Below, piece after piece: positions 1-64,000 of a stretch of 64,000 nt of DNA. A model generated the notes under the pieces. That model was not told the DNA's origin and ran no database searches. It saw only the letters and a program-made list of their open reading frames with translations. A program made the translations under genes and the position numbers. Origin of the DNA: Corallococcus sp. EGB. Lineage in GTDB: Bacteria; Myxococcota; Myxococcia; Myxococcales; Myxococcaceae. Location of the stretch: positions 4,464,001 through 4,528,000 of the forward strand of contig NZ_CP079946.1 of assembly GCF_019968905.1 (NCBI RefSeq), read 5' to 3'. How positions within the stretch are numbered: the stretch's first letter is position 1; each line of letters begins with the position of its first letter.

Positions 1-1
1 G

Positions 2-1300
<1,299 letters not shown>

Positions 1301-1430
1301 AGCCACCCGGCGGGCGGGGGCCTCCTGGTGAGGTCCCTGTCCACTGGATGACAGGGACCGACACGCCATGCCATGGTGCGCTCCATCCGGGCGCACCCGT
1401 CGCGCCCGCCTGAATCGAGGAAGGGCTCTC

Positions 1431-1841
1431 ATGGACACGGACCCCCAGCAGCGTGAGGATCAGCAGTTCGGCTCGTTCATCACCGGCTCGCCCACGGCGA
1501 CGCAGGACGAGAAGACGATGGGGATGTTGGCCCATCTGGGCTCCATCGCGGGCCTCGTGGTGGGCGCGGGTTTCCTGGGCTGGGCGGTGCCGCTGTTCCT
1601 GATGCTGGCCAAGGGCAAGGACTCGTCCTTCATCCGTGCCAACGCGGTGGAGTCGCTCAACTTCCAGATCACCACGCTCATCGCGATGTTCGTCTCCGGC
1701 ATCCTGATCTGCGTGGGCGTGGGATTCATCCTGGTGCCCGTCGTCGCGCTGGCGTCGCTGGTGTTCAGCGTCATCGGCGGCCTCAAGGCGAACGAGGGCC
1801 AGATCTACCGCTACCCCGTGAACCTGCGGCTGGTGAAGTAG
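1431..1841 (+). CDS. DUF4870 domain-containing small membrane protein
   Basis: 136-residue protein with a polar N-terminus and two or three hydrophobic segments: one around residues 35-60 (HLGSIAGLVVGAGFLGWAVP) and a long one around residues 85-120. The pattern of MLAHLGSI, a middle FIRANAVESLNFQ stretch and a C-terminal RYPVNLRLVK matches DUF4870 (Tic20-like) proteins, whose function is unknown. The ATG was chosen because GAGGAAGGG lies just upstream; an upstream in-frame ATG at 1368 has no such site. It converges with moaA, with 3 nt between the stops. The family call is confident; no role can be assigned. Confidence 0.85.
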   Translation: MDTDPQQREDQQFGSFITGSPTATQDEKTMGMLAHLGSIAGLVVGAGFLGWAVPLFLMLAKGKDSSFIRANAVESLNFQITTLIAMFVSGILICVGVGFILVPVVALASLVFSVIGGLKANEGQIYRYPVNLRLVK

Positions 1842-1844
1842 CCC

Positions 1845-2849
1845 TCAGCCGCCAATGCCCATCATGGGCAGGAGCGTGGCGCCGTTTCCGGCCTCCGTGA
1901 AGCGGTGCCCCTCCGGCTTCTCTCCCAGCGCGCGACGCACGGCCAGGGCCAGCTCCACGTCCGTCGCGCCGCCCCGGATGAGCTGGTGCAGCGGCGCCTG
2001 CGCCCGGCCGCCCAGGCAACTGCGCAAGTCCCCGTTGGACGCCACCCGCACCCGGTTGCAGCCGCCGCAGAAGTTCTGCGTCAGCGGGGAGATGAACCCC
2101 ACGCGCCCGGTGTCCGTGCGCCAGTAGCGCGCCGGTCCGGACGTGGGCGAGGCGCTGTCCTCCGGCGGCTCCTCCGTGAGGACGCGGCCCGCGGCCGACA
2201 GGCGCTCCAGGAGCTCCGCCGTGGGCACCGGCGTGCCCTGGCCAAACGGCATCAGCTCGATGAAGCGCGGGGTGATGCCGCGCGCGTGCGCGTACGTCAC
2301 CAGCTGTGGCACCTCCGCGTCGTTGATGCCGCGCATCACCACGACGTTGAGCTTCAGCGACTGGAAGCCCGCGCCCGCGGCCGCGTCGATGCCGCGCAGC
2401 ACCGCCGCGAAGTCTCCCTGCTTGGAGATGCGCCGGAAGACGTCCTCGGACAGCGTGTCCAGGCTCAGGTTGAGCTGGGTGACGCCCGCGTCGCGCAGCG
2501 GCACGGCCAGCGGCTCCAGGCGGCTCGCGTTGGTTGTGATGGCCAGGTGCTCCACGCCCGACACCGCGGCGATGCGCCGGGCGATGTCCAGGATGTCCGG
2601 CCGGGCGAGCGGCTCGCCGCCCGTCAGCCGCACGCGGCGGATGCCCATGCGCGCGAAAACGGAGACGATGCGCTCGAACTCACCCGCGTCGAGCAGGTCC
2701 TTCTTCCCGCCCCACGACGCCGGTGAGCAGTACGTGCAGCGGAAGTTGCAGCGGTCCGTGATGCTCAGCCGCAGGTACGTCATGCGCCGCCCCTGCGCGT
2801 CACACAGCGGCGGGGCGAGCGGATTGGAAGCGGGCAGGGGAGCGGTCAT
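1845..2849 (-). CDS. moaA: GTP 3',8-cyclase MoaA
   Basis: Radical-SAM enzyme of the first step of molybdenum cofactor synthesis: GTP to 3',8-cyclo-7,8-dihydro-GTP, the precursor of cyclic pyranopterin monophosphate made by MoaC. The 334-residue protein has the N-terminal cluster CNFRCTYC, the SAM-binding LTGGEPL stretch, a second cluster CGGCNRVRV...LRSC that binds GTP, and the C-terminal GG pair (MMGIGG). The ATG at 2849 is preferred over one at 2870 because GAAGG stands 7 nt upstream of it. No moaC, moaD or moaE is nearby; moeA lies 37 kb away in the window. Confidence 0.96.
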   Translation of the reverse strand: MTAPLPASNPLAPPLCDAQGRRMTYLRLSITDRCNFRCTYCSPASWGGKKDLLDAGEFERIVSVFARMGIRRVRLTGGEPLARPDILDIARRIAAVSGVEHLAITTNASRLEPLAVPLRDAGVTQLNLSLDTLSEDVFRRISKQGDFAAVLRGIDAAAGAGFQSLKLNVVVMRGINDAEVPQLVTYAHARGITPRFIELMPFGQGTPVPTAELLERLSAAGRVLTEEPPEDSASPTSGPARYWRTDTGRVGFISPLTQNFCGGCNRVRVASNGDLRSCLGGRAQAPLHQLIRGGATDVELALAVRRALGEKPEGHRFTEAGNGATLLPMMGIGG

Positions 2850-2916
2850 CACAGGGCCTTCAGTCCCCATGGATAGCAACCCCCGCGCGGAAAGGCACCG
2901 CTTCCCGGAGACAGGT

Positions 2917-4149
2917 TCAGCCTTCGCTGCCGGACGCTGAACGGACGGCGACGGGAGGGGCGCCAATCGGCGTGGCGCTCGGCCCCACCGGCGGGGAGTC
3001 CGGCTCGTCGTCCAGGTCGGTGAGCCGCGCGAGCTCCGCCTCGGACTCGGCGGCGTCCGCCGCGGCCTGCATCGGGTTGAGCTTCTTCTCCGCCATCTCC
3101 TTCTTGATGCGGATGAGGCCCTCCTCGCCAATGTCCAGGAACGCCTTCACGACGTCCGGATCGAACTGCGTGTTGGCGCAGCGTTTGATCTCCTGGATGG
3201 CGTTGGCGAACGTCGTGCCCTTGCGGTACGGCCGGTCGCTCGTCATCGCGTCCAGCGTGTCCGCCACCGCGAAGATGCGCGCGCCGATGTGGATCTCATG
3301 GCGCTGGAGGTTGCGGGGGTAGCCCGCGCCGTCGTAGCGCTCCTGGTGCGACAGGACGATCTCCGCCGGCGTGTTGAGGAAGGGGATGTTCTGGATCATC
3401 TGGAAGCCGATCTCCGGATGACGCCGCATCTCCAGCCACTCGTCGGGGGTGAGCTTGCCGGGCTTGAGCAGCACCGCGTCCGGCACGCCGATCTTCCCGA
3501 TGTCGTGCAGGAGCGCCCCGCGGCCGATCTCCTCCATCTCCTTGCCGCGGATGCCCATGCGGGTGGCGATGGCGGTGGTGTAGCTGACCACGCGCTGGGA
3601 GTGGTCGCTCGTCTCGTGCTCGCGCGCGTCCAGGGCCGCCACCAGCGCCAGCAGCGTGTTCTGGTACGTGTTCGCGATGTTGTGCAGCGCGCTGCGAAGC
3701 TCGGCGGTGCGGTCGCGCACCTTGCCCTCGAGCTTCTTCTGATAGCGCTTGCGCGCCATCTCGATGCGGCGCTTGGCGAGCGCGCGTTCAATCGCCCGGA
3801 TGAGGTCGGTGAGCTTGGGTGGCTTGAGCAGGTAGTCCACCGCGCCCCGGCGCAGACAGTCCACGGCGGACTCGGTGTCGCCGTAGCCGGTGAGCATGAT
3901 GACCGACGTGTCCGGCAGCCGCTCGCGCAGGTTCTCCAGCAGCCAGAGTCCGTCGCGGCCCGGCATCTTCATGTCGCTGATGACGAGCGGCGTCTCTTCT
4001 TCACCCGCCACGTCGAGCGCCATCTCGGCGCCGTTGGCCACGACGCAGTTGTAGCCCTCCTCGCGGAGGAGCACGGAGATGACGTCGCGGACGGAATCGT
4101 CGTCGTCGACGATCAGGATTCTGGGCGGTGCGGGGGGGATGGCTTCCAC
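2917..4149 (-). CDS. Response regulator with HD-GYP phosphodiesterase domain (RpfG-like)
   Basis: Two-domain cytoplasmic regulator. Residues ~10-125 form a receiver domain (ILIVDDDDSV, phosphoacceptor Asp in VISDMKMPG at residue 59, conserved Lys in LLKPPK). A charged helical linker follows (~130-175), then an HD-GYP domain with HDIGKIGVPD and HQERYDGAGYP. HD-GYP proteins of this kind usually hydrolyse cyclic di-GMP, and the intact HD and GYP motifs suggest activity. The C-terminus is an Ala/Glu-rich then Pro-rich tail. No histidine kinase is adjacent. The start is uncertain: a GTG at 4149 gives the usual short receiver N-terminus, while an ATG at 4227 would add 26 residues; neither has a clear Shine-Dalgarno. 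Confidence 0.92.
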   Translation of the reverse strand: MEAIPPAPPRILIVDDDDSVRDVISVLLREEGYNCVVANGAEMALDVAGEEETPLVISDMKMPGRDGLWLLENLRERLPDTSVIMLTGYGDTESAVDCLRRGAVDYLLKPPKLTDLIRAIERALAKRRIEMARKRYQKKLEGKVRDRTAELRSALHNIANTYQNTLLALVAALDAREHETSDHSQRVVSYTTAIATRMGIRGKEMEEIGRGALLHDIGKIGVPDAVLLKPGKLTPDEWLEMRRHPEIGFQMIQNIPFLNTPAEIVLSHQERYDGAGYPRNLQRHEIHIGARIFAVADTLDAMTSDRPYRKGTTFANAIQEIKRCANTQFDPDVVKAFLDIGEEGLIRIKKEMAEKKLNPMQAAADAAESEAELARLTDLDDEPDSPPVGPSATPIGAPPVAVRSASGSEG

Positions 4150-4285
4150 GGCGGAAGATTCTAGAGGTTTCCAGGGATTAAAGGCGAACGAGTGCGAGAA
4201 ATCATCACCCCCTCGCCTCCCTGCCATCCAGGGTGGGGTGCGAGCCCTGGCTCCGGAGTGAACGTCCCCGGTCCTCGGAGCATTC

Positions 4286-4308
4286 CCCGCCCCTCGGAGT
4301 AGGGCGGG
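4286..4308 (-). terminator. GC-rich hairpin after thiO
   Basis: Inverted repeat CCCGCCC / GGGCGGG with a 9-nt loop, 14 nt downstream of the thiO stop on the minus strand. It has no T-run, so it would be an atypical or Rho-assisted terminator, or simply a structure separating thiO from the downstream HD-GYP gene. Confidence 0.3.
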
Positions 4309-4321
4309 CAGGCGCCCCGCA

Positions 4322-5437
4322 TCAGGCTCGCGCCTTCGTCCCCCGGTCGTACCGGAAGGGGGCGAGGTCCACCGAGGGCTTCTCCCCCAGCACGGCCTGC
4401 GCGACGAGCTTCGCGGTGATGGGCGCCAGGAGGATGCCGTTGCGGAAGTGCCCGGTGGCCAGGAAGAGGCCGGGCGAGGGGCCCTCCCCGATGTACGGCA
4501 GGGCGTCCTCGGTCCAGGGACGGAACCCGGCCCAGGTCTCCGTGATGGGGGCGTTGGCCAGGTCCGGGCACAGCTCCAGGGCCATGTCGAGGATCCGCGC
4601 CAGGCCCGCCGCCGTCACCTGCTTGTCGAAGCCCACATGCTCCATGGTGCTCCCGGCGATGATCCGCCCGTCCGCGCGCGGCACCAGGTAGCCCTTCGCG
4701 GACGTCACCACCCGCTCCACGAGGGGCAGCCGCGTCTGCAACTGGACCATCTGTCCACGCGCCGGGCGCACCGCCTGCGCCGACACGCCCGCCCCCTGGA
4801 CCAGGGACGACCACGAGCCCGCGGCCAGCACCACGGCGTCCGCGCGCAGCACCTCGCCGTCCAGGTCCACGCCCACCGCGCGGCCGTGCTCGTGCACCAC
4901 GCCGCGCACGTAGCCGCTCTTGAACACCGTGCCCACGCGCGCGGCGGCCATGGTGAGCGCGCGCACGAGGAGCCGGTTGTCCACCTGATGATCATCCGGG
5001 AAGTGCGCGGCGCCCACGGCGGCGGGGGACAGGTGCGGCTCCAGCTCGCGCGCGGCCTTGCCGTCCAGAAGCTCCGCGCGCAGCCCCATGCCGTGCTGCC
5101 AGCCCACGGTGGACTCCACGTGGTGGAGGTCCGCTTCGTCGAACGCGACGCGCAAGAGGCCGCACGGCCGGTACGCGATGTCCACGCCGGACAGTTCACG
5201 CAGCTCCGCGGCGAAGCCTCCGTAGAGGGCGCGGCTTCGCAGGCACAGCTCGAAGAAGGGGCCGGGGCCGTCCGCCTCCCACTGGGGCGCGAGGATGCCG
5301 CCCGCGGCGCTGGAGGCCTCGGCGCCGGGGATGGAGCGTTCCAGCACCGTCACGCGCGCGCCGGCCTGACGGAGTCTCAGCGCGATGCCACAGCCCATCA
5401 CGCCACCGCCCACCACGAGGACGTCGGAGGTTGCCAT
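4322..5437 (-). CDS. thiO: Glycine oxidase ThiO / FAD-dependent oxidoreductase
   Basis: 371-residue FAD enzyme of the DAO family. The N-terminal dinucleotide-binding motif VLVVGGGVMGCGIALRL is followed by ERSIPGAEASSAAGGILAPQ, and the C-terminus has WAGFRPWTEDALPYIGE and ATGHFRNGILLAP, the pattern of glycine oxidases. ThiO oxidises glycine to the imine used in thiazole synthesis for thiamine. With thiC 3 kb away the thiamine role is reasonable, but no thiG or thiS is seen, so a general amino-acid oxidase remains possible. The ATG at 5437 begins the flavin motif directly; a more upstream frame would give an unlikely extension. It is divergent from the his operon. Confidence 0.88.
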   Translation of the reverse strand: MATSDVLVVGGGVMGCGIALRLRQAGARVTVLERSIPGAEASSAAGGILAPQWEADGPGPFFELCLRSRALYGGFAAELRELSGVDIAYRPCGLLRVAFDEADLHHVESTVGWQHGMGLRAELLDGKAARELEPHLSPAAVGAAHFPDDHQVDNRLLVRALTMAAARVGTVFKSGYVRGVVHEHGRAVGVDLDGEVLRADAVVLAAGSWSSLVQGAGVSAQAVRPARGQMVQLQTRLPLVERVVTSAKGYLVPRADGRIIAGSTMEHVGFDKQVTAAGLARILDMALELCPDLANAPITETWAGFRPWTEDALPYIGEGPSPGLFLATGHFRNGILLAPITAKLVAQAVLGEKPSVDLAPFRYDRGTKARA

Positions 5438-5471
5438 GCGGCGCTTGTGCTCAAGCGAGCACGGGTTTGCA

Positions 5472-5510
5472 AGCGTCAAGACAGGCAATGACCTGGGGTG
5501 ACTTGACGCT
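5472..5510. promoter_or_regulatory. Symmetric divergent promoter region, thiO / his operon
   Basis: A perfect 9-bp inverted repeat, AGCGTCAAG (5472-5480) and CTTGACGCT (5502-5510), separated by 21 nt. Each arm carries a TTGACG hexamer, a good -35 element, one on each strand. For the his direction, TTGACG at 5503-5508 is followed 17 nt later by TAACGC, a weak -10 match, which would place the transcript start around 5538. The same palindrome could be a regulator binding site. No promoter mapping is available. Confidence 0.45.
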
Positions 5511-5553
5511 GGGGCCTCCGGTCGTTAACGCTAGGACCGTGCGTTTCACGTCC

Positions 5554-5631
5554 ATGCATCACCACCATGCGCATCATCGGCCGGCCCATGACGGGACCGT
5601 TCGCCGCGCGCATGCCTGGGTGACGCACTAG
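5554..5631 (+). CDS. Histidine-rich leader peptide of the his operon
   Basis: A 25-codon reading frame, beginning MHHHHAHHRPAHDG, in which 9 codons are histidine, six of them within the first eight codons. It ends TAG about 100 nt upstream of hisG and just before an intrinsic terminator. This is the arrangement of attenuator leader peptides of amino-acid operons: a ribosome stalled at His codons when charged tRNA-His is scarce would change the downstream RNA fold. ATG at 5554 lacks a good Shine-Dalgarno. An in-frame GTG at 5539, possibly leaderless and close to the predicted transcript start, is an alternative and would add VRFTS. Confidence 0.72.
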   Translation: MHHHHAHHRPAHDGTVRRAHAWVTH

Positions 5632-5676
5632 AACGCACCCACTCCCGGCAGATGCCGCAGTGACCGAAGGCCCGTC
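5590..5676 (+). promoter_or_regulatory. Candidate antiterminator pairing of the his leader
   Basis: GACGGGACC at 5590-5598 can pair with GGCCCGTC at 5669-5676, the 5' arm of the terminator, giving 8 pairs with one bulged A. The segment begins 13 nt beyond the main run of His codons, so it would be free when a ribosome stalls there and covered when translation continues to the stop. A competing hairpin, CATGCGC (5566-5572) with GCGCATG (5608-5614), could act as the pause structure. The pairing is inferred from the sequence only. Confidence 0.5.
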
Positions 5677-5697
5677 CCCCCAGGACGGGCCTTTTTT
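5669..5697 (+). terminator. Intrinsic terminator (attenuator) upstream of hisG
   Basis: Perfect 9-bp stem GGCCCGTCC / GGACGGGCC with a 5-nt loop, followed directly by six T. It stands 33 nt before the hisG start and after the His-rich leader peptide, so it sits between the promoter and the structural genes, as an attenuator does. It is one of the few terminators with a true T-run in this window. Confidence 0.85.
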
Positions 5698-5730
5698 CGT
5701 TTCCGCCCCCGCCGCCCCCCGAGCCCCTCC

Positions 5731-6588
5731 ATGTTGAAGATTGCCCTGCCCAACAAAGGACGTCTGTCCGAGGAAGTGCGCGAGCTGTTCAACGACGCGG
5801 GCCTGGAGGTGCGCGCGCGAGGAGAGCGCGCCCTCACCGCGTCGCTGGGCGGCGAGTTCGAGGCCATCTTCGTCCGCGCCCAGGACATCCCGGAGTTCGT
5901 CGCGGACGGTGCCGCGCACGCGGGCGTCACCGGGTGGGACCTGGTGAACGAGGCCGGGCGCGAGCTGGAGTCGCTGATGGACCTGGAGTTCGGCCGCTGC
6001 CGGCTGGTGGTGGCCGCGCGCGACGACAGTGGCATCTCCCGCGCGGAGGACGTGAAGGACGGGATGCGGGTCGCCTCGTGCTTTCCGAGGCTGACGCAGA
6101 CCTTCTTCCAGCAGCGCGGGCAGAAGGTGACGGTGGTGCCGGTGAGCGGCGCGGCGGAGATCGCCCCGCACCTGGGCATCGCGGACATCGTGGTGGACCT
6201 CACGTCCACGGGCTCCACGCTGAAGATGAATGGCTTGCGAGAGGTGGCCACCGTGCTGGAGTCCAGCGCCCGGCTGGTCGCGTATCCGCGCAACGGCGTG
6301 GAGGCGCGCCGGGCGCTGGAGGAGCTGACGCAGGCGCTGGGGTCGGTGCTGGCCGCGCGCGGGCGGCGCTACCTGATGGCCAACGTCCCGAAGACGTCCC
6401 TGGCGCAGGTGCGCGAGGTGCTGCCCGGCCTCAACGGCCCCACGGTGGTGGACGTGATGAACGGGGGCCACTTCGTCGCGGTGCACGCGGTGGTCTCGTC
6501 GCGGAACCTCTACCGCACGGTCAACGCGCTGAAGGCGCTGGGCGGGCAGGGCATCCTCGTCACGCGCATCGAGAGGTTGATGGCATGA
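5731..6588 (+). CDS. hisG: ATP phosphoribosyltransferase HisG (long form)
   Basis: First step of histidine synthesis: ATP plus PRPP to phosphoribosyl-ATP. At 285 residues it is the long, HisZ-independent form, with a C-terminal ACT-like regulatory domain (around residues 210-285) that normally binds histidine for feedback inhibition. The N-terminal LKIALPNKGRLSEE and the PRPP-binding region DIVVDLTSTGSTLKMN are typical. The start has no clear Shine-Dalgarno, but it fits the family and follows the attenuator. Its stop overlaps the hisD start (ATGA). The operon therefore seems controlled both by attenuation and by enzyme feedback. Confidence 0.97.
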   Translation: MLKIALPNKGRLSEEVRELFNDAGLEVRARGERALTASLGGEFEAIFVRAQDIPEFVADGAAHAGVTGWDLVNEAGRELESLMDLEFGRCRLVVAARDDSGISRAEDVKDGMRVASCFPRLTQTFFQQRGQKVTVVPVSGAAEIAPHLGIADIVVDLTSTGSTLKMNGLREVATVLESSARLVAYPRNGVEARRALEELTQALGSVLAARGRRYLMANVPKTSLAQVREVLPGLNGPTVVDVMNGGHFVAVHAVVSSRNLYRTVNALKALGGQGILVTRIERLMA

Positions 6589-7886
6589 GCGCATCGGTCC
6601 TCAAGTATCAGGGCGCGCTGTCCGCGCTGGAGCCCGAAGCGCGGCGGCGGTTGCTGGCGCGCACGGGAGAGTCGGATGCGCTCGTCGCTTCACGCGTCCA
6701 GACGCTGATTGCCCGCGTCCGGACGGAAGGCGACCGGGCCCTCTTCGACTTCGCTCGGGAGTTCGACCGCGTGGAGTTGACGGCGCTGGAGGTTCCTCGC
6801 GCCCGGTGGAGCGCGGCGCTGGGGTCGATTCCCTCCGAGGTGCGTGAGGCGCTGACCCGCGCGGCGCGCAACATCGCTCGGGCACACGCGGCGCAGCGGC
6901 CCCAGGCCCTCGAGGTGGAGACGGAGCCCGGCGTCATCGTGGGCCGCCGGCCGGACCCGCTGAGCCGTGTCGGCGTATACGCCCCCGGCGGCCGGGCGGT
7001 GTACCCCAGCAGCGTGCTCATGGGCGTGGTCCCCGCGAAGGTCGCGGGCGTGGGCGAGGTCATCGTCTGCTCACCGCCGGGACCGGACGGCCTGCCGAGC
7101 GCGGGCGTGCTCGCGGCGGCGGCGCTCGCGGACGCGGACCGGGTGTTCGCCTTGGGGGGCGCGGGCGCGGTGGCCGCGCTGGCCTATGGCACCCAGAGCG
7201 TTCCGCGCGTGGACCGCATCGTTGGACCAGGCAATGCGTACGTCGCGGCCGCGAAGCTCCAGGTGGTGGACGCCGTCGCCATCGACGCGCCCGCGGGCCC
7301 GAGCGAGATCCTCGTGGTCGCCGACGCGAGCGCCCGTCCGGAGGCCGTCGCGCGCGAATTGCTGGCCCAGGCGGAGCACGACCCGGAGGCGTGCTGCGTG
7401 GCGCTGGTGGTGGGGGCTTCGCTGGCGCTGGCGGTGCGGGACGCGGTGGAGCAGCAGGCCCGCGTCGCTCGGCGCGGCGACATCGTCCTGACGGCGCTGG
7501 GGAGCCGGGGCGCGGTGTTGCGCATCGACTCGCTGGAGGAGGCGTGGCCCTTCGTGTCGGACTTCGCGCCGGAGCACCTGTTGCTCGCGACGGCGCGGCC
7601 CTCGGAGGACCTGGCGCGGGTCCGCAACGCGGGCACGGTGTTCGTGGGACAGCGCGCGTCGGTGGCCTTCGGGGACTACCTCACCGGCGCGAACCACGTG
7701 CTGCCCACGGCGGGACTGGCCCGGGCGTACTCGGGGCTGAGCGTCTTGGACTTCTACCGGTGGACCACGTGGCAACGCGTGACACCGGAAGCAGCGGCGG
7801 CGATGGCGGACGACGTGGGAACGCTGGCGGACAGCGAGGGCCTCTTCGCCCACGCGGCCGCGGCCCGGGCCTGGAGGATGCCGTGA
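6585..7886 (+). CDS. hisD: Histidinol dehydrogenase HisD
   Basis: Zinc enzyme of the last two steps: histidinol to histidinal to histidine with two NAD+. The 433-residue protein has the family signatures VGVYAPGGRAVYPSSVLM, RIVGPGNAYVAAAK and AGPSEILVVAD, and the C-terminal GANHVLPTAGLARAYSGLS. The ATG overlaps the hisG stop by 4 nt, and its own stop overlaps the GTG of hisC, so translation is probably coupled. Length is normal and no defect is visible. Confidence 0.97.
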   Translation: MSASVLKYQGALSALEPEARRRLLARTGESDALVASRVQTLIARVRTEGDRALFDFAREFDRVELTALEVPRARWSAALGSIPSEVREALTRAARNIARAHAAQRPQALEVETEPGVIVGRRPDPLSRVGVYAPGGRAVYPSSVLMGVVPAKVAGVGEVIVCSPPGPDGLPSAGVLAAAALADADRVFALGGAGAVAALAYGTQSVPRVDRIVGPGNAYVAAAKLQVVDAVAIDAPAGPSEILVVADASARPEAVARELLAQAEHDPEACCVALVVGASLALAVRDAVEQQARVARRGDIVLTALGSRGAVLRIDSLEEAWPFVSDFAPEHLLLATARPSEDLARVRNAGTVFVGQRASVAFGDYLTGANHVLPTAGLARAYSGLSVLDFYRWTTWQRVTPEAAAAMADDVGTLADSEGLFAHAAAARAWRMP

Positions 7887-8920
7887 TTCCGTTTCGCGAC
7901 ACGTATCGGGACATCCCCCTGTACTCCCCGGCGAAGAAGCCGTGCCGGGTGGACCTGGGTGACAACACCAACCTCTTTGGCGCGCCTCCGTCCGCGGAAC
8001 GCGTGCTGCGCGAGGAGGGCCTCCTGAGGTTGGCCCGCTATCCCGCCAGCTATGCGCCGGACCTGAAGCGCGCCGTGGCCGCCTACGCGGGCGTCGCGGT
8101 GGAGAACGTGACGACAGGCTGCGGATCCGACGACGTCATCGACTGCGCGCTGCGGGCCTTCCTGGAGCCTGGGGATGTCGTGGCCTTTCCGGATCCCACG
8201 TTCGTGATGGTCCCCATGTTTGCCCGGTTGAGCGCGCTCAAGCCGGTGCCCGTGCCGCTTCGGTCAGACCATGACGTGGATGTGGAGGGCCTGCTCGCCA
8301 CGGGCGCGAAGCTCTTCTACGTGTGCACGCCGAACAATCCGACGGGCACCGTGGCCTCGCGCTCGGCGCTGGAGCGGCTGGTCGATGAGGCCCCGGGCGT
8401 GGTGGTCATTGATCAGGCCTATGTGGAGTTCGCGCGGGACGGAGACTTCCTCGACCTGGCGCGGACGCGGCCCAACGTCCTGGTGACGCGCACGCTGTCC
8501 AAGGCGTTCGGGCTCGCGGGCGTGCGGGTGGGGTGGGGCGTCGGGGCACCGTCGCTGGTCGCGGAGGTGGAGAAGGCCCGAGGCCCCTACAAACACACGG
8601 TGCTGGGTGAAGCCCTGGCCGTGTCCGCGCTCACGGATGACGTGCCCTGGATGGAGGCCTGCGCGGCGGAGGCGGTGGAGAACCGCGAGCGGCTGCGTGG
8701 CGCCTTGAGGGCACTGGGGCTGGAGCCGCTGCCATCGGAAGGGAACTTCCTCCTCGTCCCCGTGCCCGATGCCCGGTGGGTGGGGGAGGCGCTGCGGGAG
8801 CGCAACGTGAACGTGCGGGTGTTCGAAGGGCTCACGGGCGTGGGCGATGCGCTGCGCATCGGCTGCGGCCCCTGGCCCTTGATGGCTTCGGCGCTGAAGG
8901 CCCTGAAGGAGGTGCTGTGA
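7883..8920 (+). CDS. hisC: Histidinol-phosphate aminotransferase HisC
   Basis: PLP-dependent transamination between imidazole-acetol phosphate and histidinol phosphate. The 345-residue class I/II aminotransferase fold shows the PLP-lysine motif TLSKAFGLAGVRVG (Lys about 207), YVCTPNNPTG for cofactor and substrate binding, and VVIDQAYVEF. It begins with GTG in a 4-nt overlap with hisD and ends in a 1-nt overlap with the hisH ATG. Context makes the histidine role firm, although relatives can also use aromatic substrates. Confidence 0.95.
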   Translation: MIPFRDTYRDIPLYSPAKKPCRVDLGDNTNLFGAPPSAERVLREEGLLRLARYPASYAPDLKRAVAAYAGVAVENVTTGCGSDDVIDCALRAFLEPGDVVAFPDPTFVMVPMFARLSALKPVPVPLRSDHDVDVEGLLATGAKLFYVCTPNNPTGTVASRSALERLVDEAPGVVVIDQAYVEFARDGDFLDLARTRPNVLVTRTLSKAFGLAGVRVGWGVGAPSLVAEVEKARGPYKHTVLGEALAVSALTDDVPWMEACAAEAVENRERLRGALRALGLEPLPSEGNFLLVPVPDARWVGEALRERNVNVRVFEGLTGVGDALRIGCGPWPLMASALKALKEVL

Positions 8921-9513
8921 TGCGGGTGACCCTGTTCGACTACGGCGCGGGCAATCTGCACTCGCTGACCAAGGCACTGGCCACCACGCCCGGCGCGGAC
9001 GTGCGCGTGCAGGAGGAGCCACTGCGCGCGCTGGAGACCGACGTCCTCGTGCTGCCCGGCGTGGGGGCGTTCGGCGCGGCGGCGGCGCGGCTCGATCCGG
9101 GGCGCGAGGCGATGCGCAGGGCATTGGATGAAGGCCTGCCGTGCCTGGGCATCTGCCTGGGCATGCAGCTGCTCTTCGAGGAGAGCGATGAGGGGGCAGG
9201 GCAGGGACTCGGCTACTTCGCGGGCCGGGTGACCCGGCTGGCCGCGCGGCATGTGCCGCAGATTGGCTGGAACGACGTGGACGAGGACCGGGCGCTCCAG
9301 TCCGCCCGGTTGTCCACCGTGTACTACGCGCACAGCTTTGTCTGCCGTGCCGTGGATGCGCGAGAAGTGGTGGGCTGGACCACCCACGAGGGCGACCGGT
9401 TCCCCGCCTCCGTGCGGCGAGGCAACGTGCTGGGCGTGCAGTTCCACCCGGAGAAGTCCTCCCTCGCGGGCGTGCGCTTCGTGCAGGCGTTCCTCCAGGA
9501 GGTGTCCCCGTGA
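8920..9513 (+). CDS. hisH: Imidazole glycerol phosphate synthase, glutaminase subunit HisH
   Basis: Class I glutamine amidotransferase that supplies ammonia to HisF. The 197-residue protein has the nucleophile elbow CLGICLGMQLLF (Cys about 79) and the His-Glu pair in VQFHPEKS (about 176 and 178), so the catalytic triad is complete. The N-terminal FDYGAGNLHSL is typical. The gene starts inside the hisC stop (TGATG) and overlaps the GTG of hisA by 4 nt. hisF, its partner, is three genes downstream. Confidence 0.96.
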   Translation: MRVTLFDYGAGNLHSLTKALATTPGADVRVQEEPLRALETDVLVLPGVGAFGAAAARLDPGREAMRRALDEGLPCLGICLGMQLLFEESDEGAGQGLGYFAGRVTRLAARHVPQIGWNDVDEDRALQSARLSTVYYAHSFVCRAVDAREVVGWTTHEGDRFPASVRRGNVLGVQFHPEKSSLAGVRFVQAFLQEVSP

Positions 9514-10226
9514 TTGCCATCCCGGCCATCGACCTGCGGGAGGGGGCCTGCGTGCAGCTCGTGGGAGGTTCCTATGAAGCGGAGCGCGTGCGCGTGAAGG
9601 ATCCACTGGACGCCTTGAAGCAGTGGCTCACGCTGGGCTTCCGCACGTTCCATGTCGTGGACCTGGACGCGGCGCTGGGCAAGGGCTCCAACGCGGGCGT
9701 GGTGGAGCGGCTGGTATCGCATGCCCCGGGCCTCACCTTCACGGTGGGCGGCGGTGTTCGCGATGCGTCGCGCGTGGAGGCGGTGCTCGCGGGCGGAGCG
9801 TCCTCGGTCGTCGTGGGGACCCGCGCCATCGAGGACCTCGCCTGGCTCACGGAGGTCTCCGAGCGCTTCCCGGGCCGCGTGGTGGTCGCCGCGGACGTGA
9901 GGGGCCGCGAGGTCGTGACGCGCGGTTGGACGTCCGGCAGCTCGCGCGACATCCGCGACGTGCTGTCCTCGCTGGAGCCCCTGCCCCTGGGCGGACTGCT
10001 CGTCACGGCGGTGCACAAGGAGGGACAGCTGGGCGGCGTGGACCTGCCCTTGATGGAGGAGGTCGCCCGTTCGAGCCCGCACCGGCTCTACGCCTCCGGT
10101 GGCGTGACGACGCTGGAGGACCTCCGCGCGCTGTCGAAGGTGGGGGCCGCTGGAGCCGTCGTGGGCATGGCGCTCTACACAGGTCGGTTGGATGCGCGCT
10201 CGGTCGCGAGGGAGTTCACGTCATGA
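9510..10226 (+). CDS. hisA: Phosphoribosylformimino-AICAR phosphate isomerase HisA
   Basis: Beta/alpha-barrel isomerase (ProFAR to PRFAR). It has 238 residues, with AIPAIDLREGACVQLVGG at the N-terminus (catalytic Asp in AIDL), FTVGGGVRDASRVEA, and a second catalytic Asp in VVAADVRG. It ends with LYASGGVTTLEDLRAL. It starts with GTG inside the hisH stop and overlaps the hisB ATG by 4 nt. No sign of the dual TrpF/HisA (PriA) form can be judged from sequence alone. Confidence 0.95.
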   Translation: MIAIPAIDLREGACVQLVGGSYEAERVRVKDPLDALKQWLTLGFRTFHVVDLDAALGKGSNAGVVERLVSHAPGLTFTVGGGVRDASRVEAVLAGGASSVVVGTRAIEDLAWLTEVSERFPGRVVVAADVRGREVVTRGWTSGSSRDIRDVLSSLEPLPLGGLLVTAVHKEGQLGGVDLPLMEEVARSSPHRLYASGGVTTLEDLRALSKVGAAGAVVGMALYTGRLDARSVAREFTS

Positions 10227-10768
10227 GCACCGTCACGACGGTGGTCCGCGAAACGAAGGAGACCCAGGTCACGGTGGAGCTGGCGCGTGGGACGGGCGTG
10301 GCCCGCGTGGACACGGGCCTCAAGTTCTTCGACCACATGCTCGCCACCTTCGCGCGCTACGCGGGCCTGGACCTGACCCTGCGGGCTCGCGGCGACCTGC
10401 GCCACCACCTGATGGAGGACGTGGCCATCACCCTGGGCACCGCCGTCCAGCGCGTCATCCCCGCCACCGCCGCGCGCTACGGCGAGCGCACCCTGCCCAT
10501 GGACGATGCCCTGGTGCAGGCGTGTCTCGACGCGGGCGGGCGCTTCTACTACCGGGGCCCGTTGAAGAGCCGCCTCTATGAGCACTGGATGCGGTCCTTC
10601 TGCGAGCACGCGCGCATCTCGCTCCACCTGCGCGTGCTGCGCGGCCGCGACAGCCACCACCTCACCGAGGCGGCCTTCAAGGCGCTGGGGCTCGCGCTGC
10701 GCGACGCGATGGTGGACTCCGGCGTCGTCTTCAGCATGAAGGGCAGCGTCTCCCTGGAGGTGAAGTGA
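10223..10768 (+). CDS. hisB: Imidazoleglycerol-phosphate dehydratase HisB (monofunctional)
   Basis: Manganese enzyme that dehydrates IGP to imidazole-acetol phosphate. The 181-residue protein is only the dehydratase, without the histidinol-phosphatase domain of the enterobacterial fusion. Metal-binding signatures are [27 protein letters not shown] and [16 protein letters not shown]. Since no phosphatase domain is present, a separate phosphatase is needed, and the hisN-like gene two positions downstream can supply it. Starts and stops overlap with hisA and hisF. Confidence 0.95.
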
Positions 10769-11529
10769 TGCTCCGCCGACGGATCATCGTCTGCCTGGAC
10801 GTGAAGGGCGGCCGCGTGGTGAAGGGCGTCCAGTTCGAGGGCCTGCGCGACGTGGGCGACCCGGTGGAGCTGGCCCGGCGCTACGAAGAAGCCGGCGCGG
10901 ACGAGGTGACCTTCCTGGACATCTCCGCGAGCGCCGAGGAGCGGCAGACGCTGTGGGACCTGGTCCAGCGCACCGCGGAGCGCCTCTTCATCCCGCTCAC
11001 GGTAGGCGGGGGCGTGCGCACCGTGGACGACGTGGGACGCGCGCTGCGAGCCGGCGCGGACAAGGTGAGCATCAACTCCGCCGCCGTCGCCACGCCCGCG
11101 CTGCTCACCGGCTGCGCGGAGCGCTTCGGCGCCCAGTGCGTCGTGGCCAGCATCGACGCGAAGCGGGAGGGTGACCGCTACCGCGTCTATACGCACGGCG
11201 GAAGGCGGCCCACCGACCTGGACGCCGTGGCCTGGGCGAAGGAGTGCGTCCGGCGCGGCGCGGGCGAGGTGCTGCTCACCAGCATCGACCGCGATGGGGC
11301 TCGCACGGGCTATGACCTGGAGCTCACCCGGGCGGTGGCGGAGGCGGTGGAGGTCCCCGTCATCGCCTCCGGGGGCGCGGGCCGCGCGGAGCACGTGAGT
11401 GATGCGTTGACGCTCGGCGCGGCGGATGCGGCACTCGTCGCCGGTATCCTCCACGACGGCCTCACCACGGTGGGCGCCTTGAAGTCCCTGTTGAACGACC
11501 ACGGCATCGCCGTCCGGAGCACGACATGA
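10768..11529 (+). CDS. hisF: Imidazole glycerol phosphate synthase, cyclase subunit HisF
   Basis: Cyclase that joins PRFAR with ammonia from HisH to form IGP and AICAR. It is a 253-residue barrel with catalytic Asp in [16 protein letters not shown] and in [11 protein letters not shown], plus [13 protein letters not shown] and [18 protein letters not shown] lies 7 nt before the ATG at 10768. A GTG three bases earlier is possible but closer to the ribosome site than usual. The end overlaps the following gene by 4 nt. Confidence 0.96.
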
Positions 11530-12308
11530 ACGCCGACCCGCGAGACTTGATGGAGGCCGCCGCCGACGTGGCGCGCAAGGCCGGTGACGTGGCGCTGGAT
11601 TTCTTCCGGCGCGGCATCGCCGTGGACACCAAGAGCGATGGAACCCCCGTGACGGTGGCGGACCGCACCGCCGAATGGACGGCCCGCGAGTGGCTGGAGG
11701 CGCGCTTCCCCCAGGACGGCATCCTGGGCGAGGAGTTCGGCGAGTCGCGTCCGGGCGCGAAGCGCCGGTGGATATTGGACCCCATCGACGGCACGAAGAC
11801 CTTCATCCGCGGCGTGCCGCTGTGGGGCACGCTGGTCGCGGTGGCGGAAGGGGAGACCATCCTCGCGGGCGCGGCCTACTTCCCGGCCGTGAACGAGCTG
11901 CTCGTCGCGTCCCCGGGCCTGGGCTGCTTCTGGAACGGATCCGCGGCGCGCGTGTCGGATCAGGACTCGCTGGCCCGGTCCGTGGTGCTCGTCACCGACG
12001 AGCGCTTCCTCCAGAACCCCGCCAAGGGCGCGGCCTGGCGCGAGCTGTCCCGGCAGGCGTCCGTCTCCCGCACGTGGGGCGACTGCTACGGCTATCTCCT
12101 CGTCGCCACCGGCCGCGCGGAGGTCATGGTGGATGAAGGCCTGTCGCCCTGGGACGCGGCGGCCCTGCAGCCCATCATCGAGGAGGCCGGCGGCGTATTC
12201 ACCGACTGGAAGGGTGCTCGCACCGCGTTCGGCGGAGACGGCATCGCGACCAACGCGGCGCTGGCCGAGCGCGTGCGCGAGGTGCTGCGCCCGGGAGTCC
12301 AGCCATGA
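11526..12308 (+). CDS. hisN: Inositol-monophosphatase-family histidinol-phosphatase (HisN type)
   Basis: 260-residue metal-dependent phosphatase. The signatures [24 protein letters not shown] and the C-terminal [17 protein letters not shown] contain the metal ligands of the family. Position between hisF and hisIE, with 4-nt overlaps on both sides and no other phosphatase in the operon, argues that it dephosphorylates histidinol phosphate, as HisN does in actinobacteria. From sequence alone an inositol-phosphatase activity cannot be excluded; the operon context decides the name. Confidence 0.88.
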
Positions 12309-12922
12309 CGCTGGACCTCTCCGGGCTGAACTTCGACAAGGGGCAAGGGCTGGTGACGGTGGTGACGCAGGACGCGAGCACCGGCGACGTCCTCATGGTG
12401 GCGCACGCCGACCGCGAGGCGCTGGAGCGCACGCTCGCCACCGGTGAGATGCACTACCGCTCCCGCACCCGCGGCCTCTGGCACAAGGGCGCCACCAGCG
12501 GAAACACCCAGCGCGTCGTCACCCTCACCGCGGACTGCGACGGCGACGCGGTGCTCGCGCGCGTGCGCAAGGCCGGCGCCGCGTGCCACACCGGCGAGGA
12601 GACCTGCTTCGGCGAAGGCCGCTGGGACGCGCTCGCGCGGTTGGACGCGACGATCGCCGCCCGCGCGGCGGGTCCCCATCCGGAAGGCGCGAAGCCCAGC
12701 CACACGCGGCGCCTGCTGGAGGACCGCAACCTGCGCCTGAAGAAGCTGGGAGAGGAGGCCGCGGAGCTCGTCACCGCCCTCGCGGACGCGGACCGGCACC
12801 GCGCCGTCGAGGAGGCCGCCGACGTGCTGTTCCACGTGCTCGTCGCGGTGCGTCCGCTGGGGGTGACGCTGGATGAGGTGAAGGCCGTCCTCGCCGCCCG
12901 CGCCCGGCCGAAGGTGCCCTGA
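12305..12922 (+). CDS. hisIE: Bifunctional phosphoribosyl-AMP cyclohydrolase / phosphoribosyl-ATP pyrophosphatase HisIE
   Basis: Two-domain enzyme for steps two and three. Residues ~1-110 are the HisI cyclohydrolase (LVTVVTQDAS, GEMHYRSRTRGLWHKGATSG, metal-binding TLTADCDGDA and ACHTGEETCF). Residues ~125-205 are the HisE pyrophosphohydrolase (LLEDRNLRLKKLGEEAAELV, EEAADVLFHVLV). Total length 205 is usual for the fusion. It is the last gene of the operon; a 9-bp hairpin without T-run follows 70 nt after the stop. With it all ten histidine reactions are covered in one transcript. Confidence 0.96.
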   Translation: MTLDLSGLNFDKGQGLVTVVTQDASTGDVLMVAHADREALERTLATGEMHYRSRTRGLWHKGATSGNTQRVVTLTADCDGDAVLARVRKAGAACHTGEETCFGEGRWDALARLDATIAARAAGPHPEGAKPSHTRRLLEDRNLRLKKLGEEAAELVTALADADRHRAVEEAADVLFHVLVAVRPLGVTLDEVKAVLAARARPKVP

Positions 12923-12991
12923 ACTCCCAGGATACCCGGGCGTGTCAGGTGCGACCCAGGTGCAGTTGTCCAATCCCACTGCATCCTCACA

Positions 12992-13014
12992 GCGTGGCTG
13001 GCACACAGCCACGC
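12992..13014. other. Inverted repeat in the gap after the his operon
   Basis: GCGTGGCTG (12992-13000) and CAGCCACGC (13006-13014) form a perfect 9-bp hairpin with a 5-nt loop. It lies 70 nt after hisIE and 131 nt before the next gene in the 222-nt gap. It could end the his transcript or be an operator for the next gene; no T-run follows. Nothing else was recognised in this gap. Confidence 0.35.
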
Positions 13015-13144
13015 CAAAGGTGCAGGCGTGTGTCCGCTACTCTTCAACCGCCTCTGTGATCCTGGTACAGATTCCAGCCTGCGACACGGGCCGTGCCCGA
13101 CGAAGCGGCCCCGTCGTCATCAGCGTTCGCATCCCGGAGGCTTC

Positions 13145-13588
13145 GTGTCTGCCACGTACCAATCCGAACTCATCGACCGCGTCCTGTTCTCGCGCTGGCA
13201 CAACCCGCCGACGAAGGACGACGTCCAGGCCATCATGGCGCAGATGGAGGACGCGACGCAGCGGCTGGGACAGAACGTGCTCTACATCGCGTCCATCAGC
13301 CCGAAGGCGAAGGTTCCCGACGCGACCGAGCGCGCGCACCTGAACCAGATGGTGGCCGAGGGCCGCCGCTACTGTGAGCAGTCCTGGCTCGTGTACGAGG
13401 GCACGGACCTGCAGCACAACCTCCAGCGCGTCATCATCTCGGGCGTGCTCATCCTCACGCGCACGTTCGACAACTACCTGTCGGTCGCCAAGTCGGCGGA
13501 CGCCATCGTGAAGGACGTCTCCACCGCCCTGAAGAAGGACGCGGCGCCCATCTTCCGCCAGGCGCGCGAGCGCGGCCTCATCGCCTGA
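13145..13588 (+). CDS. Conserved-looking hypothetical protein, 147 aa
   Basis: Not recognised. A soluble protein of 147 residues with mixed alpha/beta character: the N-terminal YQSELIDRVLFSRWHNPPTK, a central strand NVLYIASISPKA, and a long helical C-terminal half (LVKDVSTALKK type). Strands and helices alternate somewhat like STAS/SpoIIAA or roadblock-type folds, but no motif supports a family. The GTG at 13145 is chosen because GGAGG lies 4 nt upstream; the ATG/GTG-less extension upstream is less codon-biased. No Cys-based or metal motif is seen. It stands alone between the his operon and a convergent gene. Confidence 0.75.
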   Translation: MSATYQSELIDRVLFSRWHNPPTKDDVQAIMAQMEDATQRLGQNVLYIASISPKAKVPDATERAHLNQMVAEGRRYCEQSWLVYEGTDLQHNLQRVIISGVLILTRTFDNYLSVAKSADAIVKDVSTALKKDAAPIFRQARERGLIA

Positions 13589-13603
13589 GACCCACGCGGG
13601 CGA

Positions 13604-13622
13604 CGTCGGAAGCCCTCCGACG
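13604..13622. terminator. Hairpin between two convergent hypothetical genes
   Basis: CGTCGGA / TCCGACG with a 5-nt loop, exactly between the stops of the genes ending at 13588 and 13646. Position suggests a bidirectional terminator; there is no T-run on either side. Confidence 0.4.
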
Positions 13623-13645
13623 CCGCGTGCGTCGTGGCGCCCGAG

Positions 13646-14788
13646 CTACCGGGCGCCGTTGATCTCCAGCTCCTTCAGCTCCACCCCCGGCCGCTCCGGT
13701 AGGACGCTCACCGCGTCCACGTCGAGCAGGGGGACCGCGGGCTTGCAGATCTCCCACCGGCCCGTGCCCTGGAAGCGGCACACGGTGGGATCCACGAAGA
13801 AGCCCTTGCCGTCCGGCTCCGCGTGCCCCACGCCGTCGGGAGCGCGGATGTGCGCCCGCAGCGAGCCCGGCCCCGTGGCCTGGACCTGGAAGGACACCGC
13901 GACCTTGAGCGCCGGCGCGTATGCGAGCCGCAGCGTACCGTCCGAGCCTGGGCCCGAGCCCGCGTCCGCCATGGGCAGCTTCACCCCGGACAGCTCGTTC
14001 CGGTCGACGGCACGGAACGCGTCCCCGGGGCCCGTCTGCTGATCCGGCTGGATGGGCTGCGTCTCCACCGCGCCCGCCGTGTAGGGCGCCGCGAGCCGGG
14101 GCGCGCGCGGGCCCTGCTGCACCGCCGCCGCGTTCACGAGCGACAGGGGCACCTGTTCCGTCCGCACGCACGTGGGCGCCAGTTCCTCCAGCAGCGTCAG
14201 GAGCGCCGGTTCCACCACCTCACCCGTCACGGCGGCGGGCCCCACGGCTAGGCGCGCGAGCTCCTGGCAGGCAGTTCCCAGGGCGGGCCCCGCGCGCTCC
14301 AGGCCCCAGCGCGCCTCCGGCAGGTCCGGGGTCCCCCGTCGGGCGGCCTCCCGCAACGCGCGCGTCACGGCCTGGCCGCAGGGGTTGTTGGCGGGGGCGC
14401 AGCGCTCGCACAGGGTGGCGAGCATCGCGCGGGGCGGGCCGTCCGCCTCCGAGGGGGGCTCGCGGGAGGCCAGGTCCGGGCCCCTGGCGCAGGCGGCGGC
14501 GGGTGGGGTGAGACAGTCGCCGAGCTGGCGGCTCGCGTCGCTCCAGGCCGTGCCCGCATCCTCGCCGGTGCCGCCGTCCGAGGAGAGGAGGTCCCCCAGG
14601 ACGGCGTCCAGGCCGCGGCACGCGGCGGGGCCCAGGTCGGGCGGGGTGAGCTTCACCGGCGTCGCGCCCGGCGCCTGCCCGGGGGCCCGCGGCGGGGGCG
14701 GGGCTTGATGCGACACGTAATAGAGGCGCGCGAACGCCAGCAGCGCTACTAGCATCAAGAGAAGCGTGTGGAGCGGGAAGCGACGCAC
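13646..14788 (-). CDS. Membrane-anchored hypothetical protein, Pro/Ala-rich
   Basis: Not recognised. 380 residues: an N-terminal membrane anchor (FPLHTLLLMLVALLAFARLY), a proline-rich stretch (QAPPPPRAPGQAP), then a region with several cysteines (AACRGL, LGDCLTPPAAACARG, LCERCAPANNPCG) and a C-terminal beta-rich domain from ~residue 270 (LRLAYAPALKVAVSFQVQAT, then DVDAVSVLPERPGVELKEL). The cysteines suggest an exported, disulfide-bonded protein held in the inner membrane. Start GTG at 14788 is set by AAGGAG 7 nt upstream. It is divergent from lpdA. The anchor orientation and function are inferred or unknown. Confidence 0.75.
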   Translation of the reverse strand: MRRFPLHTLLLMLVALLAFARLYYVSHQAPPPPRAPGQAPGATPVKLTPPDLGPAACRGLDAVLGDLLSSDGGTGEDAGTAWSDASRQLGDCLTPPAAACARGPDLASREPPSEADGPPRAMLATLCERCAPANNPCGQAVTRALREAARRGTPDLPEARWGLERAGPALGTACQELARLAVGPAAVTGEVVEPALLTLLEELAPTCVRTEQVPLSLVNAAAVQQGPRAPRLAAPYTAGAVETQPIQPDQQTGPGDAFRAVDRNELSGVKLPMADAGSGPGSDGTLRLAYAPALKVAVSFQVQATGPGSLRAHIRAPDGVGHAEPDGKGFFVDPTVCRFQGTGRWEICKPAVPLLDVDAVSVLPERPGVELKELEINGAR

Positions 14789-14869
14789 GAGCAAACTCCT
14801 TGATTCCAACCGGGACCGGGGGTTATCAGCGCCCGCGAGTTCCATCCGCAAAAATGACCGGAGGCGTGT

Positions 14870-16267
14870 GTGGCTGAGACTTTCGACGTGGTGATCATCG
14901 GCTCGGGTCCTGGCGGCTATGTGGGCGCCATCCGCGCGGCCCAGCTCGGGCTGAAGACGGCCATCATCGAAAAGGACAAGCGCCTGGGTGGCACGTGTCT
15001 GCACCGCGGCTGCATCCCCACCAAGTCGCTGCTGTGGACGGCGTCGCTCTTCCACCACATCAAGGAGTCGTCCGACTTCGGCATCGACGTGGCGAACCCG
15101 ACCGTGAACTGGGCCAACGCCCAGAAGCACAAGGACAAGGTCGTCACGAAGGGCGCCAACGGCATCGACTTCCTGATGAAGAAGAACAAGATCACCGTGG
15201 TGAAGGGCCACGGCCGCATCGCGGGCAAGGGCAAGGTGGAGGTCACGGCGGAGGACGGCTCCAAGCAGACCCTGGAGACGAAGAACATCATCATCGCCAC
15301 GGGCTCCGTGCCCAAGTCCCTGCCGAACGTGGCGGTGGACCACAAGCGGGTGATGAACAGTGACTCCATCCTGACCATCGACCGCATCCCCAAGAGCATC
15401 ATCGTCCTGGGCGCGGGCGCGGTGGGCTGCGAGTTCGCCTCCGTGTTCAACCACGTGGGCAGCAAGACGGCCATCGTGGAGTACATGCCCGCGCTGCTCC
15501 CCATCGAGGACGCGGACATCTCCAAGGAGCTGGACAAGATCTTCCGCCGCCGCGGCATCGACGTGCACACGGGCTCGGCGGTGCAGAAGGTGGAGCACAC
15601 GGCGGACGGCGTGCGCGTCACCATGACGGTGGGCAACGAGACCAAGACGCTGGAGGCCGAAATCCTCCTGTCGGCGGTGGGCCGCTCGCCCGTCACGGAC
15701 GACGTGGGCCTGAACAAGACGGCGGTGCAGGTGGACCGCGGCTTCATCAAGGTCGACACGCTGTGCCGCACCAGCGAGCCCAACGTCTACGCCATTGGCG
15801 ACGTCATCCCCACGCCGATGCTGGCCCACATGGCCAGCGCCGAGTGCGTGATGGTGGTGGAGCACATCGCCGGGAAGAACCCCGCGCCCATCAACTACGA
15901 CCTGACCCCGTCCGCCACGTACTGCTACCCCGAGGTGGCGTCCGTGGGCCTCACGGAGAAGAAGGCCAAGGAGCGCGGCTACGACGTGAAGGTGGGCATC
16001 GCCCCCTTCGGCGCCGTCACGAAGTCGGCCATCTCCAACGAGTCGGTGGGCCTCATCAAGATCGTCTCCGACAAGAAGTACGACGAGGTGCTGGGCATCC
16101 ACATCATCGGGCCGCACGCCACGGAGCTGCTCGCCGAGGCCTGCGTCGCGATGAAGCTGGAGATCACCACCGAGGAGCTGGCCCACACCATCCACGCGCA
16201 CCCGACGCTCTCCGAGATCATGCACGAGGGCGCCGAGGCCACGCTGGGGCACCCGCTGCACTTCTAG
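14870..16267 (+). CDS. lpdA: Dihydrolipoyl dehydrogenase (E3)
   Basis: FAD flavoenzyme that reoxidises dihydrolipoyl groups on E2 subunits with NAD+. 465 residues: the FAD motif VVIIGSGPGGYVGAIRAA, the redox-active disulfide GGTCLHRGCIPTKSLL, the NAD motif IIVLGAGAVGCEFASVF, and the C-terminal catalytic His-Glu region AHTIHAHPTLSEIMHEG. It starts with GTG behind GGAGG. It is not beside its E2 partner: an E2 gene is at 33198, close to lipA and lipB. Its TAG stop shares CTAG with the stop of the convergent WYL gene. Confidence 0.97.
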   Translation: MAETFDVVIIGSGPGGYVGAIRAAQLGLKTAIIEKDKRLGGTCLHRGCIPTKSLLWTASLFHHIKESSDFGIDVANPTVNWANAQKHKDKVVTKGANGIDFLMKKNKITVVKGHGRIAGKGKVEVTAEDGSKQTLETKNIIIATGSVPKSLPNVAVDHKRVMNSDSILTIDRIPKSIIVLGAGAVGCEFASVFNHVGSKTAIVEYMPALLPIEDADISKELDKIFRRRGIDVHTGSAVQKVEHTADGVRVTMTVGNETKTLEAEILLSAVGRSPVTDDVGLNKTAVQVDRGFIKVDTLCRTSEPNVYAIGDVIPTPMLAHMASAECVMVVEHIAGKNPAPINYDLTPSATYCYPEVASVGLTEKKAKERGYDVKVGIAPFGAVTKSAISNESVGLIKIVSDKKYDEVLGIHIIGPHATELLAEACVAMKLEITTEELAHTIHAHPTLSEIMHEGAEATLGHPLHF

Positions 16268-17262
16268 CGGGCATGGCGGCCCGGCCGCTTCTGGCCGGGC
16301 CCGCCGTAGAGCGCCCCCAGTGAGGCCGCCAGCGCGGCCAGCCGTTGGCGCAGCGGTTCCGGGGCGAGCACCTCCACGCCCGCCCCGATTTCGCACAGCT
16401 GGGAGACCGCGATGGCCTCCCGCTCGAAGTCCAGCGTCACCTTCCGCTCTCCGCCGCGTGCCGCGGGTGCCTGGTCCAGGCGCTCACTGTCGGCCGGGGG
16501 ACGGAGCCTCCGCAGCGCTGCTTCGCCTTCCGGGGTGCAGGCCAGGGTGACGTCGTAGCGCGGGCGCGCGGTGGCGAACTTCGCGCACCAGTCCTTCCAG
16601 AACGCGGGCAGGTCGAAGCCCGGCGGGCGGGTGAAGCCCTCGGGCCGCAGCCGCACGTCTCCAATGCGCCCGCCCCGGAAGACGCGCGGCCCCTTGTCCG
16701 TCCCGGCGACGAGGTACCAGCGGTCCGCCTTGATCACGAGCCCGTAGGGGTCCACCGTCCGGCGCGAGCGGGCGCCTTCGAAGTCCTGGTAGCTCAGCGA
16801 CACGCGGCGGTCCTGCCAGGCGGCGTCGCGCAGCTTGCCCAGGTGCGGCAGGGGCTCGCGGCCGGTGAACCAGCCGGAGGCGTCCACGTGGAGCCGCTGG
16901 CGCGCGTGCTCCAGCGCGGGTTGCTGGAGGGCGGGGAGGGCCGCCGCCAGCTTCACCAGCCCCGTGCGCAGCGGCGTGGACAGGCCCAGGTCCTCCAGGG
17001 CCCCGTGGGCGCCCACCGTGGCCAGGGCCTGGAGCTCCGGACGCGTGAGGCCGGTGAGCTGCGTGCGCCAGCCCTCCATCAGCGCCACGCCGCCCGCGGC
17101 CCCTCGCGTGGAGTAGACGGGGACGCCCGCGGTGGAGAGGGCGTCCAGGTCCCGGTGCACGGTCCGGCTGGAGACCTGGAGCTCGCGCGCCAGCTCGCCC
17201 ACGGTGCTGCGGGGGCGGGACTGGAGGCGCATCAACAAGTGGACGAGGCGATCCGCGCGCAT
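16264..17262 (-). CDS. YafY-family transcriptional regulator (HTH_11 plus WYL domain)
   Basis: 332-residue regulator. The N-terminal winged helix (RADRLVHLLMRLQSRPRSTV, then RELQVSSRTVHRDLDALSTA) is of the DeoR/HTH_11 type. The central region (about residues 140-215, with RRTVDPYGLVIKADRWYLVA) is a WYL domain that commonly senses small ligands, and a C-terminal WCX-like extension follows. GGAGG precedes the ATG. It is divergent from an SDR gene, and a palindrome of the TGACA-N5-TGTCA type lies between them, so it likely controls that gene and itself. Confidence 0.9.
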   Translation of the reverse strand: MRADRLVHLLMRLQSRPRSTVGELARELQVSSRTVHRDLDALSTAGVPVYSTRGAAGGVALMEGWRTQLTGLTRPELQALATVGAHGALEDLGLSTPLRTGLVKLAAALPALQQPALEHARQRLHVDASGWFTGREPLPHLGKLRDAAWQDRRVSLSYQDFEGARSRRTVDPYGLVIKADRWYLVAGTDKGPRVFRGGRIGDVRLRPEGFTRPPGFDLPAFWKDWCAKFATARPRYDVTLACTPEGEAALRRLRPPADSERLDQAPAARGGERKVTLDFEREAIAVSQLCEIGAGVEVLAPEPLRQRLAALAASLGALYGGPGQKRPGRHAR

Positions 17263-17301
17263 GGGTCCTCCGGCCTGGAAGCGAGGTGCAGCCTGGACCG
17301 G

Positions 17302-17328
17302 CAATCATGACAGGGGTTGTCAGGATTG
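17302..17328. promoter_or_regulatory. Palindromic operator between WYL regulator and SDR gene
   Basis: CAATC-A-TGACA-GGGGT-TGTCA-G-GATTG: two 11-bp arms with one mismatch around a 5-bp centre. It is in the 102-nt gap between the divergent regulator (start 17262) and SDR (start 17365). Sites with TGACA and TGTCA halves fit a dimeric winged-helix regulator. Inference from symmetry and position. Confidence 0.45.
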
Positions 17329-17364
17329 GGCGTGCAAGGTGGCGCGTGAAAGGGGAGCACTGAC

Positions 17365-18321
17365 ATGAAGCCACTCGAAGGACAGGTGGCCCTGGTCGCG
17401 GGAGCGACTCGGGGCGCGGGCCGGGGAATCGCGACGATGCTGGGGGCGGCGGGGGCCACGGTGTACTGCACCGGGCGCAGCGTGAGGGGGAACCTGGCGA
17501 GCGGGGCGTCGCGGCCGGAGACGATTGAAGAGACGGCGGAGCAGGTGACGGCGCTGGGTGGGAAGGGCATCGCGGTGCGGGTGGACCACAGCGTGGAGGA
17601 GGAGGTGGAGGCGCTGTGCCAGCGCATCCGCTCCGAGGCCGGGAAGCTGGACGTGCTGGTCAACGACATCTGGGGCGGGGAGACGCTGCACGAGCTGGGC
17701 TTGCCGTTCTGGAAGCAGTCGCCCGCGAAGGCGCGCCTCATGTTCGACCGCGCCGTGTTCACGCACCTGGTCACCAGCCGGCACGTGGTGCCGTTGATGC
17801 TGGAGCGCGACCGGGGCCTCATCGTGGAGGTGACGGATGGGGACTCGTTCGGCTACCGGGGCGGCGTCGCGTATGACGTGACGAAGATGGCGGTCATCCG
17901 GCTGGCCTTCGCGATGTCGCGCGACTTGCGCCGCACGCACATCACGGCGCTGGCGGTGACGCCGGGGTTCCTGCGCTCGGAGGAGATGCTGGACGGCTTC
18001 GGGGTGAAGGAGTCCAACTGGCGCGACGCGGTGAAGATCGTCCCGGACTTCATCGCGTCGGAGACGCCGGCGTACGTGGGCCGCGCAGTGGCGGCGCTCG
18101 CGGCGGATCCGCACGTGCACCGCAGGGCGGGGCGCGTGGTCGCGTCGTGGACGCTGGCGCGCGAGTACGGCTTCACGGACCTGGATGGCTCGCAGCCGCA
18201 CTGGGCGGAGTACTTCGAGCGGACGTATGGGAAGCCGTATACGGTCGCGGACGACGCGGCCTATGCGTCGTGGCTCGGGGGCTCCATCGAGATCGTCTGT
18301 CCCGACTGGCCCCGCTACTGA
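17365..18321 (+). CDS. SDR family oxidoreductase
   Basis: 318-residue short-chain dehydrogenase/reductase. The N-terminal NAD(P) motif is VALVAGATRGAGRGIATML (TGxxxGxG variant with Ala first), followed by YCTGRS, which suggests NADP(H). The catalytic Tyr-Lys is in AYDVTKMAV. Residues ~95-120 carry DVLVNDIWGGE in place of the common NNAG, and the C-terminus (~40 residues, ending EIVCPDWPRY) is longer than in classical 250-residue SDRs. Substrate unknown. It is divergent from a WYL regulator and starts behind GGGGAG. Confidence 0.9.
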   Translation: MKPLEGQVALVAGATRGAGRGIATMLGAAGATVYCTGRSVRGNLASGASRPETIEETAEQVTALGGKGIAVRVDHSVEEEVEALCQRIRSEAGKLDVLVNDIWGGETLHELGLPFWKQSPAKARLMFDRAVFTHLVTSRHVVPLMLERDRGLIVEVTDGDSFGYRGGVAYDVTKMAVIRLAFAMSRDLRRTHITALAVTPGFLRSEEMLDGFGVKESNWRDAVKIVPDFIASETPAYVGRAVAALAADPHVHRRAGRVVASWTLAREYGFTDLDGSQPHWAEYFERTYGKPYTVADDAAYASWLGGSIEIVCPDWPRY

Positions 18322-18386
18322 GACGCACGGTGCATGCCCCTGGAGGCCATGCGAAGCGCTATGGTCTGACGCGAGAGGTCGCGCAC

Positions 18387-19748
18387 ATGGCCAAGGGGCA
18401 CCGCAGGAACGACGAGCCGGATCGGATCGACGAGACCCGGGTCGCACCGCTCGACGACGACCTGGACGAGACCGAAGAGGTCCGGACCGAGCAGACCCAG
18501 GTGCCGGCCTCCGCCCAGCGCGACGCCGCGGAGGCCGCTGCCCGGGCCGCAGGAACTCCCGGCCGCAGGACCTGGGGCAACCAGAAGCGGAGCGCGCCCC
18601 CCACGGCTCCGCGTGTGCCTGAGCTCACGGGCCTTGAGCCCCGGATGGCACCGCCGCCCGTGCCCGATGACGACGAGCCCGCCCTGGAGACCCGCGTGGA
18701 CGGGCTCACGCCTCCGCCTCCGCCCCGGATGCGGGGAGAGGACGACGCGGGCCCCTGGAAGGAGGAGGAGGACGAGGGATACGCCGCGCCGGAGACCGCC
18801 GTGCGTCCGTCGCGTGAGGACGGCCGGGGGCGCGCGGGCGAGGGCGGGCGCCCGCCGCGCGGAGGTGCACGCGCGAACGGGCAGGGCGCGCCGGAGGTGG
18901 CTCGTCCGGGGCGCGCCGTGACTCGCGAGGAGGGACAGGGCCTGCCGGAGATCGTCCGCCCGGGTCGAAATGGTGCTCGCGAGGAAGGGCAGGGCCTGCC
19001 GGAGATCGTCCGCCCTGCTCGGCCCGGTGGCCCCGCGCGGAGCACCGGCAAGGACGGCGGCGCGAGGGAAGAGGACTTCGCGCTGCCGGAGATCATCCAC
19101 GCGGGCCGTGGCGCCGAACTGGATGGCGCTCCGTCCGAGCCTCCTCGCAAGGCCAGTCAGCCGGTGCTCTTCGCGCCGCTTCCGTCCGCGCAGGCCGCCA
19201 GCCAGTCGGAGGCAACGCCCGAGCTGCGCACGATGTTCGCCACCCACTCCGCGCTGCTCGCGGAGCGCCTCAAGGCGGAGCTCCAGCACAAGATCTACGG
19301 CCGCACCCCGCACCGCATCCTCCGCGTGGACGAACCCGAAGGCCCCAGCACCGCGGGCGGCAAGCAGGCCCGTCAGGCCATCTCGCTCGTGGACCGCAAG
19401 GGCGCCGCGCCGGCGCTCGTCGTGGGCTGGGTGGACGTGGCCAAGGGACAGGCCGTGCTGCGCAACTTCGAGGCCGTGGCGAAGCGCTACGAGTTCCAGC
19501 ACGGCGCGCCGCTGGAGCTGGCCCCGGAGGAATACGAGAAATTCCTCACGGACGTGGACGAGGTGCTGCGCACCGCCGCCATCCAGGTCCGCATCCTCGT
19601 GCCGGACGAATCCGCACCCACCCGCGCGACTGTCGGCCAGCAGGCACCTCGCGCCACCGGCGTCGCCGTGCGCTGGGTGATGCTGCTCATCATCGCGGCC
19701 TTCCTGCTGGGGCTCGGCGTGGGCGCCACCCTGCTGCGCGGCGCGTAG
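18387..19748 (+). CDS. Tail-anchored low-complexity protein with LPEI repeats
   Basis: Not recognised as a family. 453 residues. The first ~230 are acidic/basic, Pro- and Gly-rich and probably disordered. Between ~165 and 240 a motif of the form EEGQGLPEIVRPGR occurs four times in degenerate copies. A compact domain follows at ~275-410 (FATHSALLAERLKAELQHKI, ISLVDRKGAAPALVVGWVDV, LAPEEYEKFLTDVDEVL), and a single C-terminal membrane helix (RWVMLLIIAAFLLGLGVGA) ends the protein. The topology is that of a tail-anchored inner-membrane protein with a large cytoplasmic part. GAGAGG lies 8 nt before the ATG. Confidence 0.8.
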   Translation: MAKGHRRNDEPDRIDETRVAPLDDDLDETEEVRTEQTQVPASAQRDAAEAAARAAGTPGRRTWGNQKRSAPPTAPRVPELTGLEPRMAPPPVPDDDEPALETRVDGLTPPPPPRMRGEDDAGPWKEEEDEGYAAPETAVRPSREDGRGRAGEGGRPPRGGARANGQGAPEVARPGRAVTREEGQGLPEIVRPGRNGAREEGQGLPEIVRPARPGGPARSTGKDGGAREEDFALPEIIHAGRGAELDGAPSEPPRKASQPVLFAPLPSAQAASQSEATPELRTMFATHSALLAERLKAELQHKIYGRTPHRILRVDEPEGPSTAGGKQARQAISLVDRKGAAPALVVGWVDVAKGQAVLRNFEAVAKRYEFQHGAPLELAPEEYEKFLTDVDEVLRTAAIQVRILVPDESAPTRATVGQQAPRATGVAVRWVMLLIIAAFLLGLGVGATLLRGA

Positions 19749-19854
19749 GGCCCGCCACTGTCCAGTGCGCGAAGGGCCCTTGCGCACAGGTGCAATGGCC
19801 CGTCCGCCGCGGCCCTTCCACCTTGGTGTCTCCATGTTCCGGCTGGAGGCACCC

Positions 19855-20067
19855 ATGGCGTCATCCTTTCGCCGTTCCAAGTCCCGCTGGCGCAAGCTGC
19901 TGGGCGGCTGCGTCGTGTCCATCGCCCGTGTCTTCGCGCCCGACTCCGTGCTCGCGGACGGCCCCCCGGTGATGGATGTCCGGCCCCGCTACGGCCGCGT
20001 TCCCGTCCCGGTCCGGAACTCTCAAGCGCTCGGAATCCGAGGCGGGGAGCCACGCCTCCCCGGGTGA
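19855..20067 (+). CDS. Possible small basic protein, 70 aa
   Basis: Not recognised. A 70-codon frame starting MASSFRRSKSRWRKLLGG behind GGAGG with a 5-nt spacer. It is Arg/Lys-rich at the N-terminus with a short hydrophobic patch (CVVSIARVF). It lies in the 424-nt gap between the tail-anchored protein and the alpha-2-macroglobulin gene. Good start signals speak for it; small size and lack of a family speak against. The rest of this gap shows no clear feature. Confidence 0.42.
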   Translation: MASSFRRSKSRWRKLLGGCVVSIARVFAPDSVLADGPPVMDVRPRYGRVPVPVRNSQALGIRGGEPRLPG

Positions 20068-20172
20068 GGCAGGAGTGACTGCAGGGCGGGATGCCCCATG
20101 GTACGGTGCCTGCGTCATTTTTCAGGGGGAGACAGTCACGAGCTCCCGCCCTGGAACTCCGTGAGCCCCACC

Positions 20173-23100
20173 ATGCGCAGACTCTCCCTGCTGGCCCTCT
20201 GCCTCGCCGTCGCCACCGCGTGTTCGCGCGGCGACAAGGACGCGAAGGGCGGCCCCTCGGAGACCGGCACCGCGCCGGCTTCGTCCTCCAAGTCCCCGGG
20301 CCTCGCCGTCGAGCCGCTGCCCGAGCCTCCCGCGCTGAAGATCGACGCCCAGGACGCAGCCGCGCAGGGCCCGCTGTCCATCGCGGCCGCGCGGCCGCAG
20401 GGGCAGGTCTACGGCAACGCCCGGCCGACCGTCACCTTCACCAAGCCGATGATCGCCCTGGGCTCGGTCGCCGCGGAGCGAGGCCTGGCGGCCCCCGCGA
20501 AGATTGAACCGGCGCTGGAGGGCGAGTGGCGCTGGCTGGGCTCCGCGAGCGTGGAGTTCGTGCCTGCCTCCCCCCTGAAGATGGGCACTCAGTACACGGT
20601 GACGGTGCCCGCGGGCCTCAAGGCCATGGACGGCACCGCGCTGGCGCAGCCGTACACCTTCCAGTTCGAGACGCCGCGCCCCGCGCTCCAGTCCGCGCAG
20701 CCGGAGGCGGACTTCCGCTGGCTGCAGCCGGAGCAGACCTTCACCCTGGTGTTCAACCAGGCGGTGAAGGACCTGGCGCAGCACGCGCGCCTGGCGCCCG
20801 CGATCGGCGCACCCATCCCGCTCACGCTGGTCAAGGCGACGCCGTTCGCTGAGGTGAAGGAGGTGCAGGTGGGCAGCGCTCCGGAGCGCAAGTCGCAGGA
20901 CCGGCGCGTGAAGTACGAGCTCAAGCCCGCGCAGAAGCTGCCCACCGGGACGCAGTTCTCCCTGGTGGTGGACGGTGAGCTCACGGGCACGGACGGCCCG
21001 CTGCCCATGGGCGAGCCGCTGAGCTACGCGTATGCCACCTACGGCGCGCTCAAGGTGGAGTCCGCGAGCGCGTGCGTGTTCACCTGGGGCGACGAGGCGT
21101 GCTCCTACGGCCCGCTCATCCTCTTCACGTCCAATGAGCTGGACGTGGACTCGCTCAAGGGGAAGGTGACGCTGGAGCCGAAGGCGGAGATCGACTGGGA
21201 CCGCGTGCAGACGCAGATGCCCTGGTCGGGGGGAGAGCGGAAGAGCCCCTACGTGGCGCTGCCCGGCCGCTACCGCCCCGGCACCACGTACACGATCAAG
21301 GTCGCCGCCGGTTACAAGGACGTCTTCGGCCAGACGGGCCCCGCCTTCCAGGGCCAGACGAAGCTGTCGGACGTGGAGCCTTCGTTCGACTCCGGCTCGA
21401 GCGAGGCGCTGGTGGAGGCCTCGGGTGACGGCTCCATTCCGCTGACGACGACGAACGTCCCGGAGGTGCAGGCGGAGGTGTGGGCGCTGTCCCCCGCGGA
21501 GCTGGCGCAGTTCATCAACGGCAACACGTGGCCGTCGACGGTGTCCTACCGGACGACGGTGGACACCCGGGCCGAGCGCAACGTGCAGCGCACCTCGCCG
21601 CTCGACCTGCGGCCGGCGTTCAACGGGGCGAAGACGGGCCTGTTCCTCGCGAAGCTCGATGCGCCGGCGCTCAAGCAGAAGTACCCGCGCCGCGTCATCG
21701 GGCAGGTGACGGACCTGGCGGTGCACGCGAAGCTGGGCGCCGCCTCCGGCATCGTGTGGGTGACGTCGCTGGCGACGGGCGCCCCGGTGCCGGACGCGCA
21801 GCTCACGCTCTGGGACCAGGCGGGCACCTCGCAGTGGACGGGCGCGACGGACGCGAACGGCCTGGCGAAGGTGCCGGGCCTGTCGGAGCTGCTCAAGCCC
21901 AAGAATGAGTCCGCCTGGAGCACGCCGTGGGCCATGGTGTCCGCGCAGAAGGACACGGACATCGGCGTGACGCTGTCGACGTGGGAGGGCGGCATGTCGC
22001 CCGGCGCGTTCTCGCTGCGGAGCGCGTGGGAGGGCCGCGTCCCGGACAGCCTGGGCTTCGTGTTCGCCGACCGCGGCATCTACCGCCCCGGTGACGACGT
22101 GATGCTCAAGGGCGTGGCGCGCTACCGCCGCCTGGGCGTGCTCAAGTCGCCGCCCGCGAACGCGAAGGCGAAGGTGACGGTGACCAGCTCGCGCGGCGAG
22201 AAGGTCTTCCAGACGGAGGCCTCGGTCACGAAGTACGGCACCTTCCGCGCGGACCTCAAGCTGGGCAAGGACATGCCCCTGGGCTTCTACGACGTCTCCG
22301 CGCAGCTGAAGGTCGGCGGCGAGACGCTGAGCTACGGCGGCACCTTCCGCGTGGAGGAATACCGCGCGCCGCAGTTCCGCGTGGACGTGGCGGTGCCCAG
22401 GCGGGACGTCGCGGCCGGCGAACCGCTCACCGCCAGCGTGGACGCGCGCTACCTGTTCGGCGGCGCCATGGGCGATGCGCAGGTGCGCTGGAACGTGCAG
22501 CGCGAGAGCTCCTTCTTCACGCCCCCGGGCAACGAGTCCTTCACCTTCGGGGTGAACACCTGGTGGTGGGACGACGACCAGCCGGAGCACAGCGCCGAGT
22601 CGTTCGGCTCCGGTGACGGCCGCACGGACGCGCAGGGCCAGCTGGCGCTGTCGCTGGGCACCGCGGACGCGCCCGGCGGCAAGACGTGGGAGTACACGCT
22701 GGAGGCGGAGGTGGAGGACGTCAACCGCCAGCGCGTGGCCAACCGCAACCTCATCATCGTGCACCCCGCGGCCGTCTACGCGGGCCTGCGCACGCTCTCC
22801 ACCGGCTTCGCGGAGGCGGGCAAGGAGGTGGGCCTGGAGCTGGTCGCCGTGTCGCCGGAGGGCAAGCGCCAGGAGGGCGTCGCGGTGGACGTGAGCATCA
22901 AGCGCCGCGAGTGGAAGTCCATCCGCAAGAAGGGCGAGGGCGGCCAGTGGTTCACCGTCACGGAGCCCGTGGAGACGGAGGCCGCGAAGTGCGCGGTGAA
23001 GAGCGCGGCGACGCCTCAGCCGTGCAGGTTCACCCCCGCCGAGCCCGGCCTGTACGTGATGGAGGCGGTGGCCACGGACGCAAAGGGCCGCAAGGCGACG

Positions 23101-26070
23101 ACGCGCGACTCGCTCTACGTCACCGGCTCCGGCTGGGTGTCCTGGCAGCGCAACGACACGGACCGCATCGACCTGGTGGCGGACAAGCAGCAGTATGACG
23201 TGGGTGAGACCGCGAAGGTCCTGGTGAAGAGCCCGTACCCGCAGGCGGACGCCATCCTCACGGTGGAGCGCGAGGGCGTGCTCAGCGTGCGCCGCGTGAA
23301 GCTCAAGGGCAGCGCCACCGCGCTGGATGTCCCGCTGGGTGAAGGCGCCATCCCCAACGTCTACGTGGGCGTGGTGCTGGTGCGCGGCCGCGTGGAGGCG
23401 GCCAAGGGCATCGAATCCGGCGACGACCCGGGCCGCCCCGCGGTGCGCGTGGGCTACACGCAGCTCCGGGTGGAGAAGAAGTCCAAGCGCCTGTCGGTGG
23501 CGCTGACGCCGGACGCGCCGGAGAAGCGTCCGCGCGACAAGGTGACGGTGAACGTCGCGGTGAAGGACGCGGCGGGCCAGGGCACGAAGTCCGAAGTGAC
23601 GCTCTGGGCCGTGGACGAGGGCGTGCTGCGCCTGACGGGCTACAAGACGCCGGATCCGGTGGACGCGATGTTCCAGGAGCGCGGCCTGTCGGTGCGCATC
23701 GGCGAGCCGCTCATCCACCTGGTGCTGCGCAAGCTGTACGGCGAGAAGGGCTCGCGGCCGGGCGGCTCCGGCGGCTCCGACACGACGGGCTCCGGCATCC
23801 GGTCCAACTTCAAGACGACGGCGGTGTTCCAGTCGGTGGAGACGGACGACCAGGGCCAGGCGAAGGTGGAGTTCACGCTGCCGGACAACCTGACCACCTT
23901 CCGGATCATGGCCGTGGCCGTGACGGACGCGGATCGCTTCGGCGTGGGCGAGAGCAAGGTGCAGGTGGCCAAGCCGCTCCTGGCGCTCCCGGCGCTGCCC
24001 CGGCTGGTGCGCGTGGGGGACAAGGCGGAAGCGGGCGTGGTCATCCACACCACCAACCCGGCCATCAAGGAGGCCAGGGTCACCGCGCAGCTCACGGGCG
24101 TGCGCGTGGAGGGGCCGGCGGAGAAGACGGTGCAGCTGGATGGCAAGGCCCGCGAGGTGCGCTTCACCTTCGTGGCCGAGCAGCCGGGCACCGCGGTGCT
24201 GCGCTTCTCCGTCGCGGGCGGCGGAGAGACGGACGCGGTGGAGCAGAAGATCCCCGTGCAGCTGCCCGTGGGCATGGAGGCGGTGGCCACCTACGGCGAC
24301 ACCACGAGCGAGCGCGTGGAGGGCCTGAAGCCGCCGGGCGGTGTGCGCCCGGGCATGGGCGGCCTCACGGTGACGATGTCCTCCACGGTGATGGGCGGGT
24401 TCGAGGAGTCCATGAACCAGCTGGTGGACTACCCCTACGGCTGCCTGGAGCAGATGTCGTCGCGGCTGGTGCCGTTCGTCGCGCTGCGCGAGCTGTCCGG
24501 CAAGTTCGGCGTGCCGTGGACCGGCGGCTCGGACGAGCAGAAGCAGGCGTTCGTGCGCGGCTTCCTCAGCGAGGACGCGCTGAAGACGCAGGGCTCTCTG
24601 GATCCGGACACGGTGGTGACGGCGACGGTGCGCAAGATCCAGGCGCTCCAGAGCCACGACGGCGGCTTCCGCTTCTGGGCCTCCAGCGAGTGCTCGTCGC
24701 CGTATGCGTCCGCGTACGCGACGCTGGCGTTGGCGCGCGCGAAGGAGGTGGGCTACCCGGTGGACGCGGCCGTGCTCGACAAGGCGAAGAAGTTCCTGGC
24801 GGACAAGGTGGCGCCGGGCGTGTGCATGCAGTGCGGCTCCGGCTGCAGCGAGATGGGGCTGGAGACGCGGGCCTTCGCGCTCTACACGCTGGCGCGCATG
24901 GGGGCGCCCCGGCCGTCGTACTACAACGAGCTGTTCGAGCAGCGGCAGAAGCTGCCGCTCTTCGCTCGGGCGATGCTGACGGACGCCATCTTCGTGGGGA
25001 AGGGCAACCGCGCGCAGGGCCAGACGATGCTCCAGGAGCTGCTCAACACGGCCCAGGAGTCCGCGGCGGGCGTGCACTTCCAGGAGACGGACGCGAGGAC
25101 GTACGCGCCGCTCTGGTCCTCCGACACGCGCACCACGGCGCTGGTGCTCCAGACGCTGGCGGACGTGCAGCCGGACCACCCCTACGTGTCGAAGATGGGG
25201 CGCTACCTGGCGTCCGCGCGCGAGGGGGATGGGCGCTTCCGCAACACGCAGGAGGCGGCCTTCACGCTGATGGCGCTGTCGGAGGTGGTGCGCCGCAAGG
25301 AGACGGCCACGCCGTCCTTCGAGGCGGTGGTGAAGCTGGGCGGGCAGGTGATTGCCTCCGCCGACTTCAAGGGCCGCGACATGGCGGTGAAGACGGTGCA
25401 GGTGCCGGTGGAGAAGCTGGGCCCGGCGGACAAGGCGCAGCCCTTCACCTTCGGGGTGAACGGCACGGGCAACCTCTACTACGGGGCGCTCCTGCGCTAC
25501 GCGCCGGCGCAGCTGCCGGTGGACCCCATGGACCGGGGCCTCATCGTCCAGCGCTGGTTCGAGCCGTACGCGGGCGGCGGGCAGGCGAAGGCGGCGCGCG
25601 CGGGAGAGCTGGTGCGCGTGCGCGTGCGCGTGGCCACGCCGATGCGCCGCAGCTTCGTGGCGGTGGACGTGCCGCTGCCCGCGGGCCTGGAGCCGGTGGA
25701 CACGTCGCTGGCCAGCACGGCGAACCTGCCGGGCCCCGCGGGCTCCGGTCAGGAGGAGGGGCCCGGCGAGGGCTACGAGTACGAGAGCGAGGAGGACCTG
25801 TCGGAGACGGACGAGGGCAACAACTTCTGGGCGACGCGCTTCTGGTCGCCGTTCAACCACACGGAGATGCGCGATGACCGCGTGGTGTTCTTCGCTGACG
25901 AGCTGCCCCCCGGCGTGCACGTGGCGAGCTTCGTCGCCCGGGCCACGACGCCGGGCGACTTCCTGCTCAAGCCCGCGCACGCGGAGGAGATGTACGCGCC
26001 GGAGGTGTTCGGCCGCTCCGAGGGCGGACGCTTCCCGGTGCTGATGCCGGACGAGGTCGCTTCGAAGTGA
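20173..26070 (+). CDS. Bacterial alpha-2-macroglobulin lipoprotein (MG2 family)
   Basis: 1965-residue periplasmic protease trap. It has a lipoprotein signal peptide (MRRLSLLALCLAVATACS, lipobox Cys about 17), many MG-type beta domains (macroglobulin MG2 region with FVFADRGIYRPGDDVMLKG about residues 630-650), then the thiol-ester domain with the motif YPYGCLEQMSS (reactive Cys about 1424, CxEQ intact), and the C-terminal receptor-like beta domain. An intact CLEQ means it can probably bind covalently to an attacking protease. It is translated into pbpC with a 1-nt overlap, the same pairing as yfhM-pbpC in E. coli. The start is set by the signal peptide; upstream in-frame codons add an implausible 25 residues. 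Confidence 0.95.
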   Translation: MRRLSLLALCLAVATACSRGDKDAKGGPSETGTAPASSSKSPGLAVEPLPEPPALKIDAQDAAAQGPLSIAAARPQGQVYGNARPTVTFTKPMIALGSVAAERGLAAPAKIEPALEGEWRWLGSASVEFVPASPLKMGTQYTVTVPAGLKAMDGTALAQPYTFQFETPRPALQSAQPEADFRWLQPEQTFTLVFNQAVKDLAQHARLAPAIGAPIPLTLVKATPFAEVKEVQVGSAPERKSQDRRVKYELKPAQKLPTGTQFSLVVDGELTGTDGPLPMGEPLSYAYATYGALKVESASACVFTWGDEACSYGPLILFTSNELDVDSLKGKVTLEPKAEIDWDRVQTQMPWSGGERKSPYVALPGRYRPGTTYTIKVAAGYKDVFGQTGPAFQGQTKLSDVEPSFDSGSSEALVEASGDGSIPLTTTNVPEVQAEVWALSPAELAQFINGNTWPSTVSYRTTVDTRAERNVQRTSPLDLRPAFNGAKTGLFLAKLDAPALKQKYPRRVIGQVTDLAVHAKLGAASGIVWVTSLATGAPVPDAQLTLWDQAGTSQWTGATDANGLAKVPGLSELLKPKNESAWSTPWAMVSAQKDTDIGVTLSTWEGGMSPGAFSLRSAWEGRVPDSLGFVFADRGIYRPGDDVMLKGVARYRRLGVLKSPPANAKAKVTVTSSRGEKVFQTEASVTKYGTFRADLKLGKDMPLGFYDVSAQLKVGGETLSYGGTFRVEEYRAPQFRVDVAVPRRDVAAGEPLTASVDARYLFGGAMGDAQVRWNVQRESSFFTPPGNESFTFGVNTWWWDDDQPEHSAESFGSGDGRTDAQGQLALSLGTADAPGGKTWEYTLEAEVEDVNRQRVANRNLIIVHPAAVYAGLRTLSTGFAEAGKEVGLELVAVSPEGKRQEGVAVDVSIKRREWKSIRKKGEGGQWFTVTEPVETEAAKCAVKSAATPQPCRFTPAEPGLYVMEAVATDAKGRKATTRDSLYVTGSGWVSWQRNDTDRIDLVADKQQYDVGETAKVLVKSPYPQADAILTVEREGVLSVRRVKLKGSATALDVPLGEGAIPNVYVGVVLVRGRVEAAKGIESGDDPGRPAVRVGYTQLRVEKKSKRLSVALTPDAPEKRPRDKVTVNVAVKDAAGQGTKSEVTLWAVDEGVLRLTGYKTPDPVDAMFQERGLSVRIGEPLIHLVLRKLYGEKGSRPGGSGGSDTTGSGIRSNFKTTAVFQSVETDDQGQAKVEFTLPDNLTTFRIMAVAVTDADRFGVGESKVQVAKPLLALPALPRLVRVGDKAEAGVVIHTTNPAIKEARVTAQLTGVRVEGPAEKTVQLDGKAREVRFTFVAEQPGTAVLRFSVAGGGETDAVEQKIPVQLPVGMEAVATYGDTTSERVEGLKPPGGVRPGMGGLTVTMSSTVMGGFEESMNQLVDYPYGCLEQMSSRLVPFVALRELSGKFGVPWTGGSDEQKQAFVRGFLSEDALKTQGSLDPDTVVTATVRKIQALQSHDGGFRFWASSECSSPYASAYATLALARAKEVGYPVDAAVLDKAKKFLADKVAPGVCMQCGSGCSEMGLETRAFALYTLARMGAPRPSYYNELFEQRQKLPLFARAMLTDAIFVGKGNRAQGQTMLQELLNTAQESAAGVHFQETDARTYAPLWSSDTRTTALVLQTLADVQPDHPYVSKMGRYLASAREGDGRFRNTQEAAFTLMALSEVVRRKETATPSFEAVVKLGGQVIASADFKGRDMAVKTVQVPVEKLGPADKAQPFTFGVNGTGNLYYGALLRYAPAQLPVDPMDRGLIVQRWFEPYAGGGQAKAARAGELVRVRVRVATPMRRSFVAVDVPLPAGLEPVDTSLASTANLPGPAGSGQEEGPGEGYEYESEEDLSETDEGNNFWATRFWSPFNHTEMRDDRVVFFADELPPGVHVASFVARATTPGDFLLKPAHAEEMYAPEVFGRSEGGRFPVLMPDEVASK

Positions 26071-28373
26071 TGAAGCGCCTCACGCTTCGCGCGGTGGTGC
26101 GCGCCGTGGGGATCCTCGCGGCGCTCGTGGTGGCGGGCTGCGGGGTGTTCATCGCGTGGCCCCTGCCGGGGACGTTGCTGTCCCGCGAGGCGCTGTCTTC
26201 GCTGGTGCTCACCGACCGCACGGGTCACACCCTGCGCGAGGTGCTCTCCCGCGAGGACGGGCGGAGCGTGGGGCTGCCGGGGGGGCGCATTCCCTCGCGG
26301 GTGCGGCAGGCCTTCATCGCCGCGGAGGATCAACGCTTCGCGCGGCACCCGGGCGTGGACGTGGTGGCGGTGGCCCGGGCGGCGCGCGACAACGTGGCGG
26401 CCGGGCGCATCGTGTCCGGCGCGTCCACGATTCCGCAGCAGCTGGCGCGCAGGCTGGTGCCCCGGGAGCGTTCGTGGTGGGGCAAGGCCGGCGAGGCGCT
26501 CTGGGCGCTGCGGCTGACGGCGCACCTGTCCAAGGAGCGGGTGCTGCTGGAGTACCTGGACCGCGTGCCGCTGGGGAACTCCACGTTCGGAGTGGAGGCG
26601 GCGGCGCAGCGGTACTTCGGGCGGCCCGCGGAGCGGTTGTCGGTGGGGCAGGCGGCGCTGCTCGCGGGCATGGCGCGCTCTCCGGCGCGGAGGGACCCCT
26701 ACCGGCGGCCGGAGATGGCCAGGGCCGGGATGCGCGACGTGCTCTCGCGCATGGTGGAGGAGGGCTTCCTGACGAAGGGGGAGGCGAAGCTGGCGGAGGA
26801 GACGCCGCTGGACCTGGTGCCTCCGGAGCGCGTGTTCGAGGTCCCGCACCTGACGACGGCGCTGCTCCAGCGGCTGCCGGAGATGGGGTTGGACGGGGCG
26901 GCGCGCATCGAGACGACCATCGACCCGGCGCTCCAGGCGGAGGTGGAGAAGGCCATCACGGAGGAGCTGCGGGGCCTGGCGCACCGGCGCGTGGGCGAGG
27001 CGGCGGCCATCGTGGTGGACAACGCGACGGGCGAGGTGCTCGCGTATGTGGGGTCCTCGGACTTCCTGGATGAGGAGAAGGGCGGGCAGAACGACGGCGT
27101 CCGGTCGCTGCGGCAGCCGGGGTCGGCGCTCAAGCCGTTCGCGTACGGGCTGGCGCTGAGCAAGGGCTTCACGCCGTCGAGCGTGCTCGCGGACGTGGAG
27201 GTGCACCTGGCGACGCCGGGCGGCGCGTACGTGCCGAAGAACTACGACCGGCGCGTGCACGGGCCGGTGCGGCTGCGGGCGGCGCTGGCGTCCAGCTACA
27301 ACATCCCGGCTGTGCGGGTCGCGGACGCGCTGGGACCGGATCAGGTGCTGCGCGTGCTGCGCGAGGCGGGCTTCCAGAGCCTGACGGAGAGCGCGTCGCA
27401 CTACGGCGTGGGCATCGTGCTGGGCAACGGCGACGTGACGCTGCGCGAGCTGGCGCGGGCATACCGGGGGCTGGCGCGGGGTGGGGTGGTGGGGCCGCTG
27501 CGGGAGGTGCGCGCGGCGTCCGGGCCGGATGGCTCGCCGCTGCGCATCCCGATGGAGATGGAGGAGCACCGCTTCCTGGCGGCGCGGCCGGTGGAGCTGC
27601 TCACGGACGTGCTCGCGGACGAGGCCGCGCGGGCGCCGGCCTTCGGCCTGGACAATGCGCTGCGGCTGCCGTTCCGCGTGGCGGCGAAGACGGGGACGAG
27701 CCGGGCGCACGTGGACAACTGGGCGGCGGGCTTCACGCGCGAGCGAACGGTGGCCGTATGGGTGGGCAACTTCGACGGCACGCCGATGCGCGGGGTGTCC
27801 GGCATCACGGGCGCGGGCCCGGTGTTCGCGCGGGTGATGGCGCTCGCGATGAAGGGCCTTCGCGCCGCGCCGCTGGTGGACCGGAGCCACTTCGAGTCCG
27901 CGGAGATCTGTCCGCTGTCCGGTGAGCGCGCGGGCCCGAACTGTCCCGGCGCGATGAAGGAGGTCTACCTGCCGGGCACGGCGCCGCGCCACGCGTGCAC
28001 CATGCACCGGAGCGACGGCGCCCTGGACGTGGGCCCGGCATACCTCGCGTGGGCCCAGGCGGAAGGCCTGGCCTCCGAGTCGGTGGGCTCCGAGGGAGGG
28101 CCGGGGTCGCAGCCCGGCTTCATCCTGCCGGCGAACGGGGACGAGTTCCTGGTGGAGCCGCAGCTGCCCGAAAGCGCGCAGGCGGTGCCCGTGCGCGTGA
28201 TGGCGCCTCAAGGGGCGACGCTGCTGGAGCTGCGCACGGACGACGGCCGCCGCATCGAGCTGCGCCCGCCCTTCGTGACGCGGCTGCCCGCGGTGGAGGG
28301 CGAGCGCCGGTTGGAGTTGTGGGCGCCCGGTGGATCCGAACCGCTGGCGGTGACGCGGTACCGCGTCCGATGA
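26070..28373 (+). CDS. pbpC: Penicillin-binding protein 1C
   Basis: 767-residue bifunctional-type PBP. An N-terminal membrane anchor (AVGILAALVVAGCGVFIAW) is followed by a GT51 glycosyltransferase (AFIAAEDQRFARHPGVD with catalytic Glu about 86, STIPQQLARRL, LLEYLDRVPLG), then a transpeptidase with SALKPF (nucleophile Ser about 352), SSYN and KTGTS (Lys about 540). A C-terminal BiPBP_C-like domain completes the PBP1C form. It overlaps the macroglobulin gene by 1 nt and the SpoIID gene by 4 nt. The pair is thought to repair peptidoglycan at sites of damage or protease attack. Confidence 0.95.
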   Translation: MKRLTLRAVVRAVGILAALVVAGCGVFIAWPLPGTLLSREALSSLVLTDRTGHTLREVLSREDGRSVGLPGGRIPSRVRQAFIAAEDQRFARHPGVDVVAVARAARDNVAAGRIVSGASTIPQQLARRLVPRERSWWGKAGEALWALRLTAHLSKERVLLEYLDRVPLGNSTFGVEAAAQRYFGRPAERLSVGQAALLAGMARSPARRDPYRRPEMARAGMRDVLSRMVEEGFLTKGEAKLAEETPLDLVPPERVFEVPHLTTALLQRLPEMGLDGAARIETTIDPALQAEVEKAITEELRGLAHRRVGEAAAIVVDNATGEVLAYVGSSDFLDEEKGGQNDGVRSLRQPGSALKPFAYGLALSKGFTPSSVLADVEVHLATPGGAYVPKNYDRRVHGPVRLRAALASSYNIPAVRVADALGPDQVLRVLREAGFQSLTESASHYGVGIVLGNGDVTLRELARAYRGLARGGVVGPLREVRAASGPDGSPLRIPMEMEEHRFLAARPVELLTDVLADEAARAPAFGLDNALRLPFRVAAKTGTSRAHVDNWAAGFTRERTVAVWVGNFDGTPMRGVSGITGAGPVFARVMALAMKGLRAAPLVDRSHFESAEICPLSGERAGPNCPGAMKEVYLPGTAPRHACTMHRSDGALDVGPAYLAWAQAEGLASESVGSEGGPGSQPGFILPANGDEFLVEPQLPESAQAVPVRVMAPQGATLLELRTDDGRRIELRPPFVTRLPAVEGERRLELWAPGGSEPLAVTRYRVR

Positions 28374-29542
28374 ACGCGGTGGGCGTGGCCGTGCTCATCG
28401 CCGCGCTGGTGGCGGGCACGGCGCCCGGTGTCGGGAGCGCGGGCGCGCTGGTGCCACCGGCCCATCCGCATGCCCCGCCCAATTCCGCGAGCCATCCTTC
28501 CGGGCCCGACCCCCGTGCGCGGAAGCCCACGGCCGACACCCAGGTCGACGTTCGCATCCTCTCGAAGCACCAGCCCGCGCGCCTGCGGCTCGATGGCCCG
28601 CGCTCGCTGGAGGCCGTGGCTTCGGGGAACACCCTCGTCGTGGAGGGGCGCCCCCAGCCACACGCCCTGCGGCTCGACGCGGGGCGCTGGCGCGTCCGGG
28701 GCCGGGGGCTGGACCGGCGCTATGAGGCCGCGCTGTCCCTGGAGGCCCGGGACGGGGAGTTGATCGTCGTCGCCACTTTCGCGCTGGAGGACTACGTCGC
28801 CGCCGTCACCGCGAGCGAGACCGAGGTCGACACGCCCTTCGAAGCGCTGCGCGCCCAGGCCATCACCGCCCGCAGCTACGTGCTCGCTTCCGGCAAGCGC
28901 CATGACGAGGCCCGGGCCTGCGACCTCACCCACTGCCAGGTCCTTCGCGGTGAGGGCTTCGCCCGCCACCTGCGCCGCGCCCGCGATGCCGCCCGCTCCA
29001 CGGAGGGCATGGTGCTGCGCCTGCCCGGTGGTGCCATTGCCCTCGCTCCCTTCCACGCCAGCTGCGGCGGACACACGTCCGAACCCGTGGCCGTGTTCGG
29101 CGCCCCGGACCTCACCGGCGCCGCCGCCGTGCCGGACCGATGCCCCGCGTCGCCCTGGCGCGCCGTCGTGCCGCGCGCTCTGGTGAGCGCCGCCGCAGCG
29201 GATGCGCTCGGAGGCCCGTCCCAGGCGGAGGACCTGCTGCTGGACCGGGACTCCAGCGGCGCGGTGGTGCGCGTCGTGGACCGCGCTTCGGGGCGCGATG
29301 CCCGCGGTGATGCGTTCTTCCGCGCGCTCGGGGCCCGCGCCGGGTGGGATCGGATCCGCAGCGCTCGCTTCTCGATGACGCTTGGCGGAGACCAGGCACT
29401 GCTCGAAGGGCAGGGCCACGGCCATGGCGTCGGTCTCTGCCAGGCCGGCGCGGCCCTGCTCGCACGGCAGGGATGGACCGCCGAACAGTTGCTCGCGCAC
29501 TACTTCCCACGCGCCCTTCTGGAAACGCCGCGGGACAAGTGA
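28370..29542 (+). CDS. SpoIID/LytB domain protein (secreted)
   Basis: 390-residue exported protein with a signal peptide (GVAVLIAALVAGTAPGVGSA) and a short Pro/His-rich linker. A SpoIID domain covers ~residues 130-385 (EDYVAAVTASE, ALRAQAITARSYVL, HASCGGHTSEPV, GHGHGVGLCQAGA, AEQLLAHYFP). SpoIID-type enzymes are lytic transglycosylases acting on denuded glycan; LytB relatives enhance amidases. The catalytic-type Glu in the ASE segment is present. It is coupled to pbpC by an ATGA overlap, so the operon links a protease trap, a cell-wall synthase and a cell-wall lytic enzyme. Confidence 0.9.
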   Translation: MNAVGVAVLIAALVAGTAPGVGSAGALVPPAHPHAPPNSASHPSGPDPRARKPTADTQVDVRILSKHQPARLRLDGPRSLEAVASGNTLVVEGRPQPHALRLDAGRWRVRGRGLDRRYEAALSLEARDGELIVVATFALEDYVAAVTASETEVDTPFEALRAQAITARSYVLASGKRHDEARACDLTHCQVLRGEGFARHLRRARDAARSTEGMVLRLPGGAIALAPFHASCGGHTSEPVAVFGAPDLTGAAAVPDRCPASPWRAVVPRALVSAAAADALGGPSQAEDLLLDRDSSGAVVRVVDRASGRDARGDAFFRALGARAGWDRIRSARFSMTLGGDQALLEGQGHGHGVGLCQAGAALLARQGWTAEQLLAHYFPRALLETPRDK

Positions 29543-29751
29543 ACGCGGGGGCCATGATGGCCACTCGCTCGCAGTCGTCCGCGCAGGTGACGGGCCTCCG
29601 GGGGCTCTCCCACGCCTCTCTGTAAAGGGCTTACCAGTATCCAGGGGGCTCCGTATCGATTGCTCCAGAGCCCTGAGCCCCGCGCTGTCCGGTGGGGAGG
29701 TGGCTTCGCGCACCGGCCATCCCGGTGCGGAACCCAACCGGGAGGCATCAC

Positions 29752-31245
29752 ATGGCGTTCAACCTGATCGAAGCAGTCGGCTCGCAGTTCATGCAGCAGG
29801 GATTGATCCAGAAGATCAGCGGCGCATTGGGCGAGGATCCGCAGGCGACCACCAAGGCCCTGCCGGGCACCATCGCCGCCGTGGCCGCGGGCGTCGTGGA
29901 CCAGGGCGGAAACGAGGCCGGCGCCCACCGCCTGCTGACCCGACTCAACGAGGGCGGCTACACCGGACCTGACGCGCCTCCGCGCGCGGGCGGCGTCGCT
30001 GAAGGGCTGCTCGATGAGGAGGAGCGCGGCAAGGGGATGCTGGGCGGCCTCTTTGGCAACAAGCTGGGCGGCGTCACCGAGGCGCTCACGCGCTTCGGCG
30101 GCATGCGCAACGCCGGCTCGTCGACGCGGCTGCTGTCCTTCGCTGCCCCCATGCTGATGGGCGTGCTGGGCAAGCAGGTGCGCGACCAGCGCATGGGGGC
30201 GTCCGGGCTGATGCAGCTGCTCAACGGCCAGCGCAACAACATCGCCGCCGCGATGCCGGCCGGCCTGGGCAGCGTCCTGGGCTTCGGCGGTGCGCGCCAC
30301 GCGGTCGCGGAGGTCATCGAGCCTCACCGGGAGCCGGTATCGCAGGTCCGCGAGACGACCCCCGTGCGGGAGACGCACACCGTGCGCGAGCCGCCGCCCC
30401 GCACGTCCCATGCCCGTCCGCCGGAACGAAAGAAGAGCATCGCCGGCTGGGCCATTCCGCTGGCCCTGCTGGCCCTGATCGTGCTCGCGTGGGGCGCCCT
30501 GCGCGGACGCAGGCACGAGCCCGCGCGGGTCACGCCGGTGAGCCGCACCGTCCCGCCGCCCTCGCAGAACCGCGTCGCGCAGTCCCCGCCGCCCGCGCCC
30601 GCGACGCCACCCGCGCCCCCGCCGCAGGCCGCACAGCCGAACCCGCCCGCGACGGGTGGCTCCGGCGCGCAGCCCAACAACGCGGGCACCGGTGGCTCCA
30701 GTGCCCCGCAGAAGCAGGGCGCGGCGGACACCGGGACCCAGGGCAATGACGGCACTGGCGGCTCCGGCCAGGGGAACCAGAACGCGGGCGCCGCGGACAC
30801 CGGGAAGCAGGGCAACGCGGGCACCGGCGGCTCCGGCCAGGAGAAGATGCGCGTGACCGACACCAACAGCCTGCGCGAGGCCTTCAACAGCCCGAGCGCG
30901 GAGCAGGGCTTCGTGCTGGAGGGCGTCGACTTCAAGACCGGCTCGTCGCAGCTCACCCCGAAGAGCCAGCGCATGGTGGGCGAGCTGGGGAACGTGATGC
31001 AGGAGAAGGCCGACACGCGCGTGCGCATCACCGGCTACACGGACTCCACCGGCAACGCGGACGCCAACCGGCAGCTGTCGCAGAGCCGCGCGGAGAGCGT
31101 GCGCCGGGCGCTCGTGCGCCGGGGCATCCCGCAGGACCGCATCGAGGTCAGTGGCGAGGGTGACGCGAATCCCATCGCCTCCAACGACACGGCCCAGGGC
31201 CGCGTGCAGAACCGCCGCATCGAGGTGCAGGTGCTCGGTCAGTAA
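29752..31245 (+). CDS. DUF937 and OmpA-domain protein
   Basis: 497 residues. The N-terminal ~180 residues match DUF937 (FNLIEAVGSQFMQQGLIQKI, then SFAAPMLMGVLGKQVRDQ). A transmembrane segment follows at ~235-250 (GWAIPLALLALIVLAWGAL), then a Pro- and Gly/Thr/Asn-rich linker with copies of NAGTGGSG and GAADTG. The C-terminal OmpA-like domain (~380-497) has the peptidoglycan-binding residues in GYTDSTGNADANRQLSQSRA and the ending GRVQNRRIEVQV. It probably sits in the inner membrane with DUF937 in the cytoplasm and OmpA in the periplasm bound to the wall. GGAGG lies 6 nt before the ATG. Confidence 0.92.
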   Translation: MAFNLIEAVGSQFMQQGLIQKISGALGEDPQATTKALPGTIAAVAAGVVDQGGNEAGAHRLLTRLNEGGYTGPDAPPRAGGVAEGLLDEEERGKGMLGGLFGNKLGGVTEALTRFGGMRNAGSSTRLLSFAAPMLMGVLGKQVRDQRMGASGLMQLLNGQRNNIAAAMPAGLGSVLGFGGARHAVAEVIEPHREPVSQVRETTPVRETHTVREPPPRTSHARPPERKKSIAGWAIPLALLALIVLAWGALRGRRHEPARVTPVSRTVPPPSQNRVAQSPPPAPATPPAPPPQAAQPNPPATGGSGAQPNNAGTGGSSAPQKQGAADTGTQGNDGTGGSGQGNQNAGAADTGKQGNAGTGGSGQEKMRVTDTNSLREAFNSPSAEQGFVLEGVDFKTGSSQLTPKSQRMVGELGNVMQEKADTRVRITGYTDSTGNADANRQLSQSRAESVRRALVRRGIPQDRIEVSGEGDANPIASNDTAQGRVQNRRIEVQVLGQ

Positions 31246-32084
31246 TCCCCCCGCGCACGCGGTCCCGGTGGCGTCCGGTCCTCATGCGGAGGGCCGGGCG
31301 CCGCTGTCTGGGGGACAGCGGCCGGGTCCGGCCGGTGCAGCGGCGCACCCAGCAGGTCCGCCAGGTCGAACGCGTCCAGCAGCGCGTGGCCCCGCAGGTC
31401 GTTGTTGAAGAACACCCAGGCCGTCCGGCCTGAGTCGCGCCAGGCCCTCAAATCATCGGCCACCCGCCGGAGCGCGCGGCGCCCATAGCGGCCCTCGTAG
31501 CGGGCATGAGCGCCGTGGAAGCGCAGGTAGCGGAAGCCGCCGGTGGGGTGGGGGACCGGCGCCTCCACCAGGTCGTGCTCGCACACCGCCGCGCCGTAGG
31601 CCTCCAGCACCGCGAGCACCTCCGGGTGGTACCAGGCCGCGTGCCGGAACTCGAAGACGTGCTGGACGCCGCCCGGCAGGTGGGCGAGGAAGCGCTCCAG
31701 CCGCTCGGGATCCGCCGTCTTCATCGTCGGCGGCAGCTGCCAGAGGACCGGGCCCAGCCTGTCCCCCAGCCGCAGCACGCGTGAATGGAAGTGCTCCACG
31801 CCCGCGCCCACCTCCGTGAGGCGCTTGAGGTGCGTGAGGAAGCGGCTGCCCTTGCACGCGAAGCGGAACCCCCGGGGCACCTGTTCACGCCAGGCGTCCA
31901 CGGCCGCCTCCGTGGGCAGGCGGTAGAACGTGGCGTTGAGCTCCACGGTGGAGAACACTTGCGCGTAGTAGGGGAGCCAGCGGCGGACCGGCAGCCCGTC
32001 CGGGTAGAAGAGCCCCTTCCAGTGCTTGTAGACGTACCCGCTGGTCCCCAGGTGGATGGCCGCCATGCGCCGGAGGATGGACAT
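31239..32084 (-). CDS. DUF72 domain-containing protein (YecE-like)
   Basis: 281-residue barrel-like protein of the DUF72 family, with signatures HLGTSGYVYKHWKGLFYP, FYRLPTEAAVDAWREQ, GPVLWQLPPTMK, VFEFRHAAWYHPEVL and WVFFNNDLRGHALLDA. Function is unknown in general. The C-terminal ~30 residues (rich in Pro and Arg) are not part of the domain. The start is ambiguous: ATG at 32084 has a purine-rich upstream stretch, ATG at 32066 would begin MAAIHLG, and GTG at 32114 would add 10 residues. It converges with the OmpA gene, overlapping its end by 7 nt. Confidence 0.9.
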   Translation of the reverse strand: MSILRRMAAIHLGTSGYVYKHWKGLFYPDGLPVRRWLPYYAQVFSTVELNATFYRLPTEAAVDAWREQVPRGFRFACKGSRFLTHLKRLTEVGAGVEHFHSRVLRLGDRLGPVLWQLPPTMKTADPERLERFLAHLPGGVQHVFEFRHAAWYHPEVLAVLEAYGAAVCEHDLVEAPVPHPTGGFRYLRFHGAHARYEGRYGRRALRRVADDLRAWRDSGRTAWVFFNNDLRGHALLDAFDLADLLGAPLHRPDPAAVPQTAAPGPPHEDRTPPGPRARGDY

Positions 32085-32156
32085 GCCCGCCCCACGTGGC
32101 CGCGCCCTGTCCACCGCGTTACACCTGCTGGAAGTTGTGCTCGGGGTTGGCCCGCG

Positions 32157-32211
32157 CTAACGCGAGGCGTTAGGGCTTCACGCTTGACCCTGCTTTCACC
32201 CACCCTCTAGA
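32157..32211 (+). promoter_or_regulatory. Inverted repeat and candidate promoter upstream of lipA
   Basis: CTAACGC-GAG-GCGTTAG, a perfect 7-bp inverted repeat at 32157-32173, is followed by TTGACC (32184-32189) and, 16 nt later, TCTAGA (32206-32211), plausible -35 and -10 elements. The lipA start is 14 nt further on. The palindrome just upstream of the -35 could bind a regulator. Moderate support only. Confidence 0.35.
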
Positions 32212-32224
32212 AGGCCCGCGACCC

Positions 32225-33154
32225 ATGGCGACTCCTGATCGGTTTCCCCTCCCACAGGTCTCAGAAAGCACCCGCAAGCCCGAGTGGTTGAAGGTGCGCC
32301 TGCCTCATGGCGAAGGCTATGAGCGGGTGAAGGCCATTGTGAAGCGGGTGGGGCTGTCCACGGTGTGCGAGGAGGCCCGCTGCCCGAACATCGCCGAGTG
32401 CTGGGGCGGAGGCACCGCCACGGTGATGCTGATGGGCGAGGTCTGCACGCGCGCCTGCCGCTTCTGCCACGTGAAGGTGGGGGCACCCCCGCCGCTGGAC
32501 CCGATGGAGCCCATCCATCTGGCGCAGGCGGTGAAGGAGATGAACCTCGAGTACATCGTCGTCACGTCGGTGAACCGCGACGACCGTCCGGACGGGGGCG
32601 CCGGCCACTTCGCCTCCGCCATCCGGGAGCTGCGCAAGGAGAGCCCGCGCACGCTCGTGGAGGTCCTCATCCCTGACTTCAAGGGGAAGGAAGAGGACCT
32701 GGCCACGGTGGCGCAGGCGAAGCCGCACGTGGTGGCGCACAACGTGGAGACGGTGGAGCGGCTGACGCCCACGGTGCGCGACCGCCGCGCGACGTACTGC
32801 CAGTCCCTGCGCGTGCTGGAGTACCTCAAGAACCGCCCGGAGAAGGTCTACACCAAGACGTCCGTGATGGTGGGCCTGGGCGAGACGGACGAGGAGCTGG
32901 AGCGCACGTTCAAGGACCTGCGCGACGTGGGCGTGGACGTGCTCACGCTGGGCCAGTACCTGCAGCCGTCGCAGTACCACCTGCGCGTGGAACGCTTCGT
33001 GACGCCCGCGCAGTTCGAGGCGTACAAGACGCTGGCGGAGTCCTACGGATTCCTCTACGTGGCATCCGGGCCGCTGGTGCGCTCCAGCTACCGCGCCGCC
33101 GAGTTCTTCATGAAGGGCCTGATGGAGCGCGAGCGCGTCGAGCGACTCGGCTGA
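32225..33154 (+). CDS. lipA: Lipoyl synthase LipA
   Basis: Radical-SAM enzyme inserting two sulfurs into octanoyl-E2 or octanoyl-H protein. 309 residues with the auxiliary-cluster motif CEEARCPNIAEC (C-x4-C-x5-C), the radical-SAM motif CTRACRFC (C-x3-C-x2-C) and the C-terminal RSSYRA serine motif that coordinates the auxiliary cluster. All ligands are intact. It precedes an E2 gene by 43 nt on the same strand, with a LipB fusion two genes further, so octanoylation and sulfur insertion are encoded next to a target protein. Confidence 0.97.
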   Translation: MATPDRFPLPQVSESTRKPEWLKVRLPHGEGYERVKAIVKRVGLSTVCEEARCPNIAECWGGGTATVMLMGEVCTRACRFCHVKVGAPPPLDPMEPIHLAQAVKEMNLEYIVVTSVNRDDRPDGGAGHFASAIRELRKESPRTLVEVLIPDFKGKEEDLATVAQAKPHVVAHNVETVERLTPTVRDRRATYCQSLRVLEYLKNRPEKVYTKTSVMVGLGETDEELERTFKDLRDVGVDVLTLGQYLQPSQYHLRVERFVTPAQFEAYKTLAESYGFLYVASGPLVRSSYRAAEFFMKGLMERERVERLG

Positions 33155-33197
33155 CCGGACGCACCCCTTCCCCAACCAGAGAGAGACACTCCCCCTC

Positions 33198-34469
33198 ATG
33201 GCGACTTTCGAATTCAAGCTCCCGGATCTCGGCGAAGGCGTGACGGAAGGCGAGCTCGTGAAGTGGCACGTCAAGGAGGGCGACCTGGTGAAGGAAGACC
33301 AGGTGCTCGCCGAGGTGATGACGGACAAGGCCACCGTCACGGTGCCCAGCCCCCACGCCGGCCGCGTCGTGAAGACGCACGGCCGTGAGGGCGACATGGC
33401 GAAGGTGCACCAGCTGCTGGTGACGCTGGAGATGGAGGGGAGCGCGCCCCCGGCGGAGGCTCCGGCCCACGGCGCTTCCGCGTCCCATGGCGCTCCGGCG
33501 GCCGCCCCCGCGCAAACGGCGGCGTCCGCGGCGCCGGCTTCGGCCACGAAGGTGCTGGCCACGCCCGTCACGCGCCGCATGGCGCGCGAGCACGGCCTGG
33601 ACCTGTCGGAGATCACCGGCTCGGGGCCGCAGGGCCGCGTGACGAAGGCGGACGTGGTGGCCGCGCTGGAGGGTGGCAACGGCGCGCCGAAGAAGAACGA
33701 GGTCGCGGCCCCCGCGCCCCAGGCCGCGCGTCCCGCTGCGCCGCCGGTGGCCTCCGGCAAGGGCGACGAGCGCATCGCGCTGCGCGGGCTGCGCAAGAAG
33801 ATCGCCGAGAAGATGGTGCGCTCGAAGTTCACGATGCCGCACTTCGCGTTCGTGGAGGAGGTGGACGCCACGGACCTGGTCGCGCTGCGCACGCGGCTCA
33901 ACAGCCAGCTGGCGGCGGCCGGTGACGGCACGAAGCTCACGTACCTGCCGTTCATCGTGAAGGCGACCATCGCTGCGATGAAGAAGTTCCCGCACCTCAA
34001 CGCGAACTTCGACGAGGCGACCCAGGAGCTGGTGGTTCGCGGCGAGTACAACATCGGCATCGCGGTGGCCACGCCGGACGGCCTCACGGTGGCGGTGGTG
34101 AGGAACGCGGATCAGCTCACGCTGGGCGAGCTGGCGAAGGAGATCTCCCGCCTGAGCAACGCGGCGCGCGACCGCAAGCTGAAGATGGAGGAGCTGACGG
34201 GCGGCACCTTCACGATCACGTCGCTGGGCCAGAGCGGCGGCCTGTTCGCCACGCCCATCCTGAACCACCCGGAGGTGGGCATCCTGGGCGTTCACAAGCT
34301 GAAGAAGCGCCCGGCGGTGAAGAACGACCAGGTCGTGGTTCGGGACATGATGAACCTGTCGCTGTCCTGCGACCACCGCGTCATCGACGGTGATGTCGCG
34401 GCGAGCTTCGTGTACGAGATCATCAAGTACCTGGAAGCGCCGGACCTGCTGTTCCTCGCGATGGCGTGA
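33198..34469 (+). CDS. Dihydrolipoamide acyltransferase (E2) of a 2-oxoacid dehydrogenase complex
   Basis: 423 residues in three parts: an N-terminal lipoyl domain (Lys about 44 in VMTDKATVTVP), a peripheral subunit-binding domain (VTRRMAREHGLDLSEITGSG, ~115-150) after an Ala/Pro linker, and a CoA-dependent acyltransferase core ending with the catalytic CDHRVIDGD (His about 393). One lipoyl domain and the MTDKATV motif resemble branched-chain or generic E2 proteins; the exact substrate (pyruvate, branched-chain oxoacids) cannot be settled. E1 subunits are not in the window. lpdA at 14870 could supply E3. Confidence 0.93.
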   Translation: MATFEFKLPDLGEGVTEGELVKWHVKEGDLVKEDQVLAEVMTDKATVTVPSPHAGRVVKTHGREGDMAKVHQLLVTLEMEGSAPPAEAPAHGASASHGAPAAAPAQTAASAAPASATKVLATPVTRRMAREHGLDLSEITGSGPQGRVTKADVVAALEGGNGAPKKNEVAAPAPQAARPAAPPVASGKGDERIALRGLRKKIAEKMVRSKFTMPHFAFVEEVDATDLVALRTRLNSQLAAAGDGTKLTYLPFIVKATIAAMKKFPHLNANFDEATQELVVRGEYNIGIAVATPDGLTVAVVRNADQLTLGELAKEISRLSNAARDRKLKMEELTGGTFTITSLGQSGGLFATPILNHPEVGILGVHKLKKRPAVKNDQVVVRDMMNLSLSCDHRVIDGDVAASFVYEIIKYLEAPDLLFLAMA

Positions 34470-34567
34470 GGGCACGCGTCGTGGGGACTCCCGACCGCTC
34501 CAGCTCCGGGGGGCGGCCGGGAGGCGGGGGACCTCCGGAAGAGCAACGCTGAAGGCGGGCATCCGCG

Positions 34568-36334
34568 ATGGCCGACAATCCCCGTGAGTTGATCCGCGCC
34601 GCGCAGACCGCCGAGCTCCAGGGAGACCGCGCGCGAGCAGCGGAGTGTCTGGAGCAGGCCGCCGCGCTGTACCAGAAGTCCGGGCACACCTCGCGCGCCG
34701 CGCAGCTCTTGCGGCAGGCGCGCCAGCTGAAGGCCCGCGCCCCGGACGTCAGCCCCGCCTTCACCGCGGCCATGGCGGGGAACAAGGACGCGATGACCTT
34801 CCGCGCGGTGAGCTGGAGCGACCAGGTATCCGCCGCGTTCAACGACAAGGCGGACGCGGTGGCGCACACGCTGGCGGACCACGAGGCTCCCACCGTGACT
34901 GGCGGCGCGCCGCTCCGCACCGAGCCCGGCCTGCCGAGGCTCGCGGGGAGGATCGCCGCCATCGGGGCCCCGCCCTCGGCTGAAGCCATCACCGGGCGTG
35001 ACGGGCCCGTCGCCATGCGCCCGGCTACCGGAGAGAGCGTCGCCGGGCCCGCGGAGGACGAGCCGCAAGCGGAGCTGGACGCCCCCGAGTCTGGCGGTCA
35101 CCGGCGTCCGGCCAGGACTGACGATGCTTCGCGGCCTTCATCGACGGACGACGCCTCGACCGGGCGGCGACCCCAGACCGGGCGGACGCCTGCCGTCGCC
35201 TCCGGAGACGACGTCGTCGTGCCGGGCGGACTGCTCATGCCCCCTGAGGAAGACGCGGTCGATCCCGCGACCGGGCTGCTGCGCGCCGCTGGCGGCGAGG
35301 ACGCTGGCGTCTCCAGCGGGCTGCTGCGTCGCCCGGATGAGGACTCCGTCGTCCCTGGCGGGTTGCTGCGCCCGCCGGACGAGGACGCCCCTCCCGTGCA
35401 CGCGGAACCGGCGCGGGGCCGCCGGCGCGAGAAGCGCATCATCGAGCGCGGCCCCACCCGCGCGGATCCGGCGCTGGACGCGTGGTGCTCGTTCTGCTGC
35501 CGCCCCCGTGGCGAGGTGGGCGACCTGGTGGCGGGCCCGGCGGGCGCGTTCATCTGCAAGGGCTGCCTGGGCGAATCCCTGGCTCTGCTCGGCAACGTCG
35601 CCGCTCCGCCCCCCGTGCGCAAGCCCGTGGCCGAGGAGCCGCGCGCCGGGACCGTGGAGATGGTGGGCCACGACGAGTTGAAGACCCTGCTGGAGCGCAC
35701 GCTCCAGGCGGGCGCCCGCTGCCTGCTGCTCGTCGGCCCGGAGGGCTGCGGCAAGAGCCTCTTCTTCCAGTCGCTCCAGCGGCGCGGCCAGGGCGTGCTC
35801 ACGACCGTGGACGCGCTGGCCTCCACGCCGGGCACCGAGCCGCTCCTCGTCGAAGACGTGGACCGCCTGGAGCCCCGGGCCCAGGCCGCGCTGACCGCGT
35901 TCCTCGCCAGCCACCCGGTGCGCGCGGTGGTGATGAGCGCCCGGGGCGCCGCGTCGTCGCTGGGCCTGTGGGTGCGAGGGGAGGGCGGCAGCCTGCCCGT
36001 CCCCACCACCGCGGGCATGATTGAAGCAGTGCAGGGCCTCGTGCCGGTGTCCCTCCTGGAGCGCGTGCAGGTGCTGCTCCCGGTGCGCCGCCCCACGGTG
36101 CCGGAGCTGGTCGAAGTGGCCCGCCGCTCCCTGGCCCTGCGCCAGCCGGTGGTCACGTTGTCCGAAGAAGTCCTGGGAGCGTTCGCCGCCGAGGCGGTGC
36201 GCTCTCCCCGCGCGGGGCATGAGCTCCAGGCGCTGCTGTCTCGCGTCTATGCGGGCAGCTGGAGCCTGGAGGCGGCCCAGACGCCCGCCGCGCCATCCCA
36301 CCACCCACGAGGGGGGCGAAAGGGAACACCATGA
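34568..36334 (+). CDS. AAA ATPase-like protein with ClpX-type zinc ribbon
   Basis: 588 residues, not assigned to a named family. Residues 1-60 are helical and TPR-like (LIRAAQTAELQGDRARAAEC, ALYQKSGHTSRAAQLLRQAR). Residues ~190-290 are acidic and Pro-rich with repeats around GGLLRPPDED. A zinc ribbon follows at ~305-335 (WCSFCCRP and FICKGCLGE, two CxxC pairs like ClpX). A P-loop domain starts at ~385 (LLLVGPEGCGKS as Walker A, PLLVEDVDRLEP as Walker B) and continues to a sensor-like C-terminus. It overlaps the lipB start by 4 nt. Ribbon plus AAA suggests substrate recognition or remodelling; this is inference. Confidence 0.82.
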   Translation: MADNPRELIRAAQTAELQGDRARAAECLEQAAALYQKSGHTSRAAQLLRQARQLKARAPDVSPAFTAAMAGNKDAMTFRAVSWSDQVSAAFNDKADAVAHTLADHEAPTVTGGAPLRTEPGLPRLAGRIAAIGAPPSAEAITGRDGPVAMRPATGESVAGPAEDEPQAELDAPESGGHRRPARTDDASRPSSTDDASTGRRPQTGRTPAVASGDDVVVPGGLLMPPEEDAVDPATGLLRAAGGEDAGVSSGLLRRPDEDSVVPGGLLRPPDEDAPPVHAEPARGRRREKRIIERGPTRADPALDAWCSFCCRPRGEVGDLVAGPAGAFICKGCLGESLALLGNVAAPPPVRKPVAEEPRAGTVEMVGHDELKTLLERTLQAGARCLLLVGPEGCGKSLFFQSLQRRGQGVLTTVDALASTPGTEPLLVEDVDRLEPRAQAALTAFLASHPVRAVVMSARGAASSLGLWVRGEGGSLPVPTTAGMIEAVQGLVPVSLLERVQVLLPVRRPTVPELVEVARRSLALRQPVVTLSEEVLGAFAAEAVRSPRAGHELQALLSRVYAGSWSLEAAQTPAAPSHHPRGGRKGTP

Positions 36335-37416
36335 ACACGCTCACCGTCTTCCGCCTGGGCCGGGTGGAGTACGAGGACGGGCTGAAGTTGATGCACCTGT
36401 TCGGCGAGGCCCGCCTGCAGGAGCGCATCGGGGACGCGCTGCTGCTCCTGGAGCACCCGCCCGTCCTCACGCTGGGCCGCGCCGCGAAGCGCGAGAACAT
36501 CACCGCCACCGACGCGCGCCTCGCCGAAGAGGGCGTGGAGGTGTTCGACACCAACCGGGGCGGCGACGTCACCTACCACGGCCCCGGACAGGTGGTGGGC
36601 TACCCCATCCTCCTCCTGCCGCCGGAGCGCCGCGACGTGCGCCGCTACGTGCGCGACGTGGAGCGCGGGCTCATCCAGACGCTCGCGGCCTTCGGCCTCA
36701 CGGCCGGAGCCATCCCCAAGTGGCCGGGCGTGTGGCTGGGGCAGGAGGGCTCGCCGGACGCGCGGAAGATTGGTGCCATTGGCGTGCACCTGTCGCGCTG
36801 GCTCACGACGCACGGCTTCGCGCTCAACGTGAACACGAACCTGGAGCACTTCCAGCTCATCGTCCCGTGCGGCATCCGCGAGGCGGGCGTCACGTCCATG
36901 CAGCGCGAGCTGGGCCACCCCGTGTCCGTCCCGGACGTGGAGGAGGTGCTCGCGCGCGAGTTCACCCGGGTCTTCGACGCCCAGCGCGTGGACGGCACGG
37001 TGGACCTGCGCACGGTGAGCGTCGCCGTGGTGCGCGGCCGCGGGCCGGAGGCGCGCGTGCTGCTGGTGCGCCGGACGCCGGAGCGCGGCGGCTTCTGGCA
37101 GACGGTGACGGGGCGCCTGGAGCCGGGCGAGTCCCCCGCGGAGGCCGCCCGCCGGGAGCTGAGGGAGGAGACGGGCCTCGCGCTGCCCGTCGTGGACCTG
37201 GCCTACCGCCACGCGTTCGCGCTGGGCGAGGCGCTGCCGCCGAGGCTGGTGGAGGAGCACGGCTTCGCGGTGCACGCCGCGCCGGACACGCAGGTGCGCC
37301 TGGGCCCGGAGCACGACGCCTTCGAGTGGGTGGACGTGCCCACCGCGCTCGCGAGGTTGCCCTTCCGGGGCCTGCGCGAGGCGGTGACCGGGGCGCTCCA
37401 GGCGCCCGGGCCGTAA
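36331..37416 (+). CDS. lipB: Octanoyltransferase LipB fused to a Nudix hydrolase domain
   Basis: 361 residues. Residues ~1-225 are LipB, which moves octanoyl from acyl-carrier protein to E2/H-protein lysines: HPPVLTLGR, the substrate Lys region RKIGAIGVHLSRW, TNRGGDVTYHGPGQ and the catalytic Cys about 180 in IVPCGIREAGVTSM. Residues ~230-355 are a Nudix domain with a complete box, GRLEPGESPAEAARRELREE then TGL (G-x5-E-x7-REUxEExGU, ~261-283). The reading frame is continuous without a stop or frameshift. LipB is normally ~210-240 residues, so this is a fusion. The Nudix substrate is unknown. Confidence 0.94.
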   Translation: MNTLTVFRLGRVEYEDGLKLMHLFGEARLQERIGDALLLLEHPPVLTLGRAAKRENITATDARLAEEGVEVFDTNRGGDVTYHGPGQVVGYPILLLPPERRDVRRYVRDVERGLIQTLAAFGLTAGAIPKWPGVWLGQEGSPDARKIGAIGVHLSRWLTTHGFALNVNTNLEHFQLIVPCGIREAGVTSMQRELGHPVSVPDVEEVLAREFTRVFDAQRVDGTVDLRTVSVAVVRGRGPEARVLLVRRTPERGGFWQTVTGRLEPGESPAEAARRELREETGLALPVVDLAYRHAFALGEALPPRLVEEHGFAVHAAPDTQVRLGPEHDAFEWVDVPTALARLPFRGLREAVTGALQAPGP

Positions 37417-37422
37417 CGGCGG

Positions 37423-38244
37423 CTACAGCTTGAGGACCATCGCCTCCTTCGCGGCGATGGAGTCCTTGCGGTGCTTGCGCACCTCGCGCAGCAGCTTGTC
37501 CATGCCCGCGTCGTCGCGGCCCGGGTCGTGGTGGAAGAGCACCAGCTGCTTCACCTCGCTGGCGTCCGCCGCGCGCACCGCCGCCTCCCAGGTGGAGTGG
37601 CCCCAGCCCGTGCGGGCCGGCCCGTTGCGGCCGCGGTACTCGTCCTCCGTGTACATGGAGTCGTAGATGAGCGCGTCCGCGCCCCGAGCGAAGTCGAACA
37701 GCCTCTGGTCCAGCTCGGTGCCGTGCTCCACGTCCGTCGCGTACACCAGCGAGCGCCCGCCGAAGTCCACGCGGTAGCCCACGTTGCCGCCCGGGTGGTT
37801 CAGCTCCAGCGTGCGCACCACGGCCTTGCCCACCGGGATGTCCTCGCCCACCTTCACGTCCCGGTACTCCAGGCGCGTGCGGAACACCTCCTCCGCCGTC
37901 ACCGGGAAGTAGGGGTGCACCATCTGGCCGGCCAATATCTGCTTGAGCGACCGGCCGTCACGCGGTGAGCCATACAGCGTCACGTGGTTCGCCGGGGAGA
38001 ACATCGGCGAGAAGAACGGCAGGCCCTGCAGGTGGTCGTAGTGGTAGTGGGAGATGAAGATGGACGCCTTGACGGGCTTTCGCGTCGCCGCCAGCGCGTC
38101 TCCCAGGCCGCGTGCTCCCGAGCCCAGGTCGAAGATGAGCAGCTCGTCGCCGCAGCGGACCTCCACGCACGGCGTGTTGCCGCCGTAGCGCTTCGTCGCG
38201 GGGCCGGGCGCGGGGATGGAGCCGCGCACCCCCCAGAAGCGCAC
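37423..38244 (-). CDS. MBL-fold metallo-hydrolase
   Basis: 273 residues, with the N-terminal strand VRFWGVRGSIPAPGP typical of a PhnP/tRNase-like subgroup. It has the metal motif SHYHYDHLQGLP (HxHxDH), a further His in LELNHPGGNVGY, an Asp in YATDVEHG, and a C-terminal His in LFHHDPGR. Metal ligands look intact, so a hydrolase is likely; the substrate is unknown. The start is uncertain: the GTG at 38244 matches family N-termini, while a TTG at 38325 would add 27 residues and overlap the ribA end. It converges with lipB with 6 nt between. Confidence 0.85.
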   Translation of the reverse strand: MRFWGVRGSIPAPGPATKRYGGNTPCVEVRCGDELLIFDLGSGARGLGDALAATRKPVKASIFISHYHYDHLQGLPFFSPMFSPANHVTLYGSPRDGRSLKQILAGQMVHPYFPVTAEEVFRTRLEYRDVKVGEDIPVGKAVVRTLELNHPGGNVGYRVDFGGRSLVYATDVEHGTELDQRLFDFARGADALIYDSMYTEDEYRGRNGPARTGWGHSTWEAAVRAADASEVKQLVLFHHDPGRDDAGMDKLLREVRKHRKDSIAAKEAMVLKL

Positions 38245-38278
38245 CTCGAAGCGCGCGGTGCCCCGCCGGGCCGGGCGC

Positions 38279-38953
38279 TCAGCCGGCCTTGGCTTCCGTG
38301 TCGTCGTCCTCCGCGAAGAGCTCAATCAGGTGCCCCGTACGCTCGCGCTTCGTCCTCAAATAGTCGACGTTATGCGGATTGTGCTCGGTCCGGGAAGGGA
38401 TTCGGCGCCGGACCGCGACGCCTTCCTCCACCAGCCCGGCGATCTTCAGCGGGTTGTTGGTGATCAGGTCCACCGACCGCACATCCAACGACCGGAGCAT
38501 TTCCGCGGCGATGTCGTACGAGCGCAAGTCGTCCGCGAAGCCCAGCTGGCGGTTGGCTTCGTAGGTGTCCAAGCCCTTCGACTGGAGCGCGTAGGCCTTG
38601 ATCTTGTTGCCCAGGCCGATGCCCCGGCCCTCCTGGCGCAGGTAGAGCACCACGCCCAGCCCGTTCTGGGCCACGAAGTCGAGCGCCCGGTCCAGCTGCT
38701 CGCGGCAGTCGCACTTGAGGCTGCCGAACACCTCGCTCGTGAGGCATTCGGAGTGGATGCGCGCCGGCACCCCCTCCATCCCCTTGGGCTCGCCCACCAC
38801 CAGCGCCACGTGCTCGCGCCCGTTGCGCTTGTCGCGGAAGACGATGGTCTTCAGCACCCCGCGGGCCGTGGGCACGTCTGCTTCCGAGTACCGCTCCAGG
38901 TGCTGGGACGGCTTTCGGGTCGGCAGGACCTGGGGTGTGCGAGTGTCGGACAT
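38279..38953 (-). CDS. ribA: GTP cyclohydrolase II RibA
   Basis: First committed step of riboflavin synthesis: GTP to 2,5-diamino-6-ribosylamino-pyrimidinone phosphate, formate and pyrophosphate. 224 residues with zinc ligands in HSECLTSEVFGSLKCDC, the catalytic region LRQEGRGIGLGNKIKAY, DTYEANRQLGF and the C-terminal TNNPLKIAGL. It is the single-domain form, without the RibB half found in many bacteria. GGGAG is 10 nt upstream of the ATG. No other riboflavin gene or FMN riboswitch is visible nearby. Confidence 0.95.
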   Translation of the reverse strand: MSDTRTPQVLPTRKPSQHLERYSEADVPTARGVLKTIVFRDKRNGREHVALVVGEPKGMEGVPARIHSECLTSEVFGSLKCDCREQLDRALDFVAQNGLGVVLYLRQEGRGIGLGNKIKAYALQSKGLDTYEANRQLGFADDLRSYDIAAEMLRSLDVRSVDLITNNPLKIAGLVEEGVAVRRRIPSRTEHNPHNVDYLRTKRERTGHLIELFAEDDDTEAKAG

Positions 38954-39075
38954 GGTAGGTCGTCTCCCAGAGAGGGGCCGTTACTTCTCGCCCCACCGGA
39001 TGCAAGTCAAGGTGGCACCCCAATGGGTGTGATGAAACCCGCCTGTTTGGATGCGGCGGACGTGGACTGTGTTGC

Positions 39076-40305
39076 TCAAGCCACCCACGAGAGGGGGACC
39101 AGCTCCACATGGGAGCCATCAGTCAAGCTGCTGATTTCCCGGGGGAGGTGGAGCAGATGCGTGGCTGCCGCAGCTGAACGCAGGGCCCCCGACGTCTGAG
39201 TCCCCAGGGGTTTCGCCCACAGCTCGCCCGCCCGCCAGGTGGCCGTCACGCGCACGAAGTGGGCCAGCCCTGGTGCCTTGGAGAGCGCGCCCTCCAGGCG
39301 GCCGGCCACCCGGGGCGGCTCCACGTCCGCGTGGCCCAGGAGCCGGCGCAGGGCAGGGCGCACGAAGAGCTCGAAGGTCACCAGGGACGAGGTGGGGTTT
39401 CCAGGCAGGCCCAGGAACAGGGTGGAGCCGCGCTGGCCCACGACCAGCGGCTTGCCGGGCTTGATGGCCACGCGCCAGAAGTGCTGCTTCACGCCCAGGG
39501 CCCCCAGGGCCTCCTTCACGAAGTCGTGGTCGCCCACGGACACGCCGGCGCTGGTGAGCACGACGTCGAAGCCCTCCGCGCGGGCCAGGGCCTCCTGGAC
39601 GGCCTCTCGGGTGTCCCGGGCGATGCCCAGGAGCGTGGGCACGCCGCCCGCGCGCCGCACCGCCAGGGCCAGGGCGGGGGCGTTGACGTCCACGATGCCG
39701 TCGCCGGGGGGCTCGTCCACGCGGCACAGCTCGTCGCCGGTGGACAGCACCGCCACGCGCGGCCGGCGGGGCACCGGGACCGTGCCCTGGCCCTGCGCCC
39801 ACAAGAGCGCCAGCTCCGGGATGCCCAGCGGCGTGCCGCGCCGCAGCAACACGTCGCCCTCCTTGGCGTCCTCGCCCCGGGGGCGCACGAAGTTCCCCGG
39901 CCCCGCGGCCTCGAGGATCTCCACGGCGTCCGGCGCATCCGGCACCGCGCGGGTGCGCTCGCGCATCACCACCGCGTCCGCGCCCGGGGGCAGGGGGGCC
40001 CCGGTCATGATCCGCGCGCAGGTTCCGGCGGTGACCTCCCGGGTGGGGCGCCTGCCGGCGAACACCGTCTCGCCCACCGTGAGGCGCACGGGCAGCGTGC
40101 CCGCCACGTCCTCGGAGCGCACCGCGTAGCCGTCCATGGCGGAGTTGTCCCAGGGGGGCAGGGTGCGGCGGGCGTGGACGTCCTCGGCCAGCGCCCGGCC
40201 CAGGGCGTCATCCCCGGGCACCCACTCGGTGGGCAGCGGCGCGCACAGCCCGAGGATCCGCGCTCGGGCCTCCTCCACCGGCAGCAATGCGGGGGCATCA
40301 CTCAT
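39076..40305 (-). CDS. moeA: Molybdopterin molybdotransferase MoeA
   Basis: 409-residue enzyme that inserts molybdate into adenylylated molybdopterin. Domain pattern: N-terminal LLPVEEARARILGL, DNSAMDGYAVRSEDV (active site Asp region), GTCARIMTGAPLPPGADAVV, then the MoaB-like domain with VAVLSTGDELCRVDEPPGDG and TSAGVSVGDHDFVKEA, and FLGLPGNPTSSLVTFELFV before the C-terminal beta domain. All are complete. It is a lone Moco gene here; moaA is at the other end of the window. The start is divergent from the H1-like gene, with a good promoter for the latter in the gap. Confidence 0.96.
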   Translation of the reverse strand: MSDAPALLPVEEARARILGLCAPLPTEWVPGDDALGRALAEDVHARRTLPPWDNSAMDGYAVRSEDVAGTLPVRLTVGETVFAGRRPTREVTAGTCARIMTGAPLPPGADAVVMRERTRAVPDAPDAVEILEAAGPGNFVRPRGEDAKEGDVLLRRGTPLGIPELALLWAQGQGTVPVPRRPRVAVLSTGDELCRVDEPPGDGIVDVNAPALALAVRRAGGVPTLLGIARDTREAVQEALARAEGFDVVLTSAGVSVGDHDFVKEALGALGVKQHFWRVAIKPGKPLVVGQRGSTLFLGLPGNPTSSLVTFELFVRPALRRLLGHADVEPPRVAGRLEGALSKAPGLAHFVRVTATWRAGELWAKPLGTQTSGALRSAAAATHLLHLPREISSLTDGSHVELVPLSWVA

Positions 40306-40348
40306 GCGGGTTTCCCACCCAAAGTCCGTGGGAAAATCAAGTGTTAGT

Positions 40349-40377
40349 TTGACAGCCCAGCTGATCATCGTTACAAG
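40349..40377 (+). promoter_or_regulatory. Sigma-70-type promoter of the H1-like gene
   Basis: TTGACA (perfect -35) and TACAAG (4 of 6 to TATAAT), separated by exactly 17 nt, in an AT-richer island between the moeA start and the H1-like gene. The expected transcript start near 40384 would give a leader of about 84 nt. This is the best housekeeping-type promoter by eye in the window. Confidence 0.6.
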
Positions 40378-40467
40378 CAACCGTGATCGCGAGGCTCGCG
40401 TCCAACAGCAGGGGCGTCCCGCCAACCCGTTGATAGCACACGGGAAATTCTCAAGGAGACAGCGTCG

Positions 40468-41856
40468 ATGGCCAAGCCCAAGTCCGGGGCGAAGAAGCCG
40501 ACTCCCGCTGCAAAAGCCGGTGCGAAGCCTGCCGCGAAGAAGGACAACGCGGCCCGCCTGGATCTGATCCGCAACGCCTCGAAGAAGGTGGCGACGGCCG
40601 CGACGAAGGTCGTCAAGGCGGTGGCGGAAGGCGCGAAGGGGAAGGTCGCGGCGGCGAAGAAGGCGGTGGCGGAGAAGGTGGAGAAGGCCCCCGCGGCCGC
40701 CAAGAAGGCGGCGGCCAAGGCCGCTCCGCCCGCGAAGCCTGGCAAGGCCGCGCCCGCCGCGAAGACCGCGCCCGCCGCGGCTCCCGCGTCCGCGAAGAAG
40801 GCGGCAGGCAAGGCGGGGGGCAAGGCCGCGTCGGCCATCCCCGCCGCGCCCCCCGTGGAGAAGCCGCGCCCGCGCGCGACGAAGCTTCCGCCCGTGGGCG
40901 AGCCGCTCACGAAGCGCGAGATGGAGCAGCTGCTCACCGCCGGTGAAGGCCGCGGCGTGATGGGCGAGGGCAGCCTGAAGGGCCGGCTCATCCTCAGCGG
41001 CGAGCTGCCCCACCTGGTCGTCGTGGGCCGCGACAAGCGCGAGCTGACGTTCCTCCTGCAGGGGCCGGATCAGGAAGTGCTGCCGGCCTACGTGGACCAC
41101 AAGGTCTCCGTGAGCGGGCTCATCAAGAAGACCACCAACCACAGCGGCGTGGTGGACGTGCGCAAGTACTCCGCCAAGAAGCCGGAGGTGGAGGAGGTCG
41201 CGCCGCCGCCCACGGACTCGGAGCCGAAGCTGCGCTACCTGTCGCCCGGCGAGGTCTCCATGGCCGTCGCCGCGGGCATGGGCGCCGGCATCAAGGGCTT
41301 CGCCAGCATCCGGGGCAACCTGGAGATGATGGGCGAGGACTTCGTGCTGGTGGTGTCCAACGGCGGCACGCGCCAGCAGGTGTCCTTCGCCATCGACGGG
41401 AAGGCGGCCACCAAGGCCCTGCGCAAGAACGTGGGGCAGACGCTCCAGGTGACGGGCGTGGTGGACAAGACGTCCGGCTGGGGCGGCCGCATCAGCGCGG
41501 AGACGGTGGAGCCGCGTCCGTCCGAGGCGCGCTCAGTGTCGCGCGACGAGATGGAGCTGGTGCACATCGAGGGCGAGGTGCCCACGTCCGTGGACGTGAA
41601 GCTCAACCACGGCCTCACGGTGCGCCTGCAGGAGCAGCCCGGCTCCACCTGGGCCATTGAGCCCACGCTGGCCAAGCGCGTGGGTCTGCGCGAGGCCAAC
41701 TTCGAGCCGGGCGCCGCGTCCGGCCCGGCCACCCGCGAGTTCTTCTTCACGCCGCGCAACCCCGGCAACTTCGAAGTGGAGTTCTTCCTCGCCAAGGCGT
41801 TCACGCCGGGCGTGGTGGAGCGCTCCTTCAAGATCAACGTCACGGTCAAGCCCTGA
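40468..41856 (+). CDS. Multidomain protein with histone H1-like tail and chagasin-like C-terminus
   Basis: 462 residues, not a recognised single family. Residues 1-~140 are Lys/Ala/Pro-rich and resemble bacterial histone H1-like proteins (KKAVAEKVEKAPAAAKKAAA). Residues ~165-240 and ~265-345 share a beta-barrel-like pattern (DHKVSVSGLIKKTTNHSGVV and GQTLQVTGVVDKTSGWGGRI), suggesting two OB-like repeats. Residues ~360-462 (VRLQEQPGSTWAIEP, then FFFTPRNPGNFEVEFFL) resemble chagasin (I42) peptidase inhibitors, but the usual NPTTGY loop is altered. Basic tail and OB-like domains suggest DNA or RNA binding. AAGGAG lies upstream of the ATG. Confidence 0.82.
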   Translation: MAKPKSGAKKPTPAAKAGAKPAAKKDNAARLDLIRNASKKVATAATKVVKAVAEGAKGKVAAAKKAVAEKVEKAPAAAKKAAAKAAPPAKPGKAAPAAKTAPAAAPASAKKAAGKAGGKAASAIPAAPPVEKPRPRATKLPPVGEPLTKREMEQLLTAGEGRGVMGEGSLKGRLILSGELPHLVVVGRDKRELTFLLQGPDQEVLPAYVDHKVSVSGLIKKTTNHSGVVDVRKYSAKKPEVEEVAPPPTDSEPKLRYLSPGEVSMAVAAGMGAGIKGFASIRGNLEMMGEDFVLVVSNGGTRQQVSFAIDGKAATKALRKNVGQTLQVTGVVDKTSGWGGRISAETVEPRPSEARSVSRDEMELVHIEGEVPTSVDVKLNHGLTVRLQEQPGSTWAIEPTLAKRVGLREANFEPGAASGPATREFFFTPRNPGNFEVEFFLAKAFTPGVVERSFKINVTVKP

Positions 41857-41877
41857 CCTGACGGTCCGGGCGCACGG

Positions 41878-41912
41878 GCCCTCCCTGGATCGCAAGGTCC
41901 GCCAGGGAGGGC
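41878..41912 (+). terminator. Strong hairpin after the H1-like gene
   Basis: GCCCTCCCTGG (41878-41888) and CCAGGGAGGGC (41902-41912) form a perfect 11-bp stem with a 13-nt loop, 22 nt beyond the stop. No T-run follows, so termination may rely on the stem or on Rho. It lies 77 nt before rnr, on the same strand. Confidence 0.5.
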
Positions 41913-41988
41913 GAATGGGGGCCGGGGGGTTCCCGCCCGCACCCTTCGGGCTTACCCGTTCCCTCAGCGGCCTCGCCGCATCCCCACC

Positions 41989-44900
41989 GTGAGCCTCTCC
42001 CAAGACCACATCCGACAGCTGCTCGCCGAAGCCGACCACCCATTGGGCGTGAAGGAGCTCCTTCGCGTCGCGGGGCTGAACCCCGGCCAGCAGACCGAGC
42101 TCAAGCGCGCCCTGCGTGAGCTGGTGCGCGCGGGCGCCATCGTCAAGGACGGCAAGCGCTTCCGGCCGGAAGGCCCGCGCACGCCCCGGGCGCCCGAGGC
42201 CGGCCTCGATTCCCGCCGCGACCTGTCCGCGCCTCCCTTCAAGAAGCGGGGCCCCGCCCCCGGCAGTGGGCGGGAGGAGCGCCGGGGAGGCTTCCGCGAC
42301 GAGCGTCCGGACTTCCGCGGCGGTGGCTTCCGGCGCTCGCTCCAGCGCGGTTCCCGGGACGACCGCTTCGAGGACTCGGGCCAGCCCGCGGTGGAGGGCA
42401 TCCTCCACATGCACCGGGACGGCTTCGGCTTCGTCCACCCGGTGTCGGGCGAGGGGGAGAACATCTTCCTGCCGCCCGGCGAGGCGCAGCGGGCGCTCGA
42501 CAACGACCGCGTGCTGGTGGAGGTCGCGGGGCGGCCGGGCCGCTTCGAGGGCCGGCTGGTGCGCGTGCTCAACCGGCGGCGTGAGCTGGCGGTGGGAACG
42601 TACGTGGCGCAGGGCCGGCACTCGCTGGTGATGACCACGGACACGAACCTGCCGGGCCCCATCCGCGTGCCGGCGACGCAGATGGCGCGCGACGGCGACC
42701 TGGTGAAGGTGCGGCTGGGCGTGGGCGCCGACCTGCTGGAGCCCGGACAGGGGTTGTTCGGCGAGGTGGCCGGTTCGCTGGGGCGGCCCGGTGACCCGAG
42801 CGCGGAGGTGCTGGGGTCGGCCTTCGCGCACGGCTTCTCCGACGAGTTCCCTCCGGAGGTGATGGACGAGGCGGACGCGTTCGCGGTGAAGGTCACGGAG
42901 GCGGAGGCCACGGAAGGCAACCGCCGCGACCTGCGCCAGCTGCCGCTCATCACCATCGACGGCGAGGACGCGCGCGACTTCGACGACGCCGTGTACGCGG
43001 AGCCGAAGGCCGGGGGCTGGCGGCTGGTGGTGGCCATCGCGGATGTGTCGCACTACGTGAAGGAGCGCAGCGCGCTGGACGCGGAGGCGCTCAATCGCGC
43101 CACGTCGGTGTACCTGCCGGACCGCGTGCTTCCGATGCTTCCGGAGCGGCTCTCCAACGGCATCTGTTCGCTGCGTCCGGACGAGGACCGGCTCTGCATG
43201 GTGGCGGACATGACGTTCGACCGCCACGGCCAGCGCCGCTCGCACGAGCTGTACCCGGCGGTGATGCGCAGCGTGGCGCGCTGCACCTACAACGAGGTGC
43301 AGGACGTCCTGGACGGCAAGGACGTGCCGCACCGCAACTTCCTCAAGCCCCGGTTCGAGGAGTTGATGGCGCTGGCGCGCGCGCTGATGGGCATGCGCAA
43401 GGCGCGAGGCGCCATCGACTTCGACGTGCCGGAGCACAAGGTGGTGCTGGGCGAGGACGGCCTTCCGCTGCGCATGGAGAAGCGCGAGCGCAAGGACAGC
43501 CACCGGCTCATCGAGGAGTGCATGCTGGCCGCCAACGAGGCGGTGGCCACGTACTTCCAGGACGAGGGCCTGCCCACGGTGTACCGGTTCCACGGCGAGC
43601 CGGATCCGCAGAAGCTGGCGGCGTTCGCGGTGCTGGCGGAGGCGTACGGCTTCCAACTCGACGTGGAGAACGGCGTTTCGTCCAAGGAGCTGGACGCGTT
43701 CATCACGCAGCTGGAAGGGCACCCGGAGCAGCGCGCGCTGAACCAGCTGTTGCTGCGCTCCATGATGCAGGCCGTGTACACGGCGACGCGCGTGGGCCAC
43801 TACGGCCTGGCGGCGGAGAACTACCTGCACTTCACGTCCCCCATCCGGCGGTACCCGGACCTGCTGGTGCACCGCATCCTGAAGGCGGTGTGGGCGCGCA
43901 AGGGCAAGCGGCCCTCGGACTCGCAGCTGGACCGCGAGGAGGAGCGGCTGGAGGGCATGGCGCAGCAGTGCTCGGAGCGCGAGCGCGCGGCCATGACGGT
44001 GGAGCGCGAGGTGGTGGCGTTCTACGCGGCCCTGATGATGAAGGACCGCGTGGGCGAGGAGTTCGACGCGACGGTGGCCGGCATCGCCGAGTTCGGCTTC
44101 TTCGTGGAGCTGGACGAGGTCCACGTCGAGGGCCTGGTGAAGGGCGAGTCGCTGGGGCCGGGCTCCAAGCTGGACAAGCGCACGCACTCGCTGGTGTATC
44201 CGAATGGCCGGCGCGTGCGCGTGGGGCAGAAGCTGCGCGTGCGGCTGCTGTCGGCGAACACGACGGCGCGGAAGATCGACTTCGAGGCGCTCCAGTTCGA
44301 GGATGAGGCTCCGCTCCAGCGGACCGGCGGCGCGCGTCCGCTGACGCGCCACCGCGAGTACGTGAACGAGGCGCCGGGCCGTCGTCACACGGGTGGCAGG
44401 AATGAGCGCCCGGGCCGTCTGGGGCGCCGCGAGCGCGAGGCCGCGAAGACGGGCGGCACGCCGTGGAGGAAGCCCGCGGTGGACGAGGCCGCGGACGCGC
44501 GGCAATGGCGGTCGCTCGGGGAGGTGGAGGAGACGCCGTCCGGCGTGAAGGGGTGGGAGCCGCCCTCGTCCGAGGACGCCGCCACGGTGGAGGCCGCGAC
44601 GGTCTCCGGCTATGGCGATGAGGTCCTGGGAGAGGCGCCGGCCGCACCGCGTCCGCGAGGACGCTTCAGCACGGAAGGGCGCCGCGAGGAGGCCGCGCCT
44701 GCCCGCGCCACCTCCCGATTCCTGCGGGCCCGCCCGGAAGAGGCCCCCGCGCCCAGGGCGGAGTCGGCCCCGCCGGCCAAGGGCAAGCGCAAGGTCATCC
44801 GTCCGACGCGCCCGACGTCCGACGAGGGCGGCGAGTCCACCACGGCGTCGGAGGTCCCGACGACTCGCGAGGACGTCTCCGGCGCGGAGCGCTTCGGCGG

Positions 44901-45213
44901 CGGGTCCGCGAGCGACGCGAAGGCGCCTCGCGAGGCTTTTACGCCGCCGGCCTTCGAGGCCGACGACTCGGCTCCGGCTGCTTCACCGCACCCGGGCTTC
45001 GACCGGATCCGCGCGCTGGCCGCGCAGCGGGGCCAGCTCTCCACGGGGGCGGCTCCCGGCCGCGCTGGCGCATCCAAGAAGCTCCGCAAGGCGGCCGCGG
45101 GGGCGAACTCGCGGGGGAAGCCCTCGAAGAAGGCCGCGCCAGGGAAGAAGGCCGGCGGAGCCAAGGGCGCGAAGAAGCCGGGGCGCGGCGCTCCGGGCAA
45201 GCGCAAGCGCTGA
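41989..45213 (+). CDS. rnr: Ribonuclease R
   Basis: 3'-5' processive exoribonuclease of the RNase II family, 1074 residues. It has an N-terminal helix-turn-helix (LAEADHPLGVKELLRVAGLN), a basic Arg/Gly-rich stretch (~55-125), cold-shock domains with EGILHMHRDGFGFVHPV, and the RNB catalytic domain with ITIDGEDARDFDDAVYAEP (metal-binding Asp cluster about residue 327) and FTSPIRRYPDLLVHR. An S1 domain follows at ~685-760 (VAGIAEFGFFVELDEVHVEG). The ~300-residue C-terminal tail is low-complexity and very basic at the end, longer than in E. coli (813 aa), typical of GC-rich genomes. Starts with GTG without a clear Shine-Dalgarno. Confidence 0.95.
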   Translation: MSLSQDHIRQLLAEADHPLGVKELLRVAGLNPGQQTELKRALRELVRAGAIVKDGKRFRPEGPRTPRAPEAGLDSRRDLSAPPFKKRGPAPGSGREERRGGFRDERPDFRGGGFRRSLQRGSRDDRFEDSGQPAVEGILHMHRDGFGFVHPVSGEGENIFLPPGEAQRALDNDRVLVEVAGRPGRFEGRLVRVLNRRRELAVGTYVAQGRHSLVMTTDTNLPGPIRVPATQMARDGDLVKVRLGVGADLLEPGQGLFGEVAGSLGRPGDPSAEVLGSAFAHGFSDEFPPEVMDEADAFAVKVTEAEATEGNRRDLRQLPLITIDGEDARDFDDAVYAEPKAGGWRLVVAIADVSHYVKERSALDAEALNRATSVYLPDRVLPMLPERLSNGICSLRPDEDRLCMVADMTFDRHGQRRSHELYPAVMRSVARCTYNEVQDVLDGKDVPHRNFLKPRFEELMALARALMGMRKARGAIDFDVPEHKVVLGEDGLPLRMEKRERKDSHRLIEECMLAANEAVATYFQDEGLPTVYRFHGEPDPQKLAAFAVLAEAYGFQLDVENGVSSKELDAFITQLEGHPEQRALNQLLLRSMMQAVYTATRVGHYGLAAENYLHFTSPIRRYPDLLVHRILKAVWARKGKRPSDSQLDREEERLEGMAQQCSERERAAMTVEREVVAFYAALMMKDRVGEEFDATVAGIAEFGFFVELDEVHVEGLVKGESLGPGSKLDKRTHSLVYPNGRRVRVGQKLRVRLLSANTTARKIDFEALQFEDEAPLQRTGGARPLTRHREYVNEAPGRRHTGGRNERPGRLGRREREAAKTGGTPWRKPAVDEAADARQWRSLGEVEETPSGVKGWEPPSSEDAATVEAATVSGYGDEVLGEAPAAPRPRGRFSTEGRREEAAPARATSRFLRARPEEAPAPRAESAPPAKGKRKVIRPTRPTSDEGGESTTASEVPTTREDVSGAERFGGGSASDAKAPREAFTPPAFEADDSAPAASPHPGFDRIRALAAQRGQLSTGAAPGRAGASKKLRKAAAGANSRGKPSKKAAPGKKAGGAKGAKKPGRGAPGKRKR

Positions 45214-45265
45214 TCTCGGGGCGCGGGCCTTCCGGCCGCGCCACCGTTCCACTCGAGGAGGCCGT

Positions 45266-45484
45266 GTGGGTGCTGTGAGAATCGTGGGGTTGATGCTCGC
45301 GGTGGCGGGCGGCGTGCTGCTGTTCACCGGGCTCAAGGCGCGGGACTCGCTCACGGAGCGCGCCACGGAGCTCATCACCGGCCGCAACACCGAGCAGACC
45401 ACGCTCTACGTCGCGGGCGGCGGCGCCGCGCTCGTGGGCGGCGCGCTGCTGGCACTCTTCGGGGGAGGACGAGGCCGGCGTTAG
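45266..45484 (+). CDS. DUF3185 family small membrane protein
   Basis: 72 residues with two hydrophobic segments (VGLMLAVAGGVLLFTGL and LYVAGGGAALVGGALLALFG) flanking a polar loop KARDSLTERATELITGRN, as in DUF3185 proteins. Function unknown. The GTG start follows GAGGAGG. It lies 52 nt downstream of rnr on the same strand and converges with the TPR lipoprotein gene, so it may be co-transcribed with rnr. Confidence 0.82.
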   Translation: MGAVRIVGLMLAVAGGVLLFTGLKARDSLTERATELITGRNTEQTTLYVAGGGAALVGGALLALFGGGRGRR

Positions 45485-45505
45485 GCCCCGTCCCCTCCAC
45501 CGGGA

Positions 45506-46345
45506 CTACTTGGTGGCGCCGGAGGCCTGCGCGGCCTTGGCGCGCTTGGTCGCCTCGCCGAACTGCTTGGTCGCCTCGTTGGCCTGCGCGGTCAGCTCCT
45601 CGATGCGCTTGCCATGGGCTTCGGCGCTGGCCTTGGCGGCGGCGACGCGCTCCGCGGCCTGCGGATCCACCACGGGCTTCTTGCCCTTCTCCGGCTTGGG
45701 CGGCGTCGCGGCCTCGACGGCCTCCTGCTCGGCGGCCTGCTTCAGCGCCTTCTCGTGCTCGATGTACTTGAACATCACGATGCGCTTGTTCAGGTACGTG
45801 TTGGCCAGGTCCGGGTTGATGGCGATGACCTGATCATACGTCTTCAGCGCCAGGTCCAGCTCCGCGGGGACCGCGGGCGCGCTCATGGAACGGGCGCCAC
45901 CGCGCTGCGAGTGCACCTCCGCGATCCAGCTGAGCGCGTCGGTGTCCTTCGGGTTGATCTTCAGGCACTCCTGGAAGTACTGCTCCGCCTTCTCAAGCGG
46001 GCCGTTCTTCGCGTACATCGCCGCGACGTTGCGGTAGGCGTCGGCCTTGTCGTTGGGCGTCTTCGCGAAGTCCACCAGCTTCAGCGCGGCCTTCGCGGCC
46101 TCGTCCGTCTGGCCCGCCTGCATGTGCGCGAAGGCCTTCTTCTCCCAGACCTTCTCCTGGGTCGGGTCGATCTTCAGCGACTCCTCGTACTCCTTCACCG
46201 CCTCCGCGTAGTTCTTGTCCGCGAGGAAGTTGGTGCCCTTGACCCGGTGCTCCTTGGCCTTCTCTTCCTTCTCGTCGGTGCAGCCGAAGGATCCACCCAG
46301 GGTCAGCACGCCCAGCATCAAACCCACGCTACCCAGTCGCTTCAT
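45506..46345 (-). CDS. TPR-repeat lipoprotein
   Basis: 279-residue exported lipoprotein: signal MKRLGSVGLMLGVLTLGGSF then Cys about 22. Four or more tetratricopeptide repeats follow (KGTNFLADKNYAEAVKEYEE, KKAFAHMQAGQTDEAAKAAL, RNVAAMYAKNGPLEKAEQYF, ELDLALKTYDQVIAINPDLA). The C-terminus is an Ala/Lys/Glu-rich helix. TPR lipoproteins usually act as scaffolds in the periplasm or outer membrane. GGAAAGG lies 8 nt upstream. It is on the same strand as the BtuCDF operon but 143 nt downstream of it. No partner is visible. Confidence 0.86.
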   Translation of the reverse strand: MKRLGSVGLMLGVLTLGGSFGCTDEKEEKAKEHRVKGTNFLADKNYAEAVKEYEESLKIDPTQEKVWEKKAFAHMQAGQTDEAAKAALKLVDFAKTPNDKADAYRNVAAMYAKNGPLEKAEQYFQECLKINPKDTDALSWIAEVHSQRGGARSMSAPAVPAELDLALKTYDQVIAINPDLANTYLNKRIVMFKYIEHEKALKQAAEQEAVEAATPPKPEKGKKPVVDPQAAERVAAAKASAEAHGKRIEELTAQANEATKQFGEATKRAKAAQASGATK

Positions 46346-46488
46346 GCCCAAAGCCTTTCCGTGAAGTTCCAGGGGCACGCCCCAGCCGGGGGCCCCACGT
46401 GGCGCGGAATATACCCGAAGTCGTCGCGTACACCCCTCGTCCCGAAGGACCGTCTCCTCCCGGGCGGCCCCCGTCCGGCCGGGTGCTT

Positions 46489-47424
46489 TCAGGGGCGCGA
46501 GCGGGCGACCAGGGAGACGAGCAGGGGCGTGCCCAGGGCGGCCGTCACCACCCCCACGGGCAATTCCCGTCCAGGGAGGATCACCCGAGCCGACGCATCG
46601 CACAACGCGAGGAACGCGGCCCCCACCACCACGGAGCCGGGCAGCAGGACGCGGCGGCTCACCCCGAGCGTCCGGCGCACCAGGTGCGGGACGATGAGCT
46701 CCACGAACGCGATGGGCCCGCACCACGCGACGCAGGCGGCGACACCCAGCGCCCCCAGTCCAATGGCCACCGTGCGCACGCGGCGCACGGGGACGCCCTG
46801 GGACTCCGCGTGTTCCTCGCCCGCGATGAACACCTCCAGCGCGCGGGTGAGGGCCAGCAGCCCCACGAGGGTGACGGCCGCGAACGGGGTGATGAGCCAT
46901 ACGCCGGAGTAGCCCACCTGCGGCAGGTGGCCGAGCGACCAGCGCATGGCGGCCATGAGCTCCGCGGAGTCCGCGGTGAACTGCAGGCCGCTGGCGATGG
47001 CGCTCGCGGCCATGGAGCACGCGATGCCGGCGAGCACCACGTCATTCATCCGCACGCGGCGGCCCGCGGCGATGGCGGCCACCACCAGGCTCACGCCGAG
47101 CGCCCCCACGAACGCCGCGGCGGTGATGAGCGGCAACCCGCCGGGCGCGAGCCGGGCCCCGAGGATGATGGCCACCAGCGCGCCCAGGGTCGCCCCCGCG
47201 GTGGTGCCCACGGTGCTGGGCGCGGCCAGCGGGTTCGCGAAGAGGGACTGGTACACGGCGCCCACCAGCGACAGCGTGCCGCCCACCAGCATGGCCATCA
47301 GCGTGCGGGGCACGCGCAGCTGCCAGAAGATGAAGTCCGCCGAGTCCGGCGACAGCCCCGGCCCGATGAACGGCGCCACCGCGCACGCGACCACGCAGGC
47401 CAACACGAGCAGCCAGGCCTTCAC
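46489..47424 (-). CDS. FecCD/BtuC-family ABC transporter permease
   Basis: 311-residue integral membrane protein with about nine to ten hydrophobic helices. Family marks: WQLRVPRTLMAMLVGGTLSL near the N-terminus, SLFANPLAAPSTVGTTAGAT, LAGIACSMAASAIASGLQF, and the C-terminal CGPIAFVELIVPHLVRRTLG. It imports cobalamin, haem or ferric siderophores, depending on the binding protein. The GTG start overlaps the ATPase stop (GTGA). It is the last gene of a three-gene operon (binding protein, ATPase, permease). Confidence 0.92.
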   Translation of the reverse strand: MKAWLLVLACVVACAVAPFIGPGLSPDSADFIFWQLRVPRTLMAMLVGGTLSLVGAVYQSLFANPLAAPSTVGTTAGATLGALVAIILGARLAPGGLPLITAAAFVGALGVSLVVAAIAAGRRVRMNDVVLAGIACSMAASAIASGLQFTADSAELMAAMRWSLGHLPQVGYSGVWLITPFAAVTLVGLLALTRALEVFIAGEEHAESQGVPVRRVRTVAIGLGALGVAACVAWCGPIAFVELIVPHLVRRTLGVSRRVLLPGSVVVGAAFLALCDASARVILPGRELPVGVVTAALGTPLLVSLVARSRP

Positions 47425-48215
47425 GGGGTGCCTCCGCTCCGGGGCAGGCCCACGAAGACGCGGTGTCCGTCCACGGACGTGCCGCGCATGCGCACGCCGA
47501 ACAGCTCGCCCAGGCGCTCGCCCAGGTCCGGCGCGTCGAGGTCGCGCTCGAAGGCCACGCGGCCCTGGAACAGGCCCACCACGCGGGGCGCGCGAGTGCC
47601 CGGAGCATGGGTGTGCGAGAGCACGTTGACGTCGTGGGTGACGCAGAGGATGCCGCGCCCCGCTCGCCACAGGTGTCCCATGCGCGTGTAGAGCTCCAAC
47701 TGCTGTGCGGGGTCCAGGAAGTTGGCGGGCTCGTCCAGGAGCACCATCGGTGTCTCCTGCGCGAGCAGCCCCGCCACCGCCACGCGCTGCCGCTCGCCGC
47801 CGGACAGCTCGGTGATGGGGCGCAGGGCGAAGGCCGCGGCGCCTGCTTCCGCGAGGGCATGGTGCGCGGCCTCCACGGCGGCCCGGCGGGATTCGGGGAA
47901 GCGGTAGCGCGCGGAGACGACCTGCTCGAGCGCGGTGATGGGCTCCGCGGCCTCCAGCCTCTGGGGCAGCCACGCGAGCCGCGCCGCGCGCTCCCGGGGG
48001 GCGAGGCGCGTCACATCGTGCCCGTCCACGAAGGCATGGCCGGCATCCGGACGCAGCAGGCCCAGCGCCACGCGAAGGAGCGTCGACTTGCCCGCGCCGT
48101 TGGGCCCGACGATGGCCACGAAGTCCCCGGGGGCGACGTGAAGGGACACGCCGTCCAGCAGCGTCCGTCCTCGCGCCCGCACCGTCACCGCGTCCAGCGT
48201 CAGCCCGGCCGTCAT
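47421..48215 (-). CDS. ABC transporter ATP-binding protein (BtuD/FecE/HmuV type)
   Basis: 264 residues with Walker A IVGPNGAGKSTLLRV, Q-loop region RLAWLPQRLEAAEP, signature LSGGERQRVAVAGLLAQ, Walker B MVLLDEPANFLD and the switch His in CVTHDVNVL. It provides energy for the FecCD-type permease next to it. The ATG overlaps the stop of the binding-protein gene by 4 nt, and the stop overlaps the permease start. The signature and order indicate an iron-siderophore, haem or vitamin B12 importer. Confidence 0.93.
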   Translation of the reverse strand: MTAGLTLDAVTVRARGRTLLDGVSLHVAPGDFVAIVGPNGAGKSTLLRVALGLLRPDAGHAFVDGHDVTRLAPRERAARLAWLPQRLEAAEPITALEQVVSARYRFPESRRAAVEAAHHALAEAGAAAFALRPITELSGGERQRVAVAGLLAQETPMVLLDEPANFLDPAQQLELYTRMGHLWRAGRGILCVTHDVNVLSHTHAPGTRAPRVVGLFQGRVAFERDLDAPDLGERLGELFGVRMRGTSVDGHRVFVGLPRSGGTP

Positions 48216-49081
48216 CGCGAAGCGGGCAGGGTGCCCAGGGCGGCGTGGAGCTGCTCGACGAGGTGGAGGATGGCAGGGCCGGTGGACTGCACGTCGGGCC
48301 CGAAGACCAGGCGCACCCGGTCCTCCCGCGCCGCGCGCAGGCCGGTGAGCTGCTTCCACGAGGAGAGGATCTGCGCCTGTTGCGAGGCGTCCAGGGACGG
48401 CGCATTGACGAGCACCAGCACCGCGTCCGGATCCAACGCGATGACGCCCTCCAGCGACAGGTTGGGGGGCCCCGTGACGTCCTCCGCGACGGCGTTGCGG
48501 GCCCCCGCCGCCTCCAGCGCGGCGCCGTGCAGCGACGCGCGCTTCATGTACCAGACCTCCGACAGCGCCCCTCCCAGGTCACCCAGCACCAGCAGCACGC
48601 GGGGGGCGCCCTTGGGCGCGGGACGCGACAGCGCTTGATTCAGCTTCTCCGCGAGCGCGGTGGCCTGGGGCTCGTGGCCGCTCAACCGGCCCAGCTCCTT
48701 CACGCTGCCCACCACTTCGTGAAGCGACGTCCACGGCAGCACCTTCAGCGGCGCGAGCGCGGAGAGCGCCTCCGCCGGGGCCTGCTTCACCTGCTGATCC
48801 ACGAGCAGCGTGGGCTTGAGCTTCGCGATGGCCTCGTAGTTGGGAGCGAACGTGGTGCCCACCTTCGGCAGGGCGGGAGTGCCTGCGGGCAGGGCGGTGT
48901 AGTCGGACACGCCCACGACCTCCGCGCCCGCGCCCAGGGCGAACAGCGTCTCCGTGATGGAAGGCGACAGCGAGACGATCCGCCGCGCCTGGGTCTCCGA
49001 AGCGGGAGGCGCCGAGCGCTGGCAGCCCGCCGCGAGCGCGAGCACCACGCAGAGCAGGAAGGGGAGGCGGAAGAGACTCAT
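48212..49081 (-). CDS. BtuF-like periplasmic substrate-binding lipoprotein
   Basis: 289 residues with a lipoprotein signal (FLLCVVLALAAGC, Cys about 20) and two lobes joined by a long helix. RRIVSLSPSITETLFALGAG, VVGVSDYTALPAG and NYEAIAKLKPTLLVDQQV are typical of the class III (BtuF/FhuD) binding proteins. Substrate could be cobalamin or an iron chelate; no B12 riboswitch or Fur site is evident in the short region upstream. ATG 49081 starts the signal peptide; a GTG at 49111 is possible. It is first in the operon. Confidence 0.9.
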   Translation of the reverse strand: MSLFRLPFLLCVVLALAAGCQRSAPPASETQARRIVSLSPSITETLFALGAGAEVVGVSDYTALPAGTPALPKVGTTFAPNYEAIAKLKPTLLVDQQVKQAPAEALSALAPLKVLPWTSLHEVVGSVKELGRLSGHEPQATALAEKLNQALSRPAPKGAPRVLLVLGDLGGALSEVWYMKRASLHGAALEAAGARNAVAEDVTGPPNLSLEGVIALDPDAVLVLVNAPSLDASQQAQILSSWKQLTGLRAAREDRVRLVFGPDVQSTGPAILHLVEQLHAALGTLPASR

Positions 49082-49195
49082 GGGAGGGCCGACTTCTAGC
49101 ACGTGCGTCACGCGTGGGTGGCCGGGAAGCGGTGTCTGGGTTTCGCTCGGGGGCGCGCATATCCTGGGAGTTCCTCACAGGGGGGATACCCGGAC

Positions 49196-50404
49196 ATGGC
49201 ATGGATGAACTGGACTTCGCGCGCGCTCTGCGCGGCGGCGCTGCTTGGCACTTCCTCGGCGCTGGCCGCGTCGCCGTTCGCGGAGGGGATGATCACCATC
49301 ACGTTGGATGACGGCTGGAGCACGCAGTACACGCAGGCGCGGCCCGCGCTGAAGTCGCGGAACATCCCCGCCACGTACTACCTGGTCACCGACGCGGTGG
49401 CGCAGGGGTGGGGCGGCTACCTGAGCCTCGCGCAGGTGCGGACGCTCATGGCCGAGGGCAATGAGATCGCCAGCCACACGCGCACGCACGCGGACCTGAC
49501 GACGCTGACGCCCGCGCAGCTGGCGTCGGAGCTGCACGACTCGCGCGCGTGGCTGGAGGCGAACGTGGGGGCGGCGTGCGGCAAGGACTTCGCGTCACCG
49601 TACGGCGCGTACAACGCGACGGTGATGACGGCGCTCAAGTCGGCGTACGCCAGCCACCGCACCATCAACGCGGGGCGCAACTACCGCGACACGGTCATCT
49701 ACGAGCTGCGCGCGAACGACGTGTCGAGCGCGGTGACGGTGGCGACGGTGAAGGGGTGGATCAACCAGGCCATCGCGGAGAAGAGCTGGCTCATCATCCT
49801 CTTCCACGAGTTCACCACCGGCACGCCCACGCGCGACACGCAGTACAAGACGACCAACTTCACGAACATCCTCAACCATGTGCAGTCGACGGGCATCCGC
49901 ACCGTGACGGTGGAGGAGGGGCTGGCGCTGACGGAGGGCCTCACGGAGGCGCCGCCGTCGGTGGGGACGGTGGTCTACGACGACGCGATGGGCAGCGGCT
50001 TCCAGGACTGGAGCTGGGCGACGCACGACCTGGATCAGTCCGTCACGGTGCACTCCGGCTCAACGGCGGTCAGCTTCGAGCCGGATTACTGGGAGGCGCT
50101 GATGTTCCACCACACGGGGCTGGACCTGGCGCAGTACCAGTCCATCGACCTCTGGGTTCACGGAGGCACGACGGGCGGGCAGCAGGTGCGGCTGGCGCTC
50201 TACAACGGCAGCACCCCGGTGGGCAGCATGAACCTGGCGACAGCGCTGGGGCACCCCATCGCGGCGGGCACCTGGCAGAAGGTCTCCATCCCGCTGAGCG
50301 CCATGGGCGCGACGTCCGGCATGGTGGATGACATCTACGTGATGGACGAATCGGGTTCGGATCAGGGCACGCTGTACGTGGACGACTTCGTGCTCGTGCC
50401 GTAG
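49196..50404 (+). CDS. Secreted polysaccharide deacetylase with C-terminal carbohydrate-binding-like domain
   Basis: 402 residues. Signal peptide (SRALCAAALLGTSSALAASP), then a NodB-type deacetylase (~30-240): ITITLDDGWSTQYT (catalytic Asp pair), EIASHTRTHADL with the zinc histidines (H-x3-H), SPYGAYNATV and LIILFHEFT. The C-terminal ~140 residues (VVYDDAMGSGFQDWSWATHD to VDDIYVMDES) form a jelly-roll, CBM-like module. Metal-binding residues are complete. It may deacetylate chitin, peptidoglycan or exopolysaccharide; the substrate is not fixed by the sequence. AGGGGGGAT lies 12 nt upstream. It converges with a GH16 gene. Confidence 0.92.
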   Translation: MAWMNWTSRALCAAALLGTSSALAASPFAEGMITITLDDGWSTQYTQARPALKSRNIPATYYLVTDAVAQGWGGYLSLAQVRTLMAEGNEIASHTRTHADLTTLTPAQLASELHDSRAWLEANVGAACGKDFASPYGAYNATVMTALKSAYASHRTINAGRNYRDTVIYELRANDVSSAVTVATVKGWINQAIAEKSWLIILFHEFTTGTPTRDTQYKTTNFTNILNHVQSTGIRTVTVEEGLALTEGLTEAPPSVGTVVYDDAMGSGFQDWSWATHDLDQSVTVHSGSTAVSFEPDYWEALMFHHTGLDLAQYQSIDLWVHGGTTGGQQVRLALYNGSTPVGSMNLATALGHPIAAGTWQKVSIPLSAMGATSGMVDDIYVMDESGSDQGTLYVDDFVLVP

Positions 50405-50415
50405 TCGGGACGCCA

Positions 50416-50449
50416 CCGCGCGCGCCGGTGTGCTCGCCGGCGCGCGCGG
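50416..50449. terminator. Bidirectional hairpin terminator between deacetylase and GH16 genes
   Basis: Perfect 13-bp inverted repeat CCGCGCGCGCCGG / CCGGCGCGCGCGG with an 8-nt loop, lying exactly between the convergent stops (50404 and 50466). Pure G/C stem without a T-run. The position and symmetry favour a shared terminator. Confidence 0.6.
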
Positions 50450-50465
50450 GAAGGACGACCATGGC

Positions 50466-51824
50466 CTACAGCTTGATCAGCTCCACGTCGTCCATGTGGA
50501 TGAAGTTGGAGCCGTTGTGGGCCGGCGATTTGCTGTGCAGGCCGAACTCCAGGTAGCCGTTGGTGACGTTGATGGCGGGCGTCTCCAGCAGCGTGTAATC
50601 GCCGTAGGTCCCCAGGTTGGTGATGGCGGGCGCGCAATCACCGCAGGTCTTCACCTGGAAGCGCGCGAAGTCGAACGTGCCGCCCTTGCGGAACCAGGCG
50701 CGCAGCTTGTAATTGCCGGACGCCAGGCCCGCCTTCGTCTGGTACGTCCACGCCTCGTAGGCCGCCGCCGACGTCCAGTGCGTCAGGTGGAAGCTGCCCG
50801 AGTGACCCCCGTTGTACGTCTCCGAGTACGCCGCCGCCCCCGTGCCGTTCGGGCTCCAGGTGGTCCAGCCCGTCATGCCGTTCTCGAAGCCCGGGTTGGT
50901 GAGCCCGAGCGACTGCGAGCCGCCCGGCTGGTACCAGCGCACCCACTCCACCTCCAGGGTCTTCCTGGCGCCCGAAGGCAGGTCGATGGAGGCCGGCGAC
51001 GGGTTCCCGTACCAGACGCCTCCCAGCGCCAGGTTCAGGATGAGGTAGTGGTTCTGCTGGAACTCGGACTCGTTGTGGTTGAACGTCGCCGTGGACACGA
51101 AGTCCTTGTCCAGGCGGAACACGATGGTGTTCGCCGTCCACTCCACTTCATACGTGTGGAAGTCCTGCGACAGGTCCACGCCGCGGCTCGCGCCCGTGCC
51201 CCAGTCCGCGTTGCCGTTGTTGAACCAGTGCAGCGCGGACTTCATCCACGTGGGCTCCGTGGACTTCCACTCCAGGATGTCGATCTCTCCCGCGCCCGGC
51301 CAACCGGCGCTCTGGATGTTCGAACCCAGCGTCCAGAACGCGGGCCACATCCCGTAGCCCGGCGGGACCTTGATGCTCGCGACAATCTTCCCGTAGCGCC
51401 CCTCCACCTTGCCCTTGGTGTGGATGCGGCCGGAGTAGAACGACCGGTACTGACCCGGGCAGCGCGAGTCCGTGGGGTTGTCCGCCGTGCGCTCGGCCGA
51501 GATGATCAGCTTCCCGTTGGCCACCGCCACGTTCTGCGCGCGAGGGAACTCCAGCTCCCCCGTGCCGAAGTTGCAGTTGTTGGTCACCGGATCCCAGTTG
51601 CTCGTCAGCACGTTCCACGCGCCCGTGTTCAGCGCCGTGCCCGTGAAGTCGTCCTGCCACGCCAGTGACCACCCCGCGCCCGGGTCGTAGGCACGCTCGC
51701 CCTGCTGCGTCTGGCCGTATCCCTCCGCCTCCACCGGGGCGGCGGCTCCCGGCTCCGGGGCACAGCCGGAGAGGGTGGTCAGGAGTCCTGCGGCGACAAG
51801 GCCTGCTCGAAGGGGGCGGTGCAT
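50466..51824 (-). CDS. Secreted glycoside hydrolase family 16 glucanase with C-terminal CBM-like domain
   Basis: 452 residues. Lipoprotein-type signal (GLVAAGLLTTLSGC, Cys about 21), then a GH16 beta-sandwich (~50-300) with WSLAWQDDFTGTALNTGAW, the catalytic motif GEIDILEW (nucleophile and acid/base Glu), HTYEVEWTANTIVF and NLALGGVW. The C-terminal ~150 residues (LTNPGFENGMTGWTTW, then FIHMDDVELIKL) are a carbohydrate-binding module. Likely beta-1,3-glucanase or laminarinase; related folds include agarases and carrageenases. The Shine-Dalgarno GGAG and the ATG both lie in one arm of a perfect 12-bp inverted repeat. Confidence 0.94.
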   Translation of the reverse strand: MHRPLRAGLVAAGLLTTLSGCAPEPGAAAPVEAEGYGQTQQGERAYDPGAGWSLAWQDDFTGTALNTGAWNVLTSNWDPVTNNCNFGTGELEFPRAQNVAVANGKLIISAERTADNPTDSRCPGQYRSFYSGRIHTKGKVEGRYGKIVASIKVPPGYGMWPAFWTLGSNIQSAGWPGAGEIDILEWKSTEPTWMKSALHWFNNGNADWGTGASRGVDLSQDFHTYEVEWTANTIVFRLDKDFVSTATFNHNESEFQQNHYLILNLALGGVWYGNPSPASIDLPSGARKTLEVEWVRWYQPGGSQSLGLTNPGFENGMTGWTTWSPNGTGAAAYSETYNGGHSGSFHLTHWTSAAAYEAWTYQTKAGLASGNYKLRAWFRKGGTFDFARFQVKTCGDCAPAITNLGTYGDYTLLETPAINVTNGYLEFGLHSKSPAHNGSNFIHMDDVELIKL

Positions 51825-51854
51825 GAATGCTCCAGGGTTGGGGGAGCATTCATG
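51822..51854 (-). promoter_or_regulatory. Hairpin sequestering the GH16 ribosome-binding site and start codon
   Basis: On the mRNA strand, CATGAATGCTCC (51854-51843) pairs perfectly with GGAGCATTCATG (51833-51822) across a 9-nt loop. The second arm contains the Shine-Dalgarno GGAG and ends with the GH16 start codon ATG. Such a stem would block initiation unless opened. At DNA level the same 33-bp sequence is a dyad and could be an operator instead. It lies 44 nt downstream of the aldo/keto reductase stop. Confidence 0.6.
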
Positions 51855-51897
51855 TTTGCCGGTTTTTGTGTGTATTGCCAGGAAGTCGTGGAGAGAC

Positions 51898-52890
51898 TCA
51901 GCCGAGCCACTGGGGATTCTGGACGGTCCCGTCGAAGTGGTGGCTCGTCTTGTACTTCTCGTAGGCGCCGTCCTGGGCCGCGTCCTTCGTCTTCGCGAGC
52001 AGGGCCTGGACGTCCTTCTCGCTCAGGGGCTTGAAGGTGCGCGCGGCGGTGAGTGCCTGCTGCAGGCGCTCCTGCGAGTCGATGCCGGTGATGACCACGC
52101 TGACGGGCAGGGACAGGTTGTAGCGCAGGCACTCGGGGGCGGTGACGGTCTTGCTGTCGAGGATGAACGGGTCGCCCATGCTCTTCATGGCGAGCACCCC
52201 GATGCCCTCCTTCACGAGCACGGGCAGCACGCGCTTCTCGAAGCTGTTGAAGTGGGCATCCATCACGTTGAGGGGCAGCTGCACGGTGTCGAAGCGGAAG
52301 CCGTGCTGCTTCGCGGTCTCCAGCATCTTCAGGTGGATGTCTGGGGACTTGTGGCCGGTGAAGCCCAGGAAGCGAGCCTTGCCGGCCTTCTGCGCGTCCT
52401 TCATCGCCTCGATGGCGCCGCCGCTGGCGAAGGCGTGGTCGGGGTCGCTTTCGCGGATGACCTCGTGGAGTTGGAGCAGGTCCACGTGATCGGTCTGGAG
52501 GCGGCGGAGGGATTCGTCGATCTGCTTCGCGGCGGTCTTCTTGTCGCGTCCGTCGACCTTCGTCATCAGGAAGGCCTTGGCGCGGTAGCCGTCGCGCAGC
52601 GCCTTGCCCATGCGCTCCTCGCTCTTGCCGTCGTTGTAGTCCCAGCAGTTGTCCAGGAAGTTGATGCCCTGGTCCAGCGCGCCCCGGATGAGGGTGATGC
52701 TCTCCGACTCCTCCTTCTGCTTGCCGATGTGGAAGCCCCCCAGGCCGATGCACGACACCTCCACGCCGGTGCGGCCCAGCTTGCGGCGGGGCACGGCGGG
52801 GGCGTTCTTCGACTTCGAGGGGGAGGCCCCGAGCACGGGCGGAGCAACCATCAACGACAGCGTCGCGGCGAGGAATTCCTTCCGGGTCAT
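51898..52890 (-). CDS. Aldo/keto reductase with an N-terminal export-like segment
   Basis: 330 residues. Residues 1-~25 look like a signal sequence (FLAATLSLMVAPPVLGAS) after TRKE; only one Arg-Lys pair, so not a standard twin-arginine signal. The reductase follows (~35-300): RKLGRTGVEVSCIGLGGFHI, NFLDNCWDYNDGKSEERMGK, catalytic Tyr in that motif, FLMTKVDGR with catalytic Lys, DLLQLHEVI with His, and GFTGHKSPD. NADPH-type binding is expected at the C-terminal half. Substrate unknown. GGAAGGA is 10 nt upstream. The export signal is unusual for this cytoplasmic family. Confidence 0.9.
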   Translation of the reverse strand: MTRKEFLAATLSLMVAPPVLGASPSKSKNAPAVPRRKLGRTGVEVSCIGLGGFHIGKQKEESESITLIRGALDQGINFLDNCWDYNDGKSEERMGKALRDGYRAKAFLMTKVDGRDKKTAAKQIDESLRRLQTDHVDLLQLHEVIRESDPDHAFASGGAIEAMKDAQKAGKARFLGFTGHKSPDIHLKMLETAKQHGFRFDTVQLPLNVMDAHFNSFEKRVLPVLVKEGIGVLAMKSMGDPFILDSKTVTAPECLRYNLSLPVSVVITGIDSQERLQQALTAARTFKPLSEKDVQALLAKTKDAAQDGAYEKYKTSHHFDGTVQNPQWLG

Positions 52891-53046
52891 GCGCGGGCGT
52901 CCTTCCAGAGGGGCAGGTGGCGTCTGGGAGGCCGACGTTGGGACCAGAGGCAGCCGCGGACAACGGGCGCGCGGGCCGACTGTGCAGGAGCCACCGCTGC
53001 GGGATGGGTGTGCCGGGCGGGCGTGTGCCGCATAATCGACACCCGC

Positions 53047-54093
53047 ATGCGCATCCCTCTCCTTGTGCGGCGAGCGGGCCCGCTCCTCGCGGTGCTCCTC
53101 CTGGCCGCGTGCCGCATCGAATCCGCCGCGCCGTCGGGAGGCGCCGCCGTGGCGCAGTCCGAGACGCCGTCCGGCGAGGTGTGGGTCTACACATCGATGT
53201 ACCGGCACGTGCTGGATGCGCTGGAGCCATTGCTCAAGGAGCGGCTGCCGGGCGTGCAGGTGCGCTGGTACCAGGCGGGCAGTGAGAAGGTGGCGAGCCG
53301 GCTGGAGGCGGAGCGCGCCGCGGGTGCGGTGCGCGCGGACGTGCTGATGACGTCGGACCCGTTTCTCTACGAGCGGTTGGCGCGGGACGGCGCGTTCCTC
53401 CGCTATGCATCCATGAACTCGCTGCGCATCCCGCGCACGCTCCTGGACCTGGACGCGAGGTACGCGGCGGTGCGGTTGTCCACGATGGTGCTGGTGCACC
53501 GGGTGGGCGCGGGCGAGGCGCCCAAGTCATTCGCCGCGTTGGCGGATGGCAGCTGGAAGGGCAGGGTGGCCATCGGGGATCCGCTCACGTCGGGCACCGC
53601 GTTCACATGGGCGGTGTTCCTGCAAGCGAAGCACGGGGCGGCGTATTTCGAGGGGCTGAGGCAGAGAGGCGCGGTGGTGGCGGGAGGCAACGCGGCGGTG
53701 CTCCAGAAGGTGGAGAGCGGCGAGGTGGACGCGGGCGTGCTGCTCCTGGAGAACGCGTTGGCGGCGAAGGCGAAGGGGAGCCCCATCGAGATCCTCTGGC
53801 CGGAGGACGGCGCGGTGGTCATCCCGGGCCCGGCGGGACTGTTCGCATCGACGCGCAATCCGGTGGCGGCGAAGGCATTGGTGGATGTGCTGCTGTCGCC
53901 CGAGGGTCAACGCATCATCGTGGAGAGGGGAGACATGCACGCGGTGGACCCGCGCTTGGGTGGCCCGCGTGGAGAACCCGGCCTGGACGGGTTGATGGAC
54001 CGGGCGCAGGCCTGGACGCCGCAGCTCCTGGAGAAGGGGCTGCTGCACGGCGGCGACATCAAGGAATCGTTCAGCCGGGCCTTCGCGCGATGA
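53047..54093 (+). CDS. Iron(III)-type ABC transporter substrate-binding lipoprotein (FbpA-like)
   Basis: 348 residues. Lipoprotein signal (PLLAVLLLAACRIESA, lipobox Cys about 20), then a two-lobe binding protein with GEVWVYTSMYRHVLDALEPL near the N-terminus, ADVLMTSDPFLYERLARDG, and IGDPLTSGTAFTWAVFLQ. Relatives bind ferric iron, 2-aminoethylphosphonate, thiamine or polyamines; the permease and ATPase are FbpB/FbpC-like, so iron is the first guess. The stop sits in an ATGA overlap with the next reading frame, which covers the palindrome array. It is divergent from the aldo/keto reductase. Confidence 0.9.
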   Translation: MRIPLLVRRAGPLLAVLLLAACRIESAAPSGGAAVAQSETPSGEVWVYTSMYRHVLDALEPLLKERLPGVQVRWYQAGSEKVASRLEAERAAGAVRADVLMTSDPFLYERLARDGAFLRYASMNSLRIPRTLLDLDARYAAVRLSTMVLVHRVGAGEAPKSFAALADGSWKGRVAIGDPLTSGTAFTWAVFLQAKHGAAYFEGLRQRGAVVAGGNAAVLQKVESGEVDAGVLLLENALAAKAKGSPIEILWPEDGAVVIPGPAGLFASTRNPVAAKALVDVLLSPEGQRIIVERGDMHAVDPRLGGPRGEPGLDGLMDRAQAWTPQLLEKGLLHGGDIKESFSRAFAR

Positions 54094-54875
54094 GCCAGGA
54101 ACGCGAGACCCGCAGTGGCGACGCGGCGTGGCAATCAAAGCGGACTGGGGCCCACGGTTCCCGGACCTCCATGAGGCCCCCCTCCGGACCGGCGCGCTCT
54201 AAACCTGTCCGACAGTCGGACAAGTGGCGGCAGTCCCAACCCGTCCAACAGTCCGACAGGTCGCCGCGCAGCCCCGAACCCGTCCGACAGTCGGACAGGT
54301 TTCCGTGGCCAGGTGACGCGGCCAGTCCCATGCGAATCATCCGCAGGGGAGCATCAGCCCAGGAGGACCGCCGCAGGGCCTCGAACCTGTCGGACCATCG
54401 GGCCGGTTCCGGCCGTGGTCCGAACACAGGTCCAAGTGGAGGTCCCGGCCTGCCCGGCGATTGGACCCATTCGCACCGAAAGCCCGTCCTGTCCCGCTGT
54501 AGGACCGGTTCATGCGGTGGCGTTGACCTGTCAGACAGTCGGACGGGTTCGTGCGGTGACGGCGGCTTGTCGGACAGTCGGACCAGTTCAAGCGCTAGTC
54601 CACGCCTAGCCGGCGAACGGACCCAGTCCCACTGGAAGCCCGACCTGTCCGACTGTCGGACCGGTTCATTCGACGGCGGCGGCTTGTCGGACAGTCAGAC
54701 CGGTTCGTGCGGTGATGCGGACTTGTCCGACTGTCGGACAGGTTTTTTGGGTGCGCCTCCGCCGGGGAGCCCTCGCGGGATTCTCCCTTTCTCATCCGGT
54801 TGGACGGAGTGCATCTCCGTGGGCCTGGTGCACTGCGGGTGTCTTCGCTCGAGCCTTGATGGAGTCGTGCGATGA
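54090..54875 (+). CDS. Possible repeat-encoded protein between binding protein and permease
   Basis: A continuous frame of 261 codons. It begins with ATG inside the stop of the binding-protein gene (ATGA) and ends with TGA inside the permease start (ATGA), as a translationally coupled gene would. Its product is low-complexity: PVRQSD copies first, then copies of LSDCRTGSCG every 13 residues. Against it: the palindromes are read in one frame in the first three units and in another later on; the repeat gives LSD(C/S)RTG on both strands; third-position G/C bias is weaker than in neighbours; and no family is recognised. It may be only an inserted repeat segment. Confidence 0.33.
   Translation: MSQERETRSGDAAWQSKRTGAHGSRTSMRPPSGPARSKPVRQSDKWRQSQPVQQSDRSPRSPEPVRQSDRFPWPGDAASPMRIIRRGASAQEDRRRASNLSDHRAGSGRGPNTGPSGGPGLPGDWTHSHRKPVLSRCRTGSCGGVDLSDSRTGSCGDGGLSDSRTSSSASPRLAGERTQSHWKPDLSDCRTGSFDGGGLSDSQTGSCGDADLSDCRTGFLGAPPPGSPRGILPFSSGWTECISVGLVHCGCLRSSLDGVVR
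54205..54761. repeat. Array of palindromic repeats, GTCCGAC-W-GTCGGAC type
   Basis: At least nine clear copies of a palindrome close to TGTCCGAC-A/T-GTCGGACA, centred at 54214, 54250, 54289, 54396, 54498, 54537, 54576, 54654, 54693 and 54732, with further degenerate copies at 54459 and 54615. The eight units from 54450 to 54761 are on an exact 39-bp period. They form two blocks of four (156 bp); the first three units of each block agree at 91 of 117 positions by hand count. Every unit can form a hairpin in RNA of either strand. The array fills most of the space between two genes of one transporter operon. Confidence 0.9.
54724..54748 (+). terminator. Terminator-like last unit of the palindrome array
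   Basis: The final repeat unit, TGTCCGA-CTG-TCGGACA, is followed by GG and six T. A 7-bp stem plus T-run makes a passable intrinsic terminator on the plus strand, 124 nt upstream of the permease. It would reduce read-through from the binding-protein gene. Confidence 0.45.
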
Positions 54876-56530
54876 AGGGCCGGTGGATTGCATTGGCCTT
54901 GTGGCTTGTGCCGCTGCTGCTGTTCGCGGTGGTCCCGGTCGTGGCGCTGCTGGTGCGGGGCGTGGGGGCGGCGACCGAGGGACTGGGCCCGGTGCTTGCT
55001 TCGGAGGCCGGCGCGTTCGTGAACACGCTGGGGATTTCCCTGGGCGCGACGGCTTGGGCGTTGTGCCTGGGGGCCCCGCTGGCATTCCTGTTGTTCCGCA
55101 CGGACCTGCCCCTGCGTGGCGCGTTCACCGTGCTCTTCACACTGCCCTCCGCCATTCCCGCGTTCATCTGGGGCATGGGATGGCTGTCGCTCGCGAGCCC
55201 TCGCGCCGGATACTTGAACCGCATGCTGGGCGCGGAGGTGTTCAACCTCTATGGCGCCGCGGGCATCGCGTTCGTGGAGGGGCTGTCGGGATTGCCGCTG
55301 GTGCTGCTCGCGGGCGCCGCGGCGCTGCGGCGCGTGGATCCCGCGCTGGAGGAGGCCGCCCGCGTCTGTGGCGCTTCGCCGCTTCGCGCCGTGCTGAACA
55401 CCTCGGTGCCCCTGGTGCTGCCCGCGCTACTGTCGGGCGCGGTGATGGTGTTCCTCATGGCCGCGTCTTCGTTCGGCGTGCCCTACCTGCTCGGCGTGTC
55501 TGCTTCGCCGCCCACCCGCGTTCTCACCACGCGCATCTATGAACTGGTGCTGCTGGGCAGCGAGGAGGGATTGCCTCGTGCGGCGGTGCTCGCGTCGTTC
55601 CTCCTGCTGCTCACCCCGCTGGCGTTGGGGCTGACCTGGATGCTCGGCCGGAGCGGCAGGGTTCGCCTCAGCGCGGGCAAGGGCGTGTCGCCGCGGGTGC
55701 TCGCGCTGGGGCGCTGGCGAGTCTGGGCGCTCGTGGGCGTGGGGGGCACCGGTGGAGTGCTGGTGGTCCTGCCCCTGGTGGCAATCCTGCTGACGTCGCT
55801 GCAACGCAGCTTCGGCGCCTCGCTGTCGTGGGACTCGTTGACGCTGGCGCACTGGTCCGGTGTGCTTTGGGACTCGCGCACGTTACGGGCCACGGGGCGC
55901 AGCGTGATGCTCGCGGCGGGGGCGGGCCTGTGCGTCGTGGGGCTGGGACTTTCGGCTGCGCTGCTGCGACGGGCCTTCCGTCGAGGCGGCGCCGGCGTGG
56001 GGGCGATGGCGGTGTGGCCCTTCGCAGTGCCGGGCACGGTGCTGGCGCTCGCGTTGTTGGTGGCATTCTCCCGGGACTGGCGGCTGGTGGTCCTGGACCG
56101 CGTGGCATTCGTGCTGGCCCTGGCACACACCCCTTGGTTGATGCTCGTGGGCTATGTGGGGAAGTACCTGGCCCTGGGCGAACGCAACAGCTCCGAGGCT
56201 TTGGCCCAGGTGGATCCGTCCCTCGCGGAGGCCGCTCGCGTTGGCGGTGCCGGGCCTGCGCGGGCGTTCGTGGATGCGACGCTGCCGCTGCTGCGGCCGG
56301 CGCTCGTGGTGGCATTCGTGCTCACGTTCCTCGCTTGTGCCACGGAGATCACCCTCTCCGTGCTCCTGGTGCCCGCGGGCTCCGAGGTCCTGGGCACGTT
56401 GCTGTTCGAATTGCAGAGCTACGCGGATCCGGCCGCCGCCGCTGTGCTCGCGTGCGCGTTCGTGGCGCTGGTGGTGGCTGGACAGGCCGTGCTGGCGTGG
56501 GCTCGGCGTCGAGTGCCGGAGGTGCGGTGA
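54872..56530 (+). CDS. Iron-type ABC transporter permease (FbpB-like, duplicated)
   Basis: 552-residue membrane protein made of two permease halves (~1-265 and ~290-550), each with about six helices and an EAA loop: LEEAARVCGASPLRAVLNTS and LAEAARVGGAGPARAFVDAT. This fused architecture is typical of SfuB/FbpB ferric-iron permeases. The first helix is ALALWLVPLLLFAVVPVVAL. The ATG overlaps the stop of the preceding frame (ATGA) and its stop overlaps the ATPase start. Codon use is typical of the genome, unlike the region just upstream. Confidence 0.92.
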   Translation: MKGRWIALALWLVPLLLFAVVPVVALLVRGVGAATEGLGPVLASEAGAFVNTLGISLGATAWALCLGAPLAFLLFRTDLPLRGAFTVLFTLPSAIPAFIWGMGWLSLASPRAGYLNRMLGAEVFNLYGAAGIAFVEGLSGLPLVLLAGAAALRRVDPALEEAARVCGASPLRAVLNTSVPLVLPALLSGAVMVFLMAASSFGVPYLLGVSASPPTRVLTTRIYELVLLGSEEGLPRAAVLASFLLLLTPLALGLTWMLGRSGRVRLSAGKGVSPRVLALGRWRVWALVGVGGTGGVLVVLPLVAILLTSLQRSFGASLSWDSLTLAHWSGVLWDSRTLRATGRSVMLAAGAGLCVVGLGLSAALLRRAFRRGGAGVGAMAVWPFAVPGTVLALALLVAFSRDWRLVVLDRVAFVLALAHTPWLMLVGYVGKYLALGERNSSEALAQVDPSLAEAARVGGAGPARAFVDATLPLLRPALVVAFVLTFLACATEITLSVLLVPAGSEVLGTLLFELQSYADPAAAAVLACAFVALVVAGQAVLAWARRRVPEVR

Positions 56531-57564
56531 TGGCGGCCATCGTCCTGGAGGGACTGGTCAAGGCGTATGGCGCAACGCCCGTGGTGCGCGGCCTGAGCCT
56601 GCAGGTGGAGCAGGGCGAGTTCGTGTCGCTGCTGGGGCCTTCGGGCTGCGGGAAGACGACGACGCTGCGGATGCTCGCGGGACTGGAGCATCCGGACGCG
56701 GGCGTCATCCGACTGGCGGACGAAGTGGTCGCCGGCCCCGGCGTGCGCGTTCCCCCGGAGAAGCGCGGCCTGGGCATGGTCTTCCAGAGCTACGCCATCT
56801 GGCCGCATCGCAGCGTCGAGGCGAACGTCGCCTATCCCCTGGTGCTCCGGAAGGTACCTCGCCACGAGGTGGCAACCCGCGTGCGCGAAGCGCTGCGCTG
56901 GGTGCGGCTGGAGGCCTATGCGGCGCGAATGCCGCATGAGCTGTCCGGTGGACAGCTGCAACGCGTGGCGCTCGCGCGGGCGCTGGTGGCGGGTCCTCGC
57001 GTGCTGCTCTTGGACGAGCCCCTGTCGAACCTGGACGCTGCCCTGCGCGAGGAGCTGCGCGCGGAGATCGCCGCGCTGCGCGCCCGCCTGGGCACGACGC
57101 TCGTCTTCGTCACGCACGACCAGGGCGAGGCGCTGGCGCTGTCGGACCGCATCGCGGTGATGAACCGGGGCGTCATCGAACAGGTGGACACTCCGGAGCG
57201 GCTCTACCGCGAGCCCGCGACGCCGTTCGTCGCGGGGTTCGTCGGCGGCGCGAACGTGCTGCGGGGGGAGACCCGGGGTGGCGCCTTTCACTGCTCTGGG
57301 ACGGAGCTCTTGTTCGACCTGCCCTTGCAGGCGAAGCCCGGACCGGGAACGCTCGTCGTGCGCCCGGAGGACCTGGAGCTGGGTGCGACAGGAACGCCGC
57401 TGGTGCTCTCCGCCCGCCTGTTCCTGGGGCACGCCGCGGAGTACCGCTTCCCGGTCGGAGACGCTTTCCTGCGCGTCATCGGACCGGCGCTCGACGGTGT
57501 GCGCGCAGGGCAGACGCTCCGTGTCCGGGTGCGCAAGGCCACGGTCTTCGACGCGGGCCCTTGA
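56530..57564 (+). CDS. Iron-type ABC transporter ATP-binding protein (FbpC-like)
   Basis: 344 residues. ATPase domain with Walker A LLGPSGCGKTTTLRML, Q-loop GMVFQSYAIWPHRSV, signature LSGGQLQRVALARALV, Walker B VLLLDEPLSNLD and switch His in FVTHDQGEAL. The C-terminal ~100 residues (GPGTLVVRPEDLELG) form a TOBE-like regulatory domain, as in FbpC/PotA. It starts inside the permease stop (TGATG). Together with the binding protein and permease it completes an importer; the substrate remains inferred. Confidence 0.94.
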   Translation: MAAIVLEGLVKAYGATPVVRGLSLQVEQGEFVSLLGPSGCGKTTTLRMLAGLEHPDAGVIRLADEVVAGPGVRVPPEKRGLGMVFQSYAIWPHRSVEANVAYPLVLRKVPRHEVATRVREALRWVRLEAYAARMPHELSGGQLQRVALARALVAGPRVLLLDEPLSNLDAALREELRAEIAALRARLGTTLVFVTHDQGEALALSDRIAVMNRGVIEQVDTPERLYREPATPFVAGFVGGANVLRGETRGGAFHCSGTELLFDLPLQAKPGPGTLVVRPEDLELGATGTPLVLSARLFLGHAAEYRFPVGDAFLRVIGPALDGVRAGQTLRVRVRKATVFDAGP

Positions 57565-57567
57565 GGC

Positions 57568-58203
57568 TCAGTACAGCGTCGTCTTCACGCGCCCCGGCAG
57601 CTCGCGGTCGTACTCGCCGCCATCGAACGTGCCCTGGCTCAGCGCCTCGAGGATGGAGCCGGTGCTCGGGAGCTCGGCGCGGGCGACTTGCCGGCTCGAA
57701 TCCCAGAGCCCGGCGCGGATCAACGCGCGACCACACTGGAAGTAGACCGCCTCCACGGTGATGCGCAGCACGGAGCGCGGCGTCTTCCCCTCGTGGGTGA
57801 AGCGCTCCAGCAGCGCCGGCTCGATGACGATGCTCGCCCGGCCGTTGACGCGCAGGGTCTCATTCACGCCGGGGACGAAGAACAGCAGCGCGACGCGCGG
57901 ATCCGCCAGGATGTTCCGCAGCGAGTCGATGCGGTTGTTGCCCCGGCGGTCGGGCAGCAGCAGCGTGTGCGCGTCCTCGATGACCACGAACCCCGCGGGA
58001 TCCCCTCGGGGCGACGCATCCAGCCCTCCAGGGCCGGAGGTGGCGAGCACCATGAACGGCGAGTGCTCGATGAAGGGCCGGTACGCCGGGTGCAGGTGGT
58101 CCACCTCCTTGAAGACGGACTGCTTCACGGGCACCCCGTACAGGCGTTCGAGCGTCTCCACGTCCTTCACGGTCTCCATCCGGCTCACCCCCAGGGTGGC
58201 CAT
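57568..58203 (-). CDS. Pyridoxamine 5'-phosphate oxidase-like FMN-binding protein
   Basis: 211 residues of the split-barrel flavin-binding fold, of the MSMEG_1061/PPOX subgroup: FIEHSPFMVLATSGPGGLDA, PRGDPAGFVVIEDA, LLLPDRRGNNRIDSLRNIL and VALLFFVPGVNETLRVNGRA. It probably binds FMN or F420 and acts on an unknown substrate. It is divergent from the carboxymuconolactone-decarboxylase gene, with the candidate ECF41 promoter in the 93-nt gap. It converges with fbpC with 3 nt between stops. Confidence 0.88.
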   Translation of the reverse strand: MATLGVSRMETVKDVETLERLYGVPVKQSVFKEVDHLHPAYRPFIEHSPFMVLATSGPGGLDASPRGDPAGFVVIEDAHTLLLPDRRGNNRIDSLRNILADPRVALLFFVPGVNETLRVNGRASIVIEPALLERFTHEGKTPRSVLRITVEAVYFQCGRALIRAGLWDSSRQVARAELPSTGSILEALSQGTFDGGEYDRELPGRVKTTLY

Positions 58204-58223
58204 TATTGCCTTTTAAATGGCCA

Positions 58224-58251
58224 TGTCACACGCGGCACTGGCTGCGTCGTC
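58224..58251 (+). promoter_or_regulatory. Candidate ECF41-type promoter
   Basis: TGTCACA at 58224-58230 matches the -35 consensus reported for ECF41 sigma factors, and CGTC occurs 17 nt later (58248-58251; an overlapping CGTC at 58245 gives 14 nt). It is upstream of the carboxymuconolactone-decarboxylase gene, whose product and the downstream sigma factor form the usual ECF41 module. The consensus is recalled from the literature on the family; the spacing fit is approximate. Confidence 0.6.
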
Positions 58252-58296
58252 CTGGGGATGGAAGGGCACTTCGCCCCCCAGAACGAGGAGATACGC

Positions 58297-58758
58297 ATGA
58301 AGCCCAGGATGGATGCCTACGCGGTGGCGCCCGGAGCAGTCACTCTGATGGTTGAGTTCAGCAAGAAGGTGGAGGCGCTGGGCCTGGAGCCGAGCCTCCT
58401 GGAATTGATCAAGATCCGCTCGTCCCAGCTCAACGGCTGCGCCTACTGCCTCCACATGCACACCCGCGACGCCCGCGCCCAAGGAGAGACCGAGGAGCGC
58501 ATCTACCTGCTGGACGGGTGGCGTGAGTCACCGCTGTATACCGGACGCGAGCGGGCGGCCCTGGGCTGGATCGAGGCCCTGACGCTCATCTCCCAGACAC
58601 ACGCCCCGGATGAGGACTACGCTGCACTCAAGCCGCACTTCACCGAAGAGGAGATCGTGAAGCTGACCCTCATGATTGGTGTCATCAACTCCTGGAACCG
58701 GTTCGCCATCGGCTTCCGGGCCATCCACCCGGTGACCGCTCGCAGTGACGCCGCCTGA
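58297..58758 (+). CDS. Carboxymuconolactone decarboxylase / AhpD-like protein
   Basis: 153-residue alpha-helical protein of the CMD family. The core SSQLNGCAYCLHMHTRDAR contains the CxxC-x3-H motif of AhpD-type peroxidase partners, and the C-terminal half has VKLTLMIGVINSWNRFAIGF. GAGGAG lies 6 nt before the ATG. Its end overlaps the start of the following ECF41 sigma gene by 14 nt. CMD proteins are the standard genomic neighbours and targets of ECF41 factors, so this gene is probably controlled by that sigma factor. Confidence 0.93.
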   Translation: MKPRMDAYAVAPGAVTLMVEFSKKVEALGLEPSLLELIKIRSSQLNGCAYCLHMHTRDARAQGETEERIYLLDGWRESPLYTGRERAALGWIEALTLISQTHAPDEDYAALKPHFTEEEIVKLTLMIGVINSWNRFAIGFRAIHPVTARSDAA

Positions 58759-59623
58759 TTCAAATCCCGCGGACGTCTTCGACCCGCTCCGCCCCCGGCT
58801 GCTCCGCATCGCATACCGGATGCTGGGCATTGTCGCGGAGGCGGAGGACGTGGTGCAGGAGGCGTACCTCCGTTGGCACCAGACGAACCGCGACGCCGTG
58901 CGGGACGCCGAGGCCGTGCTCGTCCGCACGGTGACGCGCCTGTGTCTGGACGTCCTGAAGTCCGCGCGCGTGCGGCGCGAGGAGTACGTGGGGACCTGGC
59001 TTCCAGAGCCCATCATCGAGGCAGTGGAGGGCGACGACTTGACGCTGACCCTGATGATGGCCCTGGAGCGCCTGTCCCCGCTGGAGCGCGCCGCGTTCCT
59101 CCTTCACGACGTGTTCGGCATGGACTTCGAGCAGGTAGCGAAGGCCATCGACCGCGACCCCGCCGCGTGCCGGCAGCTCGCCAGCCGGGCGCGGGCCCAC
59201 GTGCAGGAGGCCCGGCCCCGCTTCCCCGTGACGGAGGCGAAGGGCCACGAGCTGGCCTCGGCGTTCCATGCCGCGTCCCGGAGTGGGGACACGCAGGCGC
59301 TCCAGGCTCTGCTGGCCCAGGACGTCATCCTGTACGCCGACGGCGGCGGCAAGGCGAAGGCGGTCCTCAATCCCGTCCATGGCCGGGAGAAGCTGCTGCG
59401 CTTCTTCGAAGGCTTGTCGCGCATTCCGGCCGTGAACTCGGCGCAGCTCGTGTACGAGGGCGCCATCGACGGCCTGCCCGCGTACGTCACGCTGGATTCG
59501 AATGGAATGCTGCAGACCACGGCGCTCGAGATCGAGGACGGCCGCATCGTCGCGCTCTACGTCACGCGCAACCCCGACAAGCTGAAGGGCATCCGGCGCG
59601 CGGTGGTGGGCGAGCCGTCATAG
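58745..59623 (+). CDS. ECF41-family RNA polymerase sigma factor (SigJ-like)
   Basis: 292 residues. Sigma region 2 (LLRIAYRMLGIVAEAEDVVQ) and region 4 (LSPLERAAFLLHDVFGMDFE) are followed by a C-terminal SnoaL-like domain (~165-285), which in this family acts as a built-in regulator instead of an anti-sigma protein. The ECF41 marks are all present: WLPEP at 85-89 in the linker, DGGGK about 199-203, and NPDKL about 276-280. It starts with GTG inside the CMD gene. No anti-sigma gene is nearby, as expected. Confidence 0.94.
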   Translation: MTPPDSNPADVFDPLRPRLLRIAYRMLGIVAEAEDVVQEAYLRWHQTNRDAVRDAEAVLVRTVTRLCLDVLKSARVRREEYVGTWLPEPIIEAVEGDDLTLTLMMALERLSPLERAAFLLHDVFGMDFEQVAKAIDRDPAACRQLASRARAHVQEARPRFPVTEAKGHELASAFHAASRSGDTQALQALLAQDVILYADGGGKAKAVLNPVHGREKLLRFFEGLSRIPAVNSAQLVYEGAIDGLPAYVTLDSNGMLQTTALEIEDGRIVALYVTRNPDKLKGIRRAVVGEPS

Positions 59624-59629
59624 GAGGCT

Positions 59630-60523
59630 TCAGCCCGCGGCGAAGGATTCGCGCACGAAGTCCACGAACCGGAGCAGGGCGGGCGTGCCGCCGGCCTTGC
59701 GCCAGGCGATGACGGTGGTCGTCACCGGCGCGTCGTCCGGCAGGTCGATGAACACCACGCCCGAGTGGTGCTCCGTGTCGGGCGTGTGCGGCATGGGCGC
59801 GATGCCGAAGCCCGCGGAGACGAACCAGATCTTCGTCGCGACGTTCTGCGCGTACTGGCGCACCGTGGGGTCGACCCCCGCCTCGCGGAGCCGCTCGAAG
59901 AACGCCGCGTAGTAGTCCGGCGGCGCGACCCCGGGCTCCACGAGGACGAGCGGTTCATCCCGCAGGTCCTTCCACGCCACCGACTTTCGCTTCGCGAACG
60001 GGTGCCGTGAAGGCACCGCCAGCCGGAAGGGCTCACGCCGGATGAGGTGCGTGACGATGTCAGGCGGCATGCGCTCGCGAGGGCGCAGGATGCCCACGTC
60101 CAGCGTGCCCCGCTCCAGCGCCTCCAGCTGCCACGCGGAGGGGTGGTTGCTCAATTCGATGTGCACCCCGGGCGCCTTCTTCTGGAAGGCCCGGAGCATC
60201 GTCGCGAACCGGGGCGTCGCGAACGACGAGATGAGCCCCAGCACCAGCACGTCCTGTTCGCCCCGGGCCTGTCGCGCCGCGTGCTCCTGGAACCGCTTCG
60301 CTCGCTCCAACAGTTGGTGCGCTTCCGGCAGCAATTCGCGCCCCAGCTTGGTGAGGCGCACCGCGCGGCGCTCCCGTTCGAAGAGGGCCCCGCCCAGCTC
60401 GGCCTCGAACTTGCGGATCTGCTGGCTGAGCGGCGGCTGGGCGATGTGCAGGCGCTTCGCGGCGCGCGTGAAGCTGAGCTCCTCCGCGACCGCGACGAAG
60501 TACCGCAGGTGGCGCAGCTCCAT
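59630..60523 (-). CDS. LysR-family transcriptional regulator
   Basis: 297 residues: an N-terminal winged helix-turn-helix (MELRHLRYFVAVAEELSFTR, AAKRLHIAQPPLSQQIRKFE) and a type-2 periplasmic-fold effector domain (~90-295) with VLVLGLISSFATPRF and PSAWQLEALERGTLDVGILR. It resembles regulators of aromatic metabolism (BenM/CatM type) at the N-terminus. It is divergent from an MFS transporter, with palindromes between the two starts, so it likely regulates that transporter. A GTG at 60646 would add 41 unlikely residues. Confidence 0.93.
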   Translation of the reverse strand: MELRHLRYFVAVAEELSFTRAAKRLHIAQPPLSQQIRKFEAELGGALFERERRAVRLTKLGRELLPEAHQLLERAKRFQEHAARQARGEQDVLVLGLISSFATPRFATMLRAFQKKAPGVHIELSNHPSAWQLEALERGTLDVGILRPRERMPPDIVTHLIRREPFRLAVPSRHPFAKRKSVAWKDLRDEPLVLVEPGVAPPDYYAAFFERLREAGVDPTVRQYAQNVATKIWFVSAGFGIAPMPHTPDTEHHSGVVFIDLPDDAPVTTTVIAWRKAGGTPALLRFVDFVRESFAAG

Positions 60524-60525
60524 GG

Positions 60526-60577
60526 TCCATACGCTCCAGGTCTGGACTCCAGACCCAGGATATATTGGAAGTATGGA
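60526..60577. promoter_or_regulatory. LysR-type operators between regulator and MFS gene
   Basis: GGTCTGG-ACT-CCAGACC (60539-60555) is a perfect 7-bp dyad containing a T-N11-A core, the usual LysR box. A second symmetric pair, TCCATAC (60526-60532) and GTATGGA (60571-60577), encloses it. The 77-nt gap holds the start regions of both divergent genes. Operator function is inferred from form and position. Confidence 0.5.
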
Positions 60578-60600
60578 TGGGGGAGCGCTAGGCATGTCGC

Positions 60601-61830
60601 ATGGAGACCTCGTCCGCTTCGCTCCCCGCCGCCGTGGCCCAGACACACGCCGCGCCGATGGACCGCCGGCTGCTGTGGACGATGACGACGGCGACCGTGC
60701 TCGCGGTGGGCAATGTCTATTACAGCCAGCCGCTCCTGGGCGTCATCGCGCAGAGCTTCGGCCTGTCCGCCTCTGCTGTCGGCTCCGTGCCCATGATGTC
60801 GCAGTTGGGCTATGTGGCGGGGCTGGTGCTCCTGACGCCGCTGGGCGACGTGCTGGAGAAGCGCGGCCTGCTGGTGACGATGCTGGGGCTCGCGGCGGCG
60901 GCGCTCTTCGCGGCGGGGCTGGCGCCCACGTTCCCGCTGTTCCTGGCCGCCTGCGTGGCCATCGGCCTGACGTCCGTGCTCGTGCAGATCCTCATCCCGT
61001 TCGTCGCGGCGCTCAGCTCGCCCGAGGAGCGAGGGAGGAACCTGGGCGTCGTGCTCAGCGCCGCGCTGGTGGGCGTGCTCATCTCCCGCACGCTCAGCGG
61101 CTTCGTGGCGACGCACCTGGGCTGGCGAGGGATGTACTTCGCGGCCGGCGTGACCATGGTGGGCCTGGCGATGCTGCTGCGGCTGGGGCTGCCCAGCTAT
61201 GCATCCAACACGCGGCTGTCGTATCCACGCCTGCTGCATTCGCTGTGGGTGCTGCAGCGGGACGTGCCGGGGCTCCGGGCCATCGCGCTCACGGGCGCCC
61301 TGATGTACGCCGCGCTCTCCGCGTTCTGGGCCTCACTGGCGTTCTTCCTGGGCAGTGACGCGTACCACGAGGGGCCTGGGACGGCGGGCATGTTCGGTCT
61401 CATCGGGACGGTGGGGGCGCTCGCCGCGAACGTCACGGGGCGGCACGCGCAGCGCATCGGCGCGCGAAGGATCGTCCGGGTGTGCATCGTCACGATGCTG
61501 GCGGCGTTCGGGGTCTTCGCCGTCTTCGGAAAGCTGTGGGCGGGGCTCATCGCGGGCGTGGTGCTGCTGGACCTGGGGGCGCAGGCCGCCACGGTGTCCA
61601 ACCAGACGGAGCTGTACCGCCTGCACCCCACCGCGCAGACCCGCCTCAACACGCTCTACAAGATGTTCTACTTCGTGGGCGGGGCCTGCGGTTCGGCGCT
61701 GTCCGCCATCTCGTGGGATCACGCGGGCTGGCTGGGAGTGTGCGCCGTGGGCGGTGGGTTCCTGAGCCTCGCGTTCGTGTGGGAGCAGATCCAGGCGAGG
61801 AAGGTCGCGGCGTCCCCCGTCGTCACTTGA
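60601..61830 (+). CDS. Major facilitator superfamily transporter
   Basis: 409 residues with about twelve hydrophobic segments. The first is TATVLAVGNVYYSQPLLGVI, and the loop after helix 2 has LGDVLEKRGLLVTMLGLAAA (degenerate motif A). The N-terminal VYYSQPLLG is typical of a YfcJ/YdeE-like family of drug or sugar-efflux proteins. Substrate unknown. The ATG at 60601 has only weak upstream signals; ATG 60658 (MDRRLLW) is an alternative start. It overlaps the following convergent LysR gene by 8 nt. Confidence 0.92.
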   Translation: METSSASLPAAVAQTHAAPMDRRLLWTMTTATVLAVGNVYYSQPLLGVIAQSFGLSASAVGSVPMMSQLGYVAGLVLLTPLGDVLEKRGLLVTMLGLAAAALFAAGLAPTFPLFLAACVAIGLTSVLVQILIPFVAALSSPEERGRNLGVVLSAALVGVLISRTLSGFVATHLGWRGMYFAAGVTMVGLAMLLRLGLPSYASNTRLSYPRLLHSLWVLQRDVPGLRAIALTGALMYAALSAFWASLAFFLGSDAYHEGPGTAGMFGLIGTVGALAANVTGRHAQRIGARRIVRVCIVTMLAAFGVFAVFGKLWAGLIAGVVLLDLGAQAATVSNQTELYRLHPTAQTRLNTLYKMFYFVGGACGSALSAISWDHAGWLGVCAVGGGFLSLAFVWEQIQARKVAASPVVT

Positions 61831-62734
61831 CGTAGGAGGGCAGCTTCGCCGCGAGCGCGTCGATGGCGACGCGCACCCGCACGGGCAGGTGGGGTGTCGT
61901 GGGCCAGAGCGCGTGGACATCGAAGCAGAGGCTCGGCAGGTCCGTCAGCACGCGCACCAGCTTCTTGTCGCGCACGAGGTCCTGGATGAGCCAGCAGGGC
62001 AGCCACGCCAGCCCCATGCCCGCGACCGCTGCGTCCAGGATGGCCTCCAGGTCGTCGAAGCGCAACCGCGACTGGGGCACGAGCTCCACGTTCGAGCCGT
62101 CCTCCCGCGGAAAGAGCCACGAGCGGGTCGTCCCCGAGCGGACGTAGCGGATGGCCTCGTGCCCGGACAGCGCCTCCAGCGTGCGCGGCGTGCCGTGCTT
62201 GCGGAGGTACGCCGGGGACGCATACACGCTCATGCGCTGGAAGCCGACACGGCGCGCGGTGAGGCCGTCGCCCGCGGCGAGTCCCTGGATGCCGGCATTG
62301 CGGATGACCAGGTCGAAGCCGTCCTCAAGCAGGTCCACCAGGCGGTCGCTGAACGACAGGTCCAGCTCCAGCTTCGGGTGCGCGCGGGCAAGGTCGCGCA
62401 GGATGGGCGCGACGCAGTGGCGGCCGTAGATGACGGGCATGCTGACGCGCAGGCGGCCCGCGACCTCCTGCTTGCCGGACTCGAGCAGGGCCTCGCCCGC
62501 GCGAAGTTCGCCGAGAGCGCGCAGGCACCGTTCGTAGAAGACCTGTCCGTCCTGGGTCAGGCCCTGTGAGCGTGTGGTGCGGTGGAAGAGGCGCACGCCC
62601 AGCCGTTCCTCCAGCCGTGCCACCGTCTTGCCCACGGCGGAGCGCGACAGGTTCAGCTTCGCCGCGGCGGCGGAGAAGCCTCCGGCCTCCACGGCCTCCA
62701 CGAAGACGGCCACGCCTTGCAGGGGATCACTCAT
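61823..62734 (-). CDS. LysR-family transcriptional regulator
   Basis: 303 residues. The helix-turn-helix MSDPLQGVAVFVEAVEAGGF, SAAAAKLNLSRSAVGKTVAR is of the CrgA/DmlR subgroup, and the effector domain carries RVSMPVIYGRHCVAPILRDL and SFSDRLVDLLEDGFDLVIRN. It is divergent from an MDR dehydrogenase gene, with a TGTCGCC dyad in between, so it probably controls that enzyme. The ATG has no strong Shine-Dalgarno but gives the family N-terminus. Confidence 0.93.
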   Translation of the reverse strand: MSDPLQGVAVFVEAVEAGGFSAAAAKLNLSRSAVGKTVARLEERLGVRLFHRTTRSQGLTQDGQVFYERCLRALGELRAGEALLESGKQEVAGRLRVSMPVIYGRHCVAPILRDLARAHPKLELDLSFSDRLVDLLEDGFDLVIRNAGIQGLAAGDGLTARRVGFQRMSVYASPAYLRKHGTPRTLEALSGHEAIRYVRSGTTRSWLFPREDGSNVELVPQSRLRFDDLEAILDAAVAGMGLAWLPCWLIQDLVRDKKLVRVLTDLPSLCFDVHALWPTTPHLPVRVRVAIDALAAKLPSYVK

Positions 62735-62745
62735 GGTTCGTCCAT

Positions 62746-62785
62746 TGTCGCCCTGGTGGCGACAGTGAAAGGAAATCTTGTCGCC
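62746..62785. promoter_or_regulatory. TGTCGCC operator between LysR regulator and dehydrogenase
   Basis: TGTCGCC-CTGGT-GGCGACA (62746-62764) is a perfect dyad, and a third half-site TGTCGCC follows at 62779-62785. The centre-to-centre layout (dyad plus one extra half) is common for LysR regulatory and activation sites. It lies 12 nt before the regulator start and about 75 nt before the dehydrogenase start. Confidence 0.5.
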
Positions 62786-62860
62786 ACCGGAGAAATTCCT
62801 TCGCCAATACCTTCCCCCGCGAACCCGTTGCAAGGAGCCGTGCGCGTGGAGACTTCGACG

Positions 62861-63874
62861 ATGAAGCGGTGGGAGCTGGATGCGGTGGGACGTGATGGGC
62901 CGCACCTGCGGACCGTGACGGTTCCGGAGCCCCGGCCGGGCGAGGTGCTGGTGAAGGTGGCGGCGGTGTCGCTGAACTACCGGGACCTGCTCGTCCTCGA
63001 GAGCGGGATGGGGCTGTCGCTGACGTTCCCGTTCACGCCGGGCTCGGACCTGGCGGGCGTGGTGACGGCGGTGGGCGCGGGCGTGACGCGGTTCGCGGTG
63101 GGAGAGAAGGTCCTCTCCACGTTCTCACCCGGGCGCCTGGACGGGCCGGCGCTGGGGACGGCGCGCGTGCCTCCGTACAAGACGCTGGGCGGTGCGTATC
63201 CGGGTGTCCTCGCGGAGTACGTCGCGTTTCCGGAGGACTGGTTCGTGAAGGCGCCGGCCACGCTGGACGCGGGCGAAGCCAGCACGCTGCCATGCGCGGG
63301 GCTGACCGCGTGGACCGCGCTGGTCGAGTACGGCCCGGTGCGGCCGGGTCAGACGGTGCTGGTGCAGGGCACGGGCGGCGTGGCGCTGTTCGGGTTGCAG
63401 CTCGCGCGGGCTCAGGGCGCGGACGTCATCGTGACGTCGGGGAGCGACGAGAAGCTGGCGCGTGCGAAGGCGCTGGGCGCGACGCATGTCATCCACCGCG
63501 AGCGCGAGGACTGGGTGGAGGCCGTCTACCGCATCACGGGAGACCGGGGCGTGGACCACATCCTGGAGCTGGCGGGCGGCACGAACCTGGGCCGCTCCAT
63601 CGAAGCGGTGGCGCTGCACGGGACCCTCTCCGTCATTGGCGTGTTCGAGGGCTTCACGGTGACGGGGCCGTCCGGGCCGCTCCTGCTCAAGGAGCCGACC
63701 ATTCGAGGCATCAACGTGGGCACCCGGAGGTCGCTGGAGTCGCTGGTGCGCGCGGTGGACGCCACCGGGCTCAAGCCGGTCATCGACAAGCGCTATCCAC
63801 TGGAGGCGCTGCCCGCCGCCCTGGAGCACCTGCGCCGGGGAGCGTTCGGGAAGATCGTGCTAGAGTCCCACTGA
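62861..63874 (+). CDS. Zinc-independent MDR-type alcohol dehydrogenase / quinone oxidoreductase
   Basis: 337 residues of the medium-chain dehydrogenase superfamily: GroES-like N-terminal half (VSLNYRDLLVLESGMGLSLT, FTPGSDLAGVVTAVGAGVTR), then a Rossmann half with VLVQGTGGVALFGLQLA and TSGSDEKLARAKALGATHVI. The usual catalytic-zinc Cys and GHE motif are absent, so a quinone-oxidoreductase-like activity is likelier. The ATG at 62861 has GGAG 10 nt upstream; an in-frame GTG at 62846 behind AAGGAG is a real alternative. Divergent from a LysR regulator. Confidence 0.92.
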   Translation: MKRWELDAVGRDGPHLRTVTVPEPRPGEVLVKVAAVSLNYRDLLVLESGMGLSLTFPFTPGSDLAGVVTAVGAGVTRFAVGEKVLSTFSPGRLDGPALGTARVPPYKTLGGAYPGVLAEYVAFPEDWFVKAPATLDAGEASTLPCAGLTAWTALVEYGPVRPGQTVLVQGTGGVALFGLQLARAQGADVIVTSGSDEKLARAKALGATHVIHREREDWVEAVYRITGDRGVDHILELAGGTNLGRSIEAVALHGTLSVIGVFEGFTVTGPSGPLLLKEPTIRGINVGTRRSLESLVRAVDATGLKPVIDKRYPLEALPAALEHLRRGAFGKIVLESH

Positions 63875-63898
63875 ATCCCACGGGGTAGGGTGCGGCGC

Positions 63899-64000
63899 AT
63901 GTCACGCCGCTTCCACGCCGAGTCGTTGATCCTCGTGCTGCGCCACCTGGAGGCGCTGTTGCCCTCTGGCCCCGTCTCCATCGACGTGCCGGATCCGGAC
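63899..64000 (+). CDS. Start of a further gene, cut by the window end
   Basis: 34 codons open to the window end, beginning MSRRFHAESLILVLRHLEAL. The stretch is partly helical; no family can be recognised from so little. It is 24 nt downstream of the dehydrogenase stop on the same strand. The start is plausible but no strong Shine-Dalgarno is visible. Confidence 0.45.
   Translation, partial: MSRRFHAESLILVLRHLEALLPSGPVSIDVPDPD

Follow-up and report, generated by a model that had tools for sequence, protein, structure and literature searches.

A palindrome array at an ABC transporter gene junction of Corallococcus lies in an open, apparently translated frame joined by ATGA overlaps to both neighbouring genes

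The transporter junction and its counterparts in relatives

The window (the whole stretch of DNA analysed here, 64,000 nucleotides of the Corallococcus sp. EGB genome) carries an ABC transporter operon in which genes for a substrate-binding protein, a fused-domain permease and an ATPase lie on the same strand (Table 1). The first-pass annotation had called the transporter iron-type. The ABC transporter part of this assignment stood, but the iron part was a guess at the family level: the best NCBIfam matches were to 2-aminoethylphosphonate transporter models, all under the cut-off, and a ferric model was present only further down the match list of the ATPase.

Table 1. Features of the transporter junction and of two further bridge ORFs (positions in the window unless marked as genome positions)
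Feature	Position	Strand	Remarks
ABC transporter substrate-binding protein gene, 348 aa	53047-54093	+	TGA stop at 54091-54093; PF13531, E = 9.8e-26
GCGATGA, left copy	54087-54093	+	putative ancestral stop/start overlap; target-duplication-like; compared with empty sites
Bridge ORF, 261 codons	54090-54875	+	4-nt overlap with each neighbour; no Pfam match
Array block 1, three units	54202-54300	+	spacing 36 and 39 nt; read as VRQSD / VQQSD
Degenerate unit	54384-54407	+	repeat comparison at ≥65% identity
Degenerate unit	54486-54509	+	repeat comparison at ≥65% identity
Array block 2, five units	54525-54743	+	spacing 39, 78, 39 and 39 nt; read as LSDSRTG-type peptides
Last palindrome, then six T	54720-54749	+	shape of an intrinsic terminator; no call by the consensus terminator scan
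Conserved one-sided element arm, GATGAGAAAGGGAGAATCC	54778-54796	-	common to 16 of 54 clusters
GGAG	54861-54864	+	possible permease Shine-Dalgarno sequence inside the bridge ORF (putative assignment)
GCGATGA, right copy	54869-54875	+	includes the ATG of the permease gene and the stop of the bridge ORF
Fused-domain ABC permease gene, 552 aa	54872-56530	+	PF00528, two stretches
ABC ATPase gene	56527-57564	+	PF00005; called start gives a 4-nt overlap with the permease stop
L046 bridge ORF, 325 codons	1786834-1787811 (genome)	-	4-nt overlaps at both ends
L047 bridge ORF, 85 codons	1842772-1843029 (genome)	-	4-nt overlaps at both ends

Palindromes form an array at 54202-54743, downstream of the binding-protein gene (stop at 54093) and upstream of the permease gene (start at 54872); this bears out the array noticed in the first-pass annotation. 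Ten 24-nt units were recognised at an identity of at least 65%; eight differ from GTCSGACWGTCSGAC at no more than one position, and five of the eight are identical to it. Allowing up to two mismatches, we counted 10 matches to GTCSGACWGTCSGAC in the whole window, 8 of which are in the array; the expected number was 1.09, and none of 100 shuffles reached 10. The copies are not in strict tandem as had been described; they form two unevenly spaced blocks, of three and five units, around two degenerate units.

The whole interval is covered by one open frame (hereafter the bridge ORF), whose ATG overlaps the stop codon of the binding-protein gene and whose TGA overlaps the ATG of the permease gene. 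The array repeats are read in two frames within it. Shine-Dalgarno-like sequences lie upstream of the permease gene, and its start could be independent of upstream translation.

We compared this junction with its counterparts in relatives. A first survey gave 30 permease loci, 28 with the binding-protein gene, 21 of them from other genera. At all 21 the upstream stop lay within an ATGA, with projected gaps of -1 to 17 nt in the same phase, and at none was GTCSGAC or an array present at the junction. GTCSGAC was likewise absent between the two genes at all 29 further loci outside Corallococcus that had both, some of them possibly from the same species as the first 21. Projected gaps were -16 to 14 nt at 24 of the 29; the exceptions were a locus with a start that could not be projected (L116), three with gaps of 38-44 nt (L127, L129 and L130) and one with a palindrome-free gap of 226 nt (L134).

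Within Corallococcus, the junction was empty in G025, CA053C, C. llansteffanensis, C. terminator and the MAG PMG_225, and C. exercitus had an exact -4 overlap; C. sicarius showed another rearrangement, with palindromes absent. Complete array-bearing inserts were present in six genomes (G000, G028, G018, G029, G016 and G022). The insert of G017 was cut by the contig end, and the contig of G020 began inside the permease gene. The six complete inserts measured 344, 413, 626, 782, 893 and 980 nt, every length being 2 mod 3, and in all six the frame from the upstream ATGA was open to the permease ATGA, giving bridge ORFs of 115 to 327 codons. A small tree built from permease DNA placed C. exercitus as sister to the filled G016 (support 0.94; several deeper branches 0.23-0.73), so a clean loss or exchange of the insert is likely.

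Repeated ATGA-containing flanks of 4 to 10 bp were found at the insert ends, several genomes having only 4 to 6 bp. The longest was CGCGCGATGA (10 bp, G016 and G022), and a flank repeat at a second site, GAGGCATGA, measured 9 bp in G020. Such flanks suggest a target duplication; they could instead have been kept by selection for coupling and not made by insertion.

The palindrome family and its possible roles

Arrays of the palindrome recur across Corallococcus, so the repeat family proposed in the first-pass annotation was confirmed. The pattern GTCBGACWGTCVGAC occurs at 197 sites in the Corallococcus sp. EGB genome (9.43 Mb, one contig) and the reversed control at none. In a search of 195 Myxococcota genomes, the exact core GTCCGACAGTCGGAC was found in 23, all of one family: 16 of 16 Corallococcus genomes, five of six from a second genus and one from each of two others. 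Its copy number ranged from 3 to 157 per genome among the 16 Corallococcus genomes. In drafts, counts of copies are probably underestimates, since the ends of some Corallococcus contigs (L011, L106 and others) fall within this array or close to it. Where the genome of the window has one palindrome (L035), G018 has an array of eight units at the corresponding position (L203), which indicates rapid change of copy number.

The Corallococcus palindromic element documented here is thus abundant. Among the titles and abstracts listed in literature searches, with subscription journals thinly covered, none described it, and the palindrome string appeared only in work on a diatom. Viral contigs gave no exact match to one 21-bp palindrome. 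Rfam covariance models gave no match at the gathering score in 6 sources, and three weak matches below it.

Most single copies take the form AAAACCTGTCCGACAGTCGGACAGGTTTT and are flanked by GC-rich sequence. Arrays are usually framed by AAAACCT and AGGTTTT, one at each end; their spacers are specific to each array, and most of their periods are close to 38, 50, 58 or 70 nt. A conserved arm, GATGAGAAAGAGAGAATCC, was present at one end only in 16 of 54 clusters, including that of the window, and at both ends in none. Copies of the second genus (20 read) share the core but have other arms, mostly CAACTG/CAGTTG.

Our cluster survey of at least 53 clusters took in 50 regions of the genome and the window, with thinner coverage beyond about 8.3 Mb. 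Among the 53 clusters listed, 26 lay between co-directional genes, 15 between convergent and 8 between divergent genes, and 4 in a gene or at an edge. Most were intergenic; four were placed in genes (L044, L056, L060 and L064) and three in bridge ORFs. L064 was grouped with the 26 co-directional clusters, yet its sequence places it inside an NRPS gene. An in-gene copy without the family arms (L038) is probably a chance match. In the second-genus genome G002, 11 of 19 copies had convergent neighbours, one had divergent neighbours and one lay in a called gene.

Several copies are accommodated inside genes. One NRPS gene (L060) holds 13 units spaced by 57 or 60 nt, giving repeats of mostly 19 residues (EPVGQSDRF...), and the 3145 codons retrieved from it are free of internal stops; the ortholog in G025 lacks the 13-unit array and has about 60 nt at that place. 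In NRPS adenylation domains at L060:1321-10755 and near position 4969 of L064, the palindrome sits in the same linker just before NLAYVIYTSG, and one of these two linkers has grown to 13 units. A 2254-aa protein carries two units 72 nt apart. Among 13 orthologs of a monooxygenase (L044), the exact core was present in five, a one-base variant in one and no copy in seven, and the orthologs without the palindrome had the same local length. That single coding copies are insertions was rejected for this enzyme: since local length is unchanged, native codons were replaced. In L044:4700-6292 and the orthologs L173-L185, codon replacement in part of the genus points to conversion-like spread. Comparison of other arrays with empty sites of G025 revealed no clear duplication, because the flanks had diverged, and orthologs of L072 were too rearranged for such a comparison.

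An IS4-family transposase gene (L053:5746-7086, with ends CTGAAG.ATCCCCTCAT) is located within a palindrome array, and the same IS end adjoins the array in L059, so an IS4-type element may favour arrays. The IS was considered as a mobiliser of the arrays and rejected: the element between the two L053 arrays had inserted into one of them and is therefore a passenger there. A CRISPR array was rejected as well; in the arrays viewed, the spacers resemble one another and the repeats vary. MITEs, including SPRITE, a terminator-like MITE according to a review (PMC10969869), resemble the element in being small, dispersed and gene-free, in the 4-10 bp repeated flanks seen here at stop/start sites and in A/T tracts beside the stem. 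They differ in that the Corallococcus element has one conserved arm (one arm motif was searched), single-ended in those clusters that carry it, and in that no parent transposase was found, the one IS examined being itself inserted into an array.

To see whether the palindrome is conserved as DNA or as an RNA stem, we examined 276 units of this genome; they were chosen by the pattern GTC-S-GAC, so their fixed bases are partly fixed by the selection of units. At the variable pair (bases 4 and 12), C-G was found in 154 units, G-G in 60 and C-C in 41, and the Watson-Crick share was 0.56 against 0.62 expected. This lack of covariation favours recognition of GTC-S-GAC as DNA over an RNA stem. Pointing the other way, the arms differ between genera yet remain complementary, and one of the 20 second-genus copies has a compensatory two-sided change, although their fold otherwise showed nearly no covariation. 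One single copy was kept in G018 although its flanks had diverged. The central base also tracks the genome half: among 53 clusters of G000, A:T was 22:7 in the first half and 6:17 in the second, with one tie (P = 6e-4, with the position of the replication origin assumed). A DNA-binding role of the palindrome is possible, and would be compatible with a translated bridge. The wider explanation, that the palindrome is a site for a regulator or chromosome organiser and that its placement in the operon is incidental, draws on the conserved half-site with its variable base on each side, on arms that stay palindromic between genera, on the single copy kept in G018 and on the pattern of the central base, but leaves the open frames unexplained and has to accommodate the wide range of copy number within the genus; we regard it as rather unlikely.

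Less probable still is an untranslated REP-like array, a reading considered in the first-pass annotation. On this view, hairpins in the mRNA would shield the transcript of the binding-protein gene or cause partial termination, so that the permease would be made in smaller amount than the binding protein. The folded array is indeed far more stable than shuffles (z -9.9), six T follow the last palindrome, and copies elsewhere are mostly intergenic, largely between convergent genes in G002. But the terminator consensus scan called no site inside the array, its sole nearby call being on the minus strand at 54140-54155, and the variable pair does not covary; the supposed spacer is one open frame, ATGA-joined to both genes in six of six inserts. 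The element is like REP/BIME in its many palindromes, often intergenic and clustered. Membership in that class was rejected: the RAYT gene (Y1_Tnp, PF01797) was found in none of the 16 Corallococcus genomes, with five of 14 control genomes positive, and copies lie also in genes and bridge ORFs. The palindrome sequence presumably differs from that of E. coli REP.

Open frame and peptide at the bridge junctions

We asked how often frames through such repeats are open, excluding any frame shut trivially by the upstream stop. Against the six of six open bridge frames at the transporter junction, 4 of 24 remaining frames of the same inserts were open (P = 3.5e-4), as were 24 of 150 frames in 25 non-coding array segments of this genome (P = 3e-5). 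Unit spacings were divisible by 3 in 39 of 43 cases at this junction (seven genomes, among them G017 with its cut insert), compared with 67 of 192 for non-coding arrays. Since units arise by duplication, spacings are not independent, and the multiple-of-3 spacing is support rather than proof. The six genomes probably share one ancestral insertion and are thus not six independent events.

The 26 co-directional clusters listed were scanned for 4-nt overlaps at both ends, and two more double-overlap bridges, L046 and L047, were found (Table 1). The genes around L047 resemble what we take to be 5-oxoprolinase subunits. At the L047 site, the frame reached the downstream start in all six palindromic inserts, four ending at the ATGA and two stopping 6 nt before the start; eight other genomes had a plain overlap and two had short palindrome-free bridges. 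At the L046 site, the downstream start was reached in three of six readable palindromic inserts (one frame ended at the ATGA, and two ended 7 nt upstream of the start); the other three (G019, G022 and G018) had a 22-codon frame ending about 290-324 nt short, and G029 was left out, its upstream gene being off the contig. Two further genomes were empty at this site, and seven had palindrome-free inserts or gaps of 10-256 nt, four of them ending exactly at the overlap. The palindromes are read in three frames in the L046 bridge and in two, frame 1 included, in that of L047; spacings were multiples of 3 in 2 of 10 cases at L046 and 0 of 1 at L047. With the three sites pooled, frame 0 reached the downstream start in 15 of 18 inserts and frame 2 in 7 of 18 (P = 0.015).

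At the same stop/start overlaps, L230, L232 and L246-L249 have non-palindromic inserts with open bridges of 5 to 87 codons. Such bridges in other Corallococcus indicate that this repeat may not be the only source of bridge ORFs.

Might a stop-poor, GC-rich repeat with duplicated ATGA ends simply stay open without selection? The base rate of open frames, about 16-17% for non-bridge frames of the inserts as well as for non-coding array segments, and the half of readable inserts that are not open at L046 are what chance would allow. The complete sets of open inserts at the transporter junction and at L047, despite insert lengths that differ among genomes, speak against it, as do the low P values at the former, albeit from non-independent genomes. 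We consider chance a poor explanation.

Selection on the encoded peptide was assessed from dN/dS. Beside the array (three genomes before it and four after it, nine pairs from four genomes in all), values ranged from 0.31 to 1.7, whereas the permease, with similar dS, gave 0.07-0.10 (six pairs). The bridge was not gene-like in its codon usage, scoring -0.04 to -0.37 per codon, compared with +0.51 to +0.66 for the permease. By these measures the open frame is conserved more than the peptide, and the amino acids beside the array appear almost free to evolve. The first-pass annotation had named a translated, conserved protein repeat as the finding that would count against it; the repeat is apparently translated, but its peptide shows little conservation. 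A true small gene, encoding a repeat peptide (KPVRQSDRF / LSDSRTG) with a transporter function of its own, would account for the retained frame, for the Arg-keeping G in 36 of 37 frame-2 units (the base whose change gives Arg to Pro) and for the low dN/dS of the N-terminal stretch in some pairs, but is the least probable of the explanations, given that most dN/dS values are near or above 0.5, that length is so variable, that the repeats are read in two frames here and three at L046, that the ORF is cleanly absent in C. exercitus and other genera, and that no Pfam family matches.

A proposed origin and role of the bridge ORFs

The explanation we favour, with a probability of about 65%, is that the repeat entered a stop/start overlap and that the insert persists as a translated bridge keeping the binding-protein and permease genes coupled. 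From sequence comparison we infer translation of the bridge, coupling as the property under selection, a single ancestral insertion and transposition with target duplication. In an ancestor of a Corallococcus subgroup, the palindromic element would have entered the 4-nt ATGA overlap of the two genes and duplicated a short ATGA-containing target, so that the insert would begin and end with ATGA; the palindrome would then have multiplied in tandem. Ribosomes finishing the binding-protein gene would restart on the bridge ATG and cross the palindromes, thereby opening the strong hairpins as well as the last unit with its terminator shape; at the second ATGA they would terminate and begin again on the permease gene. 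Selection would keep the frame open so that the genes stay coupled, while the peptide would matter little.

In reporter experiments with E. coli and Haloferax, gaps of about 20-38 nt are described as nearly abolishing termination-reinitiation, and -4 as the commonest spacing (PMC10666635); the same article also cites studies with a longer reach of reinitiation, so the gap limit is not beyond dispute. If reinitiation is nearly lost at such gaps, the permease should become uncoupled when an insert of 344-980 nt goes untranslated, but not when a bridge with two -4 junctions fills the gap. Both bridge ends have this -4 spacing in the six complete inserts, as in ATGA coupling in general (PMC10666635); what differs is that the middle cistron in Corallococcus is a repeat array with a hardly conserved peptide. 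As the first-pass annotation had supposed, the position of the array could allow an effect on the ratio of binding protein to permease. Each added junction may lower permease output, which makes a stoichiometry effect plausible, and termination-reinitiation would be a more likely route to it than stabilisation of the mRNA.

More tentatively, and at somewhat less than even odds, the family may use stop/start overlaps as safe landing sites. With the ATGA duplicated, each insert would form a separate cistron, growth in tandem would be tolerated while the frame is open, recombination between the ATGA flanks would remove the insert cleanly, and bridge ORFs would form a distinct coding class and a source of new operon genes. 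The idea of clean removal draws on C. exercitus, which is empty and sister to a filled genome.

The nearest known kind, by analogy, appears to be the coding palindromes of Rickettsia. These RPEs are described as elements of 100-150 bp, some of which lie in preexisting ORFs without loss of frame (PMC3767692, PMC10969869). Like the palindromic elements of Rickettsia and Wolbachia, the Corallococcus palindromes are short, dispersed through a genus (compare the 197 pattern sites and the empty reversed control), and found both in intergenic regions and in frame inside genes. Compared by description, they differ in being a 29-bp palindrome in tandem arrays, in having stop/start overlaps as their striking sites and, in one enzyme, in having replaced native codons with length unchanged.

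Repeats in operons are usually treated as untranslated hairpins. Among the titles and abstracts listed on coupling together with repeats or mobile elements, again with thin coverage of subscription journals, none described such bridges. Coding palindromes being already known, our comparisons suggest that what is new is the keeping of palindrome arrays as apparently translated bridges at stop/start overlaps. If this is true, it would show how coupled operons tolerate insertions, offer a natural test of coupling relayed via an extra cistron and provide a way for new genes to arise within operons; what is annotated as a 'hypothetical protein' between two coupled genes may then be a repeat bridge.
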